Source: Chloroflexota bacterium
GTDB lineage: Bacteria > Chloroflexota > Chloroflexia > Chloroflexales > Roseiflexaceae
Reading direction: 5' to 3'
Assembly (NCBI GenBank): GCA_013388755.1
Contig: JACAEQ010000044.1
Location: forward strand, 1-59,525
DNA length: 59,525 nucleotides
Below, in pieces: positions 1 to 59,525 of this stretch (position 1 is its first letter; each line of letters begins with the position of its first letter). Below the pieces are notes generated by a model that had not been told where the DNA came from, did no database searches, and saw only the letters and a list, made by a program, of their open reading frames with translations. The position numbers were made by a program, and so were the translations under genes.

Positions 1-88
1 AAAGCCCTCGGCCAGGGGGTGCAAAGCCCACCTTCGTGGGCTCAACAGGCCACGGAGGTGGCCTTCGCAAGCGCTAGCCGAGGCGTTT
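1..88. repeat. Dispersed intergenic repeat with inverted ends (copy 1)
   Basis: The window opens with AAAGCCCTCGGC and the same motif returns inverted as GCCGAGGCGTTT at 77-88. Between them are shorter GGGC/GCCC and GGCC stems, so the whole unit can fold into a branched hairpin. A related unit lies at 19517-19617 with the same CCCTCGGC / GCCGAG ends. The unit may extend left of the window. It has no coding content and resembles the small non-autonomous palindromic repeats common between genes in Chloroflexota and cyanobacteria. Confidence 0.6.
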
Positions 89-184
89 ACGCCGACGGAA
101 ACGGATCATCTGCCGAAATACAACTGTAGTGCTATCGGCTATCGGTTTTTCACCTGAGCCGGCGGTTTCCACGCAGAGGCTTTC

Positions 185-916
185 ATGACCCTTGACCTTG
201 CAATCGGTGAGTATGTCCGGCAATTGCGCCGTGCCGGCACGCGCCCCGGCGAGCGCCTGGTGAAACACATCCTGGCCGGCGGGGAGGCTGCCACCGGCCC
301 GCTGATCGCCCTCGCGGCCGATACCAGGCTCCTGTTCGAAGAGCCGCCCGTCGCGTATGCGCCGCTCCACGCGCTGCGCTTACTCGGCGAACTGTCGTCG
401 CCACGCATGATCGAGCCCTTGCTCGACCGGCTACCGATCAACGACGATGCGGAAAGCGATACCGTCGATCTGTGGGTGCAAGATGTGCCGCAGATCCTTG
501 CGCGCCTCGGCAGCGACGGCGTCAGCGCGCTCTGGGCCTACGCCGACGACCCGCAACGCCACCCGATCGGGCGCGCTACGGCGCTGCTTGCTCTGGCGTT
601 TGCCACCGCCATTGATGAACACCTGCGTGAACCGATTGTTGCCGGCCTGCGCGAGCGCCTCGCACGCAGTGACGATCGCGAATTGAACGCGCACCTGGTG
701 CGCGCACTCGGCCTTCTCTGCGCCGGCGACGCCTATGGCGAGATCATGGCGCGCTACCGCGCTGGCGACGTTGATCAGGAGATCGTGTCGGCGGCTACGG
801 CGCGCCAGCTTCTGCTGGGAAAGGAACACAGCGTGCTGGCATGCGCCAGGCACCCGCTCTGGGAGCGCTATGACGAGCATGGACCGAGCGACAACGACAC
901 GGATAAGGAGTGGTAG
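185..916 (+). CDS. HEAT-repeat-like protein of unknown function
   Basis: A 243-residue soluble protein made almost wholly of short amphipathic helices (for example ALHALRLLGEL and ATALLALAFAT). This pattern suggests a HEAT- or armadillo-like solenoid used for protein contacts. I see no catalytic motif, signal peptide or membrane segment. The stop codon at 914-916 is one base before the GTG start of the DAHP synthase gene, so the two are probably co-transcribed and translationally coupled. No direct role in aromatic amino-acid synthesis is known for such proteins, so the pairing may reflect only operon position. The HEAT assignment is by look of sequence, not by a profile match. Confidence 0.7.
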   Translation: MTLDLAIGEYVRQLRRAGTRPGERLVKHILAGGEAATGPLIALAADTRLLFEEPPVAYAPLHALRLLGELSSPRMIEPLLDRLPINDDAESDTVDLWVQDVPQILARLGSDGVSALWAYADDPQRHPIGRATALLALAFATAIDEHLREPIVAGLRERLARSDDRELNAHLVRALGLLCAGDAYGEIMARYRAGDVDQEIVSAATARQLLLGKEHSVLACARHPLWERYDEHGPSDNDTDKEW

Positions 917-917
917 C

Positions 918-1970
918 GTGCGACCGGTTGATAACTTGCATGTTCGGGCGTTCGAGCCGCTGACCGCGCCGCGGGTCATGCGCGAGCGCCTCCCGATTAC
1001 TGAAAACGCCGCACAGACCGTCTACGAGGCGCGCCAGGCCATCAAACGCATCATGCACCGTGACGATCTCCGGTTGCTGGTCGTCATCGGGCCGTGTTCG
1101 ATCCACGATACCGGTGCGGCATTGGAGTACGCCGGGCGGCTGCGCCGCCTGGCGGCCGAGGTGCGCGATCGCATCGTCGTGGTGATGCGCGCTTATTTTG
1201 AAAAACCGCGTACCACCATCGGCTGGCGAGGCCTGATCAACGATCCGTACCTCGATGGCTCATTCGATATGAATGAAGGGCTGCGCCGCGCGCGCGAACT
1301 CCTGCTGCACATCAACGATATGGGTTTGCCCGCCGCAACCGAGATGCTCGATCCGATCAGCCCGCAGTATATTACCGACCTGATCAGCATGACGGCGATC
1401 GGCGCGCGCACGTCCGAATCGCAGACCCACCGGGCGCTTGCCAGCGGTCTCTCGATGCCGGTTGGCTACAAGAACGGCACCGATGGCAATGTGCAGGTCG
1501 CGATTAACTCCTTTCTCTCGGCGCGCCATCCGCATAGTTTCCTCGGTATCAATCCCGATGGCTTCAGTTGCGTGGTGAAGACGACCGGAAATCCGGACGG
1601 CATGGTGATTCTGCGCGGCAGCAGCTCCGGCCCAAACTACGACGTGCAGAGTGTCGCTCGCGCCAGCCAGGCGATGGAGGCCGCCGGGTTGCGCCCTGCA
1701 ATCATGATTGATTGCAGCCACGCCAACTCCGGCTCGGATCACACGCTCCAGCCCCGGGTCTGGATCGAGGTCCTGCGCGAACATATCGCGCGCAAGAATG
1801 CCGTTATCGGGATGATGGTTGAGAGTAACCTTGTTGAAGGCAAGCAGGCTATTCCCGCCGATCTGGCACAGTTGCGCTATGGTGTCTCCATCACGGATGC
1901 ATGCGTGGGGTGGGAAACAACGGAGCGCATGCTCGTCGAAGCCTACGACATGCTTGGCCCGCTGGCATGA
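918..1970 (+). CDS. aroG: 3-deoxy-7-phosphoheptulonate (DAHP) synthase, class I
   Basis: Catalyses condensation of phosphoenolpyruvate with erythrose 4-phosphate, the first step of the shikimate pathway to aromatic amino acids. The 350-residue length equals that of E. coli AroG/AroF. Family motifs are present: the TENAAQTV stretch near the N terminus, GPCSIHD (PEP and metal site), YKNGTDG and DCSHANSGSD near the C terminus. I chose GTG at 918 because AAGGAG lies 7 bases upstream and the start follows the preceding stop by one base; a much longer upstream extension in this frame overlaps the previous gene and does not look like protein. The N-terminal regulatory extension is present, so feedback inhibition by an aromatic amino acid is possible but cannot be assigned to one from sequence. 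Confidence 0.95.
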   Translation: MRPVDNLHVRAFEPLTAPRVMRERLPITENAAQTVYEARQAIKRIMHRDDLRLLVVIGPCSIHDTGAALEYAGRLRRLAAEVRDRIVVVMRAYFEKPRTTIGWRGLINDPYLDGSFDMNEGLRRARELLLHINDMGLPAATEMLDPISPQYITDLISMTAIGARTSESQTHRALASGLSMPVGYKNGTDGNVQVAINSFLSARHPHSFLGINPDGFSCVVKTTGNPDGMVILRGSSSGPNYDVQSVARASQAMEAAGLRPAIMIDCSHANSGSDHTLQPRVWIEVLREHIARKNAVIGMMVESNLVEGKQAIPADLAQLRYGVSITDACVGWETTERMLVEAYDMLGPLA

Positions 1971-1983
1971 TCGGAGTGATGAC

Positions 1984-3075
1984 ATGGTCCGTCGCCGTAA
2001 GCGTCGTGCCGGACGATTATGGATCATTGGCGCCGGCCTGTTCGCCGTCTGCTGCGCACTGGCGCTGGCGCTGATCGTTTTCCGGCGCGCGCGTGATGTC
2101 ACGGTTCCTCTCCCGGCGCCTGCGCCGACAGCAACGCAGCGTTCCCCTTCACCGCAAACGCCGGCAACCAGCAGCCGTGCCACACCGGCACCACCGGCCA
2201 GCACCCATACCCGGCCGGTGATTCCGGAAGGGCTGGTACGCGCGCGCATCACGAACGTGGTTGACGGCGATACCGTGGATGTGCTGATTGATGGGAGCGA
2301 AGAACGCCTGCGGCTGATCGGCATTGATACTCCTGAGACGGTACGCCCTGACCATCCCGTGGAATGCTTTGGCCGTGAGGCGTCAGCGTTTGCACGAGAG
2401 TTGCTGAATGGCCAGGACGTCTTGCTCGAGGACGATCCGAGCCAGGACAACCGTGACCGCTTTGGTCGATTGCTACGTTATGTCTGGTTACCTGATGGCC
2501 GGCTGGTGAATTACGAGATGATTGTGCAGGGGTATGCGTTTGAATATACCTATAATCGCCCCTACACGTACCAGGCGCAATTCAGGGCAGCACAACTGGC
2601 CGCGCGCGAAGCGCAAACCGGTCTATGGTCGCCGTCGACCTGCGATGGCGAGCGGCAACCACCCGAACGTGCAACGCCAATCCCTCCTGCTACGACGGCC
2701 CCACCAGCATCGCTGCCGGTTGTGACACCACCGCAGACAGCTGCACATTCGCTACCGCCGTCATTCAACGGCTGCCGCCCTGACCCGAACAGCGCCAGCG
2801 CACCGAATACGCCGGTTGCAATCGTCAATATTGACAAACGCGCCGAAGAAGTGACGCTGAGGAATGTCAGCGATGCGCCGGTCAATCTCGATGGCTGGAT
2901 CATGTGCAGTATTCGCGGTAACCAGACTCATACAGGGATCGGCGGTCCTCTGGGTCCAGGCGAGACGCGCGTCTATCGCCACGCCGGAGATGGAACCATC
3001 TGGAGCAATGCTGAATCCGATCCCGGGGCACTCTATGATCCGGAAGGCCGGCTCGTCGCGTACTGGCCGGATTGA
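1984..3075 (+). CDS. Membrane-anchored or secreted staphylococcal-nuclease-like protein with C-terminal lamin-tail domain
   Basis: The 363-residue product has a basic N terminus followed by a single hydrophobic segment (about residues 12-33), a Pro/Thr-rich spacer, and a thermonuclease (SNase) fold at about residues 80-215. The catalytic pattern of the family is complete: RLRLIGIDTPE supplies the Arg and Asp/Glu residues and DRFGRLLRY supplies the second Arg. After a second Pro/Thr linker, residues about 270-363 (VEEVTLRN-type strands, LDGW, GPGETRVY) match a lamin-tail/LTD domain, which in bacteria is often joined to secreted nucleases. It likely degrades extracellular nucleic acid or acts at the envelope. 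It begins 13 bases after the aroG stop and may be read through from it. ATG 1984 is chosen because upstream codons lie inside aroG. Confidence 0.88.
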   Translation: MVRRRKRRAGRLWIIGAGLFAVCCALALALIVFRRARDVTVPLPAPAPTATQRSPSPQTPATSSRATPAPPASTHTRPVIPEGLVRARITNVVDGDTVDVLIDGSEERLRLIGIDTPETVRPDHPVECFGREASAFARELLNGQDVLLEDDPSQDNRDRFGRLLRYVWLPDGRLVNYEMIVQGYAFEYTYNRPYTYQAQFRAAQLAAREAQTGLWSPSTCDGERQPPERATPIPPATTAPPASLPVVTPPQTAAHSLPPSFNGCRPDPNSASAPNTPVAIVNIDKRAEEVTLRNVSDAPVNLDGWIMCSIRGNQTHTGIGGPLGPGETRVYRHAGDGTIWSNAESDPGALYDPEGRLVAYWPD

Positions 3076-3110
3076 TAAGGATGGCCGGCAGAAGGCTTTC
3101 TGGCGGCGTT

Positions 3111-4139
3111 CTACGATTCGTGAGTTACGCGCCACAGCGCAAGGATCTGATCCGGCGCGGCGACGCCAGTCGTTCCGATCTGCCGGATGGTCACCGCAGC
3201 GGCCAGGTTTCCCAGCGTCGCGGCCTCATCCAGGGTGGCGCCGGCACACAGTGCCGCAGCAATCGCCGCCATGGCGCTATCCCCTGCGCCAACCACGTCT
3301 ATCGGCCCGGAGACGGGGATGGCCGGCGCGTGCAAAACGCCTTTGTTGTGGACGACCAGAATGCCGCGCGCCCCAAGCGTGACGAAGACTGGCTTGCCGG
3401 TACGCTGGCGCAATTGCTCGGCAGCCTGCGCCACCAGCGCCAGCGGTGGCTCACTGCTGTCGTCGGCATAGACGGCGCGCACGCACTCGCGCGCGTTGGG
3501 TTTGATGATGACACCATTGAACAGGCCAATGCGCTGGCGCGAGTCGGCGAGAAACCAGATGTGCGGATAGTGCGCTGCCAGGCGGGCCGCCTCTTCGCGG
3601 ACACGCGCCGTGATGACGCCGCATTCTGCCTCGGGCATCTGGTCAGCGAGAATCACCGCCTGGGCCTGAACAACCAGCGCGCGCAGGCGGTCGATCAACG
3701 CGGCGATGGTGTGCTCCGGGGTAGGTGTGCGGGTGCGGATGTCGAGCCGTTCAAGTTCATAGGGTACTGCGCCGGTATCGCGAATCGTGGGTTTGACATA
3801 GGTTGGCGTGCGTCGATCGGCTGCGATCACCATGGCACGCTCGTCCACCCCGGCCTCACGCAACCCGCGCCGCAGTTCGTATCCCTCACCATCGTCGCCA
3901 ATCACGCCGAGCGCCGTCACGGCCACGCCAAGAGCGCGCAGGTTGGCCGTGATTGTACCTGCGGCTCCTGGTGTGGCAGCAACCTCGACGACCTGGTGCG
4001 CCGGCAGGCCAGTTTCGAGCGAACGTTCGACGCGCGTCGGGTCAATGATCAGGTAGCGGTCAAGAAAGAAGTCGCCGACCACCAGAATGCGCACCCGGGT
4101 GTGGCGAAACAGTAGTTCCTGGAGCCGATGTTCATCCAT
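3111..4139 (-). CDS. PfkB-family sugar kinase, similar to the HldE/RfaE kinase domain
   Basis: A 342-residue carbohydrate kinase of the ribokinase/PfkB fold. The N-terminal strand VRILVVGDFFLDRY and the PGAAGTITANLRALG stretch match the substrate-binding part of D-glycero-D-manno-heptose-7-phosphate kinases. The C-terminal signature DVVGAGDSAMAAI carries the anion hole and catalytic Asp. The nucleotidyltransferase half of HldE is absent. The start at 4139 overlaps the last bases of the upstream gene by 8 bp; longer extensions run into that gene. Third gene of a tight cassette with a dehydrogenase and a deoxyhypusine-synthase-like protein, so it probably phosphorylates a sugar or polyol made or used by that set. 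The exact sugar is not known. Confidence 0.85.
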   Translation of the reverse strand: MDEHRLQELLFRHTRVRILVVGDFFLDRYLIIDPTRVERSLETGLPAHQVVEVAATPGAAGTITANLRALGVAVTALGVIGDDGEGYELRRGLREAGVDERAMVIAADRRTPTYVKPTIRDTGAVPYELERLDIRTRTPTPEHTIAALIDRLRALVVQAQAVILADQMPEAECGVITARVREEAARLAAHYPHIWFLADSRQRIGLFNGVIIKPNARECVRAVYADDSSEPPLALVAQAAEQLRQRTGKPVFVTLGARGILVVHNKGVLHAPAIPVSGPIDVVGAGDSAMAAIAAALCAGATLDEAATLGNLAAAVTIRQIGTTGVAAPDQILALWRVTHES

Positions 4140-5106
4140 ACATTTCCGCCGCATACTGAAGCGCATACGCGCGCAACGCCGGCAAGGTGGCGCGGTGATC
4201 GCCACGCACATAGTAACTCTCGCCGCCATCCTGCACCGTGCGCACCAGAATTGTCTTGAATGGCCGGTAGTAGTAGTGCGGGTCGGAGCGTGGCGCTTCC
4301 GTATGGATGTCGGACGGCAGGTCCACCAGGTCGAATACAGCCGTGGTAAAGTGCGCGATGCTCCGCCCTTCCCGCCGGGCAACGTTACGCGCCATGGCCA
4401 GTGCTTTCAGGTAGACTTCCGGTCCCATCACTGAGCTACCAGAGTTCAGCACCACCCCCCCCTCAAGTTGTTCAATGGTATGGGCGAACACCAGGAAATC
4501 AGTGTACGATGCCGCGCCCAGCGCCGCGCCGTTGCAATTCGGGTGTTCGTGGATGATGTCATAGCCAATACCGACGTGCACGGTCACCGGAATGCCAAGG
4601 CGATACCCGGCGGCGCAGATGCTGACATCGCGGTACGGCAGGTTGCCACGCATAATAGCGCGTCCAACCGCCTCGCCGATGCCAATGCCGGTTGCCGCTG
4701 CGTCCGAGATGATGTCATTCATCGCGCCGGTTTCGATCCACAGGCCAAACTGGCCTTCTCTGATATACCGCGCAACACTCTCGGTCGTCGCACCGATCAG
4801 CGCCAGTTCATAATCGTGGATCGGTCCGGCGCCGTTCATTGCCACATGCGTAATAATGCCGCGCTCCATCAGGTCGATCACATGGCGCGAGACGCCGGCC
4901 TTGATCACATGGGCGCCCATGAGGAGCACCACGGGTCGCCCGGCGTGCCGCGCCACAACCATGCGCCGGGCAATCACGGCGATCTGCGGGTCGTCGCAGA
5001 TCACCGGCGTATCGAGCGGCAATACGTGCCCGAGATCCATGTCATGGCGCCGCTCCGCCAGAGGCAACAGGACGAGCCGTGAACGATCAAACTGTGGGTA
5101 CGGCAT
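4132..5106 (-). CDS. Conserved protein resembling bacterial deoxyhypusine-synthase-like family, function unassigned
   Basis: The 324-residue protein carries GAHVIKAGVSRHVIDLMERG and the NGAGPIHDYELALIGATTE motif, resembling the NAD-binding Rossmann core of deoxyhypusine-synthase-like proteins. I do not see the lysine-bearing WGKI-type active-site motif expected of true deoxyhypusine synthase, and bacteria without eIF5A have no obvious need for that reaction, so I do not assign it. ATG 5106 is preferred over ATG 5130 because GGAGAG lies about 9 bases upstream and the longer form would overlap the dehydrogenase stop. It is translationally linked to the kinase downstream by an 8-bp overlap, pointing to a role in the same pathway, perhaps on a sugar substrate. 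Confidence 0.6.
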   Translation of the reverse strand: MPYPQFDRSRLVLLPLAERRHDMDLGHVLPLDTPVICDDPQIAVIARRMVVARHAGRPVVLLMGAHVIKAGVSRHVIDLMERGIITHVAMNGAGPIHDYELALIGATTESVARYIREGQFGLWIETGAMNDIISDAAATGIGIGEAVGRAIMRGNLPYRDVSICAAGYRLGIPVTVHVGIGYDIIHEHPNCNGAALGAASYTDFLVFAHTIEQLEGGVVLNSGSSVMGPEVYLKALAMARNVARREGRSIAHFTTAVFDLVDLPSDIHTEAPRSDPHYYYRPFKTILVRTVQDGGESYYVRGDHRATLPALRAYALQYAAEMYG

Positions 5107-5120
5107 GCCGGCGCTCTCTC

Positions 5121-6146
5121 CTATGCCCATTCAATCAATGCCTTCACCACGCCGGTTTCAGGGTTCAGCCAGCCGGCGAACTCACCAATCATGGCCTCGG
5201 GCGTTGCGCGGTGGGTGATCCAGCGCGCCAGGTCAATCCGGCTGGCAGCAAGGTCCGCGATCACACGGGCGAAATCCGCGCCGGTTGCATTGCGGCTACG
5301 CAACAGGGTGATCTCACGGCGATGCATCTCCGGGTCATCGAATGACAACTGCGCCTGCACCAGGCCGACAAAGACCAGCGTGCCGCCATTCGCCAGATAC
5401 TGCGGCGCCTGCATCATCGAGTGCGCGTTGCCGGTGGCGTCGAATACAGTAACCGGCAATTCGCCGTTCAATAGCTCACGTAGCCGCTCTACCGGACGAT
5501 CGCGCGGATCGATGATATGCTCGACGCCGACGATGTGGTGAGCAAACGTGGCACGGCGCTCGTTGATCTCCATCACGATCACACGCGCGCCATCGAGCCA
5601 GGCGAATTGCATGGTTGCCAGGCCGATCGGCCCCGCACCGATGACCAGCGCCGCTTCGCCCGGTATCACGGCCGCCCGGCGCACCGCGTGTGCTCCGATG
5701 GCCAGCGGCTCCACCAGCGCCAGATGGTCGAGCGACAGGCCAGGCGCGCGATGGAGCTTTGTGACCGGCACGACGAACGCATCACGCAGGCCACCGTCGG
5801 TATGCACACCAAGCGTCTGCAGGTGCTCACAGCAATTGGTTTTGCCACGCCGGCACGCGACACAACGGCCGCAGTTGAGATAGGGCTCGACGCTACACAC
5901 GTCGCCGATCCGCGGCCCATCCACGGTTACCCGCGATCCAGTCGCCACAACTTCGACCGCCAGTTCATGCCCGAGCACCCGCGGGTAGCTGAAATAGGGC
6001 TGTGTTCCTTCGAATGCGTGCAGATCGGTGCCGCAAATGCCAACCCGGCGCACGCGAACCAGCGCTTCATCCGGGCCGGGCGGCGGAGCGGCAGGTGTTT
6101 CGATGAGCGACAACCGGCCCGGCTGGTCAAGAACGACAGTCTTCAT
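5121..6146 (-). CDS. Zinc-dependent medium-chain dehydrogenase (sorbitol/threonine dehydrogenase type)
   Basis: A 341-residue MDR-family enzyme that oxidises an alcohol or polyol with NAD(P). Catalytic-zinc residues lie in GICGTDLHAFEG and GHELAVEV. The structural zinc lobe is shown by the four-cysteine run in NCGRCVACRRGKTNCC, and the nucleotide fold by VIGAGPIGLATMQFAW. First gene of a minus-strand cassette followed by the deoxyhypusine-synthase-like protein (15-base gap) and a PfkB kinase, which fits oxidation and phosphorylation of one sugar-like compound. Upstream (6147-6238) no clear promoter is seen, and a repeat cluster follows. Substrate cannot be set from sequence; L-galactonate, sorbitol and threonine dehydrogenases all share this layout. 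Confidence 0.85.
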   Translation of the reverse strand: MKTVVLDQPGRLSLIETPAAPPPGPDEALVRVRRVGICGTDLHAFEGTQPYFSYPRVLGHELAVEVVATGSRVTVDGPRIGDVCSVEPYLNCGRCVACRRGKTNCCEHLQTLGVHTDGGLRDAFVVPVTKLHRAPGLSLDHLALVEPLAIGAHAVRRAAVIPGEAALVIGAGPIGLATMQFAWLDGARVIVMEINERRATFAHHIVGVEHIIDPRDRPVERLRELLNGELPVTVFDATGNAHSMMQAPQYLANGGTLVFVGLVQAQLSFDDPEMHRREITLLRSRNATGADFARVIADLAASRIDLARWITHRATPEAMIGEFAGWLNPETGVVKALIEWA

Positions 6147-6238
6147 AGCAATGTGTGTGCGGAAACCGCCGGCAACGATCCGGTAACACCGCGCGATCGC
6201 CTCTGATACCGCTGACCGTCAGACCTGCGACATTCCCG

Positions 6239-6300
6239 ACCTCACCCCCCAGCCCCCTTCCGCAACGGAGAGAGGAGCCGCGCAGCGACGGGGGTGAGGT
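6239..6300. repeat. Short inverted repeat, 62 bp
   Basis: ACCTCACCCCC at 6239-6249 is matched by GGGGGTGAGGT at 6290-6300, giving an 11-bp perfect inverted pair around a G/C-rich spacer. It may fold as a hairpin and end transcripts on either strand, or it may be a repeat unit in its own right. It lies 19 bases before the larger element at 6320. Confidence 0.55.
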
Positions 6301-6319
6301 TTGCGGCATCGTCATAGGT

Positions 6320-6457
6320 CCAATACCTTTCACATACGCCCATCACCCCCACCCCGGCCCTCCCCCGCGGGGGGTGGGAGTCCGACTCCTGCCCCCGGCG
6401 GGGGGAGGTCGGGTAGGGGGCGGTGCGGTGCAGAACGCCTTATTTGAAAGGTATTGG
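6320..6457. mobile_element. MITE-like element, 138 bp, with terminal inverted repeats and 8-bp target duplication
   Basis: The left end CCAATACCTTTCACATA is the inverse of the right end TATTTGAAAGGTATTGG with one mismatch in 17. The element is flanked by TCATAGGT on both sides (6312-6319 and 6458-6465), as expected of a transposition target duplication. The interior is very G/C-rich with CCCCCACCCC and GGGGGAGG tracts and no coding frame. A related copy is at 29507-29613 and a fragment at 37931-37980. A non-autonomous element is the simplest reading; the transposase that moves it is not in the window. Confidence 0.75.
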
Positions 6458-6632
6458 TCATAGGTCATTGGTAGAACAACCCGTAGCCAGGAGTCTCGAT
6501 CAGACAATCACATGGTACGCGGTACGAAACGCATAACCATCAGCCATGCCGGCATGCTGCAATGGTAGCATAGATTCAGGCAAGCGCATGTACTCAGTGA
6601 AACAGGCGCAACCGGAGACGGGAACGATTTCC

Positions 6633-6662
6633 CTGACCGCCCACCCGTGGCTGTGGTACAAT
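6633..6662 (+). promoter_or_regulatory. Candidate sigma70 promoter
   Basis: CTGACC at 6633-6638, an 18-base spacer and TACAAT at 6657-6662 form a fair vegetative promoter 48 bases upstream of the small membrane-protein start at 6710. Supported by sequence likeness only. Confidence 0.4.
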
Positions 6663-6709
6663 GCCAATAGTTAAGAGTATCACGCCTGGAAGGGTACGAG
6701 GACGGTGAC

Positions 6710-7057
6710 ATGCTGATGCAAGCGATGCTGCTGCTACGCGCCATTGCTGGCTGGATCTGTATTATCGGTGGGGCAGTGCTTACGATTTCACCGCTACCGT
6801 TTGGTTTTGTCATTGTTATTGCCGGCGTTGCACTCCTCGGCCCGCGTGATCGCGGGTTGCGCTGGCTGCACGCGCGCTGGCATCGCCTGTTGAGCGCCGG
6901 CTCAACTTCCAGCATGCCGTTGATTGCGCACCTGGCGCAACGCATCCATACGTTCCAGCATACCGTTGAGCACAAGGCACGTCGGTGGCTTGCGGCGCGC
7001 GCCACGTCACGCACCGGCGGCACACCTCTCGCTGCCGAAGAGACCAGCCGGCAATAG
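6710..7057 (+). CDS. Small membrane protein (PGPGW-like), unknown function
   Basis: The 115-residue product has two closely spaced hydrophobic segments at about residues 7-42 (LRAIAGWICIIGGAVLTISP, then LPFGFVIVIAGVALLGP) and a basic amphipathic C-terminal half. The layout, two helices with a proline/glycine turn followed by GPRDRGLRW, resembles the small PGPGW-type inner-membrane proteins. GAGG lies 7 bases before ATG 6710. No enzymatic motif. The next gene starts 182 bases on, past a GC hairpin at 7187-7203, so joint transcription is uncertain. Confidence 0.65.
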   Translation: MLMQAMLLLRAIAGWICIIGGAVLTISPLPFGFVIVIAGVALLGPRDRGLRWLHARWHRLLSAGSTSSMPLIAHLAQRIHTFQHTVEHKARRWLAARATSRTGGTPLAAEETSRQ

Positions 7058-7186
7058 GCCGGCTGGCAGCGATCGCTGCTCGTGCGTGTGGTATCATACC
7101 TTCCGTTCGCCCCTTTCGTTCGCCCATCCCTACAGCGGCGAGCAGCACCCGTGAACCACGGATGCGCCGCTGTTCCTGCGCGCCGC

Positions 7187-7203
7187 GCGCCCCATCGGGG
7201 CGC
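7187..7203 (+). terminator. GC-rich hairpin before the three-domain fusion gene
   Basis: GCGCCCC ATC GGGGCGC forms a 7-bp perfect stem with a 3-base loop, 36 bases upstream of the ATG at 7240. No T tract follows on the plus strand, so it may be a weak terminator, a leader hairpin or a repeat remnant. Confidence 0.35.
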
Positions 7204-7239
7204 AAGGGTGGTGCACGTTGCTATAAACGAGGAAGCCTC

Positions 7240-10200
7240 ATGCTGGAAGTCGAGTTTCACGCGCCGCCGTATTCGGCGCAGGATGCCGAACGCCTGGCGG
7301 CCGCATGGTATGGCTTGCATGTCGCTGCACGCGAACTCCCCGGCGAGCGTGATCGCAACTATCATCTGCGCGACGACACTGGCGCAGAGTATGTGCTCAA
7401 AATCGCCAATGCCGAGGAACAACGCGCGACCCTCGACCTGCAGCATGCACTGCTGGCGCATCTGGCGAACCGTGTGCCACACCTGGCGCTGCAACGCGTC
7501 ATTCCAGCGCGCACCGGATCTCTGATTGCCGAGGTTACCGACGATAACGGGGCAACGCACCTTGTGCGCATGTTGACCTTCGTTCCTGGAACACTGCTGG
7601 CCGAAACGCGCCCTCATACGCCTGCGTTGCTGCATAGCCTGGGGCATCTGCTTGGAACCATCGATACCGCACTGCTCGACTTTACGCACCCGGCGGCACA
7701 TCGTTCACTGAAATGGGACCTTGCCGCCGCCGGCTGGATCCGCAACTACATGCACGCCGTCACCAACCCGACGCGTCGCGCACTGGTGGAGCGGCTGTTT
7801 ACACTATATGAAACGGAGGCCGTGCCGCGTCTACCATACCTGCGCTCAGGTGTGATCTACAACGATGCCAATGACTACAACATCCTCGTTGGCGGCGATC
7901 TGTTCGAACGCCGCGTGGTCAGCGTCATTGACTGGGGCGATGCGCTCCACACCCGGATTGTCAATGAACTGGCGATCGCCTGCGCCTACGCGATCCTCGA
8001 CAAACCCGACCCGCTGGCGGCAATGGCGCATGTCGTCGCCGGGTATCATGCCGCGCTACCGCTGGACGACGAGGAACTGGCGGCGCTCTTTCCGCTGATC
8101 TGTGCCCGGCTCTGTGTCAGCGTGGTCAACTCGGCGTACCAGCGCCAGGCCGTACCGGCAAACGATTACCTGACGATCAGCGAGCGACCGGCATGGGATA
8201 CGCTCGAACGCCTGGCGGCGATCCATCCGCGCCTGGCGCACTATACCTTGCGCGCCACCTGCAGCAGGCCGGCAGTGCCACATGCACCGGCAGTCGTACA
8301 CTGGCTGGAAGCGAATGCGACCGCGTTCGCTCCGGTTCTGGCGCCTGACCCTCGTGACGCGGCACTCACCGTGCTCGACTTGAGCATCGCCAGCCTCGAT
8401 CTCGGTGGCAACCACACGTTCGGCGACCTGGCCAGCTTTACACGTACGGTGTTCCGGCAGATCGACGAGGCCGGCGCCGCCATCGGAATTGGGCGCTATA
8501 ACGAAGCGCGACCGATCTACACGGCAGACCAGTTCCGCGTCGCGGGTAATGACATGCCGGCATGGCGAACCATACACGTCGGTCTTGACCTGTTCGCTCC
8601 GCCAGGAACACCGGTATATGCCCCGCTCGACGGCATCGTTCACAGCTTTGCCGATAACCGCGCGCCGCTCGACTACGGCCCGACTATCATTCTGCAGCAC
8701 ACCGCTGGCGACGACCACCTGACGTTCTACACACTCTATGGTCATCTGAGCCGTGAATCGCTTGAGGGATTACAGGCCGGCACCCCGGTCACCAAAGGCA
8801 CGCAGATCGGTAGTATCGGCGACCCTTCGGTAAATGGCGGATGGCCGCCGCACCTGCACCTGCAGATCATCACCGACATGCTTGATATGCAGGGCGACTT
8901 TCCCGGCGTTGCGCTACCCTGCCAGCGTGACGTGCAGCTGAGCCTTAGCCCTGATCCGAACCTGCTGGCACGCATCCCCGCCGGGCGCTTTCCCGCCGCG
9001 CCAGCCGGCCCGGCGACGATACTGGCCACACGCCGCGAGTATATCGGCCCGTCGCTCAGCATCTCCTATCGCCGGCCACTCACAATCGTGCGTGGCTGGA
9101 TGCAACACCTGTACGACATTGACGGCCAGGCATACCTCGACGCGGTCAATAACGTCCCCCATGTCGGCCATTGCCACCCGCAGGTCGTACGAGCCGGGCA
9201 GCGCCAGATGGCGGTGCTTAACACGAATACTCGCTATTTGCACGAAAACCTGACGCGCTTCGCCGAGCGACTCTGCGCAACACTACCTGCACCGCTGCGC
9301 GTCTGCTATTTTGTCAATTCCGGCAGCGAGGCGACCGAACTGGCGCTTCGCCTGGCGCGCGTCGCTACCGGGCGCACAGCAATGGTGGTGGTCGACGTCG
9401 GCTACCATGGTAATACCACCGGCGCGGTAGAGGTCAGTTCCTACAAGTTCGATGGTCCGGGCGGCACCGGCCCGGCGCCGCATATTTTCAAAACACCGAT
9501 GCCCGACCTCTATCGTGGCCTGTACCGTCGCGACGATCCTGACGCGGCCAGGAAATACGCCGCACACGTGGCGGCCGCACTGGACCAGGCGACGGCCCGG
9601 GGTGGCGCAGCCGGTTTCATCTGCGAATCGATTTTGAGCTGCGGTGGCCAGATCGTCCTGCCTGACGGATACCTGCGTGCCGCGTACCAGCATGTGCGCG
9701 CCGCCGGTGGCGTCTGCATTGCCGATGAGGTACAGACTGGCTTCGGCCGCGTGGGGTCGCATTTCTGGGCCTTCGAAACGCAGGGGGTTGTGCCCGATAT
9801 CGTGACGATGGGTAAGCCAATCGGCAACGGCCACCCGCTGGGCGCCGTCGTCACGACACCAGAAATCGCGCGCGCCTTCAACAATGGCATGGAGTATTTC
9901 AACACCTTTGGCGGGAACCCGGTATCATGCGCCATTGGCATGGCGGTGCTCGATGTTATTGAGCGGGAAGGATTGCAGCAGCACGCGCTGATAACCGGTG
10001 CCCGGCTGCTGGAGGGATTGCGCGCACTGATGGAGCATCACTCGCTGATTGGCGACGTGCGCGGCCTGGGCCTGTTCCTCGGCATCGAACTGGTGCATGA
10101 CCATGACATACGCACACCGGCGGCGATCGAGGCATCATACATCGCCAACCGTATGCGGGATCGCGGTATTCTCCTGAGCACCGACGGGCCGGACCATAAC

Positions 10201-10290
10201 GTCCTGAAGATCAAGCCACCACTCGCATTCACCGTCGCCGACGCGGACCGGCTGGTCGCGACGATGGACGACGTACTGCACGAAATCTGA
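7240..10290 (+). CDS. Three-domain fusion: APH-type kinase, M23 peptidase-like domain, class III aminotransferase/phospholyase
   Basis: One 1016-residue frame joins three enzymes. Residues about 20-330 form an aminoglycoside-phosphotransferase fold like hydroxylysine kinase ([10 protein letters not shown] with catalytic Asp209; IDWGDA with Asp231). The usual HGD is YND here. Residues about 420-600 are an M23/LytM zinc-peptidase fold with an intact ligand set: HVGLD (His446, Asp450), YGHLS and HLH (His538, His540). Residues about 610-1016 are a PLP-dependent class III aminotransferase, with TMGKPIGNG giving Lys859. Human hydroxylysine kinase and its phospholyase partner belong to the first and last families, so kinase plus phospho-lyase on one small amine is an inference. 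No signal peptide is visible, which is odd for M23. GAGGAAG precedes ATG 7240; the frame opens earlier but that part is low quality. Confidence 0.88.
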
Positions 10291-10388
10291 GTGGCGTGCT
10301 GACCCGGGCAAATCTGGAACGAAGGACAGACGTGTGGCGGGCAACGTTACGCTGATCGCCGAACAGGTCACCTGGAATGGAGCATCTG

Positions 10389-11342
10389 ATGTCTCGCGAT
10401 CATGACGGTGGGGAACAGTATGCTCCACCATGGAGCACCTGGGCGATCAGTGCCGTCAATGGCCTGGTTGGTGACTACCTGTATCACCGCGGGAACGGGC
10501 TGGCGATCAACATGGCGTTCTACCACCGGAATCGCCCGTTTGCACCTGCAAGGATGGCGCTCCAGACACTCTATCCGAACGCGACGGGACGGATCTGCCT
10601 GCTCATCCACGGGCTCGGCTGCCATGAGGGTGTCTGGTTCTTTCGCGAGACCGGCGAAGATGCGACGGTCACATCGTATGGCGAACTACTACGGCGTGAT
10701 CTTGGCTTCACTCCCTTCTACATCCGTTACAATACTGGCATGTCGATCGTGGAGAACGGTCGCCGGCTCGCCGGGCTGATCACTGAACTCGTGCTCCATT
10801 ATCCCATACCAGTTGAGGAAATCGTCTTGATCGGGCATAGCATGGGCGGCCTGATCATACGAACCGCCTGCTATGCAGGCGCAGAACGGCAGGCTGAATG
10901 GGTGCGCCGTGTAACGAAGGCCTTCTACCTGGGCACGCCACACGATGGCGCGATGCTGGCGCAACTCAGCGATATCGCGGCGGCGACGCTGCAGATCATC
11001 CCCAACCCGATTACCCGGCTTGTCGGTGAGGTGTTCGACATTCGCAGCCGTGGAATCAGGGACTTGAGCTCCGGCGCGGTTCACGATAGCGAACGGCGGT
11101 TGCCGTGGCTGGCATCGGCGCACCATTACATGATTGTCGGCACACTGACCCGCGATCCTGCGCACCTGGCAAGCGTGCTGTTCGGCGATGGACTGGTGCA
11201 TCCGCCGGGGCGCGGAAGCGCAATGCATGATCCGCCTCCTACCCGTGGCGATATCAAAGTGTTCCCGCGTATGCACCATTTGCAGCTCGCACACGAGGGG
11301 CGCGTGTATCAGCAGATCTGGCACTGGTGCAACGAACCATAA
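10389..11342 (+). CDS. Alpha/beta-hydrolase, lipase/esterase-like
   Basis: A 317-residue serine hydrolase. ICLLIHGLGCHEGVW holds the oxyanion-hole HG motif, and GHSMGGLI is the nucleophile elbow. The acidic residue is not clear, and the C-terminal MHHLQLAH stretch could give the catalytic His. The fold matches PGAP1/lipase-like hydrolases that act on lipid or ester substrates. No clear signal peptide, so cytoplasmic or membrane-associated. ATG 10389 is chosen because GGAG lies 6 bases upstream; an in-frame ATG at 10377 is possible. It follows the fusion gene after about 100 bases and may share its transcript. Confidence 0.82.
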   Translation: MSRDHDGGEQYAPPWSTWAISAVNGLVGDYLYHRGNGLAINMAFYHRNRPFAPARMALQTLYPNATGRICLLIHGLGCHEGVWFFRETGEDATVTSYGELLRRDLGFTPFYIRYNTGMSIVENGRRLAGLITELVLHYPIPVEEIVLIGHSMGGLIIRTACYAGAERQAEWVRRVTKAFYLGTPHDGAMLAQLSDIAAATLQIIPNPITRLVGEVFDIRSRGIRDLSSGAVHDSERRLPWLASAHHYMIVGTLTRDPAHLASVLFGDGLVHPPGRGSAMHDPPPTRGDIKVFPRMHHLQLAHEGRVYQQIWHWCNEP

Positions 11343-11365
11343 ACCGATAGCATACGGAGCACCCT

Positions 11366-11650
11366 GTGGACGAACATACACTGCGACAACTCCATGGCGC
11401 GAATGATCTGCTTGAAGAGACCATCGGTATGGTCATTCCACGGATTGCCGCGATACACCGCTCCATTGCCCGACAACCCTTCGCCATCCTGACACGAATC
11501 CCACCGATCGCCGCGCCAGTGCGAAGCATCGAGTGCATCCAGCGCGCAATCACTGATGGAGTGTACCTGACGATTCTCGAAGTCAACGCAGCCGCGGGTG
11601 CTACCGGGCGGCTCATTCTCCAGGCGCTCGCGCGGCATCGCAACAGTTGA
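11366..11650 (+). CDS. Small hypothetical protein
   Basis: A 94-residue, mostly helical protein with a GTG start at 11366 preceded by GGAG at a 7-base distance. It begins 23 bases after the hydrolase stop, and codon use matches the neighbours. No recognised family, membrane segment or cysteine motif. It runs convergent with the methyltransferase gene ending at 11666. Confidence 0.5.
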   Translation: MDEHTLRQLHGANDLLEETIGMVIPRIAAIHRSIARQPFAILTRIPPIAAPVRSIECIQRAITDGVYLTILEVNAAAGATGRLILQALARHRNS

Positions 11651-11665
11651 TCATGGCTGCTACCC

Positions 11666-12268
11666 TCAACCGTTGCGCCGCAGCCAGTACCACGCTGAGG
11701 GCCAGCTACTCTCCCCGACATGCGTCACGCCATACTCCACGCGTTCCACTGAGAAGCCGTCGGCAAACAGGATTTCGACGCGCCCCTTCGCGATCCATGC
11801 CGGCGCCTCGCCCTCGACACGCTCCTGCAGATGGGCAAACAACAGGTAGAGCCCGCCCGGCCGCGTCAGGCGCGTCACTTCGGCAGCATAGGCCACCAGC
11901 TCATCATCGGGCATACCATGCATGCATCCGACATCAATCACCAGGTCATACGGGTCCTGCAGGAACTCGAGCGCAGTCACCGACGCAGTAAACAACCGCA
12001 CCCGGTCAGCCACACCTTCGCTGCGAACGCGTTCCTCGGCGAGGGCAATCGCTTCTGGAACAAAGTCAACGCCGTCAACCATCCAGCCGCGCGCCGCCAG
12101 GTAGACTCCGGCGCGCGCCGTGCCGCAGCCAAGGTCGAGCGCCCGGCCAGGCGGTAATGTGGCAGCGGTTGCCATGATCTCCGGTGGCGGAAGCTGATGG
12201 TCCCACGGCATTTCACGGTCACGATAGCGCTGTTGCAGGCGCTGAAAACGAGTTGTGGCGTCGGTCAT
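11666..12268 (-). CDS. Class I SAM-dependent methyltransferase (thiopurine/TehB-like)
   Basis: The 200-residue product has the seven-strand methyltransferase fold. ALDLGCGTARAGVYLA is motif I, VDGVDFVPEAI ends the second strand with the acidic ribose-binding residue, and DLVIDVGCMHGM is motif IV. The N-terminal MPWDHQLPPPEI region resembles TehB/thiopurine methyltransferase families that methylate small electrophiles or metalloids. ATG 12268 has AGGAGT 7 bases upstream on its strand; a 17-residue N-terminal extension is less likely. Substrate unknown. It is transcribed alone, away from the sigma-factor module beginning at 12614. Confidence 0.82.
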   Translation of the reverse strand: MTDATTRFQRLQQRYRDREMPWDHQLPPPEIMATAATLPPGRALDLGCGTARAGVYLAARGWMVDGVDFVPEAIALAEERVRSEGVADRVRLFTASVTALEFLQDPYDLVIDVGCMHGMPDDELVAYAAEVTRLTRPGGLYLLFAHLQERVEGEAPAWIAKGRVEILFADGFSVERVEYGVTHVGESSWPSAWYWLRRNG

Positions 12269-12399
12269 CAAACAACTCCTTTGTGTCCGGTTCTGCCGGC
12301 AGTGTACCACGTATCGCAAGGTGTCACGACACGTTCTGTGGAACGTACCTTGCGGGAGCCGTCACGCGCGACTTTAGCCGTGGCCGGCCACCGCACAGC

Positions 12400-12552
12400 G
12401 TGATCGCAATCTATGACCCCACGCGCTACCGGCTGATGCGCTACCATGTACCAACGCCGGACTGGACGGAACACATGGTTGCCACCTGTGCTGTCGCGCC
12501 GGGGTTCAGCGCCAGGTTGAGCGCGGCGCTTCGGGCATCGCCACAACCCTGA
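12400..12552 (+). CDS. Possible 50-residue protein or gene remnant
   Basis: From a GTG at 12400 the frame reads VIAIYDPTRYRLMRYHVP and continues with TPDWTEHMV to a stop at 12552. Composition is protein-like, with aromatic and basic residues, but there is no clear ribosome-binding site and no known family. It could be the tail of a decayed gene or a chance frame. Confidence 0.2.
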   Translation: MIAIYDPTRYRLMRYHVPTPDWTEHMVATCAVAPGFSARLSAALRASPQP

Positions 12553-12561
12553 CGAAACCAC

Positions 12562-12584
12562 ATCAGGGCCTGATACGCTATAAT
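12562..12584 (+). promoter_or_regulatory. Sigma-gene promoter with overlapping palindrome
   Basis: TATAAT at 12579-12584 lies 30 bases before the ATG at 12614, giving a short leader. No strong -35 box is seen. Instead the palindrome ATCAGGGCCTGAT (12562-12574, six-base arms around one G) fills the spacer, 4 bases before the -10 hexamer. Such a place suits an operator or an alternative-sigma contact. Confidence 0.45.
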
Positions 12585-12613
12585 GCAGCCAGTCCATCCT
12601 GGAAAGCACTGAC

Positions 12614-13192
12614 ATGACAATGGATGACGAAGCTACTCTGATCGCCGGGTTACGCAGGCGCGATCAGCAGGCATTTGCAGCCTTCTTCGAACGCTATGCC
12701 GACCGGGTGTATCGCCTGGCACACGGCATCGTCGGTAATGAAGCTGATGCAGAGGAAGTGCTCCAGACCACGTTCATCTCCGCATTCGAGGCGATCGATC
12801 GTTTTGAGCAGCATGCGCGCCTGGGCACATGGCTGTACCGCATTGCATACAATCACGCCCTGATGCTGCTGCGCAAACGGCGTCCGGTCGAGCCGTTGCC
12901 GGAGGATGATGGCGAATTGCCGATGCCGGCAGCCCTGACCGACTGGACGGCGCTGCCTGAGGAGCGCTTGCTCAGCCGCGAAGCCCGGGACATCCTGCGC
13001 CACGCCATTGCTGCATTGCCCGACGGGTTACGCGAGGCGTTCGTCTGCCGTGACGTCGAAGGACTTTCGACCGCCGAATGCGCCCAGGTCATCGGCATCA
13101 GCGAGGGCGCGGTGAAGGTGCGCCTGCATCGTGCACGCCTGGCGATGCGCGAGCGGGTCAGTGCGTATTTTGGCGAATGGGCCGCTGTGTGA
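12614..13192 (+). CDS. ECF-type RNA polymerase sigma factor (first)
   Basis: A 192-residue sigma factor with region 2 at about residues 20-90 (YRLAHGIVGNEADAEEVLQT and LGTWLYRIAYNHALMLLRK) and region 4 at about 130-180 (LPDGLREAFVCRDVEGLSTAE, then EGAVKVRLHRAR as the helix-turn-helix). It directs RNA polymerase to promoters of an extracytoplasmic stress or signal regulon. It precedes a zinc-finger anti-sigma gene, the classic pairing in which the anti-sigma holds the sigma until a signal arrives. A TATAAT box and palindrome lie just upstream. The exact ECF group cannot be set by eye; length and lack of extra C-terminal domain fit a RpoE-like group. Confidence 0.92.
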   Translation: MTMDDEATLIAGLRRRDQQAFAAFFERYADRVYRLAHGIVGNEADAEEVLQTTFISAFEAIDRFEQHARLGTWLYRIAYNHALMLLRKRRPVEPLPEDDGELPMPAALTDWTALPEERLLSREARDILRHAIAALPDGLREAFVCRDVEGLSTAECAQVIGISEGAVKVRLHRARLAMRERVSAYFGEWAAV

Positions 13193-13215
13193 TGGCGCGA
13201 CGTACGGAGAGAACC

Positions 13216-13479
13216 ATGACATGTGATGAGTTGATCGCGCATCTGTCCAGCTACATAGACCATGAGATCGATACTGAACTGGCCGCCGAGGTGCGCGAGC
13301 ATATTGCCGGCTGTACCAACTGCCGCGTCGTGCTGGATACCACGCAGCGTATGATCGTCCTGGTGCATGATGAAGGACAGCGGGCCATCCCTGCCGGCCA
13401 GCGCAGTGCGCTCTTCGAGCGACTGCAGCGTACGTTCCTTGACCAGCCACCCGCGCCCGAAGCCGATCGCTCAGTGTAA
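13216..13479 (+). CDS. Zinc-finger (zf-HC2) anti-sigma factor, first module
   Basis: A short 87-residue protein starting MTCDELIAHLSSYID, the usual opening of zf-HC2 anti-sigma factors, with the zinc motif HIAGCTNC (His-x3-Cys-x2-Cys) near residue 35. No membrane segment follows, so it is a soluble, probably redox- or metal-sensing anti-sigma rather than a membrane one. Start 13216 has GGAGAG 5-7 bases upstream; an ATG at 13192 overlapping the sigma stop would add eight residues and translational coupling. Partner of the sigma factor ending at 13192. Confidence 0.85.
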   Translation: MTCDELIAHLSSYIDHEIDTELAAEVREHIAGCTNCRVVLDTTQRMIVLVHDEGQRAIPAGQRSALFERLQRTFLDQPPAPEADRSV

Positions 13480-13480
13480 G

Positions 13481-13598
13481 ACCAGGTAGCAGTCGATCGT
13501 ACCGGATGACAGCGCCCTGAGGAGCCGTGCAGCGACGTCGCGCAGGGTGCATGCCGTCGCTCCTGATCGGTGCCTGTCTGCATACAACCGGATGTAAC
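13481..13598 (+). repeat. Dispersed repeat, 118 bp (family R2, copy A)
   Basis: The stretch ACCAGGTAGCAG...CCGGATGTAAC is closely alike to 17467-17584 over its whole length. Shared blocks include GAGCCGTGCAGCG, GGGTGCATGCCGTCGCT and CTGATCGGTG. Part of it returns inverted at 40572-40618 before bchN. The GCGCCCT / AGGGTGC arms allow an internal hairpin. It fills the gap between the two sigma modules and has no coding frame of note. Confidence 0.7.
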
Positions 13599-13639
13599 CC
13601 TCGCCAGAACGCGCGCATCTAGAAAGTGAGCGCCACGAC

Positions 13640-14242
13640 GTGCCCGGACCAATCATCGACCTGACAATCTATGACAGCGAGGAGCAGCTGCTTGCAGGGC
13701 TACGTCGCCGCGAACCAGACGCCTGCGCCTGCCTGATCAAACGTTTCGCCCCACTCGTCTATGCCCAATCGTTACGCCTGCTCGGCGACCCTGATGAGGC
13801 CGAAAGTGTGCTGCAGCAAACATTCATCAAGGCGTGCGCCAGGCTGGACGGGTACGAAGGGCGGAGCGGACTGGGAAGCTGGCTGTACCGCATTGCCACC
13901 AATGAGGCGCTGATGCAACTACGGCGGCACGCACCGCGCGTGGCACTCGATGATGTCGCCGAGACGATCCAGGCCGATGAGATCCCGCAGCGAACCACCC
14001 TGTGGTCGCTCGACCCGGCGACAGCGGCGCTTGACGGCGAATTGCGCGCCGAACTGGAAAAGGCGCTGGCTGCGCTCCCGGAAACGCTCCGCGTGGTGTT
14101 TGTGCTGCGCGAAATCCAGGGGTTGAGCACCGACGAAACGGCCGCGGCCCTTGGTCTCGGCGAGAGTGCGGTCAAGGTCCGGCTGCACCGCGCACGCTTA
14201 CGGCTGCGCGAACTGCTGGCAACGTATATGCTCGGGCACTGA
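13640..14242 (+). CDS. ECF-type RNA polymerase sigma factor (second)
   Basis: A 200-residue sigma factor similar in plan to the first: region 2 includes YAQSLRLLGDPDEAESVLQQ and LGSWLYRIATNEALMQLR, and region 4 includes TDETAAALGLGESAVKVRLH. It is paired with its own anti-sigma gene 35 bases downstream. The two sigma factors are clearly paralogous and probably arose by tandem duplication of the whole module. The GTG start at 13640 is not preceded by a strong ribosome-binding site, which may keep its level low. Confidence 0.9.
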   Translation: MPGPIIDLTIYDSEEQLLAGLRRREPDACACLIKRFAPLVYAQSLRLLGDPDEAESVLQQTFIKACARLDGYEGRSGLGSWLYRIATNEALMQLRRHAPRVALDDVAETIQADEIPQRTTLWSLDPATAALDGELRAELEKALAALPETLRVVFVLREIQGLSTDETAAALGLGESAVKVRLHRARLRLRELLATYMLGH

Positions 14243-14277
14243 ACGCCGGCATCCCTTCGTCTACGGAGATCTGTCAT

Positions 14278-14547
14278 ATGGACGCCAGTCACGCTCACGA
14301 ACATCCCGATCTGGACCGCTGCCGTGAAATCCTGGTGCAGCTGAACGATTATGCCGATGGCGAACTGGGTGCCGATCTATGCCGTGAACTCGAACAGCAC
14401 CTCGCCGAGTGCCCGGATTGCCGCGCCGTCTATGACACGCTGACCGGGACCATTCGCATCTACCACTCATTGCGCGATCTGCCGCTGGAACTGCCGCCGG
14501 GTATCGAGGAACGCCTGCTCCGGCATATCACCCATGTGGAGAAATAG
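14278..14547 (+). CDS. Zinc-finger (zf-HC2) anti-sigma factor, second module
   Basis: An 89-residue protein with the HLAECPDC zinc motif (His-x3-Cys-x2-Cys) near residue 42 and the LNDYADGEL opening typical of anti-sigma zinc fingers. Like the first module it lacks a membrane helix, so it is expected to bind its sigma in the cytoplasm. GGAG lies 9 bases before the ATG. The next gene starts 2 bases past its stop, so the three are an operon. Confidence 0.85.
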   Translation: MDASHAHEHPDLDRCREILVQLNDYADGELGADLCRELEQHLAECPDCRAVYDTLTGTIRIYHSLRDLPLELPPGIEERLLRHITHVEK

Positions 14548-14549
14548 GC

Positions 14550-14849
14550 ATGGCGCCTGACTATGAGATGTTCCACGCCTCGCTCGCGCACGATGCGCCG
14601 CCCGCCGGCCTGAGCAGCGCGCTCCAGGCTCTCTGGCACGACGCGCGCGGCGACTGGAACGCCGCGCACACCACCATTCAGCACGACGATAGTCGCGCCA
14701 GCGCATGGGTGCATGCCTACCTCCACCGCAAAGAAGGCGACCTTGCCAACGCCGGCTACTGGTATCACCGGGCAGGGAAACCGGTTGCCACCGATCCCCT
14801 GGGTGTCGAGTGGGAAGCGATCGCCCGCGCCCTGCTCGCGGCGTATTAA
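14550..14849 (+). CDS. Small conserved protein, tetratricopeptide-like, function unknown
   Basis: A 99-residue helical protein with LWHDARGDWNAAH and WVHAYLHRKEGDLANAGYWY, a pattern of two helical hairpins ending in a YWYHRAG turn that recalls Sel1/TPR repeats. I believe similar unnamed small proteins occur in several phyla. It is read through from the second anti-sigma gene (2-base gap, ribosome-binding site GGAG inside that gene), so it may belong to the sigma-controlled regulon or serve in its signalling. Confidence 0.7.
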   Translation: MAPDYEMFHASLAHDAPPAGLSSALQALWHDARGDWNAAHTTIQHDDSRASAWVHAYLHRKEGDLANAGYWYHRAGKPVATDPLGVEWEAIARALLAAY

Positions 14850-14851
14850 GA

Positions 14852-15018
14852 GCCTATCCGAAAACCAGATGGTCCATGTTGTTGTAAGCGAAGCGACGCA
14901 CTCTCCTCTCTCCTGCGTCATTGCGAGCGAAGCGAAGCAATCTACCGGCACGAGCGGAGATTGCTTTGTTGCTCACGCTCCTCGCAACGACACGCGGCGT
15001 AGCGTTTTTCGGATAGGC
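14852..15018. mobile_element. MITE-like element, 167 bp, ends GCCTATCCGAAAA
   Basis: The left end GCCTATCCGAAAA (14852-14864) is the perfect inverse of the right end TTTTCGGATAGGC (15006-15018), a 13-bp terminal inverted repeat. The interior holds CATTGCGAGCGAAGCG (about 14920) and the partly complementary GATTGCTTTGTTGCTCACGC, which can pair as a large hairpin. Right-end fragments with ACACGCGGCG(T/G)AGCGTT and a TTC(G/A)GATAGGCA end recur at 36531-36561 and 38045-38075. No open frame. It sits between convergent genes and may also act as a bidirectional terminator. Confidence 0.75.
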
Positions 15019-15020
15019 AT

Positions 15021-16670
15021 CTAGAAATACCGGCTCAGATTCTCGAAGATCTGGCCGATATCGCCGGAATCACCCTTGACCAGAATGGTACGCGAGAACT
15101 CAACGATTCGCTCAAGCGTCGCCGTATCGGCGTCCTCGCCATAGGCAACCGGGAAGATACTGATACCCGACTCGTCAAATGCCTGCTGCAGGCCATCAAA
15201 GGTTATCTGGCTGGCATTGTCGAGTCCATCGGACAACAGGACGATCGCGCGAATACGATCATCTTCGGCGGCAGGCAGATCATCGAGCGCCTGCTTGCTC
15301 AGAATCAATGCATCGTAGAGCGCCGTCTTGCCCTGGGCGCGAAGCCCTGCAATCGTATCATCGAGCGCGATCCGCGACTCGCTCAGTGGCGCCGGCGGCA
15401 CCAGCAACCGCGCATCCGATGAAAATGCGACCAGGCCCACCCGATCCTCCGGAAGAATACGCATCAAGAATGCTCCAAGACCCGCTTTCGTCGCCTCGAT
15501 CTTCTCGCCCTCCATCGAACCCGATACATCAACCACCAGCAGGATATCGGCGCGCTTGCGGTTGAGCGCCCAGGTATTCTTGGCCGCAACAATGACGTCG
15601 GCAGGCGGGACCGGCAGCACACTCTGCACACCCTGTGGCTGTACGCCATAGGCAATGCTGACCGGGTCGGCAAGCGGGACATCAACATTGGCCGGGCGAA
15701 AACCGTAACTCATTGCGAGTTGCTGGCTCTCGACCGTCAACAGGAAATCATAGAACTGCTGCGCGGCCCGGCGTTCCTGCTCCGAAGCACTGGCCATCAC
15801 AATGAACGGGTTATCATGCCAGAAGGTGCCTTCACGCGGATAAATCGCCACCAGCGGGACCGGAGGGTTCTTATTCTTATTGAAGTCAATGAGCGTGATC
15901 TCTTCCATCGGAAATGCCGAGATGTAACTCATCCCGAACTTCCGCATGTTTTCGCTGAAGACGAGGGTATTGTAGCCATAGTGCTTGATACCCCTACCCA
16001 GATCACGGATGAATTGCTGGCTTTCCGGCTTCCGAACATCCTCCACCGTCAACTCGCGCTGCTTACCCACCGCTGCATAAAACTCGGCCAGCAGCGTGGA
16101 AAGCGCGCTGGTACTGATTTCAGGGTCGGTATGGCCCCAGCTAAAGCGCCCCCACTCCGGATGGCTATATGCTCCCCATCCGTCCGGGTTCTCGATCAGG
16201 GCCAGCATGTCGGACCACCCGATGGCCGTGTTCGGCCAGCCGAGCGCTTCAGCCATCGGGCGCCACATCGAGATCACGACCGGTGTCAGCACCAGAGGCT
16301 GGTTCGACACGGCCACATTGGGGTTGCCGCCTTCATACTTCAACACTTCCAGCCAGGTAGAAGCCGATGGTGACCAGACGGTTACCTGGAGCTGGCCATT
16401 CTTGATCTCGGTCCGCGCCGCCCCGCTTGATCTGTTGATGCCTTCCACGAACACCGGGCGTCCGTCAACCTGGATGCGGGAACGATTAAACGCCGCGATC
16501 CGTTCCTTCAACCAGCCTTCCTTCTCAGGGCTATACGCTATTGTGATCCGGACGGCGTTGGCCGGCACCTGGCCAGAATCAGTCGTATCCCCTCCGCCAC
16601 CAGGCAGGCTGCCACACGATGAAAACAGCAGCGCCAGAACGACCAGAAGCACGGGTAATGTACGTTGCAT
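15021..16670 (-). CDS. Lipoprotein: extracellular solute-binding fold fused to von Willebrand A domain (first paralog)
   Basis: The 549-residue product starts with a lipoprotein signal (lipobox LFSSC, Cys19). Residues about 40-340 form a type II periplasmic-binding-like domain (TVWSPSAS, VAIYPREGTFW, YGFRPA). Residues about 375-549 form a von Willebrand A domain with a complete MIDAS metal site: DVSGSM starting at Asp381, then TAL, then SDGLD. Bound outside the membrane, it may pair ligand capture with Mg-dependent protein adhesion. Similar SBP-VWA proteins occur in actinobacteria, cyanobacteria and Chloroflexota next to tellurite/toxic-anion genes. The ligand is unknown. It lies 21 bases after a coiled-coil membrane gene on the same strand, with which it is probably co-transcribed. 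Confidence 0.85.
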   Translation of the reverse strand: MQRTLPVLLVVLALLFSSCGSLPGGGGDTTDSGQVPANAVRITIAYSPEKEGWLKERIAAFNRSRIQVDGRPVFVEGINRSSGAARTEIKNGQLQVTVWSPSASTWLEVLKYEGGNPNVAVSNQPLVLTPVVISMWRPMAEALGWPNTAIGWSDMLALIENPDGWGAYSHPEWGRFSWGHTDPEISTSALSTLLAEFYAAVGKQRELTVEDVRKPESQQFIRDLGRGIKHYGYNTLVFSENMRKFGMSYISAFPMEEITLIDFNKNKNPPVPLVAIYPREGTFWHDNPFIVMASASEQERRAAQQFYDFLLTVESQQLAMSYGFRPANVDVPLADPVSIAYGVQPQGVQSVLPVPPADVIVAAKNTWALNRKRADILLVVDVSGSMEGEKIEATKAGLGAFLMRILPEDRVGLVAFSSDARLLVPPAPLSESRIALDDTIAGLRAQGKTALYDALILSKQALDDLPAAEDDRIRAIVLLSDGLDNASQITFDGLQQAFDESGISIFPVAYGEDADTATLERIVEFSRTILVKGDSGDIGQIFENLSRYF

Positions 16671-16691
16671 AACAGCCTCATGCCAATCGAA

Positions 16692-17459
16692 TCACGCGGC
16701 GCCACTCTGGGTGAGCGCAGTGTCAAGCACTGCCTGAAAGGCATCCATATCAGCCTTGAGATCCGCCAGGCGCCGCGCCACCTGGCTGGTGGCGCTGTCG
16801 GCGCTGGCGGCGTCGGCGGTGCGGAGCCGCACCGTCTCGGCCAGGACATTGTCAAGGCTGGCGCCGATATTCTGGAGCTGCGCATTGATCCGGCCAATGT
16901 ACGTGTCGAGATCACGCACGTTCTCCAACTTTTCGATACGCGAGCGGCGCGTTTCCTGAAGCTGGGCCAGGGTATACTGATCCTGGGTCGTGCGGATCTG
17001 CGCATCAATACCGCTAATATCCTTCTCGATGACGCGCCGGTCAACCGATGCCAGGTAACGCTCGATGATCTGGCCCTTCTCTGCAAGCGTGTACGCCTCT
17101 TCGACCAGTTCGCGCCCCTGGTCGGCAATCGGCAGCAGCAACCGCGACAGCGGCCCACCCGCCTGTGCGGCGCTGCGCGCAATCTCGCGCTGTGTCCGCT
17201 CGATCGCCTCGATCTGCACCCGAAACGTCGGGCTGGTGAGGCGTGGTCGCGGCGTGGGCGGCGGGCGGCGGGCCTGCGCCGCAAGCGCCGGATCACGCGC
17301 CGCAAGCACGACCATCAGGAGATACGCCAGCAATCCGAGCGGCAGGAGCCAGAGCGCCACGGTTAACCCGGCAATCACCGCGACGACGGCGACAACCACG
17401 GCCAGCGGCTGGCGCGCGGCAAGCATCCATGGAGATGGCACGTTCACAGCAGACCTCAT
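16692..17459 (-). CDS. Coiled-coil inner-membrane protein of the SBP-VWA cluster
   Basis: A 255-residue protein with a paired hydrophobic stretch at about residues 18-55 (VVVAVVAVIAGLTVALWLLP, then LLAYLLMVVLAA) followed by a Pro/Arg linker and a long charged helical region (residues about 75-250). QIEAIERTQREIARSA and TTQDQYTLAQLQETRRSRIE show heptad-like spacing. It likely sits in the membrane with the coiled coil in the cytoplasm. It is wedged between two SBP-VWA lipoprotein genes. Cytoplasmic coiled-coil partners are seen with such lipoproteins elsewhere (XpaC/TelA-like sets), but no direct homolog can be asserted. Confidence 0.7.
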   Translation of the reverse strand: MRSAVNVPSPWMLAARQPLAVVVAVVAVIAGLTVALWLLPLGLLAYLLMVVLAARDPALAAQARRPPPTPRPRLTSPTFRVQIEAIERTQREIARSAAQAGGPLSRLLLPIADQGRELVEEAYTLAEKGQIIERYLASVDRRVIEKDISGIDAQIRTTQDQYTLAQLQETRRSRIEKLENVRDLDTYIGRINAQLQNIGASLDNVLAETVRLRTADAASADSATSQVARRLADLKADMDAFQAVLDTALTQSGAA

Positions 17460-17466
17460 GCGTACT

Positions 17467-17584
17467 ACCAGGTAACAGGTGATTGTACACGTTTACAGCA
17501 CCCTGAAGAGCCGTGCAGCGGCGTGGCGAAGGGTGCATGCCGTCGCTTCTGATCGGTGTACGTCTGAATGCAACCGGATATAAC
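17467..17584 (+). repeat. Dispersed repeat, 118 bp (family R2, copy B)
   Basis: Runs ACCAGGTAACAGG to CCGGATATAAC, closely alike to copy A at 13481-13598 in the same orientation. The GCACCCT and AGGGTGC arms within it can pair. It starts 7 bases upstream of the ATG of the coiled-coil gene (minus strand), so this gene's leader runs through the repeat. Confidence 0.7.
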
Positions 17585-17681
17585 TTCTACCAACCAGGCC
17601 TGGATATGGCTCGTGTCAGGTCACAACGGTGCAATGAAAACGCATGACGTTGCTCTTTGCGCGAGCGTATCTGCAGCGGGG

Positions 17682-19352
17682 CTAGAAGAACGTTGCAATA
17701 TCGCGGTAGACGCGCTCGATACTGCCGCGCTCATCGGGCTTGCCGACATAGCTTCGGGCGCCCGATGCTGTGGCGATATCCTTGAGCAACGTGACATCAG
17801 CGTCACCGCCGAAGGCGATCGTAAAGATCTTGATACTGCGGCCCTCCTCATCCTGGCCGACCAGCGACAATAGCTGCTGTGGCGTTTGCTGGCTCCGGTT
17901 GTCGAGGCCATCCGTCAGGGCGACGATCGCACGAATACGTGTCCCCGGCGGTTCAGCCGCGAGGGTCTGGTAGGTCTCGGCGACCGTGTCGAGCAGGCGC
18001 GTTCCGCCACGGGGCGTCAACCCGCCGATCCGATCGAGCGTCTCAGCGCGTTTCGGCCCGATCGGCGAGATTGGCGTGAGCACTGATGCCTCATTGCTGA
18101 AAATCGTCAATCCGAACCCGTCATCGGCCTCGAGCTGTTCGACGAAAATCCGCAGCGCAGCCTTTGCCTGCTCCAGCCGGCTTTCCTCTTCCATGCTACC
18201 CGACACATCCAGCACCACCATCACATCCACCCGCTTCTTGTTCTCCAACCAGAGCGTGCGAATCGCAGCCAGTACATCTGGTCGCGGCACTTCCAGCAAT
18301 GTTTTCGGTTGCTGCGGATCAACGCCATTCTCCGGTACAATCGGCGCCGTCATCGGCACGTTCGGGTCAGCGGGGCGGAAACCATATTGCAGCGCCAGTT
18401 CCTGCTGCGGCTGGTCGAGGAGGTATGCCTGGAACACCTCGGCGGCGGCACGCTGCTCGGCACTCACCCATGACGCATTCAGAATGGCATAGGGGTGGTC
18501 GCTCCAGAAGGTGCCTTCGCGCGGGTAGATCGCCACCACCGGCGTTGACTGGTTCGGGTAGCGCTCGCGATTGCGCGACTCGATCACCAGGTTTTCATAC
18601 AACACCGCCGCCGAAAGATAAGCCGGCCCGCGATTGAACATCTGCTCGCCGAAAAAGCCGGTGCTTTCACCATAGTGGATCACGCCGCTCTGGATCTTCC
18701 GCATGAATTCAGCCGCCGCGGGGGCCTGCACATCAGCGACGGTAAGACCGCGCGTCTTGCCCGTCGCTGCGTACGCCACCGCAATGATGGTTGTAATGCC
18801 GCTATTGGAATAGTCAGGGTGGGTATGGCCGAATTGCACCGGTCCCCATTCCGGCCGGCCAAAATCGGCCCAACTCTTGCCGCTCGCGGAAAGCTCGGCA
18901 ATATCCGTCCAGCCGGGTTGCGTGTCGGGCCAGCCAAGCACACGCGCCATCGGCTCCCACATGGCAATCACCACCGGGCTGAGCACCAGTGGTGGCGCAT
19001 CTTCAGCAACCAGTTGCGCACCATTGTGCGTCTTGCCCCATTCATCATTGGCGACCGGCAATAGAATCTTGCTCGCCGGGCTCCAGACGGTCGGCTGGAT
19101 CGTACCGTCAAGGATCTGGTTCAATGAGTCGGTCGAACCCATCGGCGTGGCCGTTACCCGGATGGTCGCGCCATCGGCTGTCTTCTGGCCCGCGTTGTTG
19201 AAGCGGCTGACGACATCCTCCATCCAGGCGCGCTTCTCACTGCCGTAGACAATGCTGATCTCAACCGTGCTGCCGCCGATACCGCCACCGCTACAGGCAA
19301 CGAGCACCGGGGCAAGCAGCACAATGATCAGCAACAGACGCAGGATACGCAT
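17682..19352 (-). CDS. Lipoprotein: solute-binding fold fused to von Willebrand A domain (second paralog)
   Basis: A 556-residue paralog of the product encoded at 15021-16670 with the same order: lipobox LVAC (Cys20), a binding-protein domain (VWSPASK, VAIYPREGTFW, YGFRPADPNVP), and a C-terminal von Willebrand A domain with DVSGSM and LTDGLD. The shared motif YPREGTFW(S/H)D(H/N)P marks the hinge region. Start 19352 gives a proper lipoprotein signal and has AAGGTG about 11 bases upstream; the 38-residue N-terminal extension is not signal-like. Same strand as the downstream coiled-coil and first lipoprotein genes, with a 222-base gap that contains repeat R2. Function is inferred to be extracytoplasmic ligand-dependent sensing or assembly. 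Confidence 0.85.
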   Translation of the reverse strand: MRILRLLLIIVLLAPVLVACSGGGIGGSTVEISIVYGSEKRAWMEDVVSRFNNAGQKTADGATIRVTATPMGSTDSLNQILDGTIQPTVWSPASKILLPVANDEWGKTHNGAQLVAEDAPPLVLSPVVIAMWEPMARVLGWPDTQPGWTDIAELSASGKSWADFGRPEWGPVQFGHTHPDYSNSGITTIIAVAYAATGKTRGLTVADVQAPAAAEFMRKIQSGVIHYGESTGFFGEQMFNRGPAYLSAAVLYENLVIESRNRERYPNQSTPVVAIYPREGTFWSDHPYAILNASWVSAEQRAAAEVFQAYLLDQPQQELALQYGFRPADPNVPMTAPIVPENGVDPQQPKTLLEVPRPDVLAAIRTLWLENKKRVDVMVVLDVSGSMEEESRLEQAKAALRIFVEQLEADDGFGLTIFSNEASVLTPISPIGPKRAETLDRIGGLTPRGGTRLLDTVAETYQTLAAEPPGTRIRAIVALTDGLDNRSQQTPQQLLSLVGQDEEGRSIKIFTIAFGGDADVTLLKDIATASGARSYVGKPDERGSIERVYRDIATFF

Positions 19353-19707
19353 ACCGACATAACACCTTTCTCGTAAAATACCACGTATGGTCATGAGCCA
19401 TCGGTAAGAAGCAACAGGCCTGTGGCTGCTCACATCGCAAACCTCCTGCCTGAAGCGTACCAGCACCGGCGTACGTTCCTGGAGGGTTTTGAGCGGGCTT
19501 ATGATCTGTAAGCCGGCGGGCTGAAGCCCTCGGCTCCGTGGGGCGAAGCCGGCCCGTGCCGGCTCCTACAGGCCGCGCAGGCGGCCTTTGCCGAACGAAG
19601 CCGAGCCCTTCAGGGCCACGGCGGAGCGTCTACCGGTTGTAATACTGAATGCTCATGAGCCCGCCAGAATACGACGCGCGACAGCGCAACCGCTACGCTT
19701 GAGCATA
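19353..19707. other. Intergenic gap carrying a dispersed repeat
   Basis: This 355-base gap between two paralogous exported-protein genes is mostly repeat (19517-19617) with short flanks. No open frame of quality and no clear terminator T-tract are seen. Confidence 0.5.
19517..19617. repeat. Dispersed repeat with inverted ends (copy 2 of the unit at position 1)
   Basis: GGGCTGAAGCCCTCGGCT is answered by AGCCGAGCCCTTCAGGG at 19599-19615, an imperfect inverted pair. The interior has GAAGCCGGC / GTGCCGGCTC and AGGCCGCGCAGGCGGCCT stems. It shares its end motif and stem plan with 1-88. Confidence 0.6.
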
Positions 19708-20952
19708 CTAGCGATTCACCTGACGCCGCCACAGGTCAAGCAGCGTCGAAACGACCTCGCCCGAAGGGGTCTGTACCTGCTGCGCGATATCGACCCGCGC
19801 ACCAAAATCACGGTATTTATTGAACGGATTTTCAGGATCATTCGACAGAATGGGAACGTTCGGGTCGGCGGGCCGGAAGCCGTACGGTTGAAGCGCCAGC
19901 TCCTGGATCGGACGCGAAAGCAGGAAATCGCGGAATTGCGCCGCCGCGAGACGTTGTTCAGGTGTTACCCAGGATGCCTGCAGCATGGCATACGGGTGGT
20001 CACTAAACATTGTCGCCGGCGGGTAATAGATGCGAATGTCCCCCCAGCGTCCCTGCGCCGCCTGGATGTTCTCCAGCGCCAGGTTTTCATAGACGATGAC
20101 CACATCGTACTTGCTGGGGCCGAACTGCACCATGCTCGTCATGAACGTGCCGGTGCTGTCGCCAAACTCAAGCACCGCCGTCTCAATATCGAGCAACCAG
20201 CGCTGAAATGCCGGATCGAGGATATCGGCGTTTGTGAGGTTGGAGGTTTTGTTGTGGTAGGCGTAGGTCAGCAACATAAGCGCCTGTGCGCCGCTATTCG
20301 AGGTGAGCGGCGACGTATGGCCGAACTTGACGAACCCCCACTCCTGAGCTTTCCGATACTCCGGCGAATCAGGCGCGAACCCGCGCGCCTTCGCCACACC
20401 GACCCAGCCCTCGTTATTGGCCAGTGCATCGTGCAGGTACTGCCAGAAGTTGGCTGGACCATTCGTCCACAGCACCCGCGCGCGCTCTTCCCACGCCACG
20501 ACCACCATTGGCGTCAGCGCCAGCGGGCGCGGTGCGTCGGCGCCGTCTGCAATGATTGACGGGCTACCCGGGTTACGCGTGGCCCAGTCATTCTTCAACA
20601 CCTCAACCCATATACTGCTGGCAGGGCTGATCACCGTCGGCTGGCCGGCACCCTGGAAATCCTGGCGCGCAACCCGTTCCGCAATCTCACGTGACCCGAT
20701 CCCGCGCAGAACGACCTGAATCGGGCGATTGCCGACGCGCGGGCTGGTGGCGGCAAAACGTTGGGCGGCGTCCTCGAGCCACTGGCGCTTTTCGGTGCCA
20801 TACCAGATCGTGATTACCACCGGATCCTGCGCCGGGCCGAGCGGGATCGGGAACGGCGCGTATCCGACCGGGCCGGCAAAGGCGGTTGCCAGCAACGCCA
20901 GCAAACAGATGAGCAAGTACCCGAAGCCAATCACGCGCGGAAGTGGTTGCAT
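19708..20952 (-). CDS. Exported solute-binding-fold protein without von Willebrand domain (third paralog)
   Basis: A 414-residue relative of the binding-protein half of the two lipoproteins downstream (shares ITIWYGTEKRQWLEDAA with their ITIAYSPEKEGWLKE/ISIVYGSEKRAWMED openings, and the C-terminal PYGFRPADPNVP). It has a hydrophobic N terminus (about residues 8-27) ending in AFAG and no lipobox Cys, so it is probably released by signal peptidase I or stays anchored. It ends where the others begin their von Willebrand A domain. It may be the soluble binding partner of the set, or a truncated copy that is still intact as a frame. First gene of the cluster in transcription order. Confidence 0.78.
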   Translation of the reverse strand: MQPLPRVIGFGYLLICLLALLATAFAGPVGYAPFPIPLGPAQDPVVITIWYGTEKRQWLEDAAQRFAATSPRVGNRPIQVVLRGIGSREIAERVARQDFQGAGQPTVISPASSIWVEVLKNDWATRNPGSPSIIADGADAPRPLALTPMVVVAWEERARVLWTNGPANFWQYLHDALANNEGWVGVAKARGFAPDSPEYRKAQEWGFVKFGHTSPLTSNSGAQALMLLTYAYHNKTSNLTNADILDPAFQRWLLDIETAVLEFGDSTGTFMTSMVQFGPSKYDVVIVYENLALENIQAAQGRWGDIRIYYPPATMFSDHPYAMLQASWVTPEQRLAAAQFRDFLLSRPIQELALQPYGFRPADPNVPILSNDPENPFNKYRDFGARVDIAQQVQTPSGEVVSTLLDLWRRQVNR

Positions 20953-21295
20953 ACCTCACCCCTGGCTCTGCGCGAAAGCACGCGAACAGTGTACACGAAC
21001 TTCTTTAAGCCTGTGTGATCGGTTTCGTCACAATTCCAGTGCAACACCTGATATACGGGCCATACCAGAGCAAGGTTGCGTCTGGCGGCAGTTGTCGTAT
21101 GATGGATGGCGGTACGTTCTCGTACGGTGGCCGGTGCAGAGCGCCTGCGCGCGCCATGAGAGGCTTCTCGCACCAAAACGATAGAACCCTGACGGGCATG
21201 TGGCCCGCCAGACCACGTTGCTGGCGCATGAGTGCGCACCTCGCGTGGTCGAGGAGCCATGCCGCGCAATGATACTACGACGAAAGGATCGAAGC
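20953..21295. other. Divergent intergenic region
   Basis: A 343-base gap between the minus-strand binding-protein cluster and a plus-strand oxidoreductase. It contains a candidate plus-strand promoter at 21076-21103. An open frame reaching into the gap from the oxidoreductase is not protein-like. No repeat unit recognised. Confidence 0.45.
21076..21103 (+). promoter_or_regulatory. Candidate sigma70 promoter
   Basis: TTGCGT (21076-21081), 16-base spacer, TATGAT (21098-21103). It would give a leader of nearly 190 bases to the oxidoreductase start at 21296. Sequence likeness only. Confidence 0.35.
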
Positions 21296-22291
21296 ATGGA
21301 CCGTGTTCGCTGGGCCGTTGTCGGAACGAGCGACTTTGCGCTCGACTGGATTGCGCGCGGCGTGACGCTGGGGCGCAATGCCGAGCTGGCCGCGATTGTC
21401 AGCCGCGATGAGGCGCGTGGCGCTGCGGCGGCGCAACGTGCCGGCGCGCCACTGCACTACACCTCGATCGAGGCGATCGATCGCGAGCGGGTTGACGGTG
21501 TCTTTCTGGTGCTGCCGAATCGTCAGCATGCGCCATATGCGATTGAGGCCGCACAACGCGGGTTACACGTCATTGTCGAGAAGCCGATGGCGCCGACGCT
21601 CGCCGAGTGCAGTGCAATGATTGATGCTGCGCGTGCGGCCGGCGTGACGCTGGCGGTGGCGCAATGCATGGAATGGGCCCCGCCCGTGGTCAAGGCGCGC
21701 GAACTGGTGGCCGAGGGTGCAATCGGCATCCCGATCAGCGCGTCGATCAGCGCATCCTGGAACATTCCTCCGGCCGGACGCTGGCGTGAAGATGAGACAA
21801 CCGAAGAAGGTGGGGGACCGCTCCTCGACGCCGGCGTGCATGCCATTGACGCGATCCAGCGCATCCTCGGCCCGGTCGAACGCGTCGCAGCGCTGCTTGA
21901 TACCCGCGTTCACCAGTATGCCGCCGAGGACACCAGCACCACATTGCTGCGCTTCGCATCCGGCGCGCACGGCGTGATGCACGCACACTTCAACTGTAAT
22001 CAGAACGAACTCGACATTATTGGCAGCGAGGGGCGCATTACCAGCACCGCCTGGCTGGGCCGCGAGTTCGCCGGCGACCTCACGCTGCGCAGTGGAACCA
22101 GATTGACCTCGTTTGGCCTGCCGGTGGTGAATGTGTATGTGCCACAGATCGAACACGTGTCCGACTGCATACTCCGCGGTGAGACGCCGATCATCTCCGG
22201 CGAACGCGGCATGGCGAATATGCGCGTGCTCTGGGCGGCGATCCGGTCGGCACGGTCGGGCACACTCGTGCAGGTAGCGGATGTCGCGTAA
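21296..22291 (+). CDS. Gfo/Idh/MocA-family NAD(P)-dependent oxidoreductase
   Basis: A 331-residue two-domain dehydrogenase that oxidises or reduces a sugar or inositol-like compound. The N-terminal Rossmann fold begins VRWAVVGTSDFALDWI. The family motif EKPMAPT carries the catalytic Lys near residue 95, and the C-terminal domain includes GGGPLLDAGVHAID with the conserved Asp and His. ATG 21296 has AAGGA 7-8 bases upstream, whereas longer forms lack one. It is flanked by gaps and appears as a single-gene unit. Substrate unknown. Confidence 0.88.
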   Translation: MDRVRWAVVGTSDFALDWIARGVTLGRNAELAAIVSRDEARGAAAAQRAGAPLHYTSIEAIDRERVDGVFLVLPNRQHAPYAIEAAQRGLHVIVEKPMAPTLAECSAMIDAARAAGVTLAVAQCMEWAPPVVKARELVAEGAIGIPISASISASWNIPPAGRWREDETTEEGGGPLLDAGVHAIDAIQRILGPVERVAALLDTRVHQYAAEDTSTTLLRFASGAHGVMHAHFNCNQNELDIIGSEGRITSTAWLGREFAGDLTLRSGTRLTSFGLPVVNVYVPQIEHVSDCILRGETPIISGERGMANMRVLWAAIRSARSGTLVQVADVA

Positions 22292-22335
22292 CCGGAAGGA
22301 GCGCCATACGCCGGCAATGCGCACTTCACGGTTGG

Positions 22336-23424
22336 TCACAGGCGCTCTGCGACCACAACGAGCGCCCGGTGGCCAAGGATGGTTACCGGGCAGGTTGCCC
22401 GGCGCGTAAAGCGTTCATTGCGACGCAGGCTGTCGCTCAGTGTACGCGAGTCGCCGCTGAGTGTCACCAGCCGCGCGCCGGGGCGCAACACACGCGCCGC
22501 CTCGCGCAGAAAAGCCGGGTAGAGCACGCGGTTCTCCACAGACGATCCGAGCTGCGCACCGAACGGCATGTTGACGGCCAGTGCCGTTACCGACGCCGCA
22601 TCGATCGGGAGGCGGCGCGCATCCCATTCACGAACAGTGATCGGCTTGTAGCGCGGGCCGATATTCGCAAGCGCCGTTGCAACCGCGTCCGGGCTGACAT
22701 CCCCGCCAAGCAACTGGCGGTAGCGTCCCAGGTGCGCCCGTTCGATCAGTACCGTTCCCGCGCCGCACATCGGGTCGAGAAACACATCATCATCGGCAGG
22801 GCCGGTCAGCCAGGCCAGTGCGGCGGCGGCAGCCGGGCGCAGCGATGCCGGCAGGTGTTCATGCTTGTACTCGCGGTGTCGCATCCGCTCATCGCTCAGC
22901 CGCACGGCCAGCAATGCTTCGCCGGGCCACTGCGTCAGCCAGATCTCGACCCCACCGTCTTCCACCAGCCGCCAGCGATGCTCCGGGCGCGCCGCGATAC
23001 CGCGTTCCACGGCGACCTGCGCATCCACGCGGCGATATGGGGTACGCCCGACCTGGCGTGCAATCACACGAAAACGCAGCCGCCCCTCGCCGCCGCGTTG
23101 CGGCGCAACCAGGCGCACGAGGCGGAGGGCCTGCTCAATTCCAGGCGCCGTCGTCGCCAGTTGCCCAAGCTGGCGCAGCGCTGCAAACCCTGGCGCAAGC
23201 TCGCGCGTCTCCGCCACGACAATAAAGATATCCTCAACGGTGCGCAACGCCAGCAGATCGCGCGGGTCACCGGCATAGCCAAAGCGCACCATGCCATTTT
23301 TGTCGGCCACCGAGTGTGTGCCGAGCACGGCGCCGCCCTTCAGCCGTGCAGTGATTTCTGTGCCCGCAATGGCTTCGAAGCCAGGCTGGGTCTGAGCAAT
23401 ATAGATGGTTCGATATCCAGGCAT
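22336..23424 (-). CDS. THUMP-domain RNA methyltransferase (Trm14/RlmL-like)
   Basis: A 362-residue RNA methyltransferase. The N-terminal part (residues about 10-150) fits the THUMP RNA-binding fold, and the C-terminal part (about 170-362) is a class I methyltransferase with LDPMCGAGTVLIERAH (motif I, the form seen in RNA guanine-N2 methyltransferases) and the catalytic NMPFG, a variant of the N/D-PP-Y/F tetrad. It probably makes N2-methylguanosine in a tRNA or rRNA. Start 23424 has GGAG with a 5-base gap to the ATG; an upstream ATG 42 bases earlier is weaker. It follows the MFS gene on the same strand after 54 bases. Confidence 0.85.
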   Translation of the reverse strand: MPGYRTIYIAQTQPGFEAIAGTEITARLKGGAVLGTHSVADKNGMVRFGYAGDPRDLLALRTVEDIFIVVAETRELAPGFAALRQLGQLATTAPGIEQALRLVRLVAPQRGGEGRLRFRVIARQVGRTPYRRVDAQVAVERGIAARPEHRWRLVEDGGVEIWLTQWPGEALLAVRLSDERMRHREYKHEHLPASLRPAAAAALAWLTGPADDDVFLDPMCGAGTVLIERAHLGRYRQLLGGDVSPDAVATALANIGPRYKPITVREWDARRLPIDAASVTALAVNMPFGAQLGSSVENRVLYPAFLREAARVLRPGARLVTLSGDSRTLSDSLRRNERFTRRATCPVTILGHRALVVVAERL

Positions 23425-23478
23425 ACTCACTCCGCCGGCGTGGGCATTCGGTAGACCGGGTTTCATTGTTAATCTTCA

Positions 23479-24708
23479 TCACGCCGGCCGGGCCGCCTCA
23501 ATTGTCGCCGCGCGCACCGGATTGACAACAAACAACAGCGCGCCTGCCAGGCGCAACCCGGCCAGGATCAGCACCAGCGCCTGCGCGCCGATCAGGTCGA
23601 TCAACGGCGCACAGGCCAGCGTCGCCAGGAAGAACCCCAGGTTCATCACGGTCACAAACACGCCCATATAGAACGCGCGCCGTTCCGGCGGGCAAACCTC
23701 CAGCAATATATTGAAGTGACTGACATCAACACCCGGGCTGATCGCGCCAAAGAGGAGCGCAAACAACAGGATCAGCGTCAAGTCCGGCACGGCGCCGATC
23801 AGAAAATAGTAAATCGCACTGGCGGCAGTCGCCCGCAACAACACCCACGAGAAGCCATAGCGTTCAATCAACCGCGGCCACACCAGGTTGCCGATTATTT
23901 GCCCGCCGCTGATCAACGCCAGCCAGACGCCGAGCCAGCCGTCACTTGCACCCAGTTCGCGCACAAAATAGATCGGCTGGAGCGGCGTGGCCATCCAGAA
24001 CGCAACATTGAAGACCAGCGTGTTGATGGTAATGTTCACGAAGGGGCGTTGCTCGTGAACGATCGCGCGCAGATCGTTCAGGATCATGCGCTGGCGCGCC
24101 GGCGCGCGCGCAACGACCGGCGACGGTGGAATATCCAGCCGTGCGACATACACTGTGCTGAGCAGGCTGGCAACCAGTGCCAGCGCAAACATCAACTGAT
24201 AGTTGATCGGAAACGGCGCTGCATCCAGCCAGCGACCCATGAGAAAGGTCACGACCATCACCGTGATGCCGAGGGTCATGTTACGCGCCGAAAAGAGGCG
24301 CGCCCGGCGCGATAGCGGCACGATATCGCCCATCATGGGCAGCCAGCCGGCGTTAAAGAGGGCAACCGGTATATTGATCAGCAACAGGAGCGCTACCATC
24401 GCCTCCGCGCGATAACCCGGCAGGAATGGAATGAATATCAGCCCCATGTGTCCGATCCGCAGCGCAAACAGGCTGCCGATGATCCACGAACGGCGCTGGC
24501 TGATTCGTTCAAGCAACATTGCAAAGGGAATGGAGGTCAGCGCATTCACCAGCGCTGCTGCCGAGGTCAGCAGGCTGACCATCAGGTTCGAGCCGCCGAT
24601 GCGAATAAGAAACGCTGCTGCAAACGAATAACAGGCGATCGCAATTGCCGCCCAGAATAGCTCGAACACCAGCAGGCGCATGTTACGCTCGGTGGTTTGC
24701 CGCTCCAC
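23479..24708 (-). CDS. Major facilitator superfamily transporter
   Basis: A 409-residue carrier with about 12 hydrophobic segments. The first is FWAAIAIACYSFAAAFLI and the last ALVLILAGLRLAGALLFVV. Between the first pair is the MFS loop ERISQRRSWIIG, a form of motif A (GxLaDrxGRR). A GTG at 24708 is preferred over the internal ATG at 24681 because GGGAGT stands 6 bases upstream; an upstream ORF extension is poor. Substrate unknown; the gene is unlike the photosynthetic PucC carriers further on. It is followed on the same strand by the RNA methyltransferase, without evident functional tie. Confidence 0.82.
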   Translation of the reverse strand: MERQTTERNMRLLVFELFWAAIAIACYSFAAAFLIRIGGSNLMVSLLTSAAALVNALTSIPFAMLLERISQRRSWIIGSLFALRIGHMGLIFIPFLPGYRAEAMVALLLLINIPVALFNAGWLPMMGDIVPLSRRARLFSARNMTLGITVMVVTFLMGRWLDAAPFPINYQLMFALALVASLLSTVYVARLDIPPSPVVARAPARQRMILNDLRAIVHEQRPFVNITINTLVFNVAFWMATPLQPIYFVRELGASDGWLGVWLALISGGQIIGNLVWPRLIERYGFSWVLLRATAASAIYYFLIGAVPDLTLILLFALLFGAISPGVDVSHFNILLEVCPPERRAFYMGVFVTVMNLGFFLATLACAPLIDLIGAQALVLILAGLRLAGALLFVVNPVRAATIEAARPA

Positions 24709-24978
24709 GATCCGACTCCCTTGCAGAAATGCCCTGCACCTCACAGCGCGATCGCCGCAGGAACAACCACCGCGCGGCTGCGAGTATACCATGTTGCCTG
24801 TGCATGGCCGCCGGTTTGGTGGTATGCTAACTGAGCGAGTGACGCGTGCGAGAGATTCTGCGTCTGGAGAGCCTGCGGCAGCGCGATACTCCCGTGTAAG
24901 GCTGGCTCGCGAGCCGCCTGTACGGTTCGCAAGCGCCCCCGACCCACCGCTCTCCCGAAGGCAAAAGGAGTTCTTACT

Positions 24979-27783
24979 GTGATGCTCCTGAAACGGTTGC
25001 GTACGAATCCGGGCCTCCTGGTTGGGTTTGCGCTGCTCCTGGCGGCGCTGGCACTGCCAGTAGCGGCCCAGTCGGGCAATGTGACCGTGGTTGATGAAAC
25101 CGGCGAACTCGATGTGGCCGCCGTGCAACGCGCGGCCCAGCCACTGGCGGCGCGGGGCGCGCGGGTGGGCGTTTTTCTGATCGAGCGCGGCGGCGAGGAT
25201 GATGCATTGCGTCGCTACCAGCGTGCCGGCCTGGCGAGCGGCAGCGCGATTGATGCCAGTACGATCGCCATCTATGTCTCATTCGACCCGCGCTATGCCG
25301 AGATTGCTTTTGGCGACCGCTGGAACGCGGCGCTTCTGACGAATGACAATGCCGGGACGATCCGGCAAAATCAACTGGTGCCCGGCCTGACCGGTGGTGA
25401 TGAGACCCGTGGCGTGGTTGATGCGCTGACGGCAATCGAGCGCTCGATCGCCGCGCCACCCGCACCTGCGGGGGGCACGACGGTCATTAACCAGGGCGAC
25501 ACGGTGAATGTTGATCTGGTTCCGGTCGTCATCGGCGTCATTGCGGTCATTCTGCTCCTGGTCGCCGGCCCGCTTCTCTGGCGCGGGTATCAGAAGCGGC
25601 GCAGCGTTGCACAGGCGCTACAGACGGCACGCACCGGTGCCCAGGCGGCGCGCCGTGCGGCCAGCGCCGCCATCGCCGATATGGGCCAGGTCCTTCGCGT
25701 CGCCCAGGAGAAAGCGCAGTTCGACAGGGTATCATACGCCGAGGCGGATGTTCGCCAGTTAGCCGAGATTCAGGGCGACGCTGAAGCTCGGTTCGTCCAG
25801 GCCCAGGAAGCGTTTGCCGCAGCGGAGGAGCGACTCCGTCTGCAACGTGAGCCGACGCAGGCGGAATACGAAGGCGCCACACAGACATATACCCGTATCG
25901 CGCAGGAGGTCGCGGCTGCACGCGAGGCGCTGGCGCAGGCTGAAGCGCGCCGCGCCGACCTGGATGCGATCGCCCGGGTAGCGCCCGGCGAGGTGGACAA
26001 AGCAAAAAAAGCGCTGGCTGACGCTGCCGAGCAACTCGGGGCGCTCGGCGAAGACGTCGCGCAACCCGAGGCAGTGCTCCGGCCTGTCGAGGCGCTGGTC
26101 GAGCGTGCCGTCGCGCTCCTTGAGCAGCACCGCGCCGCCGATGCGATCACGGCGGCTGGGGCAGCGTCAGCCGCGGCAGGAGAACTTGCGACGGTGCTGG
26201 CCCGTTTCAACGACATCCGCGCTGGTATTGCGGCCGGGCGAGTTGCTGCCGAGAAGGCTGCGGCGCTCGGTTTTCGTATCGACGCCGGCCTGGCTGCGTT
26301 CGGTACCGCTGAAGGGCTGCTGCGCCAGGCGGCTACGGCGTTACCGCTGGTCGGGGCCGCCGGTGTCGGTAGCCTGCTCGACCAGGCGGACAGAGCGCGC
26401 GAACTGGGTGTCATCCGTGGCGGTAGCCTGCCAGCGCGCCAGCGCGCCAACGAAGAACGCCTGGAGAAGGTCAGGCAGGCCGGCGAGGCGCTGGCAGCGG
26501 CGATTGATGCCGGGTGGCGCGCCTTCGACATTGTTGACGAGTTCGCCGAGAGCACCTGGAGCGATATTCGCGGCAATGGCAGCGAAGCCGAGAAGGCCGC
26601 CGATGAAGCGCAGGAACTCTGGGAACAGGCCGCCGAGCGCAACTCAATGGAACGCCAGGAGTTCATCGAAGCCGCTGCCGATCTCGATCACGCCGAGGAG
26701 CGAATCGCCGCCGCCCATGCCCTGATCGACGCCATTCTCCAGCGCCTGAAGGATCTGGAGGCCGCGCGGGCGGCCGCGCGCGATGAGATTGCGGCAGCAG
26801 AGGCGGATATTGCCCGCGGGCGCGAATATGTGGCGGCCAACGATCCTGATGTCGGCAAGGAGCCGGAACGACTGCTCGCCAGGGCCGAATCCGCCCTGGC
26901 GCAGGCGCGCGCCGAAATCCAGCAGGAACGCCCCGACTGGCTGGCCATCGTACGGCAGGCGGTCGAAGCCAATCGCCTGGCCGACCAGGCGCTCGTCGGG
27001 GCGCAATCCGACGTGGATGCGATGAACAAACTGCGGGTCCAGTTGCAACACGTGCAGCAGATCGCCACCGCCGAAACGCAGAAAATCATTCAGTTCGTGG
27101 GCATTCACCCGCGCGACATTCCTGCCGGCACGAAAGACAGGATCAATGGCCTGAACATCAATCTGCAGGCCGCCAACACCGTCGCTCAGGGCGTCGTCGA
27201 ACGCGAGGAAGAAGCGCGCGCGTCAGCGCTACGCGACGCCATTGAGCGGTATACTGCGCTCGAGCAGCAGGCCGCCCGGCTCTACGAAGAGATCCTGGGC
27301 CATTTCCAGCGTCTCGAAGACATGCGGCGACAGGTGACCGCCGAGGTTGAGCGCGCCCACGCCGCCATCACAGGCGCCGAGCGCACCCTGGCGCGCGCTG
27401 GCGGCGCCGTGAGTTCGCGTTCGGAAGGCGTGGCGTTGCTGCAGGATGCACGCTCAAGCTATAGCCAGATCGGGCCAGTGTACCACGAAGCGGATTTGCA
27501 ACGAGCGCTTGGATGGGCACGCGACGCGCGCGACAAAGCCGAACGCGCCGAGCGTTTCTTCGACGAGCAGATTCGCGCTGCGGCGCGGCGTAGCCAGGAC
27601 GAGATCGGCGATTTCGTCGGCGGTATGATTGTCGGCTCGATCCTGAGCGGTGGGCGTTCCAGCAGCAGGAGTAGCAGCTGGGGGAGTGGTGGCGGCCGAC
27701 GCAGCGCAGGAAGCTGGAGCGGCGGCGGCCGGCGCAGTGGTGGCGGCTTTGGTGGCGGTACCCGCCGCGGGGGCGGCTGGTAG
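24979..27783 (+). CDS. Exported TPM-domain protein with long coiled coil and glycine-rich tail
   Basis: A 934-residue protein in four parts: signal peptide (residues 1-31, ending PVAAQS); a TPM-like domain (about 35-160, with DASTIAIYVSFDPRYAEIAFGD); a membrane helix (about 178-200, VVIGVIAVILLLVAGPLLW); and a roughly 650-residue Ala/Glu/Arg-rich coiled coil running to about 880, then an Arg/Ser/Gly-rich tail with SGGG and RRGGGW. TPM proteins work in photosystem II repair in plants and as envelope phosphatases or assembly factors in bacteria, so an envelope role is likely here, with the coiled coil in the cytoplasm. The start is GTG 24979 or ATG 24982, with AAAAGGAG upstream. It is convergent with a zinc-ribbon gene only 13 bases away. 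Confidence 0.8.
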   Translation: MMLLKRLRTNPGLLVGFALLLAALALPVAAQSGNVTVVDETGELDVAAVQRAAQPLAARGARVGVFLIERGGEDDALRRYQRAGLASGSAIDASTIAIYVSFDPRYAEIAFGDRWNAALLTNDNAGTIRQNQLVPGLTGGDETRGVVDALTAIERSIAAPPAPAGGTTVINQGDTVNVDLVPVVIGVIAVILLLVAGPLLWRGYQKRRSVAQALQTARTGAQAARRAASAAIADMGQVLRVAQEKAQFDRVSYAEADVRQLAEIQGDAEARFVQAQEAFAAAEERLRLQREPTQAEYEGATQTYTRIAQEVAAAREALAQAEARRADLDAIARVAPGEVDKAKKALADAAEQLGALGEDVAQPEAVLRPVEALVERAVALLEQHRAADAITAAGAASAAAGELATVLARFNDIRAGIAAGRVAAEKAAALGFRIDAGLAAFGTAEGLLRQAATALPLVGAAGVGSLLDQADRARELGVIRGGSLPARQRANEERLEKVRQAGEALAAAIDAGWRAFDIVDEFAESTWSDIRGNGSEAEKAADEAQELWEQAAERNSMERQEFIEAAADLDHAEERIAAAHALIDAILQRLKDLEAARAAARDEIAAAEADIARGREYVAANDPDVGKEPERLLARAESALAQARAEIQQERPDWLAIVRQAVEANRLADQALVGAQSDVDAMNKLRVQLQHVQQIATAETQKIIQFVGIHPRDIPAGTKDRINGLNINLQAANTVAQGVVEREEEARASALRDAIERYTALEQQAARLYEEILGHFQRLEDMRRQVTAEVERAHAAITGAERTLARAGGAVSSRSEGVALLQDARSSYSQIGPVYHEADLQRALGWARDARDKAERAERFFDEQIRAAARRSQDEIGDFVGGMIVGSILSGGRSSSRSSSWGSGGGRRSAGSWSGGGRRSGGGFGGGTRRGGGW

Positions 27784-27796
27784 ACGGGAACTGGCC

Positions 27797-28003
27797 CTAC
27801 GACGGGCGGTGCTCTTCCCGGCGTGTTTCCCACGGCATGGCAACATTGCCGGAATGGCCGTTGGCCCGTGGTTCGCGCATTGCCAGGCGCGGACCATAGG
27901 CGACAAACAGGCCATGCTCGGGGCAACGCAGTCGCCCACGCTCAACGATCAACGCACCACCGCATTCCGGGCAATGGTACGTGTCATTCTGGTGCTCATT
28001 CAT
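27797..28003 (-). CDS. Small zinc-ribbon protein
   Basis: A 68-residue protein with two zinc-binding pairs: YHCPECGGAL and LRCPEHGLF, that is CPEC...CPEH, spaced by a short turn. The rest is unordered and basic. Such ribbons bind nucleic acid or act as small regulators. ATG 28003 has GGAGA 6 bases upstream; a longer in-frame start at 28078 would run through the hairpin at 28031-28051. It faces the TPM gene tail-to-tail with 13 bases between stops. Confidence 0.6.
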   Translation of the reverse strand: MNEHQNDTYHCPECGGALIVERGRLRCPEHGLFVAYGPRLAMREPRANGHSGNVAMPWETRREEHRPS

Positions 28004-28030
28004 GCGCTTCTCCATGTGTATAACAAAGCA

Positions 28031-28051
28031 CCCGCCTTGCGTGAAGGCGGG
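28031..28051 (-). terminator. Hairpin with T-rich tail in the zinc-ribbon leader
   Basis: CCCGCCTT-loop-AAGGCGGG is an 8-bp perfect stem with a 5-base loop. Read on the minus strand it is followed by TGCTTTGTTATA, and it lies 28 bases before the zinc-ribbon ATG. It resembles an intrinsic terminator or attenuator for that transcript. On the plus strand no T tract follows. Confidence 0.4.
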
Positions 28052-28154
28052 CGCCTCTTGCCCTGAAGCGGCCATCATTGCCGCGTCTTCTTCTGTTGCG
28101 GTAGTGTAACACTCTGGAGTGGTTTTGTAAAGCGTTGCGCCTTTTTCATTTCTG

Positions 28155-28183
28155 TTGCGCTGATCCTGGCTCTATGCTATAAT
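28155..28183 (+). promoter_or_regulatory. Sigma70 promoter of rpsF-ssb-rpsR
   Basis: TTGCGC at 28155-28160, a 17-base spacer and a perfect TATAAT at 28178-28183 form the best vegetative promoter in the window. It lies 99 bases upstream of rpsF and reads into the ribosomal block. Position and score both support it. Confidence 0.7.
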
Positions 28184-28281
28184 CGCCTGCTGCAATTGAA
28201 GAATGCTTCTGCTCTCGCACATCCACACCGCCGCGCAAGATGTGGATTCGTTGACGAGGGCCTGTGACCAGAGGAGGATCA

Positions 28282-28716
28282 ATGCGCGAGCGTCGTCGTG
28301 ACTACGAATTACTGTTCATCATTTCCCCCCTACGCACTGGCGAAGAGGAAATCCGCAACGCCATCGAGCGCGTTTCGCAGGTGATCACCAATCTTGGCGG
28401 CATGATCACCGCGACGAACCACACCACACCATGGGGTCGCCGCAAGTTTGCCTACCCGATACGCGCCTATGCGGAAGGTGAGGCAAGCCGGCGCGTGTTT
28501 ACCGAAGGCTACTACGTGCTCATGCATTTTCAACTGGCGGTTGAGCGGGTCGCAGAACTGGAACGTGCACTCAAACTGAACGACTCGGTACTGCGCTATA
28601 TGCTGACGCTGGTGGAAACGCGCGGCGCCACGCCTGCAGCGGCGGTGCCAATCGGCGCCGATGAAGATGAAGAGGAGCTAACGGACGAGGGAGAAGAGGA
28701 GGAGGACGAGGAGTAG
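28282..28716 (+). CDS. rpsF: 30S ribosomal protein S6
   Basis: A 144-residue S6 protein that binds 16S rRNA with S18 in the platform of the small subunit. RRDYELLFIISP and the TPWGRRKFAYPI turn are typical, and the tail is an unusual run of acidic residues (EDEEELTDEGEEEE) making it longer than the 95-110 residues common in bacteria. ATG 28282 has GAGGATC five bases upstream; an ATG-less extension upstream is unlikely. First gene of the rpsF-ssb-rpsR operon, whose grouping of S6, SSB and S18 is widespread. Confidence 0.95.
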   Translation: MRERRRDYELLFIISPLRTGEEEIRNAIERVSQVITNLGGMITATNHTTPWGRRKFAYPIRAYAEGEASRRVFTEGYYVLMHFQLAVERVAELERALKLNDSVLRYMLTLVETRGATPAAAVPIGADEDEEELTDEGEEEEDEE

Positions 28717-28754
28717 CCGGTAGTGGATCGCGATAGCAGGGAGAGGAACGTGCG

Positions 28755-29210
28755 ATGGCGAAGGACTTGAACAAGGTGATGATTATCGGGCGCCTCGGCA
28801 AAGACCCTGAGATGCGCTACACTCCCGGTGGGAGCCCGGTGACGACGTTTAGCGTTGCAGCAGGGCGGCAGTGGAAAGATGGGAACGGCGAACTCCACGA
28901 AGAAACCGAATGGTTCAACGTGGTGACGTGGAACAAACTGGCCGAGATCTGCAACGAACACCTGCGCAAGGCAAGCCGCGTCTATATCGAAGGGCGCTTA
29001 CAGACGCGCCACTGGGAGGATCAGAACGGTATCGCCCACTATCGTACCGAGGTTGTGGCCAGCGATATGATTATGCTCGATAGCCGTGGCCCACGTGAAC
29101 CGTCGCACTACGCCGACGATCACTACCATCAGCACGATCAGCGCCCCCAGCAGCGCAACCAGCCGCAGAGGGACGCGCTTGACATTGGTGATGAGGATAT
29201 TCCGTTTTAG
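28755..29210 (+). CDS. ssb: Single-stranded DNA-binding protein
   Basis: A 151-residue OB-fold protein that coats single-stranded DNA in replication and repair. The N-terminal half (LNKVMIIGRLGKDPEMRYTP, WFNVVTWNKLAEICNEHLRK) is the OB fold, with the SRVYIEGRLQTR strand. The tail is Gln/His-rich and ends DEDIPF, the acidic tip that docks partner proteins. Placed between rpsF and rpsR with gaps of 38 and 18 bases to the chosen starts, as in many bacteria. Confidence 0.95.
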   Translation: MAKDLNKVMIIGRLGKDPEMRYTPGGSPVTTFSVAAGRQWKDGNGELHEETEWFNVVTWNKLAEICNEHLRKASRVYIEGRLQTRHWEDQNGIAHYRTEVVASDMIMLDSRGPREPSHYADDHYHQHDQRPQQRNQPQRDALDIGDEDIPF

Positions 29211-29228
29211 TACTGTGTGAGGTCTGTT

Positions 29229-29504
29229 GTGTCCGATGATCAGGATCGCCGCCGGAGTGCGGGCGGTGGGCGTCGCCGGTTTACGGCGCGTCGCAAAGTG
29301 TGCCAGTTCTGCGCGGATAAGGTCCGTGTGGTGGATTATAAGGATGTGAAACGCCTGCAGCGCTGCATCTCCGAACGCGGCAAAATCCTGCCACGCCGCC
29401 GCACGGGAACCTGTGCGCGCCACCAGCGCTCGCTGACCGTGGCAATCAAGCGTGCGCGCCATATGGCGCTGCTGCATTTTGTTGCGGCTCACGTTCGCTC
29501 CTAG
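29229..29504 (+). CDS. rpsR: 30S ribosomal protein S18
   Basis: A 91-residue S18 protein with [20 protein letters not shown] at the start (CxxC as in zinc-bearing S18 forms), [20 protein letters not shown] and [22 protein letters not shown]. It joins S6 on 16S rRNA. I use GTG 29229, which has TGAGGT 6 bases upstream; GTG 29217 in the same frame is the other option. No rplI follows; the transcript ends in a repeat at 29507. Confidence 0.93.
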
Positions 29505-29506
29505 CG

Positions 29507-29613
29507 CCAATACTTTCCAACGAAGCCCGTCACCCCCATCCCAGCCCTCCCCCCGGTGGGGGAGGTCAGGCGGGGGGCTGGGCGGTGCGTCAAGCCGTAT
29601 GTGAAAGGTATTG
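29507..29613. mobile_element. MITE-like element (related to 6320-6457), just after rpsR
   Basis: CCAATACTTTCC at the left and TGAAAGGTATTG at the right end (29602-29613) match the 6320 element, with a G/C core of CCCCCATCCC and GGGGGAGG. Flanks CTCCTAGCGC and CTCCTGGAGC agree at 8 of 10 bases, a decayed target duplication. It may also end transcription of the ribosomal operon. Confidence 0.65.
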
Positions 29614-29766
29614 CTCCTGGAGCCAATACGTTGCAGATACTCACGATCTGGTCTGGACATAAGCATGATATGGCTTGCGCCGGGCCATGACGGTGCGAGC
29701 CATTGCGCGTCCGGCTCTCGTGGCTGAACGCCTTTGTGCGAGCCTGTCTGGAACATATATACGCGA

Positions 29767-31305
29767 ATGGCTCGAAATCCACAGAAAAATCCGAACCAGC
29801 GCCAGCAGCAGGGTGCGCGCCCGGCCCCCACCGCCCGGCGCCATCTGCGCCGCAGCGAGATTGAACGCCGCCGGCAACGCATGATCGTGATCGGCACGTC
29901 GGTCATCGTGGCGCTGACCCTCGTGGCGCTCACCGCCGGACTGGTCTATGAACAGGTCTGGCTGCCCGGCAGGCCCGTGGCGCAGGTCAATGACGTGGTG
30001 CTTACGCGCGGCGAGTACACGGCGGAGGTGCGCCACGAAGCAGCACGCATGATTGCGCAGAGCCTGTACCTGGCAACGTTTGGCGCGCAGTTCGCCCAGC
30101 AGTTCCTTGACCAGATCCCGCAGATTGATGCCCAGGCGGCAACGGCACGCACCGCGGCAATCGATGATTCGCTCGTGCAACAATGGGTGGACCTGCAACT
30201 GATCCGCCAGGGTGCGCAGAACAGGTATGGCATTCAGGTCAGCGACGGTGAGATCGCCCAGGAGTTCGTTGGTCTGTTCGGCCCGGGCTTTGCGCCGCCA
30301 ACCAATGTCCTGACGCCAACCGCGCTGCTGCTCCCGACCGTGCTCCCGTCTGATACGCCACTCCCGACTGCTGGCCCGGGGACGCCGTCGCCCACCCCGA
30401 CGCCAACGCCGTCCGGTCCGACGGCGACCGCCACGCCCTCGCCAACGCCGGAACCAACGCTGACACCGTCGCCGACACCGCTGGCCGATGAGGCGGTGAC
30501 CCGCCAGCAGGAGGCACTGCAACGCCTGTACGATGAGTATGTCAATGAGATGCGCCGGATCGATCCGCAGAGTCGCATCCACCTGACTGCCGATGATTTT
30601 CGCGTCGGCCTGTACAGTCAGTTTCTGCGCCAGGCGTTGACTCGCAAGGTACAGGAACAACTCGTTCCTGATGCCGGCTTCACGCCCAGCAGCGATCCGA
30701 GCAGCATTGAGACGCGCCACATTCTGCTGAAGGTCACCGTGCCGGTCACGGCGACCGATGAAGCGCGAGAGCAGGCATTCGCCGCTCGCCGCGCAGAGGC
30801 CGAGGCGCTGCTTGCCGAGGCGCGCGCCGCCGCCGACTTTGCTGAACTGGCGCGCGAACGATCCGAAGACTATAACTCGAAAGAGGCCGGAGGAACACTG
30901 CCGGCGTTCGATAAGGACGGCAAGACTCAGAGCGGGACGCAGATCGATCCGGCGATCGTGGCAGCGGTCGCCACGGCGGCAGAGAATGAGATCGTCGGCC
31001 CGATACGAACGTCTTTCGGCTGGCACATTGTGCAACTCGTGCGCCGCACGATCGATACCCGCGAGGTGCAACTGAGTAAGGCGCGTACCGAGGCGTTCGA
31101 TCGCTGGCTGGACGAGCAACGCGCCGCTGCCCGCGTGCAGCGCTTCCCGACCGTCGAGCCGACCCCATCGCCACTGCCGACCGGTACGGCCGCGCCATTG
31201 CCGACCGTTCCGCTGGGCGGCGATCCATCACCAACCATACCGCCAGCACCGACCGGTACTCCTGTTCCCGCCACCGGCACACCAACCGCAACTACGACGC
31301 CATAG
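29767..31305 (+). CDS. PpiC/SurA-type peptidyl-prolyl isomerase, membrane-anchored, with PT-rich insert
   Basis: A 512-residue exported folding catalyst. A positively charged start is followed by one membrane helix (about residues 38-62, IVIGTSVIVALTLVALTAGL). A SurA-N-like chaperone segment is interrupted by a Thr/Pro-rich run (residues about 180-240, many TPTP and PTAT repeats), then a parvulin (rotamase) domain from about residue 310 to 435 with TRHILLKV, EDYNSKEAGGTLPAFDK and GPIRTSFGWHIVQLV. A second Pro/Thr tail ends the chain. Start 29767 gives the short charged N terminus typical of a signal anchor. It likely helps envelope proteins fold outside the membrane. Confidence 0.88.
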   Translation: MARNPQKNPNQRQQQGARPAPTARRHLRRSEIERRRQRMIVIGTSVIVALTLVALTAGLVYEQVWLPGRPVAQVNDVVLTRGEYTAEVRHEAARMIAQSLYLATFGAQFAQQFLDQIPQIDAQAATARTAAIDDSLVQQWVDLQLIRQGAQNRYGIQVSDGEIAQEFVGLFGPGFAPPTNVLTPTALLLPTVLPSDTPLPTAGPGTPSPTPTPTPSGPTATATPSPTPEPTLTPSPTPLADEAVTRQQEALQRLYDEYVNEMRRIDPQSRIHLTADDFRVGLYSQFLRQALTRKVQEQLVPDAGFTPSSDPSSIETRHILLKVTVPVTATDEAREQAFAARRAEAEALLAEARAAADFAELARERSEDYNSKEAGGTLPAFDKDGKTQSGTQIDPAIVAAVATAAENEIVGPIRTSFGWHIVQLVRRTIDTREVQLSKARTEAFDRWLDEQRAAARVQRFPTVEPTPSPLPTGTAAPLPTVPLGGDPSPTIPPAPTGTPVPATGTPTATTTP

Positions 31306-31361
31306 GTCGTAGCGCACGACGCTGCGGCCAGGCATGTGGCGCGCCTGGCCGCACATCATGT

Positions 31362-32279
31362 GTGGCTATGAGACGCTGGAAACCACAATCAGGTACCGGG
31401 CGCTGGATCGCGCTTGTTCTGTCGCTGCTGGCGCTTGGCGGCGCCGGATTCGCGTTTGTCAGCCTGGGGAGCCGGATCAGCGGCGATCCGGCGCGGTGGC
31501 AGATCGATATCGGCGCCTTCGGGCTCTTGCTGATGTTCTTGCTGACGCTGGCGGCAGCCGGCTGGTGCATCTATCGCTTCGTTGCAGCAATGACACTGCA
31601 CTATGAGCTCGATCGCAACGGCATGTACATCACCTGGGCAGGTAATCGCACGACGATCCCGCTTGACCGGGTGAACAACATTGATGCAGGGGCCGGGCCG
31701 GTGTTCCTGCCGCTTGGCGTGCTGCAGCGTATTGGCACATACTGGGGCCGCGCCTTCGCAGGGGAAACCCCGCTCTATCTGTTTGCCACGCGCCATCCTG
31801 ACGAGTGCCTGGTCATCTATACCCCCGGCGCTGCCTACGCTATCTCACCCGACGATCCGGACGCCTTCGTGCAGGATCTTGAGCAGCGCCGCAATCTTGG
31901 CGCGACCAAAACCGTGCAACCGGCTGTGGAACACAGCCAGGTGTTTCATTATGCGTTCTGGCAGAGCAGCACCATTCTGACCCTGGTTCTGGCGACGGTG
32001 CTTGTTAATCTGCTGGCGTTCGGCATCATTTCGGCCCGGTATCCAGCGCTTGCCCCGCTGGTCGAGATGCGCTTCGACGCGATCGGAGAGGTTGCCGAGT
32101 TACGCCCGCGACACCAGGCGCTCTTCCTGCCACTTGCGGCGCTCGGTCTCAGCCTGCTGAATATGGCTGCCGGGCTTGCGCTCTATAACCGGCTGCCCCC
32201 TGGTGCACAACTGCTCCAGGGGGCTTCGGTGATCGTCCAGATTCTGTTCCTGGTGGCCGTCGCCAGTATTCTTTACTAG
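31362..32279 (+). CDS. Membrane protein with bacterial PH-like domain
   Basis: A 305-residue protein with four hydrophobic segments, two before (about residues 15-36 and 50-72) and two after (about 205-228 and 252-300) a soluble PH-like part, in which YELDRNGMYITWAGNRTTIP and LDRVNNIDA fit the bPH signature of strands with an YxLxxxGlxi pattern. The function is unknown; such proteins are thought to act in membrane stress or assembly. It follows the isomerase after 56 bases on the same strand. No strong ribosome-binding site precedes the GTG 31362 or ATG 31368 start. Confidence 0.75.
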   Translation: MAMRRWKPQSGTGRWIALVLSLLALGGAGFAFVSLGSRISGDPARWQIDIGAFGLLLMFLLTLAAAGWCIYRFVAAMTLHYELDRNGMYITWAGNRTTIPLDRVNNIDAGAGPVFLPLGVLQRIGTYWGRAFAGETPLYLFATRHPDECLVIYTPGAAYAISPDDPDAFVQDLEQRRNLGATKTVQPAVEHSQVFHYAFWQSSTILTLVLATVLVNLLAFGIISARYPALAPLVEMRFDAIGEVAELRPRHQALFLPLAALGLSLLNMAAGLALYNRLPPGAQLLQGASVIVQILFLVAVASILY

Positions 32280-32295
32280 ACCGTGACCTCAACCA

Positions 32296-33477
32296 CTATC
32301 CTTCGAGGAGCAACGCCTCGGGATCTTCAACAAGCTCTTTGACCCGCACCAGGAACGACACCGCCTCACGCCCGTCAACGATCCGATGATCGTACGAGAG
32401 CGCCACATACATCATGGGCCGGATCACCACCTGGCCGGCGATGGCCACCGGGCGTTCCTGGATCTTGTGCATGCCCAGAATGCCAACCTGTGGCGTATTC
32501 AGGATCGGCGTCGACATGAGCGAGCCGAAGATGCCACCATTGGTAATGCTGAATGTACCACCCTGCAAATCGGCAATCGTCAACTTCGACTCGCGGGCAC
32601 GGCGCGCCAGTTCCTCGATACCGCGCTCGATTGCGGCAAAGCTGAGCCGATCGGCGTCACGCAACACCGGTACCACCAGACCCTCGTCGGTGCTGACGGC
32701 CACGCCGATGTCGTAGTAATGCTTGACAATAATCTCGTCGCCGCGAATCTCGGCGTTGAGGAGCGGGAACGCCTTCAGCGCCCCGATGACGGCTCTGGTG
32801 AAGAACGACATAAACCCGAGGCCGACGCCATGACGATCCCGGAAGGCTTCGCGCCGGCGCTTGCGCAGGTCAATCACCGCGCTCATATCGATCTCATTGA
32901 ACGTCGTCAGCATGGCTGCGGTGCGTTGCGCCTCCACAAGCCGCGCGGCTATCGTCTGGCGGCGGCGGGTCATCCGAATCCGCTCTTCACGACGCCACTC
33001 GCTCATGGCCGACGCGGGCATCACCGGTGTGTACACCGCTTCCGTCTGAACCGCTGCACTGACGGCGCTGCTGCGCCCAAGGACATCCTCTTTCGTTACC
33101 CGCCCCCCTGGCCCACTACCGGCAACCGCAGCAATGTCCACTCCGCGGGCCTCGGCGACCCGCCGGGCAACCGGCGTAGCCGCCACCCGTGCGCCGGATG
33201 CTCCATCGCGTTCCGCTGCACCCTGCGGTGCGTCGCCGGCGGCATCAGCAACCATACCGAGTATCTCGCCCATCGTCACGATCGCCCCGTCGGGTTTCAG
33301 GATGCGCGCCAGCACCCCGCTCTGTTCAGCCGTCACCTCAACCGTCACTTTATCAGTTTCCAGTTCGACCAGCACGTCGCCGGTGGCAATCGCCTCACCT
33401 TCGTGCTTGCGCCAGGCGCCAACCGTGGCCTCAACAATCGACTCGCCCAGAACCGGAACCTTTATCTCGAATGCCAT
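32296..33477 (-). CDS. odhB: 2-oxoglutarate dehydrogenase E2, dihydrolipoyl succinyltransferase
   Basis: A 393-residue E2 subunit that moves the succinyl group to CoA. Residues 1-75 are a single lipoyl domain with [12 protein letters not shown] carrying the lipoylated Lys. A peripheral-subunit-binding domain follows (about 110-150, [20 protein letters not shown]). The C-terminal catalytic domain ends with [16 protein letters not shown], whose His and Asp are catalytic. Only 11 bases separate it from the E1 gene upstream, so one minus-strand transcript makes E1 and E2. No E3 gene is in the window. Start 33477 is chosen because it gives the normal [13 protein letters not shown] lipoyl opening. 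Confidence 0.95.
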
Positions 33478-33488
33478 ACAGCCGTACC

Positions 33489-36344
33489 TCACACATAACT
33501 ATCTACCGCCGGCGCCCGCAGCGCCTCGGCAATCAGGCGCTGTTGTTCAATCGTGTGCAGCGCCAGCGATCCTTCCGACGGGCTGGCCGACTCCGGGCGC
33601 CCGGCATAGCTGATCGGCCGATCGGGGCCGACCAGTTCCCGCAGGCGTGGCGCAACATAGCTCCACGCACCCATGTTCTTCGGTTCTTCTTGCAGCCAGA
33701 CGATCTCCTGCAGATTCGGGTAGCCATCAAGCACGGCGCGCAATTCGTCGCCTGGAAATGAATAGAGCTCCTCCAGCCGCACCACCGCGATCGCGCCGGC
33801 TGACGACACTGCATGTGTCGCCAGCAGATCGACGTAGACCTTGCCGGAACAGAGCACCAGGCGAACCACATCGGTCCGGCGACGCTGCGCCTCGGGATCA
33901 TCGATCACGCGCTGAAAACGGCCCGCGCTCAGTTCGTGCAGCGATGAACCGGCACGCGGGTGGCGCAGCAGGCTCTTGGGTGTCATCATGATCAGTGGCC
34001 GCGGGTCATCGTTGAGCAGCAACGCCTGACGACGCAGCACGTGGAAATACTGTGCCGCCGTGGTGCAATTCACCACCCGGATGTTGTCCTCGGCCGCCAG
34101 TTGGAGGAACCGCTCAAGCCGCGCGCTGGAATGCTCCGGCCCCTGTCCCTCATAGCCGTGCGGCAGCAGCAGCACAAGGGCCGGCGTCTGGCCCCACTTC
34201 TTCCGCGCGGCAACGATGAACTGGTCAATGATGACCTGCGCACCATTGGCGAAATCGCCAAACTGCGCTTCCCAGACGACCAGCGCCTGCGGGTTGTGCG
34301 CCGAGTAGCCAAACTCGAAGCCCAGCGCCGCAGCTTCGGAGAGCGGGCTATTATGCACCGCGAACGATGCCGTGGCCTGCGGAAGCGACTGCAAGGCGCA
34401 CCAGCGCTCACCGGTCGTGGCGTGGTGCAGCACCAGGTGGCGCTGGCTGAATGTACCACGCTCGGCATCCTGGCCCGTCAGCCGGATCGGGATGCCTTCT
34501 TCAAGCAACGAGGCGAAGGCCAGCGCCTCAGCGTGCGCCCAGTCGATTCCCTCCGGCAGATGCAACGCCGCACGTCGCCGCTCCAGGGTGCGTTCGAGGC
34601 GCGGATGAACCCGAAACCCGTCAGGCCGCTGCAGCAGCGCCTCGTTGAGCGCCACGAGTCGCTCCGCAGCAACGGCGGTGTGTGTCCGTCGCGCAATACC
34701 TGGCGGCGGAAGTGGCGGCGGTTCCTCGAAGTGTGGGTTCATCTCCGCCTCGCCCCGCGCCTGCTGCAGCCGTTGCCAGACTCGCCGCACCATGCTCTCT
34801 GCCTCGCTGGAGGAAAGCACCCCTTCGGCGAGCAGCCGCGCGGCCCACTGTTCGCGTACCGTGGGATGGGCAGCGATCACGGCATACATCCGCGGCTGCG
34901 TGAACGCCGGCTCATCGCCCTCGTTGTGCCCCCAGCGGCGATACCCAACCAGATCGATCAAGAAGTCCTTGCCAAAGGTCTCACGATAGGCATACGCCAT
35001 GCGAGCGACTGCGATGCAGGCTTCGACATCGTCGGCATTCACATGGACAATCGGCATCTCAAAGCCTTTTGCCAGATCGCTGGCATACAATGTTGAGCGG
35101 CTTTCTCGCGGTAGCGTGGTAAAACCGATCTGGTTATTCACGATAATATGGATCGTACCGCCAGTGCTGTACCCTTCGAGGTTGGCCAGATTTAACGTCT
35201 CGCCGACGATTCCCTGCCCTGGGAACGCCGCATCGCCGTGGATCAGGATGGGCAGCGAGGCGCGTTGGTCACGCGTCGGCGCCCCGGCGCGATCGCAGTG
35301 TTCCTGGGCCGCGCGGGCGCGCCCCGCAACGACCGGGTTGACGAACTCCAGGTGGCTGGGATTCGGCGCCAGCGTGATCGGCATCTGCTCGATGCCAGCA
35401 TCACGGAAGGCGCGCCGTGCGCCAAGATGATACTTGACATCACCGACCCAGCCGCCGGCACCGCGACCTTCAGGTGAAAGCGAGGCATCACGCCCGGCGC
35501 TGAGGAACTCGCCAAGGATCGCGCTATATGACTTGCCGAGAATGTGCGCCAGCACATTCAGCCGGCCACGATGTGCCATACCGATCACCACCTCGCGCAC
35601 CCCTCCCACGGCGGCATTGCGCACGATCGAGTCGATGATCGGTACCAGCATGTCACACCCCTCGATCGAAAAGCGTTTCTGGCCAGCGAACGTCTGGTGC
35701 AGGTAGCGCTCGAATGTTTCGACCTCGGTCAGGCGCTCCAGTAATTCACGTTTGCGTTCAGCATCGAAACCGTAGAAGAAGCGCCGGCTCTCCACAGCTT
35801 CACGAATCCAGGCGCGTTCTTCAAACACCTGTACATGATCAGTTTCGTAGCCAATGGTGCCGGAATAGACGGCGCGCAACTTCTTCACCGCCTCAAGCGC
35901 GTTGCGCGAACCTTCGACCAGCGGCCCGCGGACGATATGCGCCGGCAGCAACGCCAGATCGGCGTCGTTCACATCATGGATGGCGGCTTCAAGGCCCGGG
36001 TCGCCCGGCGGATCGCTGCCCAGCGGATCAATCCGTGCCGCAAGGTGCCCGAGCTCACGGATATAGCGAATGAGGCGGGCAGCGGCGATGGTGTGGGTCA
36101 CATCCAGCGGCGAGGGCGTGCCGGTGTGCGCCACCGAAACATCAACCCCGGCAATGGTCACCGCAGCAGACGGCAAACGCTCATCCGGCACCGGCACGGC
36201 GACAGGAAGAGGAACATCCAGCGTCCAGTGCGCAAAAAATGCGCGCGTTGCCGCATCAACCGACTGCGGGTCGGCACGGTATTGTTCATACAACTCGAGC
36301 ACATAGCCAGCATTCGGGCCGGAAAAGAGCGAGAGATCGTTCAT
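33489..36344 (-). CDS. sucA: 2-oxoglutarate dehydrogenase E1 component
   Basis: A 951-residue thiamine-diphosphate enzyme that decarboxylates 2-oxoglutarate in the TCA cycle. Family landmarks: [38 protein letters not shown] with the ThDP-Asp region, and the later [16 protein letters not shown] and [20 protein letters not shown]. Start 36344 gives the conserved [12 protein letters not shown]-like N terminus; an 18-residue extension is not conserved in kind. It is followed by the E2 gene. The product fits a full oxidative TCA cycle, which such phototrophs run in the dark with oxygen. Confidence 0.95.
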
Positions 36345-36530
36345 CAGGCACCTGTTGTGAAAATAGCCGATAGCGCATGGCTCCGGCATGGTATTCATTC
36401 GGCGTTGTATGGCGCAGCGGCCTGGACGGATGGCTCAATGGCATGGCGCGCGAGGCGACGCCATCGAGCGGTACAAGCGGAGATGGCTTCAGCCATGCGT
36501 CGCTTGCTGCAGGCTGTCGCTGCGCGCAAT

Positions 36531-36561
36531 GACACGCGGCGTAGCGTTGTTCGGATAGGCA
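36531..36561 (+). repeat. Right-end fragment of the GCCTATCCGAAAA element
   Basis: ACACGCGGCGTAGCGTTGTTCGG followed by ATAGGCA matches the 15018 end of the full element with one base changed (TTTTTC to TTGTTC). Upstream CGGAGATGGCTTC is a decayed match to its interior. The left end is missing, so this is a remnant. Confidence 0.6.
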
Positions 36562-36643
36562 GCATGTCACTAGCAATTATAACATTCCATGCCCATGGAG
36601 CACCGCCACGCCACACATGGCGTAAAAAGTGTGTTGTGATTAC

Positions 36644-36673
36644 TTGAGTTCGTTATACGCGACGCGTTATAGT
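36644..36673 (+). promoter_or_regulatory. Candidate promoter of the desaturase gene with overlapping palindrome
   Basis: TTGAGT (36644-36649), 18-base spacer, TATAGT (36668-36673), with a leader of about 85 bases. The palindrome ACGCGACGCGT (36657-36667) abuts the -10 box and could bind a regulator. Confidence 0.45.
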
Positions 36674-36764
36674 AACAGTACTACGGATACGTCGCCGCCC
36701 GGCAGGGTCGCATGGTTCAGCGGGAACAGCACACCGGTCGGCATAGTCAACGAGGAAGGGTATT

Positions 36765-37802
36765 GTGTCTGCTGCGGTAAGTAATGCTGAGTATGTTGCG
36801 CTCAAGAAAATCGTGAAACAGCGCGGGCTGCTTGAGAAGCAACCCTGGTTCTTCATTGGCGTCATTGCGCTGAAGGTGGGGATGCTCGTTGCCAGCGTCG
36901 TGCTGCTGTTTCTTACTGATAATCTCTGGATCCAGGCGCTCAACGCGATCTTCATGGGGTTTGTCCTGGCTCAGCTCGGTTTCACGTCTCATAGCGCATG
37001 TCACCGGCAGATTTTCGACAAGGTCGGCTGGAACGATGCTGTCGGTATTGCGCTTGGCAACCTGTTGCTGGGGTTAAGCGCCGAGTGGTGGACGGGGAAG
37101 CACAATGCGCACCATGCGCACCCGAACCACGACGGTATGGACCCGGATCTTGACGTGCCGGTGGTGGCGTTCACCGAGGAACAGGCACAGTCACGGCGTG
37201 GAATCTGGCGCTGGATGGCAAAATACCAGGCGTACCTGTTCTTTCCGTTACTCACGCTGCAAGGCTATGCCCTGCGCGAGGTGAGCATTCGTTTCCTGCT
37301 CAGCGGCGAGTCGCGGCGCCGGGGCATTGAGGCGTTGATGATGGCACTGAACCTTGCCTGGTACGTGACCCTGCCAATCATTGCGCTCGGGCCATGGGCC
37401 GGTCTCGGATTTATTCTGATCAGCCAGGCGTTTTTCGGCGTCTACCTCGGCTCAGTGTTCGCCCCCAATCATAAGGGTATGCTGATCGTCGACGATACGA
37501 CAAAGATCGACTTCCTGCGCCTCCAGGTGCTCACCGCGCGCAATGTCAGCGGCCACCCGGTCACTGATTTCTGGTATGGCGGCCTGAATTATCAGATTGA
37601 GCATCACCTGTTTCCCTCATTGCCGATGCACCGGCTGCGCGAGGCGAGCCTGATCGTCAAAGCGTTTTGCGCCAGCCATGGCATCTCGTATCACGAGACG
37701 TCCATGCTGCAGTCGTATCGCGAAATCCTCGGCTACCTGCACGACATTAGCGCACCGCTGCGAGCGCCGCAGCGGGTGCCATCATCCGCCCCCAGAGGAT
37801 GA
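36765..37802 (+). CDS. Fatty-acid desaturase (acyl-lipid/acyl-CoA type)
   Basis: A 345-residue membrane enzyme that puts a double bond into fatty acyl chains with di-iron and oxygen. All three histidine boxes are present: HSACH (76-80), HNAHH (113-117) and the QIEHH (277-281) form that marks front-end and linoleoyl-type desaturases. Hydrophobic pairs flank the boxes. The GTG start at 36765 has GAGGAAGGG 6-10 bases upstream. It stands alone between the TCA genes and the photosynthesis cluster and could help adapt membrane fluidity. Cluster membership is not shown. Confidence 0.9.
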   Translation: MSAAVSNAEYVALKKIVKQRGLLEKQPWFFIGVIALKVGMLVASVVLLFLTDNLWIQALNAIFMGFVLAQLGFTSHSACHRQIFDKVGWNDAVGIALGNLLLGLSAEWWTGKHNAHHAHPNHDGMDPDLDVPVVAFTEEQAQSRRGIWRWMAKYQAYLFFPLLTLQGYALREVSIRFLLSGESRRRGIEALMMALNLAWYVTLPIIALGPWAGLGFILISQAFFGVYLGSVFAPNHKGMLIVDDTTKIDFLRLQVLTARNVSGHPVTDFWYGGLNYQIEHHLFPSLPMHRLREASLIVKAFCASHGISYHETSMLQSYREILGYLHDISAPLRAPQRVPSSAPRG

Positions 37803-37823
37803 GTTCGTAACTCTCTGTGACGC

Positions 37824-37846
37824 GGTCGCCCGGAGATCGGGCGACC
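37824..37846 (+). terminator. Candidate terminator after the desaturase gene
   Basis: GGTCGCCC-GGAGATC-GGGCGACC is an 8-bp perfect stem with a 7-base loop, 22 bases past the desaturase stop. Only a weak T-rich run (TGCTTCTTG) follows at about 37857. Confidence 0.45.
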
Positions 37847-37930
37847 TGCATCGCACTGCTTCTTGCCCCGCAGGGCGTGCTGCGGTAGAGCGATACCTCG
37901 TGCGGGCGGGCCACGAGACCCCCTCAGTGC

Positions 37931-37980
37931 CGATACTTTTCAAATAAGTCCTTCACCCCCACCCCGACCTCGCTCACGTG
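37931..37980. repeat. Left-end fragment of the CCAATACC element
   Basis: CGATACTTTTCAAATAAG and then CACCCCCACCCCGACC resemble the end and core of the element at 6320. The right end is not found, so this is a remnant. Confidence 0.5.
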
Positions 37981-38044
37981 TAAGATTTTCGCCTGCGGCG
38001 GGCAGGAACCTCGTCTACCCCTCCCCCATACCCCCTCCATAGAC

Positions 38045-38075
38045 GACACGCGGCGGAGCGTTGTTCAGATAGGCA
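38045..38075 (+). repeat. Right-end fragment of the GCCTATCCGAAAA element
   Basis: GACACGCGGCGGAGCGTTG then TTCAGATAGGCA match the right end of the full element at 15018 with two changes. Confidence 0.55.
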
Positions 38076-38218
38076 CTTCTACAGAACCAGGATGTCGAAT
38101 CACCCGATTCATGCCGTGCAAAGTTTATGAATATCTTTTGAAAAGTAATTGAACTGAATTAGTACAGACAGGAGTGATTGCAGAGCTATTATGTAAGTGA
38201 TGTATAGTCAAAACGAGG

Positions 38219-38246
38219 TTGAAAGCCATCGAACGTATGCTATAGT
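38219..38246 (+). promoter_or_regulatory. Candidate promoter of the bacteriochlorophyll cluster
   Basis: TTGAAA (38219-38224), 16-base spacer, TATAGT (38241-38246), about 148 bases before the first gene at 38394, within an A/T-rich stretch. It could drive the long same-strand set ending with bchI. No redox-regulator palindrome of the TGT-N12-ACA type is seen directly here. Confidence 0.5.
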
Positions 38247-38393
38247 AAAGCTACGAAGTCTGAACTACATCGCTCGCCCGGTTGCATCCTTAGCGTACGC
38301 CAGAGATGGCATAGGCTTGCTTTGTGTTGCATTCTCCTGCGGTGTTGTAGTTCAGAGAGAGCACTACGATGTGCAAATCTAGTGAGGCTGCGT

Positions 38394-39767
38394 ATGAAAC
38401 TGGCCAGCGCAATCGGTCGCTTTCTCCTCGGCGCGATCAAGGTTCTACGGCTCGCTCTGCCAAAACTGGGCGTTGGATGGATGTTCGCTCTGCTCACGAG
38501 CAATTTCAACCGGGTGTCCATCGTTGAGCTAGGTGTTACGGCCATTATTGTCACCACCATGATCGGCCTCCACCACTTCCTCTCACCATTCCAGGTCATC
38601 TGGGGGCGTCTGGCGGATAGTCATCCCGTTCTCGGCATGCGGCGCACGCCGTACCTGATCCTTGGCGCGACCATGGGCAGCCTGGTGTTCCTTGCGTTAC
38701 CGTCGGTTGCCGTGGCCATGGGCGATGGCTCACTCGCCGCCATCATTGCCGGCTTCGGGTTGCTGATCCTGTTCGGCATCAGCATTGCGGCCATGGGCGA
38801 CAGCCATCACTCGCTGATCGCCGAGGTGACGCAGCCAAAATCCCGCGGCGGCGTGATTGCCGTGGTGTGGACCTTCACGATTATGAGTACGATCATCGCG
38901 GCCGGCGCGATCAAGTCGATTATGCCGACTTATGCGCCGGAGACGATGCAGACACTCTACAATCTGACGCCGCTGGTGGTGATCGGCTCAACGTTGCTTG
39001 GCGTCCTGGGCATTGAGAAGCGACTCAACCGCGAGGAAATGGCTGCTGCGATTGCCCGTTCGCGCGCGGCTGCGCCTTCCAGCAATCCGCTGGGCGCTGC
39101 AATCGGGTTGCTCCGGCAGAACCCGCAGGTGCGCGCGTTCTTCGGTTTCGTGTTCCTCTCGATCGTCGGCATCTTTTTGCAGGACTCGATCCTGGAAGTG
39201 TTCGGCGCCGAAGTGTTCAATATGACGCTGAAGGAGACGACCGGCTTTACGCAGACCTGGGGCGGCGGCGTTCTCGGCGGCATGCTGCTGATGGGCCTCT
39301 TGAGCTCGATCTTCCCGATCAGCAAGAAGCTGATCGCGCTGATCGGCGGCGCCGGCACAGCGCTCGGTCTTGGCTTGCTGACCGTGTGCGCCTTCACTGG
39401 CCAGCGATCGTTGCTCAACCCGGCAATCATGCTCATGGGTCTCAGCACCGGCCTGTATAACATTGGTGCGCTCTCACTGATGATGGATATGACGGTTGAA
39501 GGCGCAACCGGACTCTACATGGGGATGTGGGGCATGGCGCAGGCCTTTGGCACGGCGGTCGCCTCGATTCTGGCTGGCGCGCTCCATACCGTGCTGATTG
39601 AGTCCAGTGTGCTCAGCCATAGCGTCGGGTACAGTTTCGTCTTCGGCCTGGAGGCCGTTCTGATGGTCATAGGCATTGCGCTGCTCTCCGGAGTCAGTGT
39701 CGAGGCATTCCGCGGCCTCACCCGCACGGATATCACCCGGGCGATGGAAGCCGGCGCGGTGGCATGA
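38394..39767 (+). CDS. PucC/LhaA-family (BCD) membrane carrier, first copy
   Basis: A 457-residue, about 12-helix MFS relative of PucC/LhaA, proteins that help assemble light-harvesting or reaction-centre complexes or deliver bacteriochlorophyll. Key motifs: FNRVSIVELGV, PFQVIWGRLADSHPVLGMRRTPY (the family hallmark loop) and the C-terminal MGLSTGLYNIGALSLMMDMT. ATG 38394 has GAGG 7 bases upstream. First gene of the cluster; a paralog lies at 50943, so the bch genes are bracketed by two such carriers. A methyltransferase gene begins 12 bases after its stop. Confidence 0.88.
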   Translation: MKLASAIGRFLLGAIKVLRLALPKLGVGWMFALLTSNFNRVSIVELGVTAIIVTTMIGLHHFLSPFQVIWGRLADSHPVLGMRRTPYLILGATMGSLVFLALPSVAVAMGDGSLAAIIAGFGLLILFGISIAAMGDSHHSLIAEVTQPKSRGGVIAVVWTFTIMSTIIAAGAIKSIMPTYAPETMQTLYNLTPLVVIGSTLLGVLGIEKRLNREEMAAAIARSRAAAPSSNPLGAAIGLLRQNPQVRAFFGFVFLSIVGIFLQDSILEVFGAEVFNMTLKETTGFTQTWGGGVLGGMLLMGLLSSIFPISKKLIALIGGAGTALGLGLLTVCAFTGQRSLLNPAIMLMGLSTGLYNIGALSLMMDMTVEGATGLYMGMWGMAQAFGTAVASILAGALHTVLIESSVLSHSVGYSFVFGLEAVLMVIGIALLSGVSVEAFRGLTRTDITRAMEAGAVA

Positions 39768-39779
39768 CGAGGTGATGGG

Positions 39780-40568
39780 GTGACCGATATTCTGCCTATT
39801 CGTTTCGATGCCATTGCATCAGCCTATGATCATGTGCGCGGTCACCCTCCCGATGTTGCGGCGCGTATTGGTACGGTCATTGCTTCAGTGGCAGGGTACG
39901 ATGCGCTGGTACTGGAACTCGGCATCGGTACCGGGCGCATCGCGCTACCGGTCGCGGCTGCCGGTTGCCGCGTCGTCGGCATTGATGTGTCGCTCGAAAT
40001 GTTGCGCGTGGCGCGCGCCAAACCCGGCGCTCAGGCGTTGCACCTGCTCCAGGGCGATATCGAGCAGTTGCCGTTCGCCGATCATGGGTTCGATGCGGCC
40101 CTGGCGGTGCACGTCTTGCACCTGGCGCGCGACTGGCGCCGCGCACTCGGTGAGGCAATCCGCATCCTGCGCCCCGGTGGCACGCTCATCCTGGGCCGCG
40201 ACTGGCGCGATCCCGAGAGTTGCGTCGGGCGCCTGCGCAGCAAGTTTCGTGAAACGGTGATCGAACTGCTGCCAGGTTCGCGCCCGCCGGGCGCCGGTGC
40301 GGCGATCGGGCAGGCGCTGGCCAGGCTCGGCGCAACAATCGAGCCGGAGGTCACGGCCGCAACCTGGACCGCACCAGTCAGCCCGGCCCAGGTACTGGAG
40401 GAGATGGCGTCACGTTCCGATGCCGAGACCTGGGTGCTCGATGATCAGACGCTCCACGCCGCGCTGGAGCGGTTGTACGACTGGGCCGCGCGTACCTACG
40501 ACGACATCGAGCGGCCGGAAGACGTTGAACGGCGCTTCGTCATTCAAACAGCCCGGAAGATGGAGTAA
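39780..40568 (+). CDS. Class I SAM-dependent methyltransferase in the photosynthesis cluster
   Basis: A 262-residue UbiE-like methyltransferase: [19 protein letters not shown] is motif [15 protein letters not shown] ends strand two, and [14 protein letters not shown] is motif IV. It is distinct from BchM at 44434, which lacks this order of motifs. The GTG start at 39780 has AGGTG close upstream. Placed between a PucC-like carrier and bchN and read in the same direction. It could act on a pigment, quinone or carotenoid intermediate; the substrate is not known. Confidence 0.8.
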
Positions 40569-40571
40569 TAC

Positions 40572-40618
40572 CCGGTTGCATGCAGACAGACACCGGTCAG
40601 GAGCAACGGCATGCACCC
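40572..40618 (-). repeat. Inverted fragment of repeat family R2 before bchN
   Basis: CCGGTTGCATGCAGACAGAC followed by ACCGGTCAGGAGCAACGGCATGCACCC is the reverse complement of the right half of copies A and B. It ends only a few bases before the AGGAGG of bchN, so the leader of bchN is partly made of repeat DNA. Confidence 0.65.
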
Positions 40619-40633
40619 GTGTCAGGAGGCGCC

Positions 40634-41875
40634 ATGGCTGCGACCATTCTCAAAGAGGACGGCGCCTATCATAGCTTCTGCGGCCTGACGTGCATCGGCT
40701 GGTTGTACCAGAAGATTAAGGACAGCTTTTTCCTGGTGCTCGGCACCCATACGTGCGCCCATCTGCTGCAGAATGTTCTGGGCGTGATGGTGTTCGCCCG
40801 CCCGCGCTTCGGTGTCGCGCTGATCGAGGAAGCTGACCTCTCGAAACCGCAACCCGATCTTGCTGCCCTGATTGATGAGATCGTCGCCGATCATCATCCC
40901 TCGGTCATTTTTCTCCTTTCGTCATGCACTCCCGAGGTGATGAAGGTCGAGTTCGAAGGGCTGGCGCGGTCGCTCAGCCGACCTGATCTGCCGGTGCTCT
41001 TTGTTCCCGCCAGTGGCCTGGAGTACACCTTCAGCCAGGCCGAAGACTCGGTACTGCAGGCGTTGCTGCCATTCTGCCCGATGGCAGCGCCCGACGACCG
41101 CCGGGTTGTGTTTCTCGGCTCGGTTAACGATGCTATCGCCGATGATTTCCGCGTCGAGGCTACCCGGCTCGGCATTCCTGTCGCCGGCTTCCTGCCCGAT
41201 AACCATTTCTCCGCGCTGCCGCCCATCGGCCCGGCAACGATCGTCGCGCCGTTGCAGCCCTACCTGGCGAAAGTTGCCGGTCGCCTGGCCCGTGAACGTG
41301 GCGCCACGGTCCTCAGCTCGCTCTTTCCCTTTGGCCCGGATGGCACACGCGCATTCTGGGAGGACCTTGCCGCCGCCCTGGGGATCGCCGTTGACCTGCG
41401 CGAGCGTGAACGCCAGGCATGGGAGCGTCTTGAACCGCACCTGGCGATTCTGCGCGGCAAACGCGTGCTGTTTACCGCCGATAACCTTATGGAACTCCCC
41501 CTGGCGCGCTTTCTGAAGAACGCCGGTTGTACCGTTCTGGAATGCAGCAGCCCCTACATCAACCGTAAGTTCCATGCCCGCGAACTGGCAGCGCTCGATG
41601 GCGTGCGCATTGTTGAACAACCAGACTTTGACCGGCAGGTGCACGACATCGATCTGCTGCAGCCGGATCTGGTGATCAGCAACCTGGCCACCACAAACCC
41701 CCTGGTCGGGCGTGGCGTGGTGGCAAAGTGGAGCACTGAGTTCAGTTTCATGCCGATCCATGGCTGGAGCGGTGCGGCAACGCTGGCAGGCATGTTCACC
41801 CGCCCGCTGCAACGGCATCGCCGGCTCGACCCGCTGGCGCACGACCCGGTGTGGCTGGCGGGCATGATGAGTTGA
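40634..41875 (+). CDS. bchN: Light-independent protochlorophyllide reductase subunit N
   Basis: With BchB it forms the NifDK-like catalytic core that reduces ring D of protochlorophyllide, fed by BchL. The 413-residue chain has [29 protein letters not shown] and [10 protein letters not shown], giving Cys16, Cys41 and Cys98 as likely ligands of the 4Fe-4S cluster. Start 40634 has AGGAGG 5 bases upstream; the frame upstream is in a repeat. Followed by bchB after 42 bases. BchY and BchZ are the close relatives to rule out; the N-terminal Cys spacing, and bchB and bchL as neighbours, support BchN. Confidence 0.93.
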
Positions 41876-41917
41876 GGATCAGGGGTCAGGGGTAATGCTT
41901 CCCCTGAAGGAACGTCT

Positions 41918-43567
41918 ATGCGTCTCGCGCTCTGGATGTATCAAGGCACGGCTCATCACGGCGTCGGGCGCATCGCCAACAGCATGCGCGGCGTCCACGC
42001 AGTGTTTCATGCCCCACAGGGCGATGATTATGTCAATCCTATCTTTACCATGCTGGAGCGGACGCCCGACTTCCCCCGCATGACGACCAGCATCGTGAGC
42101 GGGCGCGACCTGGCGCAAGGCACGGTCCGGCTGCCTGAGACGCTCCGCAAGGTTGAGGCGCGGCTCCATCCTGATGTGATCATTGTCTGTGCGAGTTGTT
42201 CGACCATCTTGCTGCAGGAGGATCTGGAGCGCATCGCGCGCAGCGCCACGACGCGCGCCGAGGTGCTCGTCTACGACGCGAACCCGTATCGCATGCAGGA
42301 AATTCGCGCCGCCGACGGCCTGTTCGATCTGCTGGCGCGCCGGTATGCACGCGCACAGTCGCTCACACCGGCGCCGAGCGTCAATATCCTTGGCCCGGCC
42401 TCACTCGGCTTCCACAACCGCAGCGACCTGATCTGCCTGCGGCGCATGCTTGCCACACTCGGCGTCCAGGTCAATGCGGTCGCGCCGCTGGGTGCATCCG
42501 TTGGCGATCTGGAACGGCTTCCTGCGGCATGGGCGACGATCGCGCCATATCGCGAACTGGGGCAGGGGGCAGCGCGATGGCTCGAGGAGCAGTTCGGTGT
42601 TCCCGCGCTGACCGATGCGCCAATCGGGGTGCAGCCGACGCTCGGCTGGCTGGGACGCCTGGTGGAAACGCTGAACGACGTCGGCGCGCGGAACGAGCGC
42701 CGGCAGGCGCCGTTGCAGATGCCGCCGCTGACAGCGTTTTCGCTCGATGGGATAAGTGCGCCGAGCGCGGTGCCATGGTTTGCGCGTACAGCCGATATGG
42801 AAAGCTACAGCACGAAACGCGCATTCGTATTCGGTGATGCAACCCACACCGTCGGTATGGTGAAGTTCCTGCACGACGAACTTGGCATGCAGCTAGCGGG
42901 CGCCGGTACTTACCTTGAGCACGAAGCCGCATGGGTGGCGCAGCAACTTGCGCAGTATCTGCCGCAGGACGGCGCCGGACCGCAACTGCTTGTCACGGAC
43001 GTGTTCCAGCATGTCGCGCAGCGGATTGCCGAGCTGTCGCCCGAACTGGTCTGCGGCACGCAGATGGAGCGCCACGCCTGCCGCAAACTCGACCTGCCCT
43101 GCATGGTGATCGCGCCACCGACCCATATTGAGAATCACCTGCTGAGTTACCGGCCGGTCCTTGGTTTTGATGGCGCAGACGCGCTGGCGGACGAAATCTA
43201 TACCACGGCAACGCTGGGCATGGAGAAGCACCTGATTGACATGTTCGGCGATGCCGGCCTGGAGTATGGCGCAGCGCAGGGGAAGGGCGGCACAACAGAA
43301 GAGGAATGCGCGGGAACAAACGATGGGGCGCAGGGTGCCGAGGGAGAAGCGGAACATGGCCAGGTCAACTCCTCATCGTCACACTCCACTGCCCCATCGC
43401 CTGTGCATCCGGTCTGGTCGGGCGATGCGCTCGTGATGCTGAAGAAAGTGCCCTTCTTCGTCCGCGGGCGCGTGCAGAAAAATGTCGAGCGGTATGCCAC
43501 GCAACACGGCTATGCGACGATTACCGCCGAGATCCTGATCGCGGCGCGCGAGGCGCTCGGAGGCTGA
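41918..43567 (+). CDS. bchB: Light-independent protochlorophyllide reductase subunit B
   Basis: The partner of BchN, supplying Asp36 as the fourth cluster ligand (HAPQGDDYVNPIFTMLER, Asp36 exactly at the canonical position) and the cysteine-bearing CASCST loop. The catalytic Asp is probably in the ARTADMESYSTKRAFVFGDA stretch, where the family has D274. The C-terminal VMLKKVPFFVRGRVQKNVER is the PCP_red tail domain. A low-complexity linker (residues about 450-498, KGGTTEEECAGTND and SSSSHSTAPSP) sits before the tail and makes the chain 549 residues. ATG 41918 has AAGGAA 6 bases upstream. Confidence 0.93.
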   Translation: MRLALWMYQGTAHHGVGRIANSMRGVHAVFHAPQGDDYVNPIFTMLERTPDFPRMTTSIVSGRDLAQGTVRLPETLRKVEARLHPDVIIVCASCSTILLQEDLERIARSATTRAEVLVYDANPYRMQEIRAADGLFDLLARRYARAQSLTPAPSVNILGPASLGFHNRSDLICLRRMLATLGVQVNAVAPLGASVGDLERLPAAWATIAPYRELGQGAARWLEEQFGVPALTDAPIGVQPTLGWLGRLVETLNDVGARNERRQAPLQMPPLTAFSLDGISAPSAVPWFARTADMESYSTKRAFVFGDATHTVGMVKFLHDELGMQLAGAGTYLEHEAAWVAQQLAQYLPQDGAGPQLLVTDVFQHVAQRIAELSPELVCGTQMERHACRKLDLPCMVIAPPTHIENHLLSYRPVLGFDGADALADEIYTTATLGMEKHLIDMFGDAGLEYGAAQGKGGTTEEECAGTNDGAQGAEGEAEHGQVNSSSSHSTAPSPVHPVWSGDALVMLKKVPFFVRGRVQKNVERYATQHGYATITAEILIAAREALGG

Positions 43568-43621
43568 AAGCGGCACACGGCGCACGGCCTTCCAGCATAT
43601 CGTGCAACGAAAGGCGAAGGC

Positions 43622-44443
43622 ATGAGTCTCACACTTGCAGTCTACGGCAAAGGCGGCATCGGTAAGAGCACGACCAGTTCCAATCTGTCGGCGGCGCTGG
43701 CACTCAAAGGCGCCCGGGTGCTGCAGATCGGCTGCGACCCGAAGCACGACAGCACGTTCGCCCTCACCGGCACACTGCAACCAACCGTGATTGACATCCT
43801 CACCGAGGTTGATTTCCACCACGAAGAAGTTGCCGTCGAAGACGTGGTCCATACCGGTTTCGCCGGCGTTGATACGCTTGAGTCGGGAGGGCCGCCGGCA
43901 GGAAGTGGTTGTGGCGGATATGTGGTCGGCGAAACAGTCAGGCTGTTGCACGAATTCGGCCTGTACGACAAGTACGATGTGATTGTGTTCGATGTGCTCG
44001 GTGACGTTGTGTGCGGCGGGTTTTCCGCACCGCTCAATTACGCCGATTATGGCGTGATCATCGCCTGTAACGATTTCGACAGCATTTTCGCCGCCAACCG
44101 GCTGTGCCTGGCCATCAAGCAGAAAAGTGTTCGCTATCGCGTGGAACTGGCAGGCATCATCGCCAACCGCGTTGACTACGAACTTGGCGGTGGCACGGCG
44201 TTGCTGGAACAATTCGCCGCGACGGTCGGCACACGAATTATCGGCCGGGTGCCGTACCACGACCTGATTCGCCGCTCACGCCTGATGGGCAAGACCCTGT
44301 TCGAGATGGAAGGCCCGGGTAGCGACGAATGTACCGCGCCATTCCTGGCGATGGCCGAAGAACTCCTGAACAAGCCGCGCTCGTCGGTTCCCGCCCCTAT
44401 GGGCGACCGCGAGATTTTCAATGTGATTGGCGGATGGAAGTGA
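43622..44443 (+). CDS. bchL: Light-independent protochlorophyllide reductase iron-sulfur ATP-binding protein
   Basis: The NifH-like dimeric ATPase that passes electrons to BchNB. The 273-residue chain has Walker A at GKGGIGKST (residues 9-17), and Cys97 and Cys131 (SGCGGYV and DVVCGGF) bridge a 4Fe-4S cluster in the dimer. It is shorter than many BchL proteins, which have an N-terminal extension. Its place directly after bchB supports BchL over BchX and NifH. The stop overlaps the start of bchM by 10 bases. Confidence 0.94.
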
Positions 44444-45147
44444 TCGATAGTACGCAACATAAGCAGCAGTTGCAGGAATATTTCAACGGCGCCGGATTTC
44501 AACGCTGGAGCGCAATCTATGGTGATGGCGAGGTGTCGCGCGTACGCCGGACGATCCGTGCCGGTCACTCCCGCATGCTGGCGCTGGCCGAAACATGGGC
44601 GCTTGACCGGACCGGTCAGATGTCGCGTCCACTGGATACGGTACAGGTGCTCGATGCCGGATGCGGCACGGGTGTCTTCAGCCTGATGCTGGCACAGCAT
44701 GGGATGCAGGTCACCGCCGTTGACATCGCACCGCAAATGCTGGCAGCGGCGGCGAAACGCGCATCCGTCGCCGGGCTCACGCACCGGATCACGTTCATCG
44801 CTGGCGATGTGGAACAGGTCGGCGGAACATTCGACCTGGTGGCATGCTTCGATGTCCTGATCCACTATCCGCAACCGGTATTCGGCCAGATACTTGGTCG
44901 CCTGGCGCAGCGCACCGGGCACATGCTCCTGTTCACCTACGCGCCGTATGAGCCGCTCCTGGCCGCGATGCACTGGATCGGCGGCTTCTTTCCCCACGCG
45001 CATCGCCGCACGGACATCCAGATGATTCGTGAGGCGAGTGTGCGACAAACGCTCGAGGCGCATGGCCTGGACGTACAGCAGATTGTGCCGATTCGCAGCG
45101 GCTTCTACCACGTGAATCTGGTGCAGGCGTTGCGACCCGACACGTAG
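44434..45147 (+). CDS. bchM: Magnesium-protoporphyrin IX O-methyltransferase
   Basis: Adds a methyl group from SAM to the C13 propionate of Mg-protoporphyrin IX, the step before ring closure by AcsF. A 237-residue class I methyltransferase: [19 protein letters not shown] is motif [15 protein letters not shown] the second strand, and [12 protein letters not shown] and [17 protein letters not shown] are family-typical. ATG 44434 overlaps the last codons of bchL, so the two are translationally coupled. Neighbours from the Mg branch back the assignment. Confidence 0.9.
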
Positions 45148-45174
45148 AACAATGAGAAGTTATTTGTTGTGCAT

Positions 45175-45195
45175 GTAGTAACGAATTATTACTAC
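45175..45195 (+). promoter_or_regulatory. Inverted repeat between bchM and the small membrane-protein gene
   Basis: GTAGTAA-CGAATTA-TTACTAC (45175-45195) is a 7-bp perfect inverted repeat, with outer TGTTGTGC and GCAACA arms (45165-45201) extending the stem. It lies 18 bases before the ATG at 45213. A/T-rich unlike its surroundings; it could be an operator or an mRNA hairpin. Confidence 0.45.
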
Positions 45196-45212
45196 GCAAC
45201 AGCGAGGCTGAC

Positions 45213-45545
45213 ATGACGCGTATATGGTGGGCGATCATCCTGCTGGCCGGTAGTTGCGTGCTGTGGATCTGGTATCGCCGCGAGACAGTGTGCGAAGGCG
45301 ATGGCGTCGTGCATCTCCAGAGTGAACACGAACACTTCCACCTGCATGTCGATCTACCGCCCGAGATGGAGATCGAACCGGGTGATACGCTCGAGATCCT
45401 GTCAGTACCGAAGGTCCGCGGGCAGACGACCGGCGAGATCACCTACCCGAGTCGCGTGCGACTGACCAGGGCCAGCGCGCTGCGCCGTGAGCTTGTGCAG
45501 CGTAGCAGCCTGCTCGAAATCAATGAACTGGTGGAGCATCCATAA
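45213..45545 (+). CDS. Small single-pass membrane protein in the bch cluster
   Basis: A 110-residue protein with an N-terminal hydrophobic helix (residues about 5-20, WWAIILLAGSCVLWIWY) and a soluble His/Glu-rich part (LQSEHEHFHLHVDLPPEMEI) reading as a short beta-rich domain with a PGDTLEI turn. I do not recognise the family. The His run near residues 38-47 might bind a metal. GAGG lies 5 bases before the ATG, and its place between bchM and acsF suggests a role in ring formation or in handling Mg-porphyrin intermediates, which is inference. Confidence 0.6.
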   Translation: MTRIWWAIILLAGSCVLWIWYRRETVCEGDGVVHLQSEHEHFHLHVDLPPEMEIEPGDTLEILSVPKVRGQTTGEITYPSRVRLTRASALRRELVQRSSLLEINELVEHP

Positions 45546-45706
45546 CGATTGCGGAGGGCTGGCTGGCAGCAGCATGCTGCGCTGATGGTAACTGTTCGCA
45601 GGCGAAGATTCAGGGGAGACCTCGAGACAAAGAATCGGCGGCTGGAAGGCTTCTGTAAGCGTCGGTTCACGTCGCCCCGCCGATGGAAGAAACCATTTCC
45701 AGGCGA

Positions 45707-45718
45707 AGTGTGAACACT
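45707..45718 (+). promoter_or_regulatory. Palindrome upstream of acsF
   Basis: AGTGT-GA-ACACT is a perfect 5-base palindrome with a 2-base centre, framed by GCGA and CGC. It lies 38 bases before the acsF ATG in a 210-base leader, fitting an operator or a hairpin controlling acsF. Confidence 0.35.
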
Positions 45719-45755
45719 CGCCACTGATACAGCCTGCTGGAATGGAGAACGCCCG

Positions 45756-46871
45756 ATGATGAATATTCCCGGCGAGTATAGCCCCACCACCCGCCATGCG
45801 TTGCGCGAGGCCGTGCTGAACCCGCGTTTCTACACCACCGACTTCCGCGCCATCGATCGGTTGCATGTTGCACACATGCGTGACGAGTTCGAATGGATCC
45901 GCGCCGAATTCGAACGTGACTACAACAAAGGGCATTTCGTCCGCAATGACGAATTTCTGGCGAACTTCGACGATATGCCGGCGCGTGATCTGTACATTGA
46001 GTTTCTCGAGCGCAGTTGTACCGCCGAATTCAGTGGATGCCTGCTGTACGCCGAAATGGTCAAACATCTGCACGATCCGACACTCAAGGCGATCTTCCGC
46101 TGCATGAGCCGCGATGAAGGGCGGCATGCTGGCTTCCTCAACAAGACGATGGCCGACCTTGGCGTCGAGATGAATTTGCAGGTGCTGCACACACGTAAGA
46201 AGTACACCTACTTCCAGCCCAGGTTCATCTTTTACAGTGTGTATCTCTCGGAGAAGATCGGCTACGCGCGCTATATCACGATCTATCGTCACCTGCAACA
46301 GAATCCGCAGGGAATGATCCATCCGATTTTCAAGTGGTTCGAGAATTGGTGCAACGATGAATATCGCCATGGCGAATTCTTCTCACTGTTGATGCGCAGC
46401 CAGGCCGATCTGCTGAGCAGCGCGAACCTGCGCTGGATTCGTTTCTTTTTGCTGGCAGTGTACGTGACCATGTATCTCAACGATGCGCGGCGTTCCGATT
46501 TCTATGCGGCGCTTGGCCTGGACTGGCGCGATTATGATCAGCGGGTCATCCGCCTGACGAATCAGATTGCGACCCAGGTCTTCCCGGTCACGCTGCCGAT
46601 TGACGATCCGCGTTTCTTTCGCCACTTCGATGCATGCGTCGCGTATGACGCACAGATGCGTCAATTCGGGGAGCGGAACGATCCGCTTGCAGCCATGCAA
46701 CGACTACGGTTACGCGCCGCCATTGCAGCGCGCCTGCTGGCCACGTTTCGCCTGCCCGCGACACCGACATCGGAGGCAACGCGCTGGAAAGGGCTTGCCG
46801 GCTTTCCGAACTACCCCGGCTCCGGCTGGCGCGGCAGTGAGCAACCACGCGAACGAACAATATCGGCGTAA
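45756..46871 (+). CDS. acsF: Oxygen-dependent Mg-protoporphyrin IX monomethyl ester cyclase
   Basis: Closes the isocyclic ring of chlorins by an O2-dependent, di-iron-catalysed oxidation. The 371-residue chain shows two ferritin-like di-iron helices with MSRDEGRHAGFLNKTM and NDEYRHGEFFSLLMRS, giving EXXH-type ligands, plus upstream ARDLYIEFLERSCTAEFS. MMNIPGEYSP at the start has GGAG upstream. BchE, the anaerobic cyclase, is not in the window; the organism may still have it. A palindrome lies in its 210-base leader, and the gene is probably part of the bch unit. Confidence 0.93.
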   Translation: MMNIPGEYSPTTRHALREAVLNPRFYTTDFRAIDRLHVAHMRDEFEWIRAEFERDYNKGHFVRNDEFLANFDDMPARDLYIEFLERSCTAEFSGCLLYAEMVKHLHDPTLKAIFRCMSRDEGRHAGFLNKTMADLGVEMNLQVLHTRKKYTYFQPRFIFYSVYLSEKIGYARYITIYRHLQQNPQGMIHPIFKWFENWCNDEYRHGEFFSLLMRSQADLLSSANLRWIRFFLLAVYVTMYLNDARRSDFYAALGLDWRDYDQRVIRLTNQIATQVFPVTLPIDDPRFFRHFDACVAYDAQMRQFGERNDPLAAMQRLRLRAAIAARLLATFRLPATPTSEATRWKGLAGFPNYPGSGWRGSEQPRERTISA

Positions 46872-46954
46872 GAGTCGCGGGTCAGGGGCGGGTCACACGA
46901 GCCGGCAGACTCAGCGTATCCCACCCTTACCTCCTGACACATAAGGACGCTACG

Positions 46955-49900
46955 ATGCGCTTCCTCTTCCTCACAATGGACGGTAATCACATCGCGGCGC
47001 TGCGCACCGGCGCCGAGTGGCTGCAGCGCGACCAGGGAATCGCAGTCGGCCTGGGGTGCTATGACTCGAACTCGTTGCGTCGCGACGACGACTGGCGCCG
47101 GCTGGCGGCAGATGCGGCCACCTGTGATTTCATCTTTGGCGCGATGCTGTTCGGCGAAGAGTATGTCCGTCCACTGGAGCGCGTGCTTACCGATGTTACG
47201 GCGCCGGTGTGTGTCATTACCAGTAACCCGGCGCTGATCCGCATGACGCGCATCGGGCACTTCGATCTACGAAAGAAGGTCGAAGATCAGGAAGCGTCGC
47301 TGTTGAGCCGCTGGATGCAGAAGTTCCGCCCGAAACACGGGCAGGGCGAGGGGCAACGCCAGCTTGCGGTGTTGCGAAATCTTGGCCGTGTGCTGCAGCA
47401 TATTCCAGGCAAGGCGCGCGACCTGGCGACCTACATCGCGGTGCATCAGTACTGGATGCATAGCTCGCCTGAGAACCTGCGCCGTATGCTGGCGATGCTG
47501 GTCGAACGCTATGTGCCCGGGTACCACGGCCGCCTGAAGGTTCAACCGCCGATCGAATATCCCGATGTTGCCTTGCTGCATCCTGATGCGCCTGAGCCAT
47601 TCGCCGATCAGCACGCATACGAGCAGTGGCTGGCGCAGCGTGCGAAACGGCGACGAGGAGACCGGGGGACAGGGAGACCGGGAGTGCGGGAGACCGGGGG
47701 ACAGGGAGACCGGGAGTGTGGCAGAAAGGAGGGCGGAGAGAGAGGCACCGTCGGGCTGTTGACACTGCGCAGTGTGGCGTTGAGCGGCAATACGTGCCAT
47801 CTGAATGAATTACACAGGGCGCTGGAACGCCGTGGCCTCGATGTACGCATGGCGTATTCTGCAGGGCTGGATTTTCGCCAGGCGATCGAACGCTTTTTCA
47901 TGAAACGCGATACAGCCCGCACTCACTGGCTGAGTGGAGGCGCGCCGGTGCCACCCGGTGCTCGTCGCTCCACCGTTGACATCCTGGTGAATGGCGCTGG
48001 TTTTGCGCTGGTCGGTGGTATGGCCGAGAGCCGGCCCGCCGAAGCGGTAGCGGTGCTCAATGAACTTGATACCAGGTATCTTGACATGATCCCGCTGTCC
48101 TTCCAGCGCATCGAGGAATGGCGCAACGACGACAGCGGCCTCTCGCCGATCCAGGTGGCGATGAATATCGCGCTGCCGGAACTTGACGGCGCCGCCGAGC
48201 CGCTGGTCTTCGGTGGCCCGACGGCAGGGAGCGATCGCTTTGTGGCGCTGCACGAGCAGATTGAACTGGCGGCGGAACGGATCGCACGCCACGTCGCGCT
48301 GCGTCGCACTCCTGTCCACGCCCGTAAACTGGCGCTCGTCCTGTTCAACTTCCCTCCGACCCTCGGCAATGCCGGCACCGCCGCCTATCTCGACGTCTTC
48401 GCCTCCGTCCATCGCCTGCTCCTCGCACTCAAGGCCGCCGGCTACACCCTCGATCCGCCCGCCACCCCCGACGACCTGCGCCACCTCGTGGTGCAGCAGG
48501 ATGCCGAACGCTTCGGTACCCCCGGCAGCGTCGCCGCCCGCCTCAGCCTCGCCGACTACCGCCGCCTCTTTCCGGCCCACGCCGCTATTGAGCCGTTCTG
48601 GGGGCCTTCCCCCGGCAACCTGCTCACCGACGGGCGCGACTTCCTCATCTGCGGCCACACCTTCGGCAATGTGTTCGTTGGCCTGCAACCCTCCTTCGGC
48701 TACGAACGCGACCCGATGCGCCTGCTGATGGCGAAGGATGCCGCACCGCATCACGGGTTCGCCGCCTTCTACACCTGGCTGGCACACGTCTTTGGCGCGC
48801 ATGCCGTGCTGCACGTCGGCACCCACGGCGCGCTGGAATTCATGCCGGGCAAGCAGGCCGGCCTGAGCGCGCAGTGCTGGCCAAGCCGCTTGCTGGGGCC
48901 GCTGCCGAATATCTACTACTACAGTGTGAATAACCCGAGCGAGGGGACCATCGCCAAACGGCGCGGCGCGGCGACACTGGTAAGCTACATGACGCCGCCG
49001 TTGCAGCAGGCCGGGCTGTACAAAGGGTTGCGCCGGTTAAAGGATACGCTCGACGCATATCGGGCGCGCCCGGTCGCAGGGATGCTGGACGACATACGCC
49101 TGCAGGCCGAGCAACTGGGCATGGCTGCCACAGCGCCCGGCGGAACTTCGGATGATGCAGCCTACGTTGCCGCGCTGGCACACGAACTGATCCAGGTCGA
49201 ACAGCGCATGGTGCCCGTCGGTCTGCATGTACTCGACAAAGAACCCGATCCGGTTGAACTGACCGATGTACTGGCACTGGTTGCCGCCTTCGCCAGACCG
49301 GCCGGCGTCAAACAGCCGCTGACACATCTTGTTGCCGCTGGTATGGGCCATGACTATGCCGGGCTCCAGGCGGCGTTGCAGCATAGCCGCCAGGCGCAGG
49401 AGATCTATCAGCAGATTGATGCACTGGTGCGCCAGGCGATGCGCGCCCTCGTGGATGAGTATCGTGGTGCTCCACCACAGGCAAAGAGTGGAGCATTCGA
49501 ACAGATTCTGCTGAGCCGTGCGACGCTCGCGGGAGACACGCTGCGCAAGTTCCGCGCCTATCTCGAAGATCTCCTCGATCGCATGCTGCATGACCATGAA
49601 TTGCGCAACTTGCTGCGCGCGCTCGACGGTGGCTACGTTCCGCCATCGCCCGGCAACGACGTCGTGCGCAACCCGGCAGTTGTACCAACGGGGCGCAACA
49701 TTCACGGCCTGGATCCGTACCGCGTGCCGAATACAACGGCGCAGGCCGCCGGCGAGCGCCTGGTTGCCGATCTGCTGGCCCGGCTGACCCGCGAGCAGGG
49801 GCGCATGCCCGAGAGTGTCGCCATTGTGCTCTGGGGCACCGACAATCTGAAGAGTGACGGCGAGGGTGTGGCGCAAGCGCTTGCGCTCATGGGGGCGCGC

Positions 49901-50887
49901 CCGGTCATTGACGAACTTGGCAATGTCAACGATGTGGAGCTTGTGCCTCTGGGTGAACTGGGCCGGCCGCGCGTCGACGCCGTGATCACGGTCAGCGGCG
50001 TCTTTCGTGACCTGTTCAGCCACCAGATGCGATTGCTCGACGCCGCGGCAAAGCTGGCGGCACGTGCCGACGAACCGCCGGAACAGAACTACATCCGCAA
50101 GCACGCGCTGGCCCACGCCGCCGAACTGGGCATCAGCCTTGATGAGGCCGCCACGCGGGTCTTCTCGAACGCTCCCGGTAGTTATGGCGCAAACGTCAAT
50201 CATCTGGTCGAGAGCAGTACCTGGAGCGATGATGGCGAAATGAGCGAAGCCTTCATGACGCGCAAGAGCTTCGCGTGTGGGCCGCGCGGCGAATGGCGCG
50301 ATGCGCGCGCCGTTATGGAGCGGGCGCTCGCAACCGTTGATGCGACCTTCCAGAACGTAGACAGCTTCGAGATCGGGATCAGCGACATTGATCACTATTA
50401 CGAGTACCTGGGTGGCGTCACGAAGAGCGTCGAGAAGCTGCGCGGCAACCGGCCGCCGGTGCTGGTCGCCGAGGCGCTGGCAACCACCGGTGAACGACTC
50501 AGTACCCTGGAGCAGCAGGTACGCATCGAGACGCGCGCCAAGCTCCTGAACCCGAAGTGGTTCGAGGCGATGCTGGCCCACGGGTACCAGGGTGTCCACG
50601 AAATCGAAGCGCGCGTCGGCAACACGTATGGCTGGAGCGCCACCGCCAGCGCGGTTGACGGCTGGGTCTACCAGGGCGTCGCCGAGACATTCGTCCTTGA
50701 TGATGCTATGCGCGAACGCCTGGCGCGCCTCAACCCGCATGCCGCCACCGCGATCGCGGGCAGACTGCTCGAGGCCAACGACCGCGGCTTCTGGCAGGCC
50801 GACGAGGCGACACTCGCGGCATTGCAGGCGATATACGCCGACCTGGAGGATCGTCTGGAGGGTGTGGTGTTGAGCGTTGAACGTTGA
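46955..50887 (+). CDS. bchH: Magnesium chelatase subunit H
   Basis: The largest subunit of Mg-chelatase, which binds protoporphyrin IX and is the site of Mg insertion. The 1310-residue chain has the CobN/BchH landmarks PSFGYERDPMRLLMAKDAAP, VLHVGTHGALEFMPGKQAG and SGVFRDLFSHQMRLLDAA. A low-complexity insertion at residues about 230-266 (GDRGTGRPGV, GGQGDREC) is coded by two tandem 32-bp units (47657-47720) and is not expected in other BchH proteins. The last residues are coded by a GTTGAAC-rich repeat. AAGGACG precedes ATG 46955. BchI lies 1.4 kb downstream; BchD is not in the window. Confidence 0.93.
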   Translation: MRFLFLTMDGNHIAALRTGAEWLQRDQGIAVGLGCYDSNSLRRDDDWRRLAADAATCDFIFGAMLFGEEYVRPLERVLTDVTAPVCVITSNPALIRMTRIGHFDLRKKVEDQEASLLSRWMQKFRPKHGQGEGQRQLAVLRNLGRVLQHIPGKARDLATYIAVHQYWMHSSPENLRRMLAMLVERYVPGYHGRLKVQPPIEYPDVALLHPDAPEPFADQHAYEQWLAQRAKRRRGDRGTGRPGVRETGGQGDRECGRKEGGERGTVGLLTLRSVALSGNTCHLNELHRALERRGLDVRMAYSAGLDFRQAIERFFMKRDTARTHWLSGGAPVPPGARRSTVDILVNGAGFALVGGMAESRPAEAVAVLNELDTRYLDMIPLSFQRIEEWRNDDSGLSPIQVAMNIALPELDGAAEPLVFGGPTAGSDRFVALHEQIELAAERIARHVALRRTPVHARKLALVLFNFPPTLGNAGTAAYLDVFASVHRLLLALKAAGYTLDPPATPDDLRHLVVQQDAERFGTPGSVAARLSLADYRRLFPAHAAIEPFWGPSPGNLLTDGRDFLICGHTFGNVFVGLQPSFGYERDPMRLLMAKDAAPHHGFAAFYTWLAHVFGAHAVLHVGTHGALEFMPGKQAGLSAQCWPSRLLGPLPNIYYYSVNNPSEGTIAKRRGAATLVSYMTPPLQQAGLYKGLRRLKDTLDAYRARPVAGMLDDIRLQAEQLGMAATAPGGTSDDAAYVAALAHELIQVEQRMVPVGLHVLDKEPDPVELTDVLALVAAFARPAGVKQPLTHLVAAGMGHDYAGLQAALQHSRQAQEIYQQIDALVRQAMRALVDEYRGAPPQAKSGAFEQILLSRATLAGDTLRKFRAYLEDLLDRMLHDHELRNLLRALDGGYVPPSPGNDVVRNPAVVPTGRNIHGLDPYRVPNTTAQAAGERLVADLLARLTREQGRMPESVAIVLWGTDNLKSDGEGVAQALALMGARPVIDELGNVNDVELVPLGELGRPRVDAVITVSGVFRDLFSHQMRLLDAAAKLAARADEPPEQNYIRKHALAHAAELGISLDEAATRVFSNAPGSYGANVNHLVESSTWSDDGEMSEAFMTRKSFACGPRGEWRDARAVMERALATVDATFQNVDSFEIGISDIDHYYEYLGGVTKSVEKLRGNRPPVLVAEALATTGERLSTLEQQVRIETRAKLLNPKWFEAMLAHGYQGVHEIEARVGNTYGWSATASAVDGWVYQGVAETFVLDDAMRERLARLNPHAATAIAGRLLEANDRGFWQADEATLAALQAIYADLEDRLEGVVLSVER
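47657..47720 (+). repeat. Tandem 32-bp direct repeat inside bchH
   Basis: GGAGACCGGGGGACAGGGAG begins each of two adjacent 32-bp units (47657-47688 and 47689-47720) with one base different. As 32 is not a multiple of three, the two copies code different peptides, yet the full frame stays open. Composition is G-rich and unlike the rest of bchH. Confidence 0.75.
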
Positions 50888-50915
50888 ACGCTGGATGTTG
50901 CGCGCTGGATGCTGG
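50869..50915 (+). repeat. GTTGAAC-rich short repeat at the bchH 3' end
   Basis: GTTGAGCGTTGAACGTTGAACG and then GCTGGATGTTGCGCGCTGGATGCTGG are stacked heptamer-like units. The bchH stop is inside it, so the repeat wrote the last codons of the gene. Confidence 0.5.
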
Positions 50916-50942
50916 CCGTGCGACGCAGAAGGGGAACAAGCT

Positions 50943-52256
50943 ATGACGCTGATAAAAAACATTCGCCTGGGATTCCTGCATGTCGCGGTTGCAATGACCT
51001 TTGTCCTGATCAACAGCGTGTTGAACCGCATCATGATTCATGATCTGCACATCCTGGCAAGCGTGGTCGCGGTCCTGGTGGTGCTGCCGTATGTCCTGTC
51101 GCCGGCGCAGGTCTGGATCGGGCAATACTCCGACACGCACCCGATCCTCGGGTACCGGCGCACGCCATATATCGCGGCAGGCACGCTGCTCTGCCTGGGC
51201 GGCGCTGCTGTTGCACCGCATGCGGCGCTGTTGATGGCGCGCGAGCCGTTCATCGGCGTTCCGCTTGCGCTTGTCGCCTTCGGGATCTGGGGCATCGGCT
51301 ACAACCTGGCGGTCGTCGCATACCTGGCGCTGGCCAGCGATCTGTCGAACGAACAGCAACGCTCGCGTACCGTGGCCGTTATGTGGTTCATGATGATTAT
51401 CGGCGTGATCGTGACCGCGATCGTGGTAGGCCGATCACTCGAGCCATACAACGAGGCGCAATTGTACCGCTCCTTCCTGGCAACATGTGGCGTGGCGCTG
51501 GCCCTGAGCGCCACCGGGCTCGCCGGCCTCGAACCACGGCAGGTTGCGCGGGCCGGCATCCAGTCAGCGCACCAGAGCCGCGCCAGCCAGACGGCTGCCA
51601 TTCGCGCCGTGCTCGGCAACCCTCAGGCGCGGGTCTTCTTCGTCTATCTGGTGCTCTTGCTGGCGGCAATTCTTGGTCAGGACGTGTTGCTCGAGCCGTT
51701 CGGCGCGCAGGCATTCGGGATGACCGTCCGGGAAACGACACAACTGACCGCCATGTGGGGCGGCGCAACATTGACGGCGCTGTTGCTGTATGGCGCTGTC
51801 ATCAGCCGCTGGATGAGCAAAAAGCGCGGCGCCATGATCGGCGGCGCGATTGCGGCCACCGGGTTGCTGCTGACCGCGGCCAGCGCAATGATTGCCGTCG
51901 AGGCACTCTTCATCCCTGGCATCCTGCTGCTCGGATTCGGCACCGGTATCGCAACGACCACCAACCTGGCGCTGATGCTCGACATGACCACGGCCGAGCA
52001 GGTCGGGCTGTTCATCGGCGCGTGGGGCGTGGCCGATGCGCTGGCGCGCGGTGTCGGCACCCTGCTTGGCGGCGTGATGCGCGACGTCATCGGCGCGCTC
52101 ACGGGCAACATAACCAGCGGCTACATCAGCGTCTTCCTGATCGAGGCGCTGCTGCTCGGCATTTCTCTGGTATTATTGCAGCGCATTGATGTCACCACCT
52201 TCCGCAGTCGCCAGCCGTCGCTGACCGAACTGGTCGCGATGACGGGCGACGCTTGA
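50943..52256 (+). CDS. PucC/LhaA-family (BCD) membrane carrier, second copy
   Basis: A 437-residue, 12-helix paralog of the carrier at 38394 with the same loop (PAQVWIGQYSDTHPILGYRRTPY) and the C-terminal FGTGIATTTNLALMLDMTT. It probably works on assembly of light-harvesting complexes or bacteriochlorophyll delivery. ATG 50943 has AGGGGAA about 8 bases upstream; an N-terminal extension runs in the repeat. It lies between bchH and bchI in the same direction and may be co-expressed with them. Confidence 0.87.
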   Translation: MTLIKNIRLGFLHVAVAMTFVLINSVLNRIMIHDLHILASVVAVLVVLPYVLSPAQVWIGQYSDTHPILGYRRTPYIAAGTLLCLGGAAVAPHAALLMAREPFIGVPLALVAFGIWGIGYNLAVVAYLALASDLSNEQQRSRTVAVMWFMMIIGVIVTAIVVGRSLEPYNEAQLYRSFLATCGVALALSATGLAGLEPRQVARAGIQSAHQSRASQTAAIRAVLGNPQARVFFVYLVLLLAAILGQDVLLEPFGAQAFGMTVRETTQLTAMWGGATLTALLLYGAVISRWMSKKRGAMIGGAIAATGLLLTAASAMIAVEALFIPGILLLGFGTGIATTTNLALMLDMTTAEQVGLFIGAWGVADALARGVGTLLGGVMRDVIGALTGNITSGYISVFLIEALLLGISLVLLQRIDVTTFRSRQPSLTELVAMTGDA

Positions 52257-52270
52257 ACTGAGTCTGAACC

Positions 52271-53410
52271 ATGTCCACAACCCTTCCAGGGACACAGAAT
52301 GGCCGGGTCACCACGAACGGCACGCCGGCGCTGCCGGTCTATCCATTCAGCGCGATTGTCGGTCAGGCGGAACTGAAGCTCGCGCTGTTATTATGCGTGA
52401 TCGATCCGACGATTGGCGGTGTGATGGTGATGGGGCACCGTGGCACCGCCAAGAGCACCGCCGTACGCGCGCTCGCCGCGCTCCTTCCCACCCAGCGCGC
52501 CGTGACCGGGTGCCCCTACGGCTGCGATCCTGCCGCCCCTTCGCCGATCTGCCCCCATTGTACCGCTCCGGCCAACCATACGGACGCAGCAAAGAATGGA
52601 CGTGGCAAGACCCGCGCCGCACCCGCGCGCCACGCGTCGGTTGTACGTCCCGTACCGGTGATTGACCTGCCGCTCGGCGCAACCGAGGACCGGGTCGTCG
52701 GGGCGCTCGACATCGAACGGGCGCTGGTTGACGGAGTACAGGCATTTGCGCCCGGGCTGCTGGCGCGTGCCAACCGAGGCTTTCTCTATATTGACGAGGT
52801 CAACCTGCTGGAAGATCATCTGGTGGACCTGCTGCTCGACGTCGCGCAGAGTGGGGTCAACGTCGTCGAGCGTGAAGGGATCAGCGTGCGCCACCCGGCG
52901 CGCTTTGTGCTGGTCGGTAGCGGCAACCCGGAGGAAGGCGACCTGCGACCGCAGTTGCTCGACCGCTTCGGGCTACACGCGCGCATCACGACGATTGACG
53001 ACGTCGCCGAGCGCGTCGAAATCGTCAGGCGCCGGCGGGCCTTCGACGCCGATCCTATCGCCTTCGCACAGCAATGGGATCGCGACCAGCAGCGGTTGCA
53101 ACGCCGCATCAAAGCGGCACAGAAGCGGCTACCCACCGTCGAACTGACCGATGATGCGCTCTACGCCGCCGCGCGCCTGTGCGTCGCGCTGGCGATTGAC
53201 GGGCACCGTGGCGAACTGACCCTCTCGCGCGCCGCGGTGGCGCTTGCGGCGTTTGAAGGGCGCGAAAATGCGCAGCCATCCGACATCGCGCGGGTTGCGA
53301 CCCTCTCGCTGCGCCACCGCCTGCGCAAGGACCCGCTGGAGACGGCGGGCGACGATGCGCGCATCGAGCGCGCCGTGGCCGAGACGATAGGAGCCGCGGC
53401 GCGGGCATAA
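52271..53410 (+). CDS. bchI: Magnesium chelatase AAA+ ATPase subunit I
   Basis: The 379-residue motor subunit that, with BchD, drives Mg insertion by BchH. Walker A reads GHRGTAKST, and FLYIDEVNLLEDHLVDLLLD holds Walker B. VEREGISVRHPARFVLVGSGNPEEG contains the sensor 1 region and LRPQLLDRFGLHARI the arginine finger. It starts 14 bases after the second PucC-like carrier and ends the cluster; the next gene is convergent, with stop codons touching. No BchD gene here, so it must be elsewhere. Confidence 0.94.
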   Translation: MSTTLPGTQNGRVTTNGTPALPVYPFSAIVGQAELKLALLLCVIDPTIGGVMVMGHRGTAKSTAVRALAALLPTQRAVTGCPYGCDPAAPSPICPHCTAPANHTDAAKNGRGKTRAAPARHASVVRPVPVIDLPLGATEDRVVGALDIERALVDGVQAFAPGLLARANRGFLYIDEVNLLEDHLVDLLLDVAQSGVNVVEREGISVRHPARFVLVGSGNPEEGDLRPQLLDRFGLHARITTIDDVAERVEIVRRRRAFDADPIAFAQQWDRDQQRLQRRIKAAQKRLPTVELTDDALYAAARLCVALAIDGHRGELTLSRAAVALAAFEGRENAQPSDIARVATLSLRHRLRKDPLETAGDDARIERAVAETIGAAARA

Positions 53411-54541
53411 TCATGTAAACCTCACCACCTGCCGCACTGCCTCGCCGCGTGCCAGGGCGTCAAAGCCAGCGTTGATCTCGTCGAGGGTGAGGGTTCGCGT
53501 CAGCAACGCCTCAACCGGCAGCATACCTGCCCGGGCGAGCCCGATCATGCGCGGAATGTCCCGTGCGGGTACTGCCGATCCCATGAACGAGCCGCGGATC
53601 ACCCGTTCTTCCAGTGTGATCGTGACCGCGGGAACGCTCAGCATCTTCTGTGCGCCGGGCAGGCCGACGGTCACGGTTGTGCCGGCGCGCGCGGTGGCGC
53701 GGAAGGCCTGCGCCAGTACGTGCTCGCTGCCAACAACCTCAAAACAGTAATGCGCCCCGCCTCCGGTCAGTTCTCGCACCGCTTCCACGGGGTCGATCAT
53801 GGCGGCATTGACCGTGTGACTGGCACCGAGCCGCCGCGCCAGCTCCAGTTTGTGTTCCAGCAGGTCCACCGCAATAATCGGGTAGGCGCCGGCCAGCCTG
53901 GCGCCCATCACGACACTGAGTCCCACGCCGCCCAACCCCCACACGGCCACTGCCTCGCCCGGTGCAACACGCGCGGTGTTGACGACCGCGCCAACGCCGG
54001 TGATGATCGCGCAACCATAGAGCGCCGCCGTCTCCAGTGGCACCGCGGGATCGATCCGGATCAGCGACTCGCGCATGGCAACGGTGTACTGCGAAAAGGC
54101 TGCAACTCCCAGGTGATGGTGAAGCGTTTGGCCGCGCGCGTTGCGAAAGCGGCGCGTCCCATCGAGCAGGCAACCGGCAAGGTTGGCGCGCGCCCCGGCT
54201 TCGCACTGCGTCGGGCGCCCTGCGGTGCATGCCACACAACGACCGCACATCGGCAGGAAGGAGAAGACAACATGATCGCCAGGGAGGAGATCTGCCACGC
54301 CAGCGCCGACTTCGCGCACGATCCCGGCGGCCTCATGACCCATGACCATCGGCAACGGACGCGGGCGCGACCCGTCTATCACGGAAAGATCAGAGTGGCA
54401 CAGGCCGGCGCTGACCATCTCGATCAGCGCCTGGCCCGGCCCGGGCCCGTCAAGTTCGACCTCGTCCACTTCCAGGGCACACGATTCGGCGTAGGGCGCC
54501 GGTTTTGCCAGTTCGTAGAGCACCGCGGCACGCGTTTTCAT
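53411..54541 (-). CDS. Zinc-dependent alcohol dehydrogenase (class III-like)
   Basis: A 376-residue MDR enzyme for alcohols or aldehydes. GLCHSDLSVIDG and MGHEAAGIVREVGAGV hold the catalytic zinc ligands, MCGRCVACTAGRPTQC is the four-Cys structural zinc lobe, and VWGLGGVGLSVVMGARLAGA the NAD fold. The long form between residues 110 and 145 resembles glutathione-independent formaldehyde or short-chain alcohol dehydrogenases. ATG 54541 has GAGGA 6 bases upstream; the earlier ATG 54547 has the ribosome-binding site too near. It shares its end with bchI without a gap. Confidence 0.86.
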   Translation of the reverse strand: MKTRAAVLYELAKPAPYAESCALEVDEVELDGPGPGQALIEMVSAGLCHSDLSVIDGSRPRPLPMVMGHEAAGIVREVGAGVADLLPGDHVVFSFLPMCGRCVACTAGRPTQCEAGARANLAGCLLDGTRRFRNARGQTLHHHLGVAAFSQYTVAMRESLIRIDPAVPLETAALYGCAIITGVGAVVNTARVAPGEAVAVWGLGGVGLSVVMGARLAGAYPIIAVDLLEHKLELARRLGASHTVNAAMIDPVEAVRELTGGGAHYCFEVVGSEHVLAQAFRATARAGTTVTVGLPGAQKMLSVPAVTITLEERVIRGSFMGSAVPARDIPRMIGLARAGMLPVEALLTRTLTLDEINAGFDALARGEAVRQVVRFT

Positions 54542-54649
54542 GGTCATTCCTCTTGTGAAAAGCCGCTCGTATGCCGATTCCTGACATGGCGGCGCGGTGC
54601 GGCATACGAACGCAAAGCGAACGGTGCCGAAACCCTGCACGACAGCCTA

Positions 54650-55357
54650 TCAGCTATGGGCGGAACCTTTGAGGCGCGCGGATGCAGAAAGGTGCGCGAC
54701 CCGCGCAACTTCGTGCGCCAGTTGTTGCGGCACCACGACGGCCCCGTCATCGTCGGCGATGATGATGTCGCCCGGGAGTACCAGCGTCTGCCCGCACGCG
54801 ACGGGCACATTGTAGGCCCAGGGAAAGAGCCCGCCCTGCGAGGCGTAATTCGGCGTAAAACCAGCCGTCCAGAGCGGCACCTCCAGGGCGCGCAGGCGCG
54901 GCCAGTCGCGCATGCAGCCGTCAACCACTATGCCAGCGCCGCCGCGCTGTTTGAAGGTGGTGGTCAGCGTTTCGCCGATACAACCGGTGTACGGGTCACC
55001 GAACGCCTGCACCACCAGCACATCGCCCGGCTCGACCGTCTCGAACACGGCCCAGAGGGCGCTACTTCGCTCGGTATGCTCCGCGCCCAGGCCCGACGCG
55101 ATATCTTCGCGTTGTGGCATGAATTGCAGCGTGACCGCCGGGCCAACCACCAGGCGACCCGGGTGGCGCGGCAACGGCCCGCGCATGAAGCTGTAACGCA
55201 CACCCATGCGGTGCAGGGTCGCGCTGGCCATCGCGCTGCTCACATCGCGCAGTTGATTGAGCAGTTCCGGTTCAGGCCGCACGATCCGGCCGTGGATCGG
55301 CAGGGTAATATCGGCCGGGGGCAACTGGTGTACACTGACGATATCGTCTGAGGCCAT
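54650..55357 (-). CDS. RraA/HMG-aldolase-like protein
   Basis: A 235-residue protein of the RraA fold, whose members either inhibit RNase E or cleave 4-hydroxy-4-methyl-2-oxoglutarate and oxaloacetate. GDVLVVQAFGDPYTGCIGETL, GIVVDGCMRDWPRLRALEVP and DGAVVVPQQL fit it; the GGAGIVVDGxxRD loop with Arg and Asp carries the metal and active site in the aldolases, so a lyase role is likelier than RNase E control. ATG 55357 has GGAGAA 7 bases upstream. The dehydrogenase begins 108 bases downstream on the same strand. Confidence 0.82.
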   Translation of the reverse strand: MASDDIVSVHQLPPADITLPIHGRIVRPEPELLNQLRDVSSAMASATLHRMGVRYSFMRGPLPRHPGRLVVGPAVTLQFMPQREDIASGLGAEHTERSSALWAVFETVEPGDVLVVQAFGDPYTGCIGETLTTTFKQRGGAGIVVDGCMRDWPRLRALEVPLWTAGFTPNYASQGGLFPWAYNVPVACGQTLVLPGDIIIADDDGAVVVPQQLAHEVARVAHLSASARLKGSAHS

Positions 55358-55480
55358 AGCATTTCTCCTGTCGCAGGTACCCCTTTCCCGGGAACGAGCC
55401 GGCACGCCGGCATGAGATGCTCCGGCGGGGCGACATCTCTGGCGTGAATGTTCGGGCGATCAGGCAGATTATACCGTTGG

Positions 55481-56410
55481 TTACGTTTCCTCGTCGCAAA
55501 CGTACCAGAGGATGCGGTAGGGGATGCAGAACCCGCAGGCGATGAAGAGCTGCTGTGCGCCGGTGTTCCAGCTACCCGTGCCGAGGAGCGCCCGATCAAG
55601 ACCGAGCGCGCGCATCTGCCACAGTGCCTGGAGTACCAGCGCCTGACCCAACCCCCGGCAGCGATACTCCGGCCGCGTGCCGATCAGGTCGATCCAGGCA
55701 GCGGAATAACTCAGCCGCATGTTCTCCTCGACGGCTACCGAACAACGGCAGAATGCCGCCAGTGCGCCATCGGGCGCTTCCACGACCAGATCCAGGTCGG
55801 GAACATACGCCGGTCCGCGCATCCAGGCCACGCGATCGGCGGCATTTTCGGCGGCGGTAGCAAACGCAGCGTGGTGCACATCCACCAGCGCAGGAACCTC
55901 GATCTCACTGGCAACCGGGCGCAGGACGAACCCTGGCGGCACGCACGGCACAGCAATGGGATCGGTAAGCCGGCGCTGCATCCGCACCACGCACCACTCT
56001 TCGCAGCGCAAACCGAGACGCGCCAGCAAGGCCATCCGGCGTAGATCGTCGTCGCGCACCGGGATGCACAGGATGCTGCGTTCGCCATGGCGCTCGGCAG
56101 CGGCGCGCACGCGTTCCATCCCCCAGCAGATCATGCGCGCTTCCAGCACTTCGTCACAGGCGCGCGGCAGGGCGCTGTAGATCAGGATGTCGCCTTCCCA
56201 GATCATGGCGAAAGCCAGCGGCACGCCGGCGCAATCAACCCATAACCGCGCATCAGCGCATCCATCGTGCAGTGCGCCCAGGCAGAGACGTATCTCGTGG
56301 ACCGGTGGCCAGGGGTCGATGCGTTCTTCGGCGCGACAGGTCAGCAGCAGGCGAGTTACTGCGGCCAGGTCGTCGGGGTGATGATAGGGGCGGCTGGCAG
56401 GCGGCTCCAT
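55481..56410 (-). CDS. GNAT-family N-acetyltransferase, tandem
   Basis: A 309-residue protein that reads as two acetyltransferase halves. The C-terminal half (about 160-309) holds the acetyl-CoA loop in IGTRPEYRCRGLGQALVLQAL (R-x-x-G-x-G/A pattern) and the usual LGTGSWNTGAQQLFIACGF. The N-terminal half (about 20-150) looks like a degenerate copy. ATG 56410 has GGAGGCG 5-6 bases upstream; the 43-residue extension is poor. The acceptor is unknown. It stands alone before a long gap. Confidence 0.83.
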   Translation of the reverse strand: MEPPASRPYHHPDDLAAVTRLLLTCRAEERIDPWPPVHEIRLCLGALHDGCADARLWVDCAGVPLAFAMIWEGDILIYSALPRACDEVLEARMICWGMERVRAAAERHGERSILCIPVRDDDLRRMALLARLGLRCEEWCVVRMQRRLTDPIAVPCVPPGFVLRPVASEIEVPALVDVHHAAFATAAENAADRVAWMRGPAYVPDLDLVVEAPDGALAAFCRCSVAVEENMRLSYSAAWIDLIGTRPEYRCRGLGQALVLQALWQMRALGLDRALLGTGSWNTGAQQLFIACGFCIPYRILWYVCDEET

Positions 56411-57097
56411 AGACGCCTCCTGTGGTGTGCCACGTTGCACGATACCAGGCGCGGCTCGACAATGAATGCGCGCCTGGTTGTAAGTATAACCACCGGCGCA
56501 GCGCATGGTGTAACGTTCTGCCAACGTATGGTTGAACAATCTGCCGCCACCTCCCGTAGACGTGTGAGCAGGTGCGAAACGTCAGTTTGCGCGCCACACA
56601 AGCGAGCCACCGCGTCACTCCTGTTACATGACACGACGTACGCGGTGGTATACCAGCAGGGTGGCCTGGCGGGCGGCACGCCCTCTAGAGTCCATCATCC
56701 GGCGGTGGGAAGGCGGTCGCACCACGGAAACGAACGCCGTCCCGCCGGCGGATGGGCATTGGCATGCGCCCGGCTGGCCGATTGCGCACGTGACCGCGTC
56801 ACTCCTGTTACATGAATATCACCGCCTGTGAAGCGATTCTTACGCTCCAGAGACCAGAAACGTAGTACGCTGTGCAGGAACGATACCAGGCGTTCACCGG
56901 GCGTGCTGCTGACAATGAGGTCCGTGCGCTTCGTCATATGCACTACCGTTGCATTGCCCTCACTACTCGCAGCGCCCAGGCCTTGCGGCGCGAATGACCC
57001 TTCCAGCAGAGCCATCCATCAAACGTACCGCATGGCCGCCTGTGGCAGGCCGGAGTATGGCCATGGTCAGCCGCCGGTGTGAGAAGGAGGAATCCGT
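56411..57097. other. Long intergenic region with a 23-bp direct repeat
   Basis: These 687 bases between divergent genes hold no quality open frame. Two exact 23-bp copies of a direct repeat lie at 56609-56631 and 56793-56815, and ACGATACCAGGCG occurs twice (about 56438 and 56878). A strong AAGGAGGAA site (about 57085) precedes the gene at 57098. Confidence 0.6.
56609..56815 (+). repeat. Exact direct repeat, two 23-bp copies
   Basis: ACCGCGTCACTCCTGTTACA plus TGA appears at 56609-56631 and at 56793-56815. The copies are 184 bases apart start to start. Sequence between is unique. They could be binding sites, recombination sites or traces of an insertion. Confidence 0.6.
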
Positions 57098-58249
57098 ATG
57101 GCAGAGGAGATAACGATCAGCCTCATCAAAGCCGACGTCGGCGGGTATGTCGGGCATTCGGCAATACACCCGGCGCTGAAAGATGAGGCCGGCAGGCAAC
57201 TTGAGATCGCGCGTCGCCGCGGACCACTTATCGACTTCCATGTCACATCCTGTGGCGACGATCTGGGATTGCTCATGACTCACCGCCTGGGCGTAGATAG
57301 CGCCGAGATCCATCGGCTCGCGTGGGATGTGTTCGATTCGTGTACGCGAGTCGCCAGGGAGCTGAAACTGTATGGCGCCGGGCAGGATCTGTTGAAGGAC
57401 GCCTTCTCCGGCAACGTGCGCGGGATGGGCCCGGGTGTGGCCGAGATGACGATTGTCGAACGGCCGTCCGAGCCGCTGCTGGTGTTCTTCGCCGACAAGA
57501 CCAGCGCCGGTGCATGGAACCTGCCGCTGTTCCGGATGTTCGCCGATCCCTTCAATACGGCCGGCCTGGTGATTTCACCGGCCATGCATGATGGCTTCCG
57601 CTTCCGGGTACTTGATGTCAAGAAGGGTGAGACGATTGTGCTCAACACACCCGAGGAGATGTATGACCTGCTCGTCTTCATCGGCGCGCCTGGACGCTAT
57701 GTGGTCGAGAGTGTGATGGCGAAGAGCAGCGGCGCGATGGGCGCGGTCTCGTCAACACAGCGACTGGCGCTGATCGCCGGGCGCTACGTCGGTAAGGACG
57801 ACCCGGTGTGCATCGTGCGGGCTCAGGGCGAGTTTCCAGCGGTCGGCGAGGTGCTCGAACCCTTCACAATGCCGCACATTGTCGAGGGGTGGATGCGCGG
57901 ATCGCACTATGGGCCGCTGATGCCATGCCGCGTCGGTGATGCGCATCCGGGCCGCTTCGATGGGCCACCGCGCGTGATCGCGCTTGGCTTCCAGCTCGCT
58001 GATGGACGGTTGATCGGGCCACGCGATATGTTTGACGATCCTGGCTTCGACGAGGCCCGCCATATGTGTAATGTCATTGCCGACCACCTGCGACGCCATG
58101 GGCCATTCGAGCCACATCGCCTGCCGATGGAGGAGATGGAGTATACGACGCTGCCGGATGTCATGGCGAAACTCGCCGGCCGCTGGCAGCCAGTTCATGG
58201 TCACGTCGTCAGCGTCGAGGATGTCGCGGCGCTACCGGCCCATGCATGA
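57098..58249 (+). CDS. Fructose-1,6-bisphosphate aldolase/phosphatase, archaeal type
   Basis: A 383-residue bifunctional enzyme that condenses triose phosphates and removes a phosphate, driving gluconeogenesis in one direction. Metal ligands match the archaeal enzyme: Asp13 and His20 (KADVGGYVGH), and Asp54, Asp55 (SCGDDLG). The aldol Schiff-base Lys233 and partner Tyr230 lie in AGRYVGKDDPV, the same Y-x-x-K spacing as in Sulfolobus (Tyr229, Lys232). Typical of archaea and deep-branching or autotrophic bacteria. AAGGAGGAA lies 6 bases before the ATG. It suits carbon fixation from acetyl-CoA or glyoxylate in a phototroph. Confidence 0.95.
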   Translation: MAEEITISLIKADVGGYVGHSAIHPALKDEAGRQLEIARRRGPLIDFHVTSCGDDLGLLMTHRLGVDSAEIHRLAWDVFDSCTRVARELKLYGAGQDLLKDAFSGNVRGMGPGVAEMTIVERPSEPLLVFFADKTSAGAWNLPLFRMFADPFNTAGLVISPAMHDGFRFRVLDVKKGETIVLNTPEEMYDLLVFIGAPGRYVVESVMAKSSGAMGAVSSTQRLALIAGRYVGKDDPVCIVRAQGEFPAVGEVLEPFTMPHIVEGWMRGSHYGPLMPCRVGDAHPGRFDGPPRVIALGFQLADGRLIGPRDMFDDPGFDEARHMCNVIADHLRRHGPFEPHRLPMEEMEYTTLPDVMAKLAGRWQPVHGHVVSVEDVAALPAHA

Positions 58250-58337
58250 ATGACAGGGACGTTCGTTCGCTCACCTGAAGGGCGGCCTGTCACACAGGCA
58301 CACGATACAACCAGAATTGATATGAAGAGGTTCCACT

Positions 58338-58541
58338 ATGCCGAAGAGCGACTGGCAGCATGCTGATGATCGCGCCGCCCATATAATTGACGAACGCCAG
58401 CATTATGTCGAAGGCGCGATCATTGACTGGTTGATCCGTACCGGGCAGTGGGATCCGCTGGCGGAGGTCAAGGTGCGTGCCTGGCTGGAACGCCAGGCGA
58501 TCGAACTGGCCGAAAGCGAGCGGCGCGAGACGCAGCCGTAG
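58338..58541 (+). CDS. Small hypothetical protein
   Basis: A 67-residue helical, charged protein (YVEGAIIDWLIRTGQWDPLA, then RAWLERQAIELAESERRE) with a start at 58338 preceded by AGAGG 7 bases upstream. No recognised family. It follows the FBP aldolase/phosphatase after 88 bases on the same strand. Confidence 0.5.
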   Translation: MPKSDWQHADDRAAHIIDERQHYVEGAIIDWLIRTGQWDPLAEVKVRAWLERQAIELAESERRETQP

Positions 58542-58561
58542 GCGTACTGCACCGGGCAGAT

Positions 58562-59332
58562 CTATGACGGGGTGATACGCACCCGTGCGACATCCATCCA
58601 CTGCGCACCGGTGACGGTATGCACCCCCCAGCCGAAGCGCCCGTCCGGGGTGGCGATCAGCCACTGATTGTCAACCCAGGCGACAAAGCCGAGCGGGCCG
58701 TGGGGCGCGCACATGGCTTCATGCACCAGCTGGCCCTCAACGAAGAACCTGGCGCCGCCGTTGAACCATTCGAGCGTATACTCGCGGAACATGGCATCCG
58801 GTGGCGCAATCGCCGCTTCGCTGACCGCCAGCGCGCGCTGGACCCGCGGCCAGACCATGCGATAGAGCAACGGCAGCCGGTTCATGAGCACGACCAGCGG
58901 CGCAGCAGGCGCCCAGGCCCATGCCTGCCGCGTGGTTGCGTCAATGGTTGCGACTTTCCAGCCGCTACCCGGCACACCGCGAGCCAGCGGCATATCGCTC
59001 GGTGCAGAGGCATAAAAGAACCAGACCGCGGCGGGCAACACCGGCAGCACTTTGCCCAGCGGAGAGATCGGCGCATTCCAGAAGCCAAAACCCGCTGTCC
59101 CCGCGATCGGTGTTCCGATCCGCGCCACAACCGTCATACGCAGCGGCGGTCGCCACGGGAAGCGCTCGCGCGGCAGGCCGGTATAGTCGTCAATCTGTGC
59201 ATTGGCATACCGCCGCGTCGTTACGCCGGCCACGACGAACCGTAGCGCATCAGGCATCACCACCAGTCGCCCGCCGCTCGCCTGCATGACGCGCCAGCGA
59301 TGTGATAGGCGCGAACCAGACACCACATCCAT
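58562..59332 (-). CDS. Conserved hypothetical protein, beta-rich
   Basis: A 256-residue protein rich in aromatic and beta-prone residues: RLSHRWRVMQASGGRLVVMP near the start, AGFGFWNAPISPLGK, YTLEWFNGGARFFVEGQLVHEA and FGWGVHTVTGAQWMDVARVR at the end. These suggest a jelly-roll (LamG-like) fold as found in carbohydrate-binding proteins, but no signal peptide or catalytic residue is seen. Start 59332 has GGAGGG about 5 bases upstream; a 31-residue extension is not convincing. Convergent with the small gene ending at 58541. Confidence 0.55.
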   Translation of the reverse strand: MDVVSGSRLSHRWRVMQASGGRLVVMPDALRFVVAGVTTRRYANAQIDDYTGLPRERFPWRPPLRMTVVARIGTPIAGTAGFGFWNAPISPLGKVLPVLPAAVWFFYASAPSDMPLARGVPGSGWKVATIDATTRQAWAWAPAAPLVVLMNRLPLLYRMVWPRVQRALAVSEAAIAPPDAMFREYTLEWFNGGARFFVEGQLVHEAMCAPHGPLGFVAWVDNQWLIATPDGRFGWGVHTVTGAQWMDVARVRITPS

Positions 59333-59434
59333 GACACCCTCCGGTTCGGTAGCGGGGCGTCGCTCCGGAGACATCTTCTGGACCTGCACCGGCGCTCCAT
59401 GCCGGTCACTACGTACTCCTGTCATTGTATACGA

Positions 59435-59492
59435 GTTACGCGGTCGTCTTGCAGACGACCCGCGTAACAGCTCTGCTAGCCTTCGGCAGAGC
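59435..59492. other. Two adjacent hairpins at the window edge
   Basis: GTTACGCGGTCGTCT (59435-59449) pairs with AGACGACCCGCGTAAC (59453-59468) with one bulged base, a long stem. Next, GCTCTGC and GCAGAGC (59470-59476, 59486-59492) form a second stem. It could be a repeat end or a terminator; the window stops soon after. Confidence 0.5.
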
Positions 59493-59525
59493 GGTATTTC
59501 TCTCTTATTATGGTGGTGTTTGCCG

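What the first reader, a model, noticed from the sequence alone, without database searches (positions are those of the whole stretch)
15021..20952. Array of three binding-protein-fold exported proteins, two fused to von Willebrand A, with a coiled-coil membrane partner
Seen: three paralogs in a row on one strand (shared YGFRPA motif; the two lipoproteins also share YPREGTFW), two ending in a VWA domain with a complete MIDAS site, one ending before it, and a membrane coiled-coil protein between the lipoproteins. No ABC permease or ATPase is beside them, so simple uptake is unlikely. Inference: an extracytoplasmic ligand-sensing or assembly system in which Mg-dependent VWA contact depends on a bound ligand. 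This is the best candidate for an undescribed system here.
Basis: partly seen in the sequence, partly recalled or inferred. Interest (0 to 1): 0.62.

Follow-up and report, generated by a model that had tools for sequence, protein, structure and literature searches.

The report
Binding-protein/VWA envelope sensor module
Three related surface binding proteins and a small membrane coiled-coil protein form a gene set found in several bacterial phyla, where it sits beside membrane-stress proteins and kinases rather than transporters, so it probably senses something outside the cell and reports it to the membrane-protection machinery.

Summary
On the minus strand lie SBP (19708-20952), an SBP-VWA lipoprotein (17682-19352), a two-TM coiled-coil protein, CC (16692-17459), and a second SBP-VWA lipoprotein (15021-16670). 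The window alone under-tells the story. In Chloroflexota, Acidobacteriota, Verrucomicrobiota and Actinomycetota the same genes recur, usually as SBP, SBP-VWA, CC. PspA/IM30 lies on the same strand in 21 loci, with an AAA+ ATPase in five. A parallel version pairs SBP-VWA with TelA, plus XpaC where found. In Ktedonobacteria the SBP domain is the outside domain of a transmembrane Ser/Thr kinase encoded next to SBP-VWA. In some Chloroflexaceae a histidine kinase follows CC. No permease family recurs in the flanks. MIDAS and shared SBP residues are strongly conserved. CC is single-copy in nearly every Chloroflexales genome that has it. The best reading is a trans-envelope ligand sensor or assembly platform coupled to membrane-stress effectors or kinases. 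The ligand, the effector contact and the role of the VWA metal site are inferred. The fusion already has a RefSeq name, but I found no paper on the module in the open library searched. In the window's own genome PspA is present but unlinked, and TelA is absent.

The parts
19708..20952 (-). Stand-alone SBP (type II solute-binding fold, SBP_bac_11), 414 aa, N-terminal hydrophobic anchor or signal, no lipobox
   Evidence: PF13531 E 7.8e-17; 42% identical to the SBP part of the next gene; shared conserved residues
17682..19352 (-). SBP-VWA lipoprotein A, 556 aa from ATG 19352 (ORF opens at GTG 19466)
   Evidence: SBP_bac_11 3.8e-16 and VWA 1.1e-13; AlphaFold2 mean pLDDT 93.2, pTM 0.90; SBP part Z 28 to thiamin- and sulfate-binding proteins, VWA part Z 25.6 to 4fx5
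18192..18209 (-). MIDAS motif DVSGSM of copy A (residues 382-387; distal T451 and D481)
   Evidence: D382, S384, M387, G482 invariant and S386, T451, D481 at 90% or more in 69 sequences
18375..18377 (-). Arg326 of the YGFRP motif, conserved in SBP-VWA, SBP and kinase-SBP alike (with Glu253 and Tyr276)
   Evidence: 98-100% (R326), 100% (E253), 92-100% (Y276) in all three classes
16692..17459 (-). CC: membrane hairpin (helices 18-33, 38-54) plus five-helix region predicted to be cytoplasmic, 255 aa
   Evidence: AlphaFold2 mean pLDDT 93.7; exactly one hit in 22 of the 23 Chloroflexales genomes that have it; positive-inside charges on both sides of the hairpin
15021..16670 (-). SBP-VWA lipoprotein B, 549 aa, lipobox FSSC
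   Evidence: VWA_2 2.2e-15, SBP_bac_8 5.9e-15; belongs to a different deep clade of the family from copy A
15513..15530 (-). MIDAS motif DVSGSM of copy B (residues 381-386)

Best explanation
The array is a copy of a conserved trans-envelope sensor module. Shown: a stand-alone SBP and SBP-VWA lipoproteins carry export signals and share a type II binding-protein fold; they are linked across phyla to one family of two-TM coiled-coil membrane protein (CC); and outside this genome they are linked to PspA/IM30, TelA with XpaC, or kinases. Inferred: the SBP and SBP-VWA proteins bind a small, probably anionic ligand on the outer face of the membrane. Closure of the SBP lobes, or metal-dependent contact through the VWA MIDAS with an acidic residue of a partner, changes the state of the assembly. 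CC carries that change across or along the membrane to a cytoplasmic effector: PspA in trans here, PspA in cis in other phyla, or a kinase. The output would be membrane protection and/or phosphorylation signalling.
For: Conserved set SBP, SBP-VWA, CC, with CC on the same strand within 4 kb of 80 of 158 SBP-VWA ORFs at a median gap of 17 bp. PspA on the same strand in 21 of 21 loci where it occurs; 23 SBP-VWA ORFs have it within 4 kb, where I would expect about 0.6 if placement were random (2 PspA genes per 5 Mb). PspA identity confirmed by Pfam, and the link is spread over separated parts of the tree. AAA+ follows in five loci. TelA with SBP-VWA in eight loci, XpaC beside TelA. Kinase-TM-SBP fusion in 14 loci, every one with a TM between kinase and SBP (domain calls). 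Histidine kinase after CC in L046, L052, L062 and near it in L063. No permease family among the recurrent flanking families, while Peripla_BP_6, histidine kinase, response regulator, AAA and Band_7/SPFH recur. Genomes with SBP-VWA almost all have PspA (50 of 51, against 111 of 250 without). Precedent: HptA, an SBP-fold protein with Z 25.4 to this model, senses glucose-6-phosphate for the kinase HptS instead of serving transport (PMC8774646). TelA/XpaC belong to envelope-stress responses (PMC12791056, PMC3139573).
Against: In the window's own locus no PspA, TelA, kinase or AAA+ is linked; PspA is single and far away. The PspA co-occurrence is confounded by phylogeny and genome size. CC has almost nothing outside the membrane, so a direct contact with the lipoproteins is not obvious. 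Ligand, binding, complex formation and output are untested. Some members lack the standard DxSxS MIDAS signature (L040, L044, L070, L071).
Confidence: 0.5

Rival explanations
1. Orphan uptake: the SBPs feed an ABC permease encoded elsewhere, and VWA/CC only tether or cluster them at the membrane.
For: The fold is closest to transport SBPs for thiamin, sulfate, ferric iron and hexose phosphate. In one relative a Pst transporter lies about 5 kb upstream.
Against: No permease family recurs among 67 flanking genes. The same SBP domain is fused to a Ser/Thr kinase in Ktedonobacteria, and SBP and CC stay linked even where the SBP-VWA gene has moved away (L047, L049).
Confidence: 0.15
2. An assembly or chaperone platform: the VWA MIDAS engages client envelope proteins, as in MoxR-VWA systems, with the AAA+ or PspA polymer remodelling the membrane beneath; the SBP lobe recognises a peptide or wall fragment rather than a metabolite.
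For: AAA+ and PspA linked in L124, L126, L129, L133, L137; Band_7/SPFH flanks; PspA-AAA+ and PspA-Band_7 contexts are described as assembly systems (PMC11237479).
Against: No AAA+ in this genome's locus or in most loci; the kinase fusions favour signalling.
Confidence: 0.25
3. Surface adhesin or matrix-binding lipoproteins whose VWA binds extracellular polymers or neighbouring cells, with no signalling.
For: VWA domains with MIDAS are common in adhesins (general knowledge; VWA hits to adhesins and pilins), and the family is found in several filamentous Chloroflexota.
Against: Does not explain the linked PspA, TelA-XpaC, kinases and CC, nor the conserved binding-protein domain on three protein architectures.
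Confidence: 0.08

Closest known systems
Phage shock protein (PSP/PspA) envelope-stress systems
   Same: PspA/IM30 is linked on the same strand in 21 relatives of this locus, with AAA+ in five, echoing known PspA-AAA+ contexts
   Different: The 2024 survey of PSP partners has no vWA mention in its main text and its solute-binding mentions concern other systems (PMC11237479); PspB and PspC were not noticed in these loci (not searched for); in this genome PspA is unlinked
TelA-XpaC (toxic anion / envelope-stress) pair
   Same: A distant SBP-VWA clade is linked to TelA, with XpaC in the place of CC
   Different: No TelA in this genome; CC is not detectably related to the XpaC-like protein
HptASR of Staphylococcus aureus
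   Same: SBP-fold extracellular protein used as a ligand sensor for a membrane kinase (PMC8774646); similar fold, Z 25.4 to 6lkg
   Different: No VWA, no CC; here the kinases vary between lineages or are fused directly to the SBP
RefSeq 'substrate-binding and VWA domain-containing protein'
   Same: The fusion protein itself, named in Streptomyces
   Different: The name carries no system, partners or function
Sulfate/thiamin/ferric/hexose-phosphate binding proteins (type II SBPs)
   Same: Fold of the N-terminal domain, Z 23-28
   Different: No cognate permease or ATPase; fused to VWA or to a kinase; sequence identity 10-19%

Membership tests
ABC-transporter substrate-binding protein | SBP fold with export signal or lipobox | tested here: met
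ABC-transporter substrate-binding protein | Linked cognate permease and ATPase | tested here: not met
   None beside the array; in relatives no permease family matched by two or more of 67 flanking genes; ABC-ATPase signatures near only 10 of 146 loci, mostly distant. A permease encoded elsewhere is not excluded
VWA domain proteins with MIDAS | DxSxS plus distal T and D | tested here: met
PSP system | PspA/IM30 encoded in the locus | tested here: not met
   Absent from the window's array; single PspA elsewhere in G000. Met in 21 related loci
TelA-XpaC system | TelA (PF05816) present with XpaC (PF10112) | tested here: not met
   No TelA in G000; TelA linked in other loci, XpaC certain in L190
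SBP-sensor two-component system (HptASR type) | Histidine kinase linked to the SBP | tested here: not met
   None beside the window array; present in L046, L052, L062, L063
SBP / SBP-VWA / CC module (this report) | SBP and CC adjacent, usually with SBP-VWA | tested here: met
SBP / SBP-VWA / CC module (this report) | Physical complex and ligand binding | not testable with these tools
   needs biochemistry

The most novel reading that the evidence does not exclude
A previously undescribed, cross-phylum trans-envelope sensor system in which metal-dependent VWA lipoproteins with a binding-protein sensor lobe control ESCRT-III-like PspA (or the TelA analogue) through a two-TM coiled-coil adaptor, with lineage-specific replacement of the output by Ser/Thr or histidine kinases.
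Probability: 0.4. Interest if true: 0.82.

Novelty: new variant of a known kind. Interest (0 to 1): 0.62.

Why it matters
How PspA-type membrane-protection systems learn about events outside the cell is poorly known beyond proteobacteria. This module supplies a candidate outside arm (ligand lobe plus metal site) and a candidate membrane adaptor (CC). It also suggests that the PspA and TelA-XpaC responses are two outputs of one sensor design, and it gives kinase-SBP fusions in which ligand sensing could be tested directly.

Tried and rejected
Sensing via TelA in this genome: no TelA. CC as XpaC: profile comparison gives nothing, while CC and the Acidobacteriota/Verrucomicrobiota two-TM protein do match (96%, E 3e-9). 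CC against solved structures: no hit below E 0.001. PspA neighbourhoods in Chloroflexales for a hidden link: no CC, SBP or VWA there. The EAA-loop motif test for permeases was too strict and is not used as evidence; the Pfam tally of flanks replaces it. An apparent 711-aa SBP fusion in L055 looks like a non-coding upstream extension and was dropped. Literature searches for the fusion or the module returned nothing relevant in the held open library; subscription papers, such as the 2012 Ter-system comparative genomics paper that I recall but could not read, may mention parts of it.

Full report
OBSERVATION. Pfam gives SBP_bac_11 for all three paralogs and VWA/VWA_2 for two. NCBIfam has no model that reaches its cut-off for any of them. 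In the whole genome the middle gene finds only the other two as SBP paralogs; the remaining hits are VWA-only proteins. The middle gene should start at ATG 19352.

ANATOMY. AlphaFold2 models the SBP-VWA protein at mean pLDDT 93 and pTM 0.90. The N-terminal domain matches thiamin-, sulfate-, hexose-phosphate- and ferric-binding proteins (Z 23-28), including HptA (6lkg), an SBP that works as a sensor with a histidine kinase. The C-terminal domain matches VWA proteins (Z about 25). By sequence, every solved chain shown (best 60) matches the VWA part only, and no structural hit listed covers both domains. MIDAS residues are invariant or above 90% in 69 diverse members. Residues including E253, Y276, P277, S182 and R326 are shared by SBP-VWA, stand-alone SBP and kinase-SBP proteins, so the presumed binding site is a common feature; that they line the pocket is inference from the fold. 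CC is modelled at pLDDT 93.7 as a short membrane hairpin plus five helices; positive charges flank the hairpin on both sides, which puts the helical part in the cytoplasm.

DISTRIBUTION. SBP-VWA proteins occur in 51 of 301 Chloroflexota genomes, 22 of 246 genomes of the phylum of G303, titled Solirubrobacteraceae, i.e. Actinomycetota, 3 of 145 of the phylum of G307, titled Verrucomicrobiales, and rarely in Acidobacteriota. A scan of one genome per species also found them in contigs titled Planctomycetota, Verrucomicrobia, Acidobacteria, Polyangiaceae and Solirubrobacteraceae. In Chloroflexales a model of CC gives exactly one hit in 22 of the 23 genomes that have it. Where I looked at the place it lies beside an SBP of this family, and it is absent from genomes such as G142 and G150 that also lack SBP-VWA.

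NEIGHBOURHOODS. A six-frame survey with profiles built here covered 158 SBP-VWA ORFs in 146 loci. CC is within 4 kb on the same strand for 80 (median gap 17 bp). PspA is within 4 kb on the same strand for 23 ORFs (21 loci, all 21 same-strand); by my estimate about 0.6 would be expected at random. The PspA identity is confirmed by Pfam at E 5e-45 and 6e-10. In G301, G302 and G305 the module-linked PspA is a divergent second copy (40-49 bits, against 97-120 bits for the other copy). An AAA+ ATPase (PF00004, 2e-22) follows in five loci. Eight loci carry TelA, with XpaC beside it where tested positive (PF10112 E 8e-35 in L190, weak in L182). In 14 loci, mostly named Ktedonobacteria (some are the same genome fetched twice), a zinc-ribbon Ser/Thr kinase with one TM has the SBP domain outside, directly upstream of SBP-VWA. 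In four Chloroflexaceae-like genomes a histidine kinase lies near CC. A Pfam tally of 67 immediate same-strand flanks shows no recurrent permease; what recurs is Peripla_BP_6, histidine kinase, response regulator, AAA, Band_7 and GPP34 (only the 25 commonest families are listed there, so a permease in a single flank is not excluded).

PHYLOGENY. A quick tree of 75 members puts the window's two SBP-VWA proteins in different, deeply separated clades, so the array is not a recent tandem duplication. PspA linkage appears in separated parts of the tree, while TelA and kinase linkage are each clustered.

CO-OCCURRENCE. Of 51 Chloroflexota genomes with SBP-VWA, 50 have PspA, against 111 of 250 without it (Fisher p 1.4e-14). 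I counted the overlap by reading the two lists. Relatedness and genome size confound this, so it is supporting only.

MECHANISM. Shown: conserved linkage, domain architecture and conserved site residues. Inferred: ligand-dependent change in SBP and SBP-VWA, a metal-dependent VWA contact, transfer through CC, output through PspA/TelA or kinases. The window's genome has one unlinked PspA and no TelA, so here the output would be PspA in trans or something unknown. HptA shows that an SBP can signal rather than transport (PMC8774646). TelA/XpaC are upregulated in, or protect during, envelope stress (PMC12791056, PMC3139573).

NOVELTY. RefSeq names the fusion. The PSP partner survey has no vWA mention in its main text, and searches of the held open-access library found no description of the module. 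I therefore rate it a new variant of a known kind (an envelope-stress/sensor system) with a plausible claim to more.

Noticed in passing
window 12614-14242 (+): Two ECF sigma factors with an anti-sigma-like ORF (13078-13479, by eye) convergent with the array; related sigma ORFs are kept beside the array in L053 (3218 and 4200). A sigma factor also lies about 2.4 kb downstream of an SBP-VWA gene in Miltoncostaea (L153). Possible regulators.
   Followed up: partly
window 6985-10290 (+): One 1101-aa protein joins an aminoglycoside-phosphotransferase-like kinase, an M23 peptidase and a class III aminotransferase.
   Followed up: no
window 24979-27783 (+): 934-aa protein whose N-terminus looks TPM-like by eye, followed by a TM and long coiled coil and a Gly/Ser-rich tail; no Pfam family. 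TPM domains are reported as PspA partners (PMC11237479).
   Followed up: no
L040, L044, L070, L071: Some SBP-VWA paralogs lack the standard DxSxS MIDAS signature, usually next to a copy that has it.
   Followed up: partly
flanking genes of the module in relatives, tallied: Band_7/SPFH and GPP34 domains each appear twice among the immediate same-strand flanks of the module.
   Followed up: no
L123, L126 (genomes G301, G302): Contigs titled Rhodanobacteraceae and Betaproteobacteria (BOG_genome_mining): at least G301 draws the same phylum sample as Granulicella G305, so the record title is probably wrong.
   Followed up: partly
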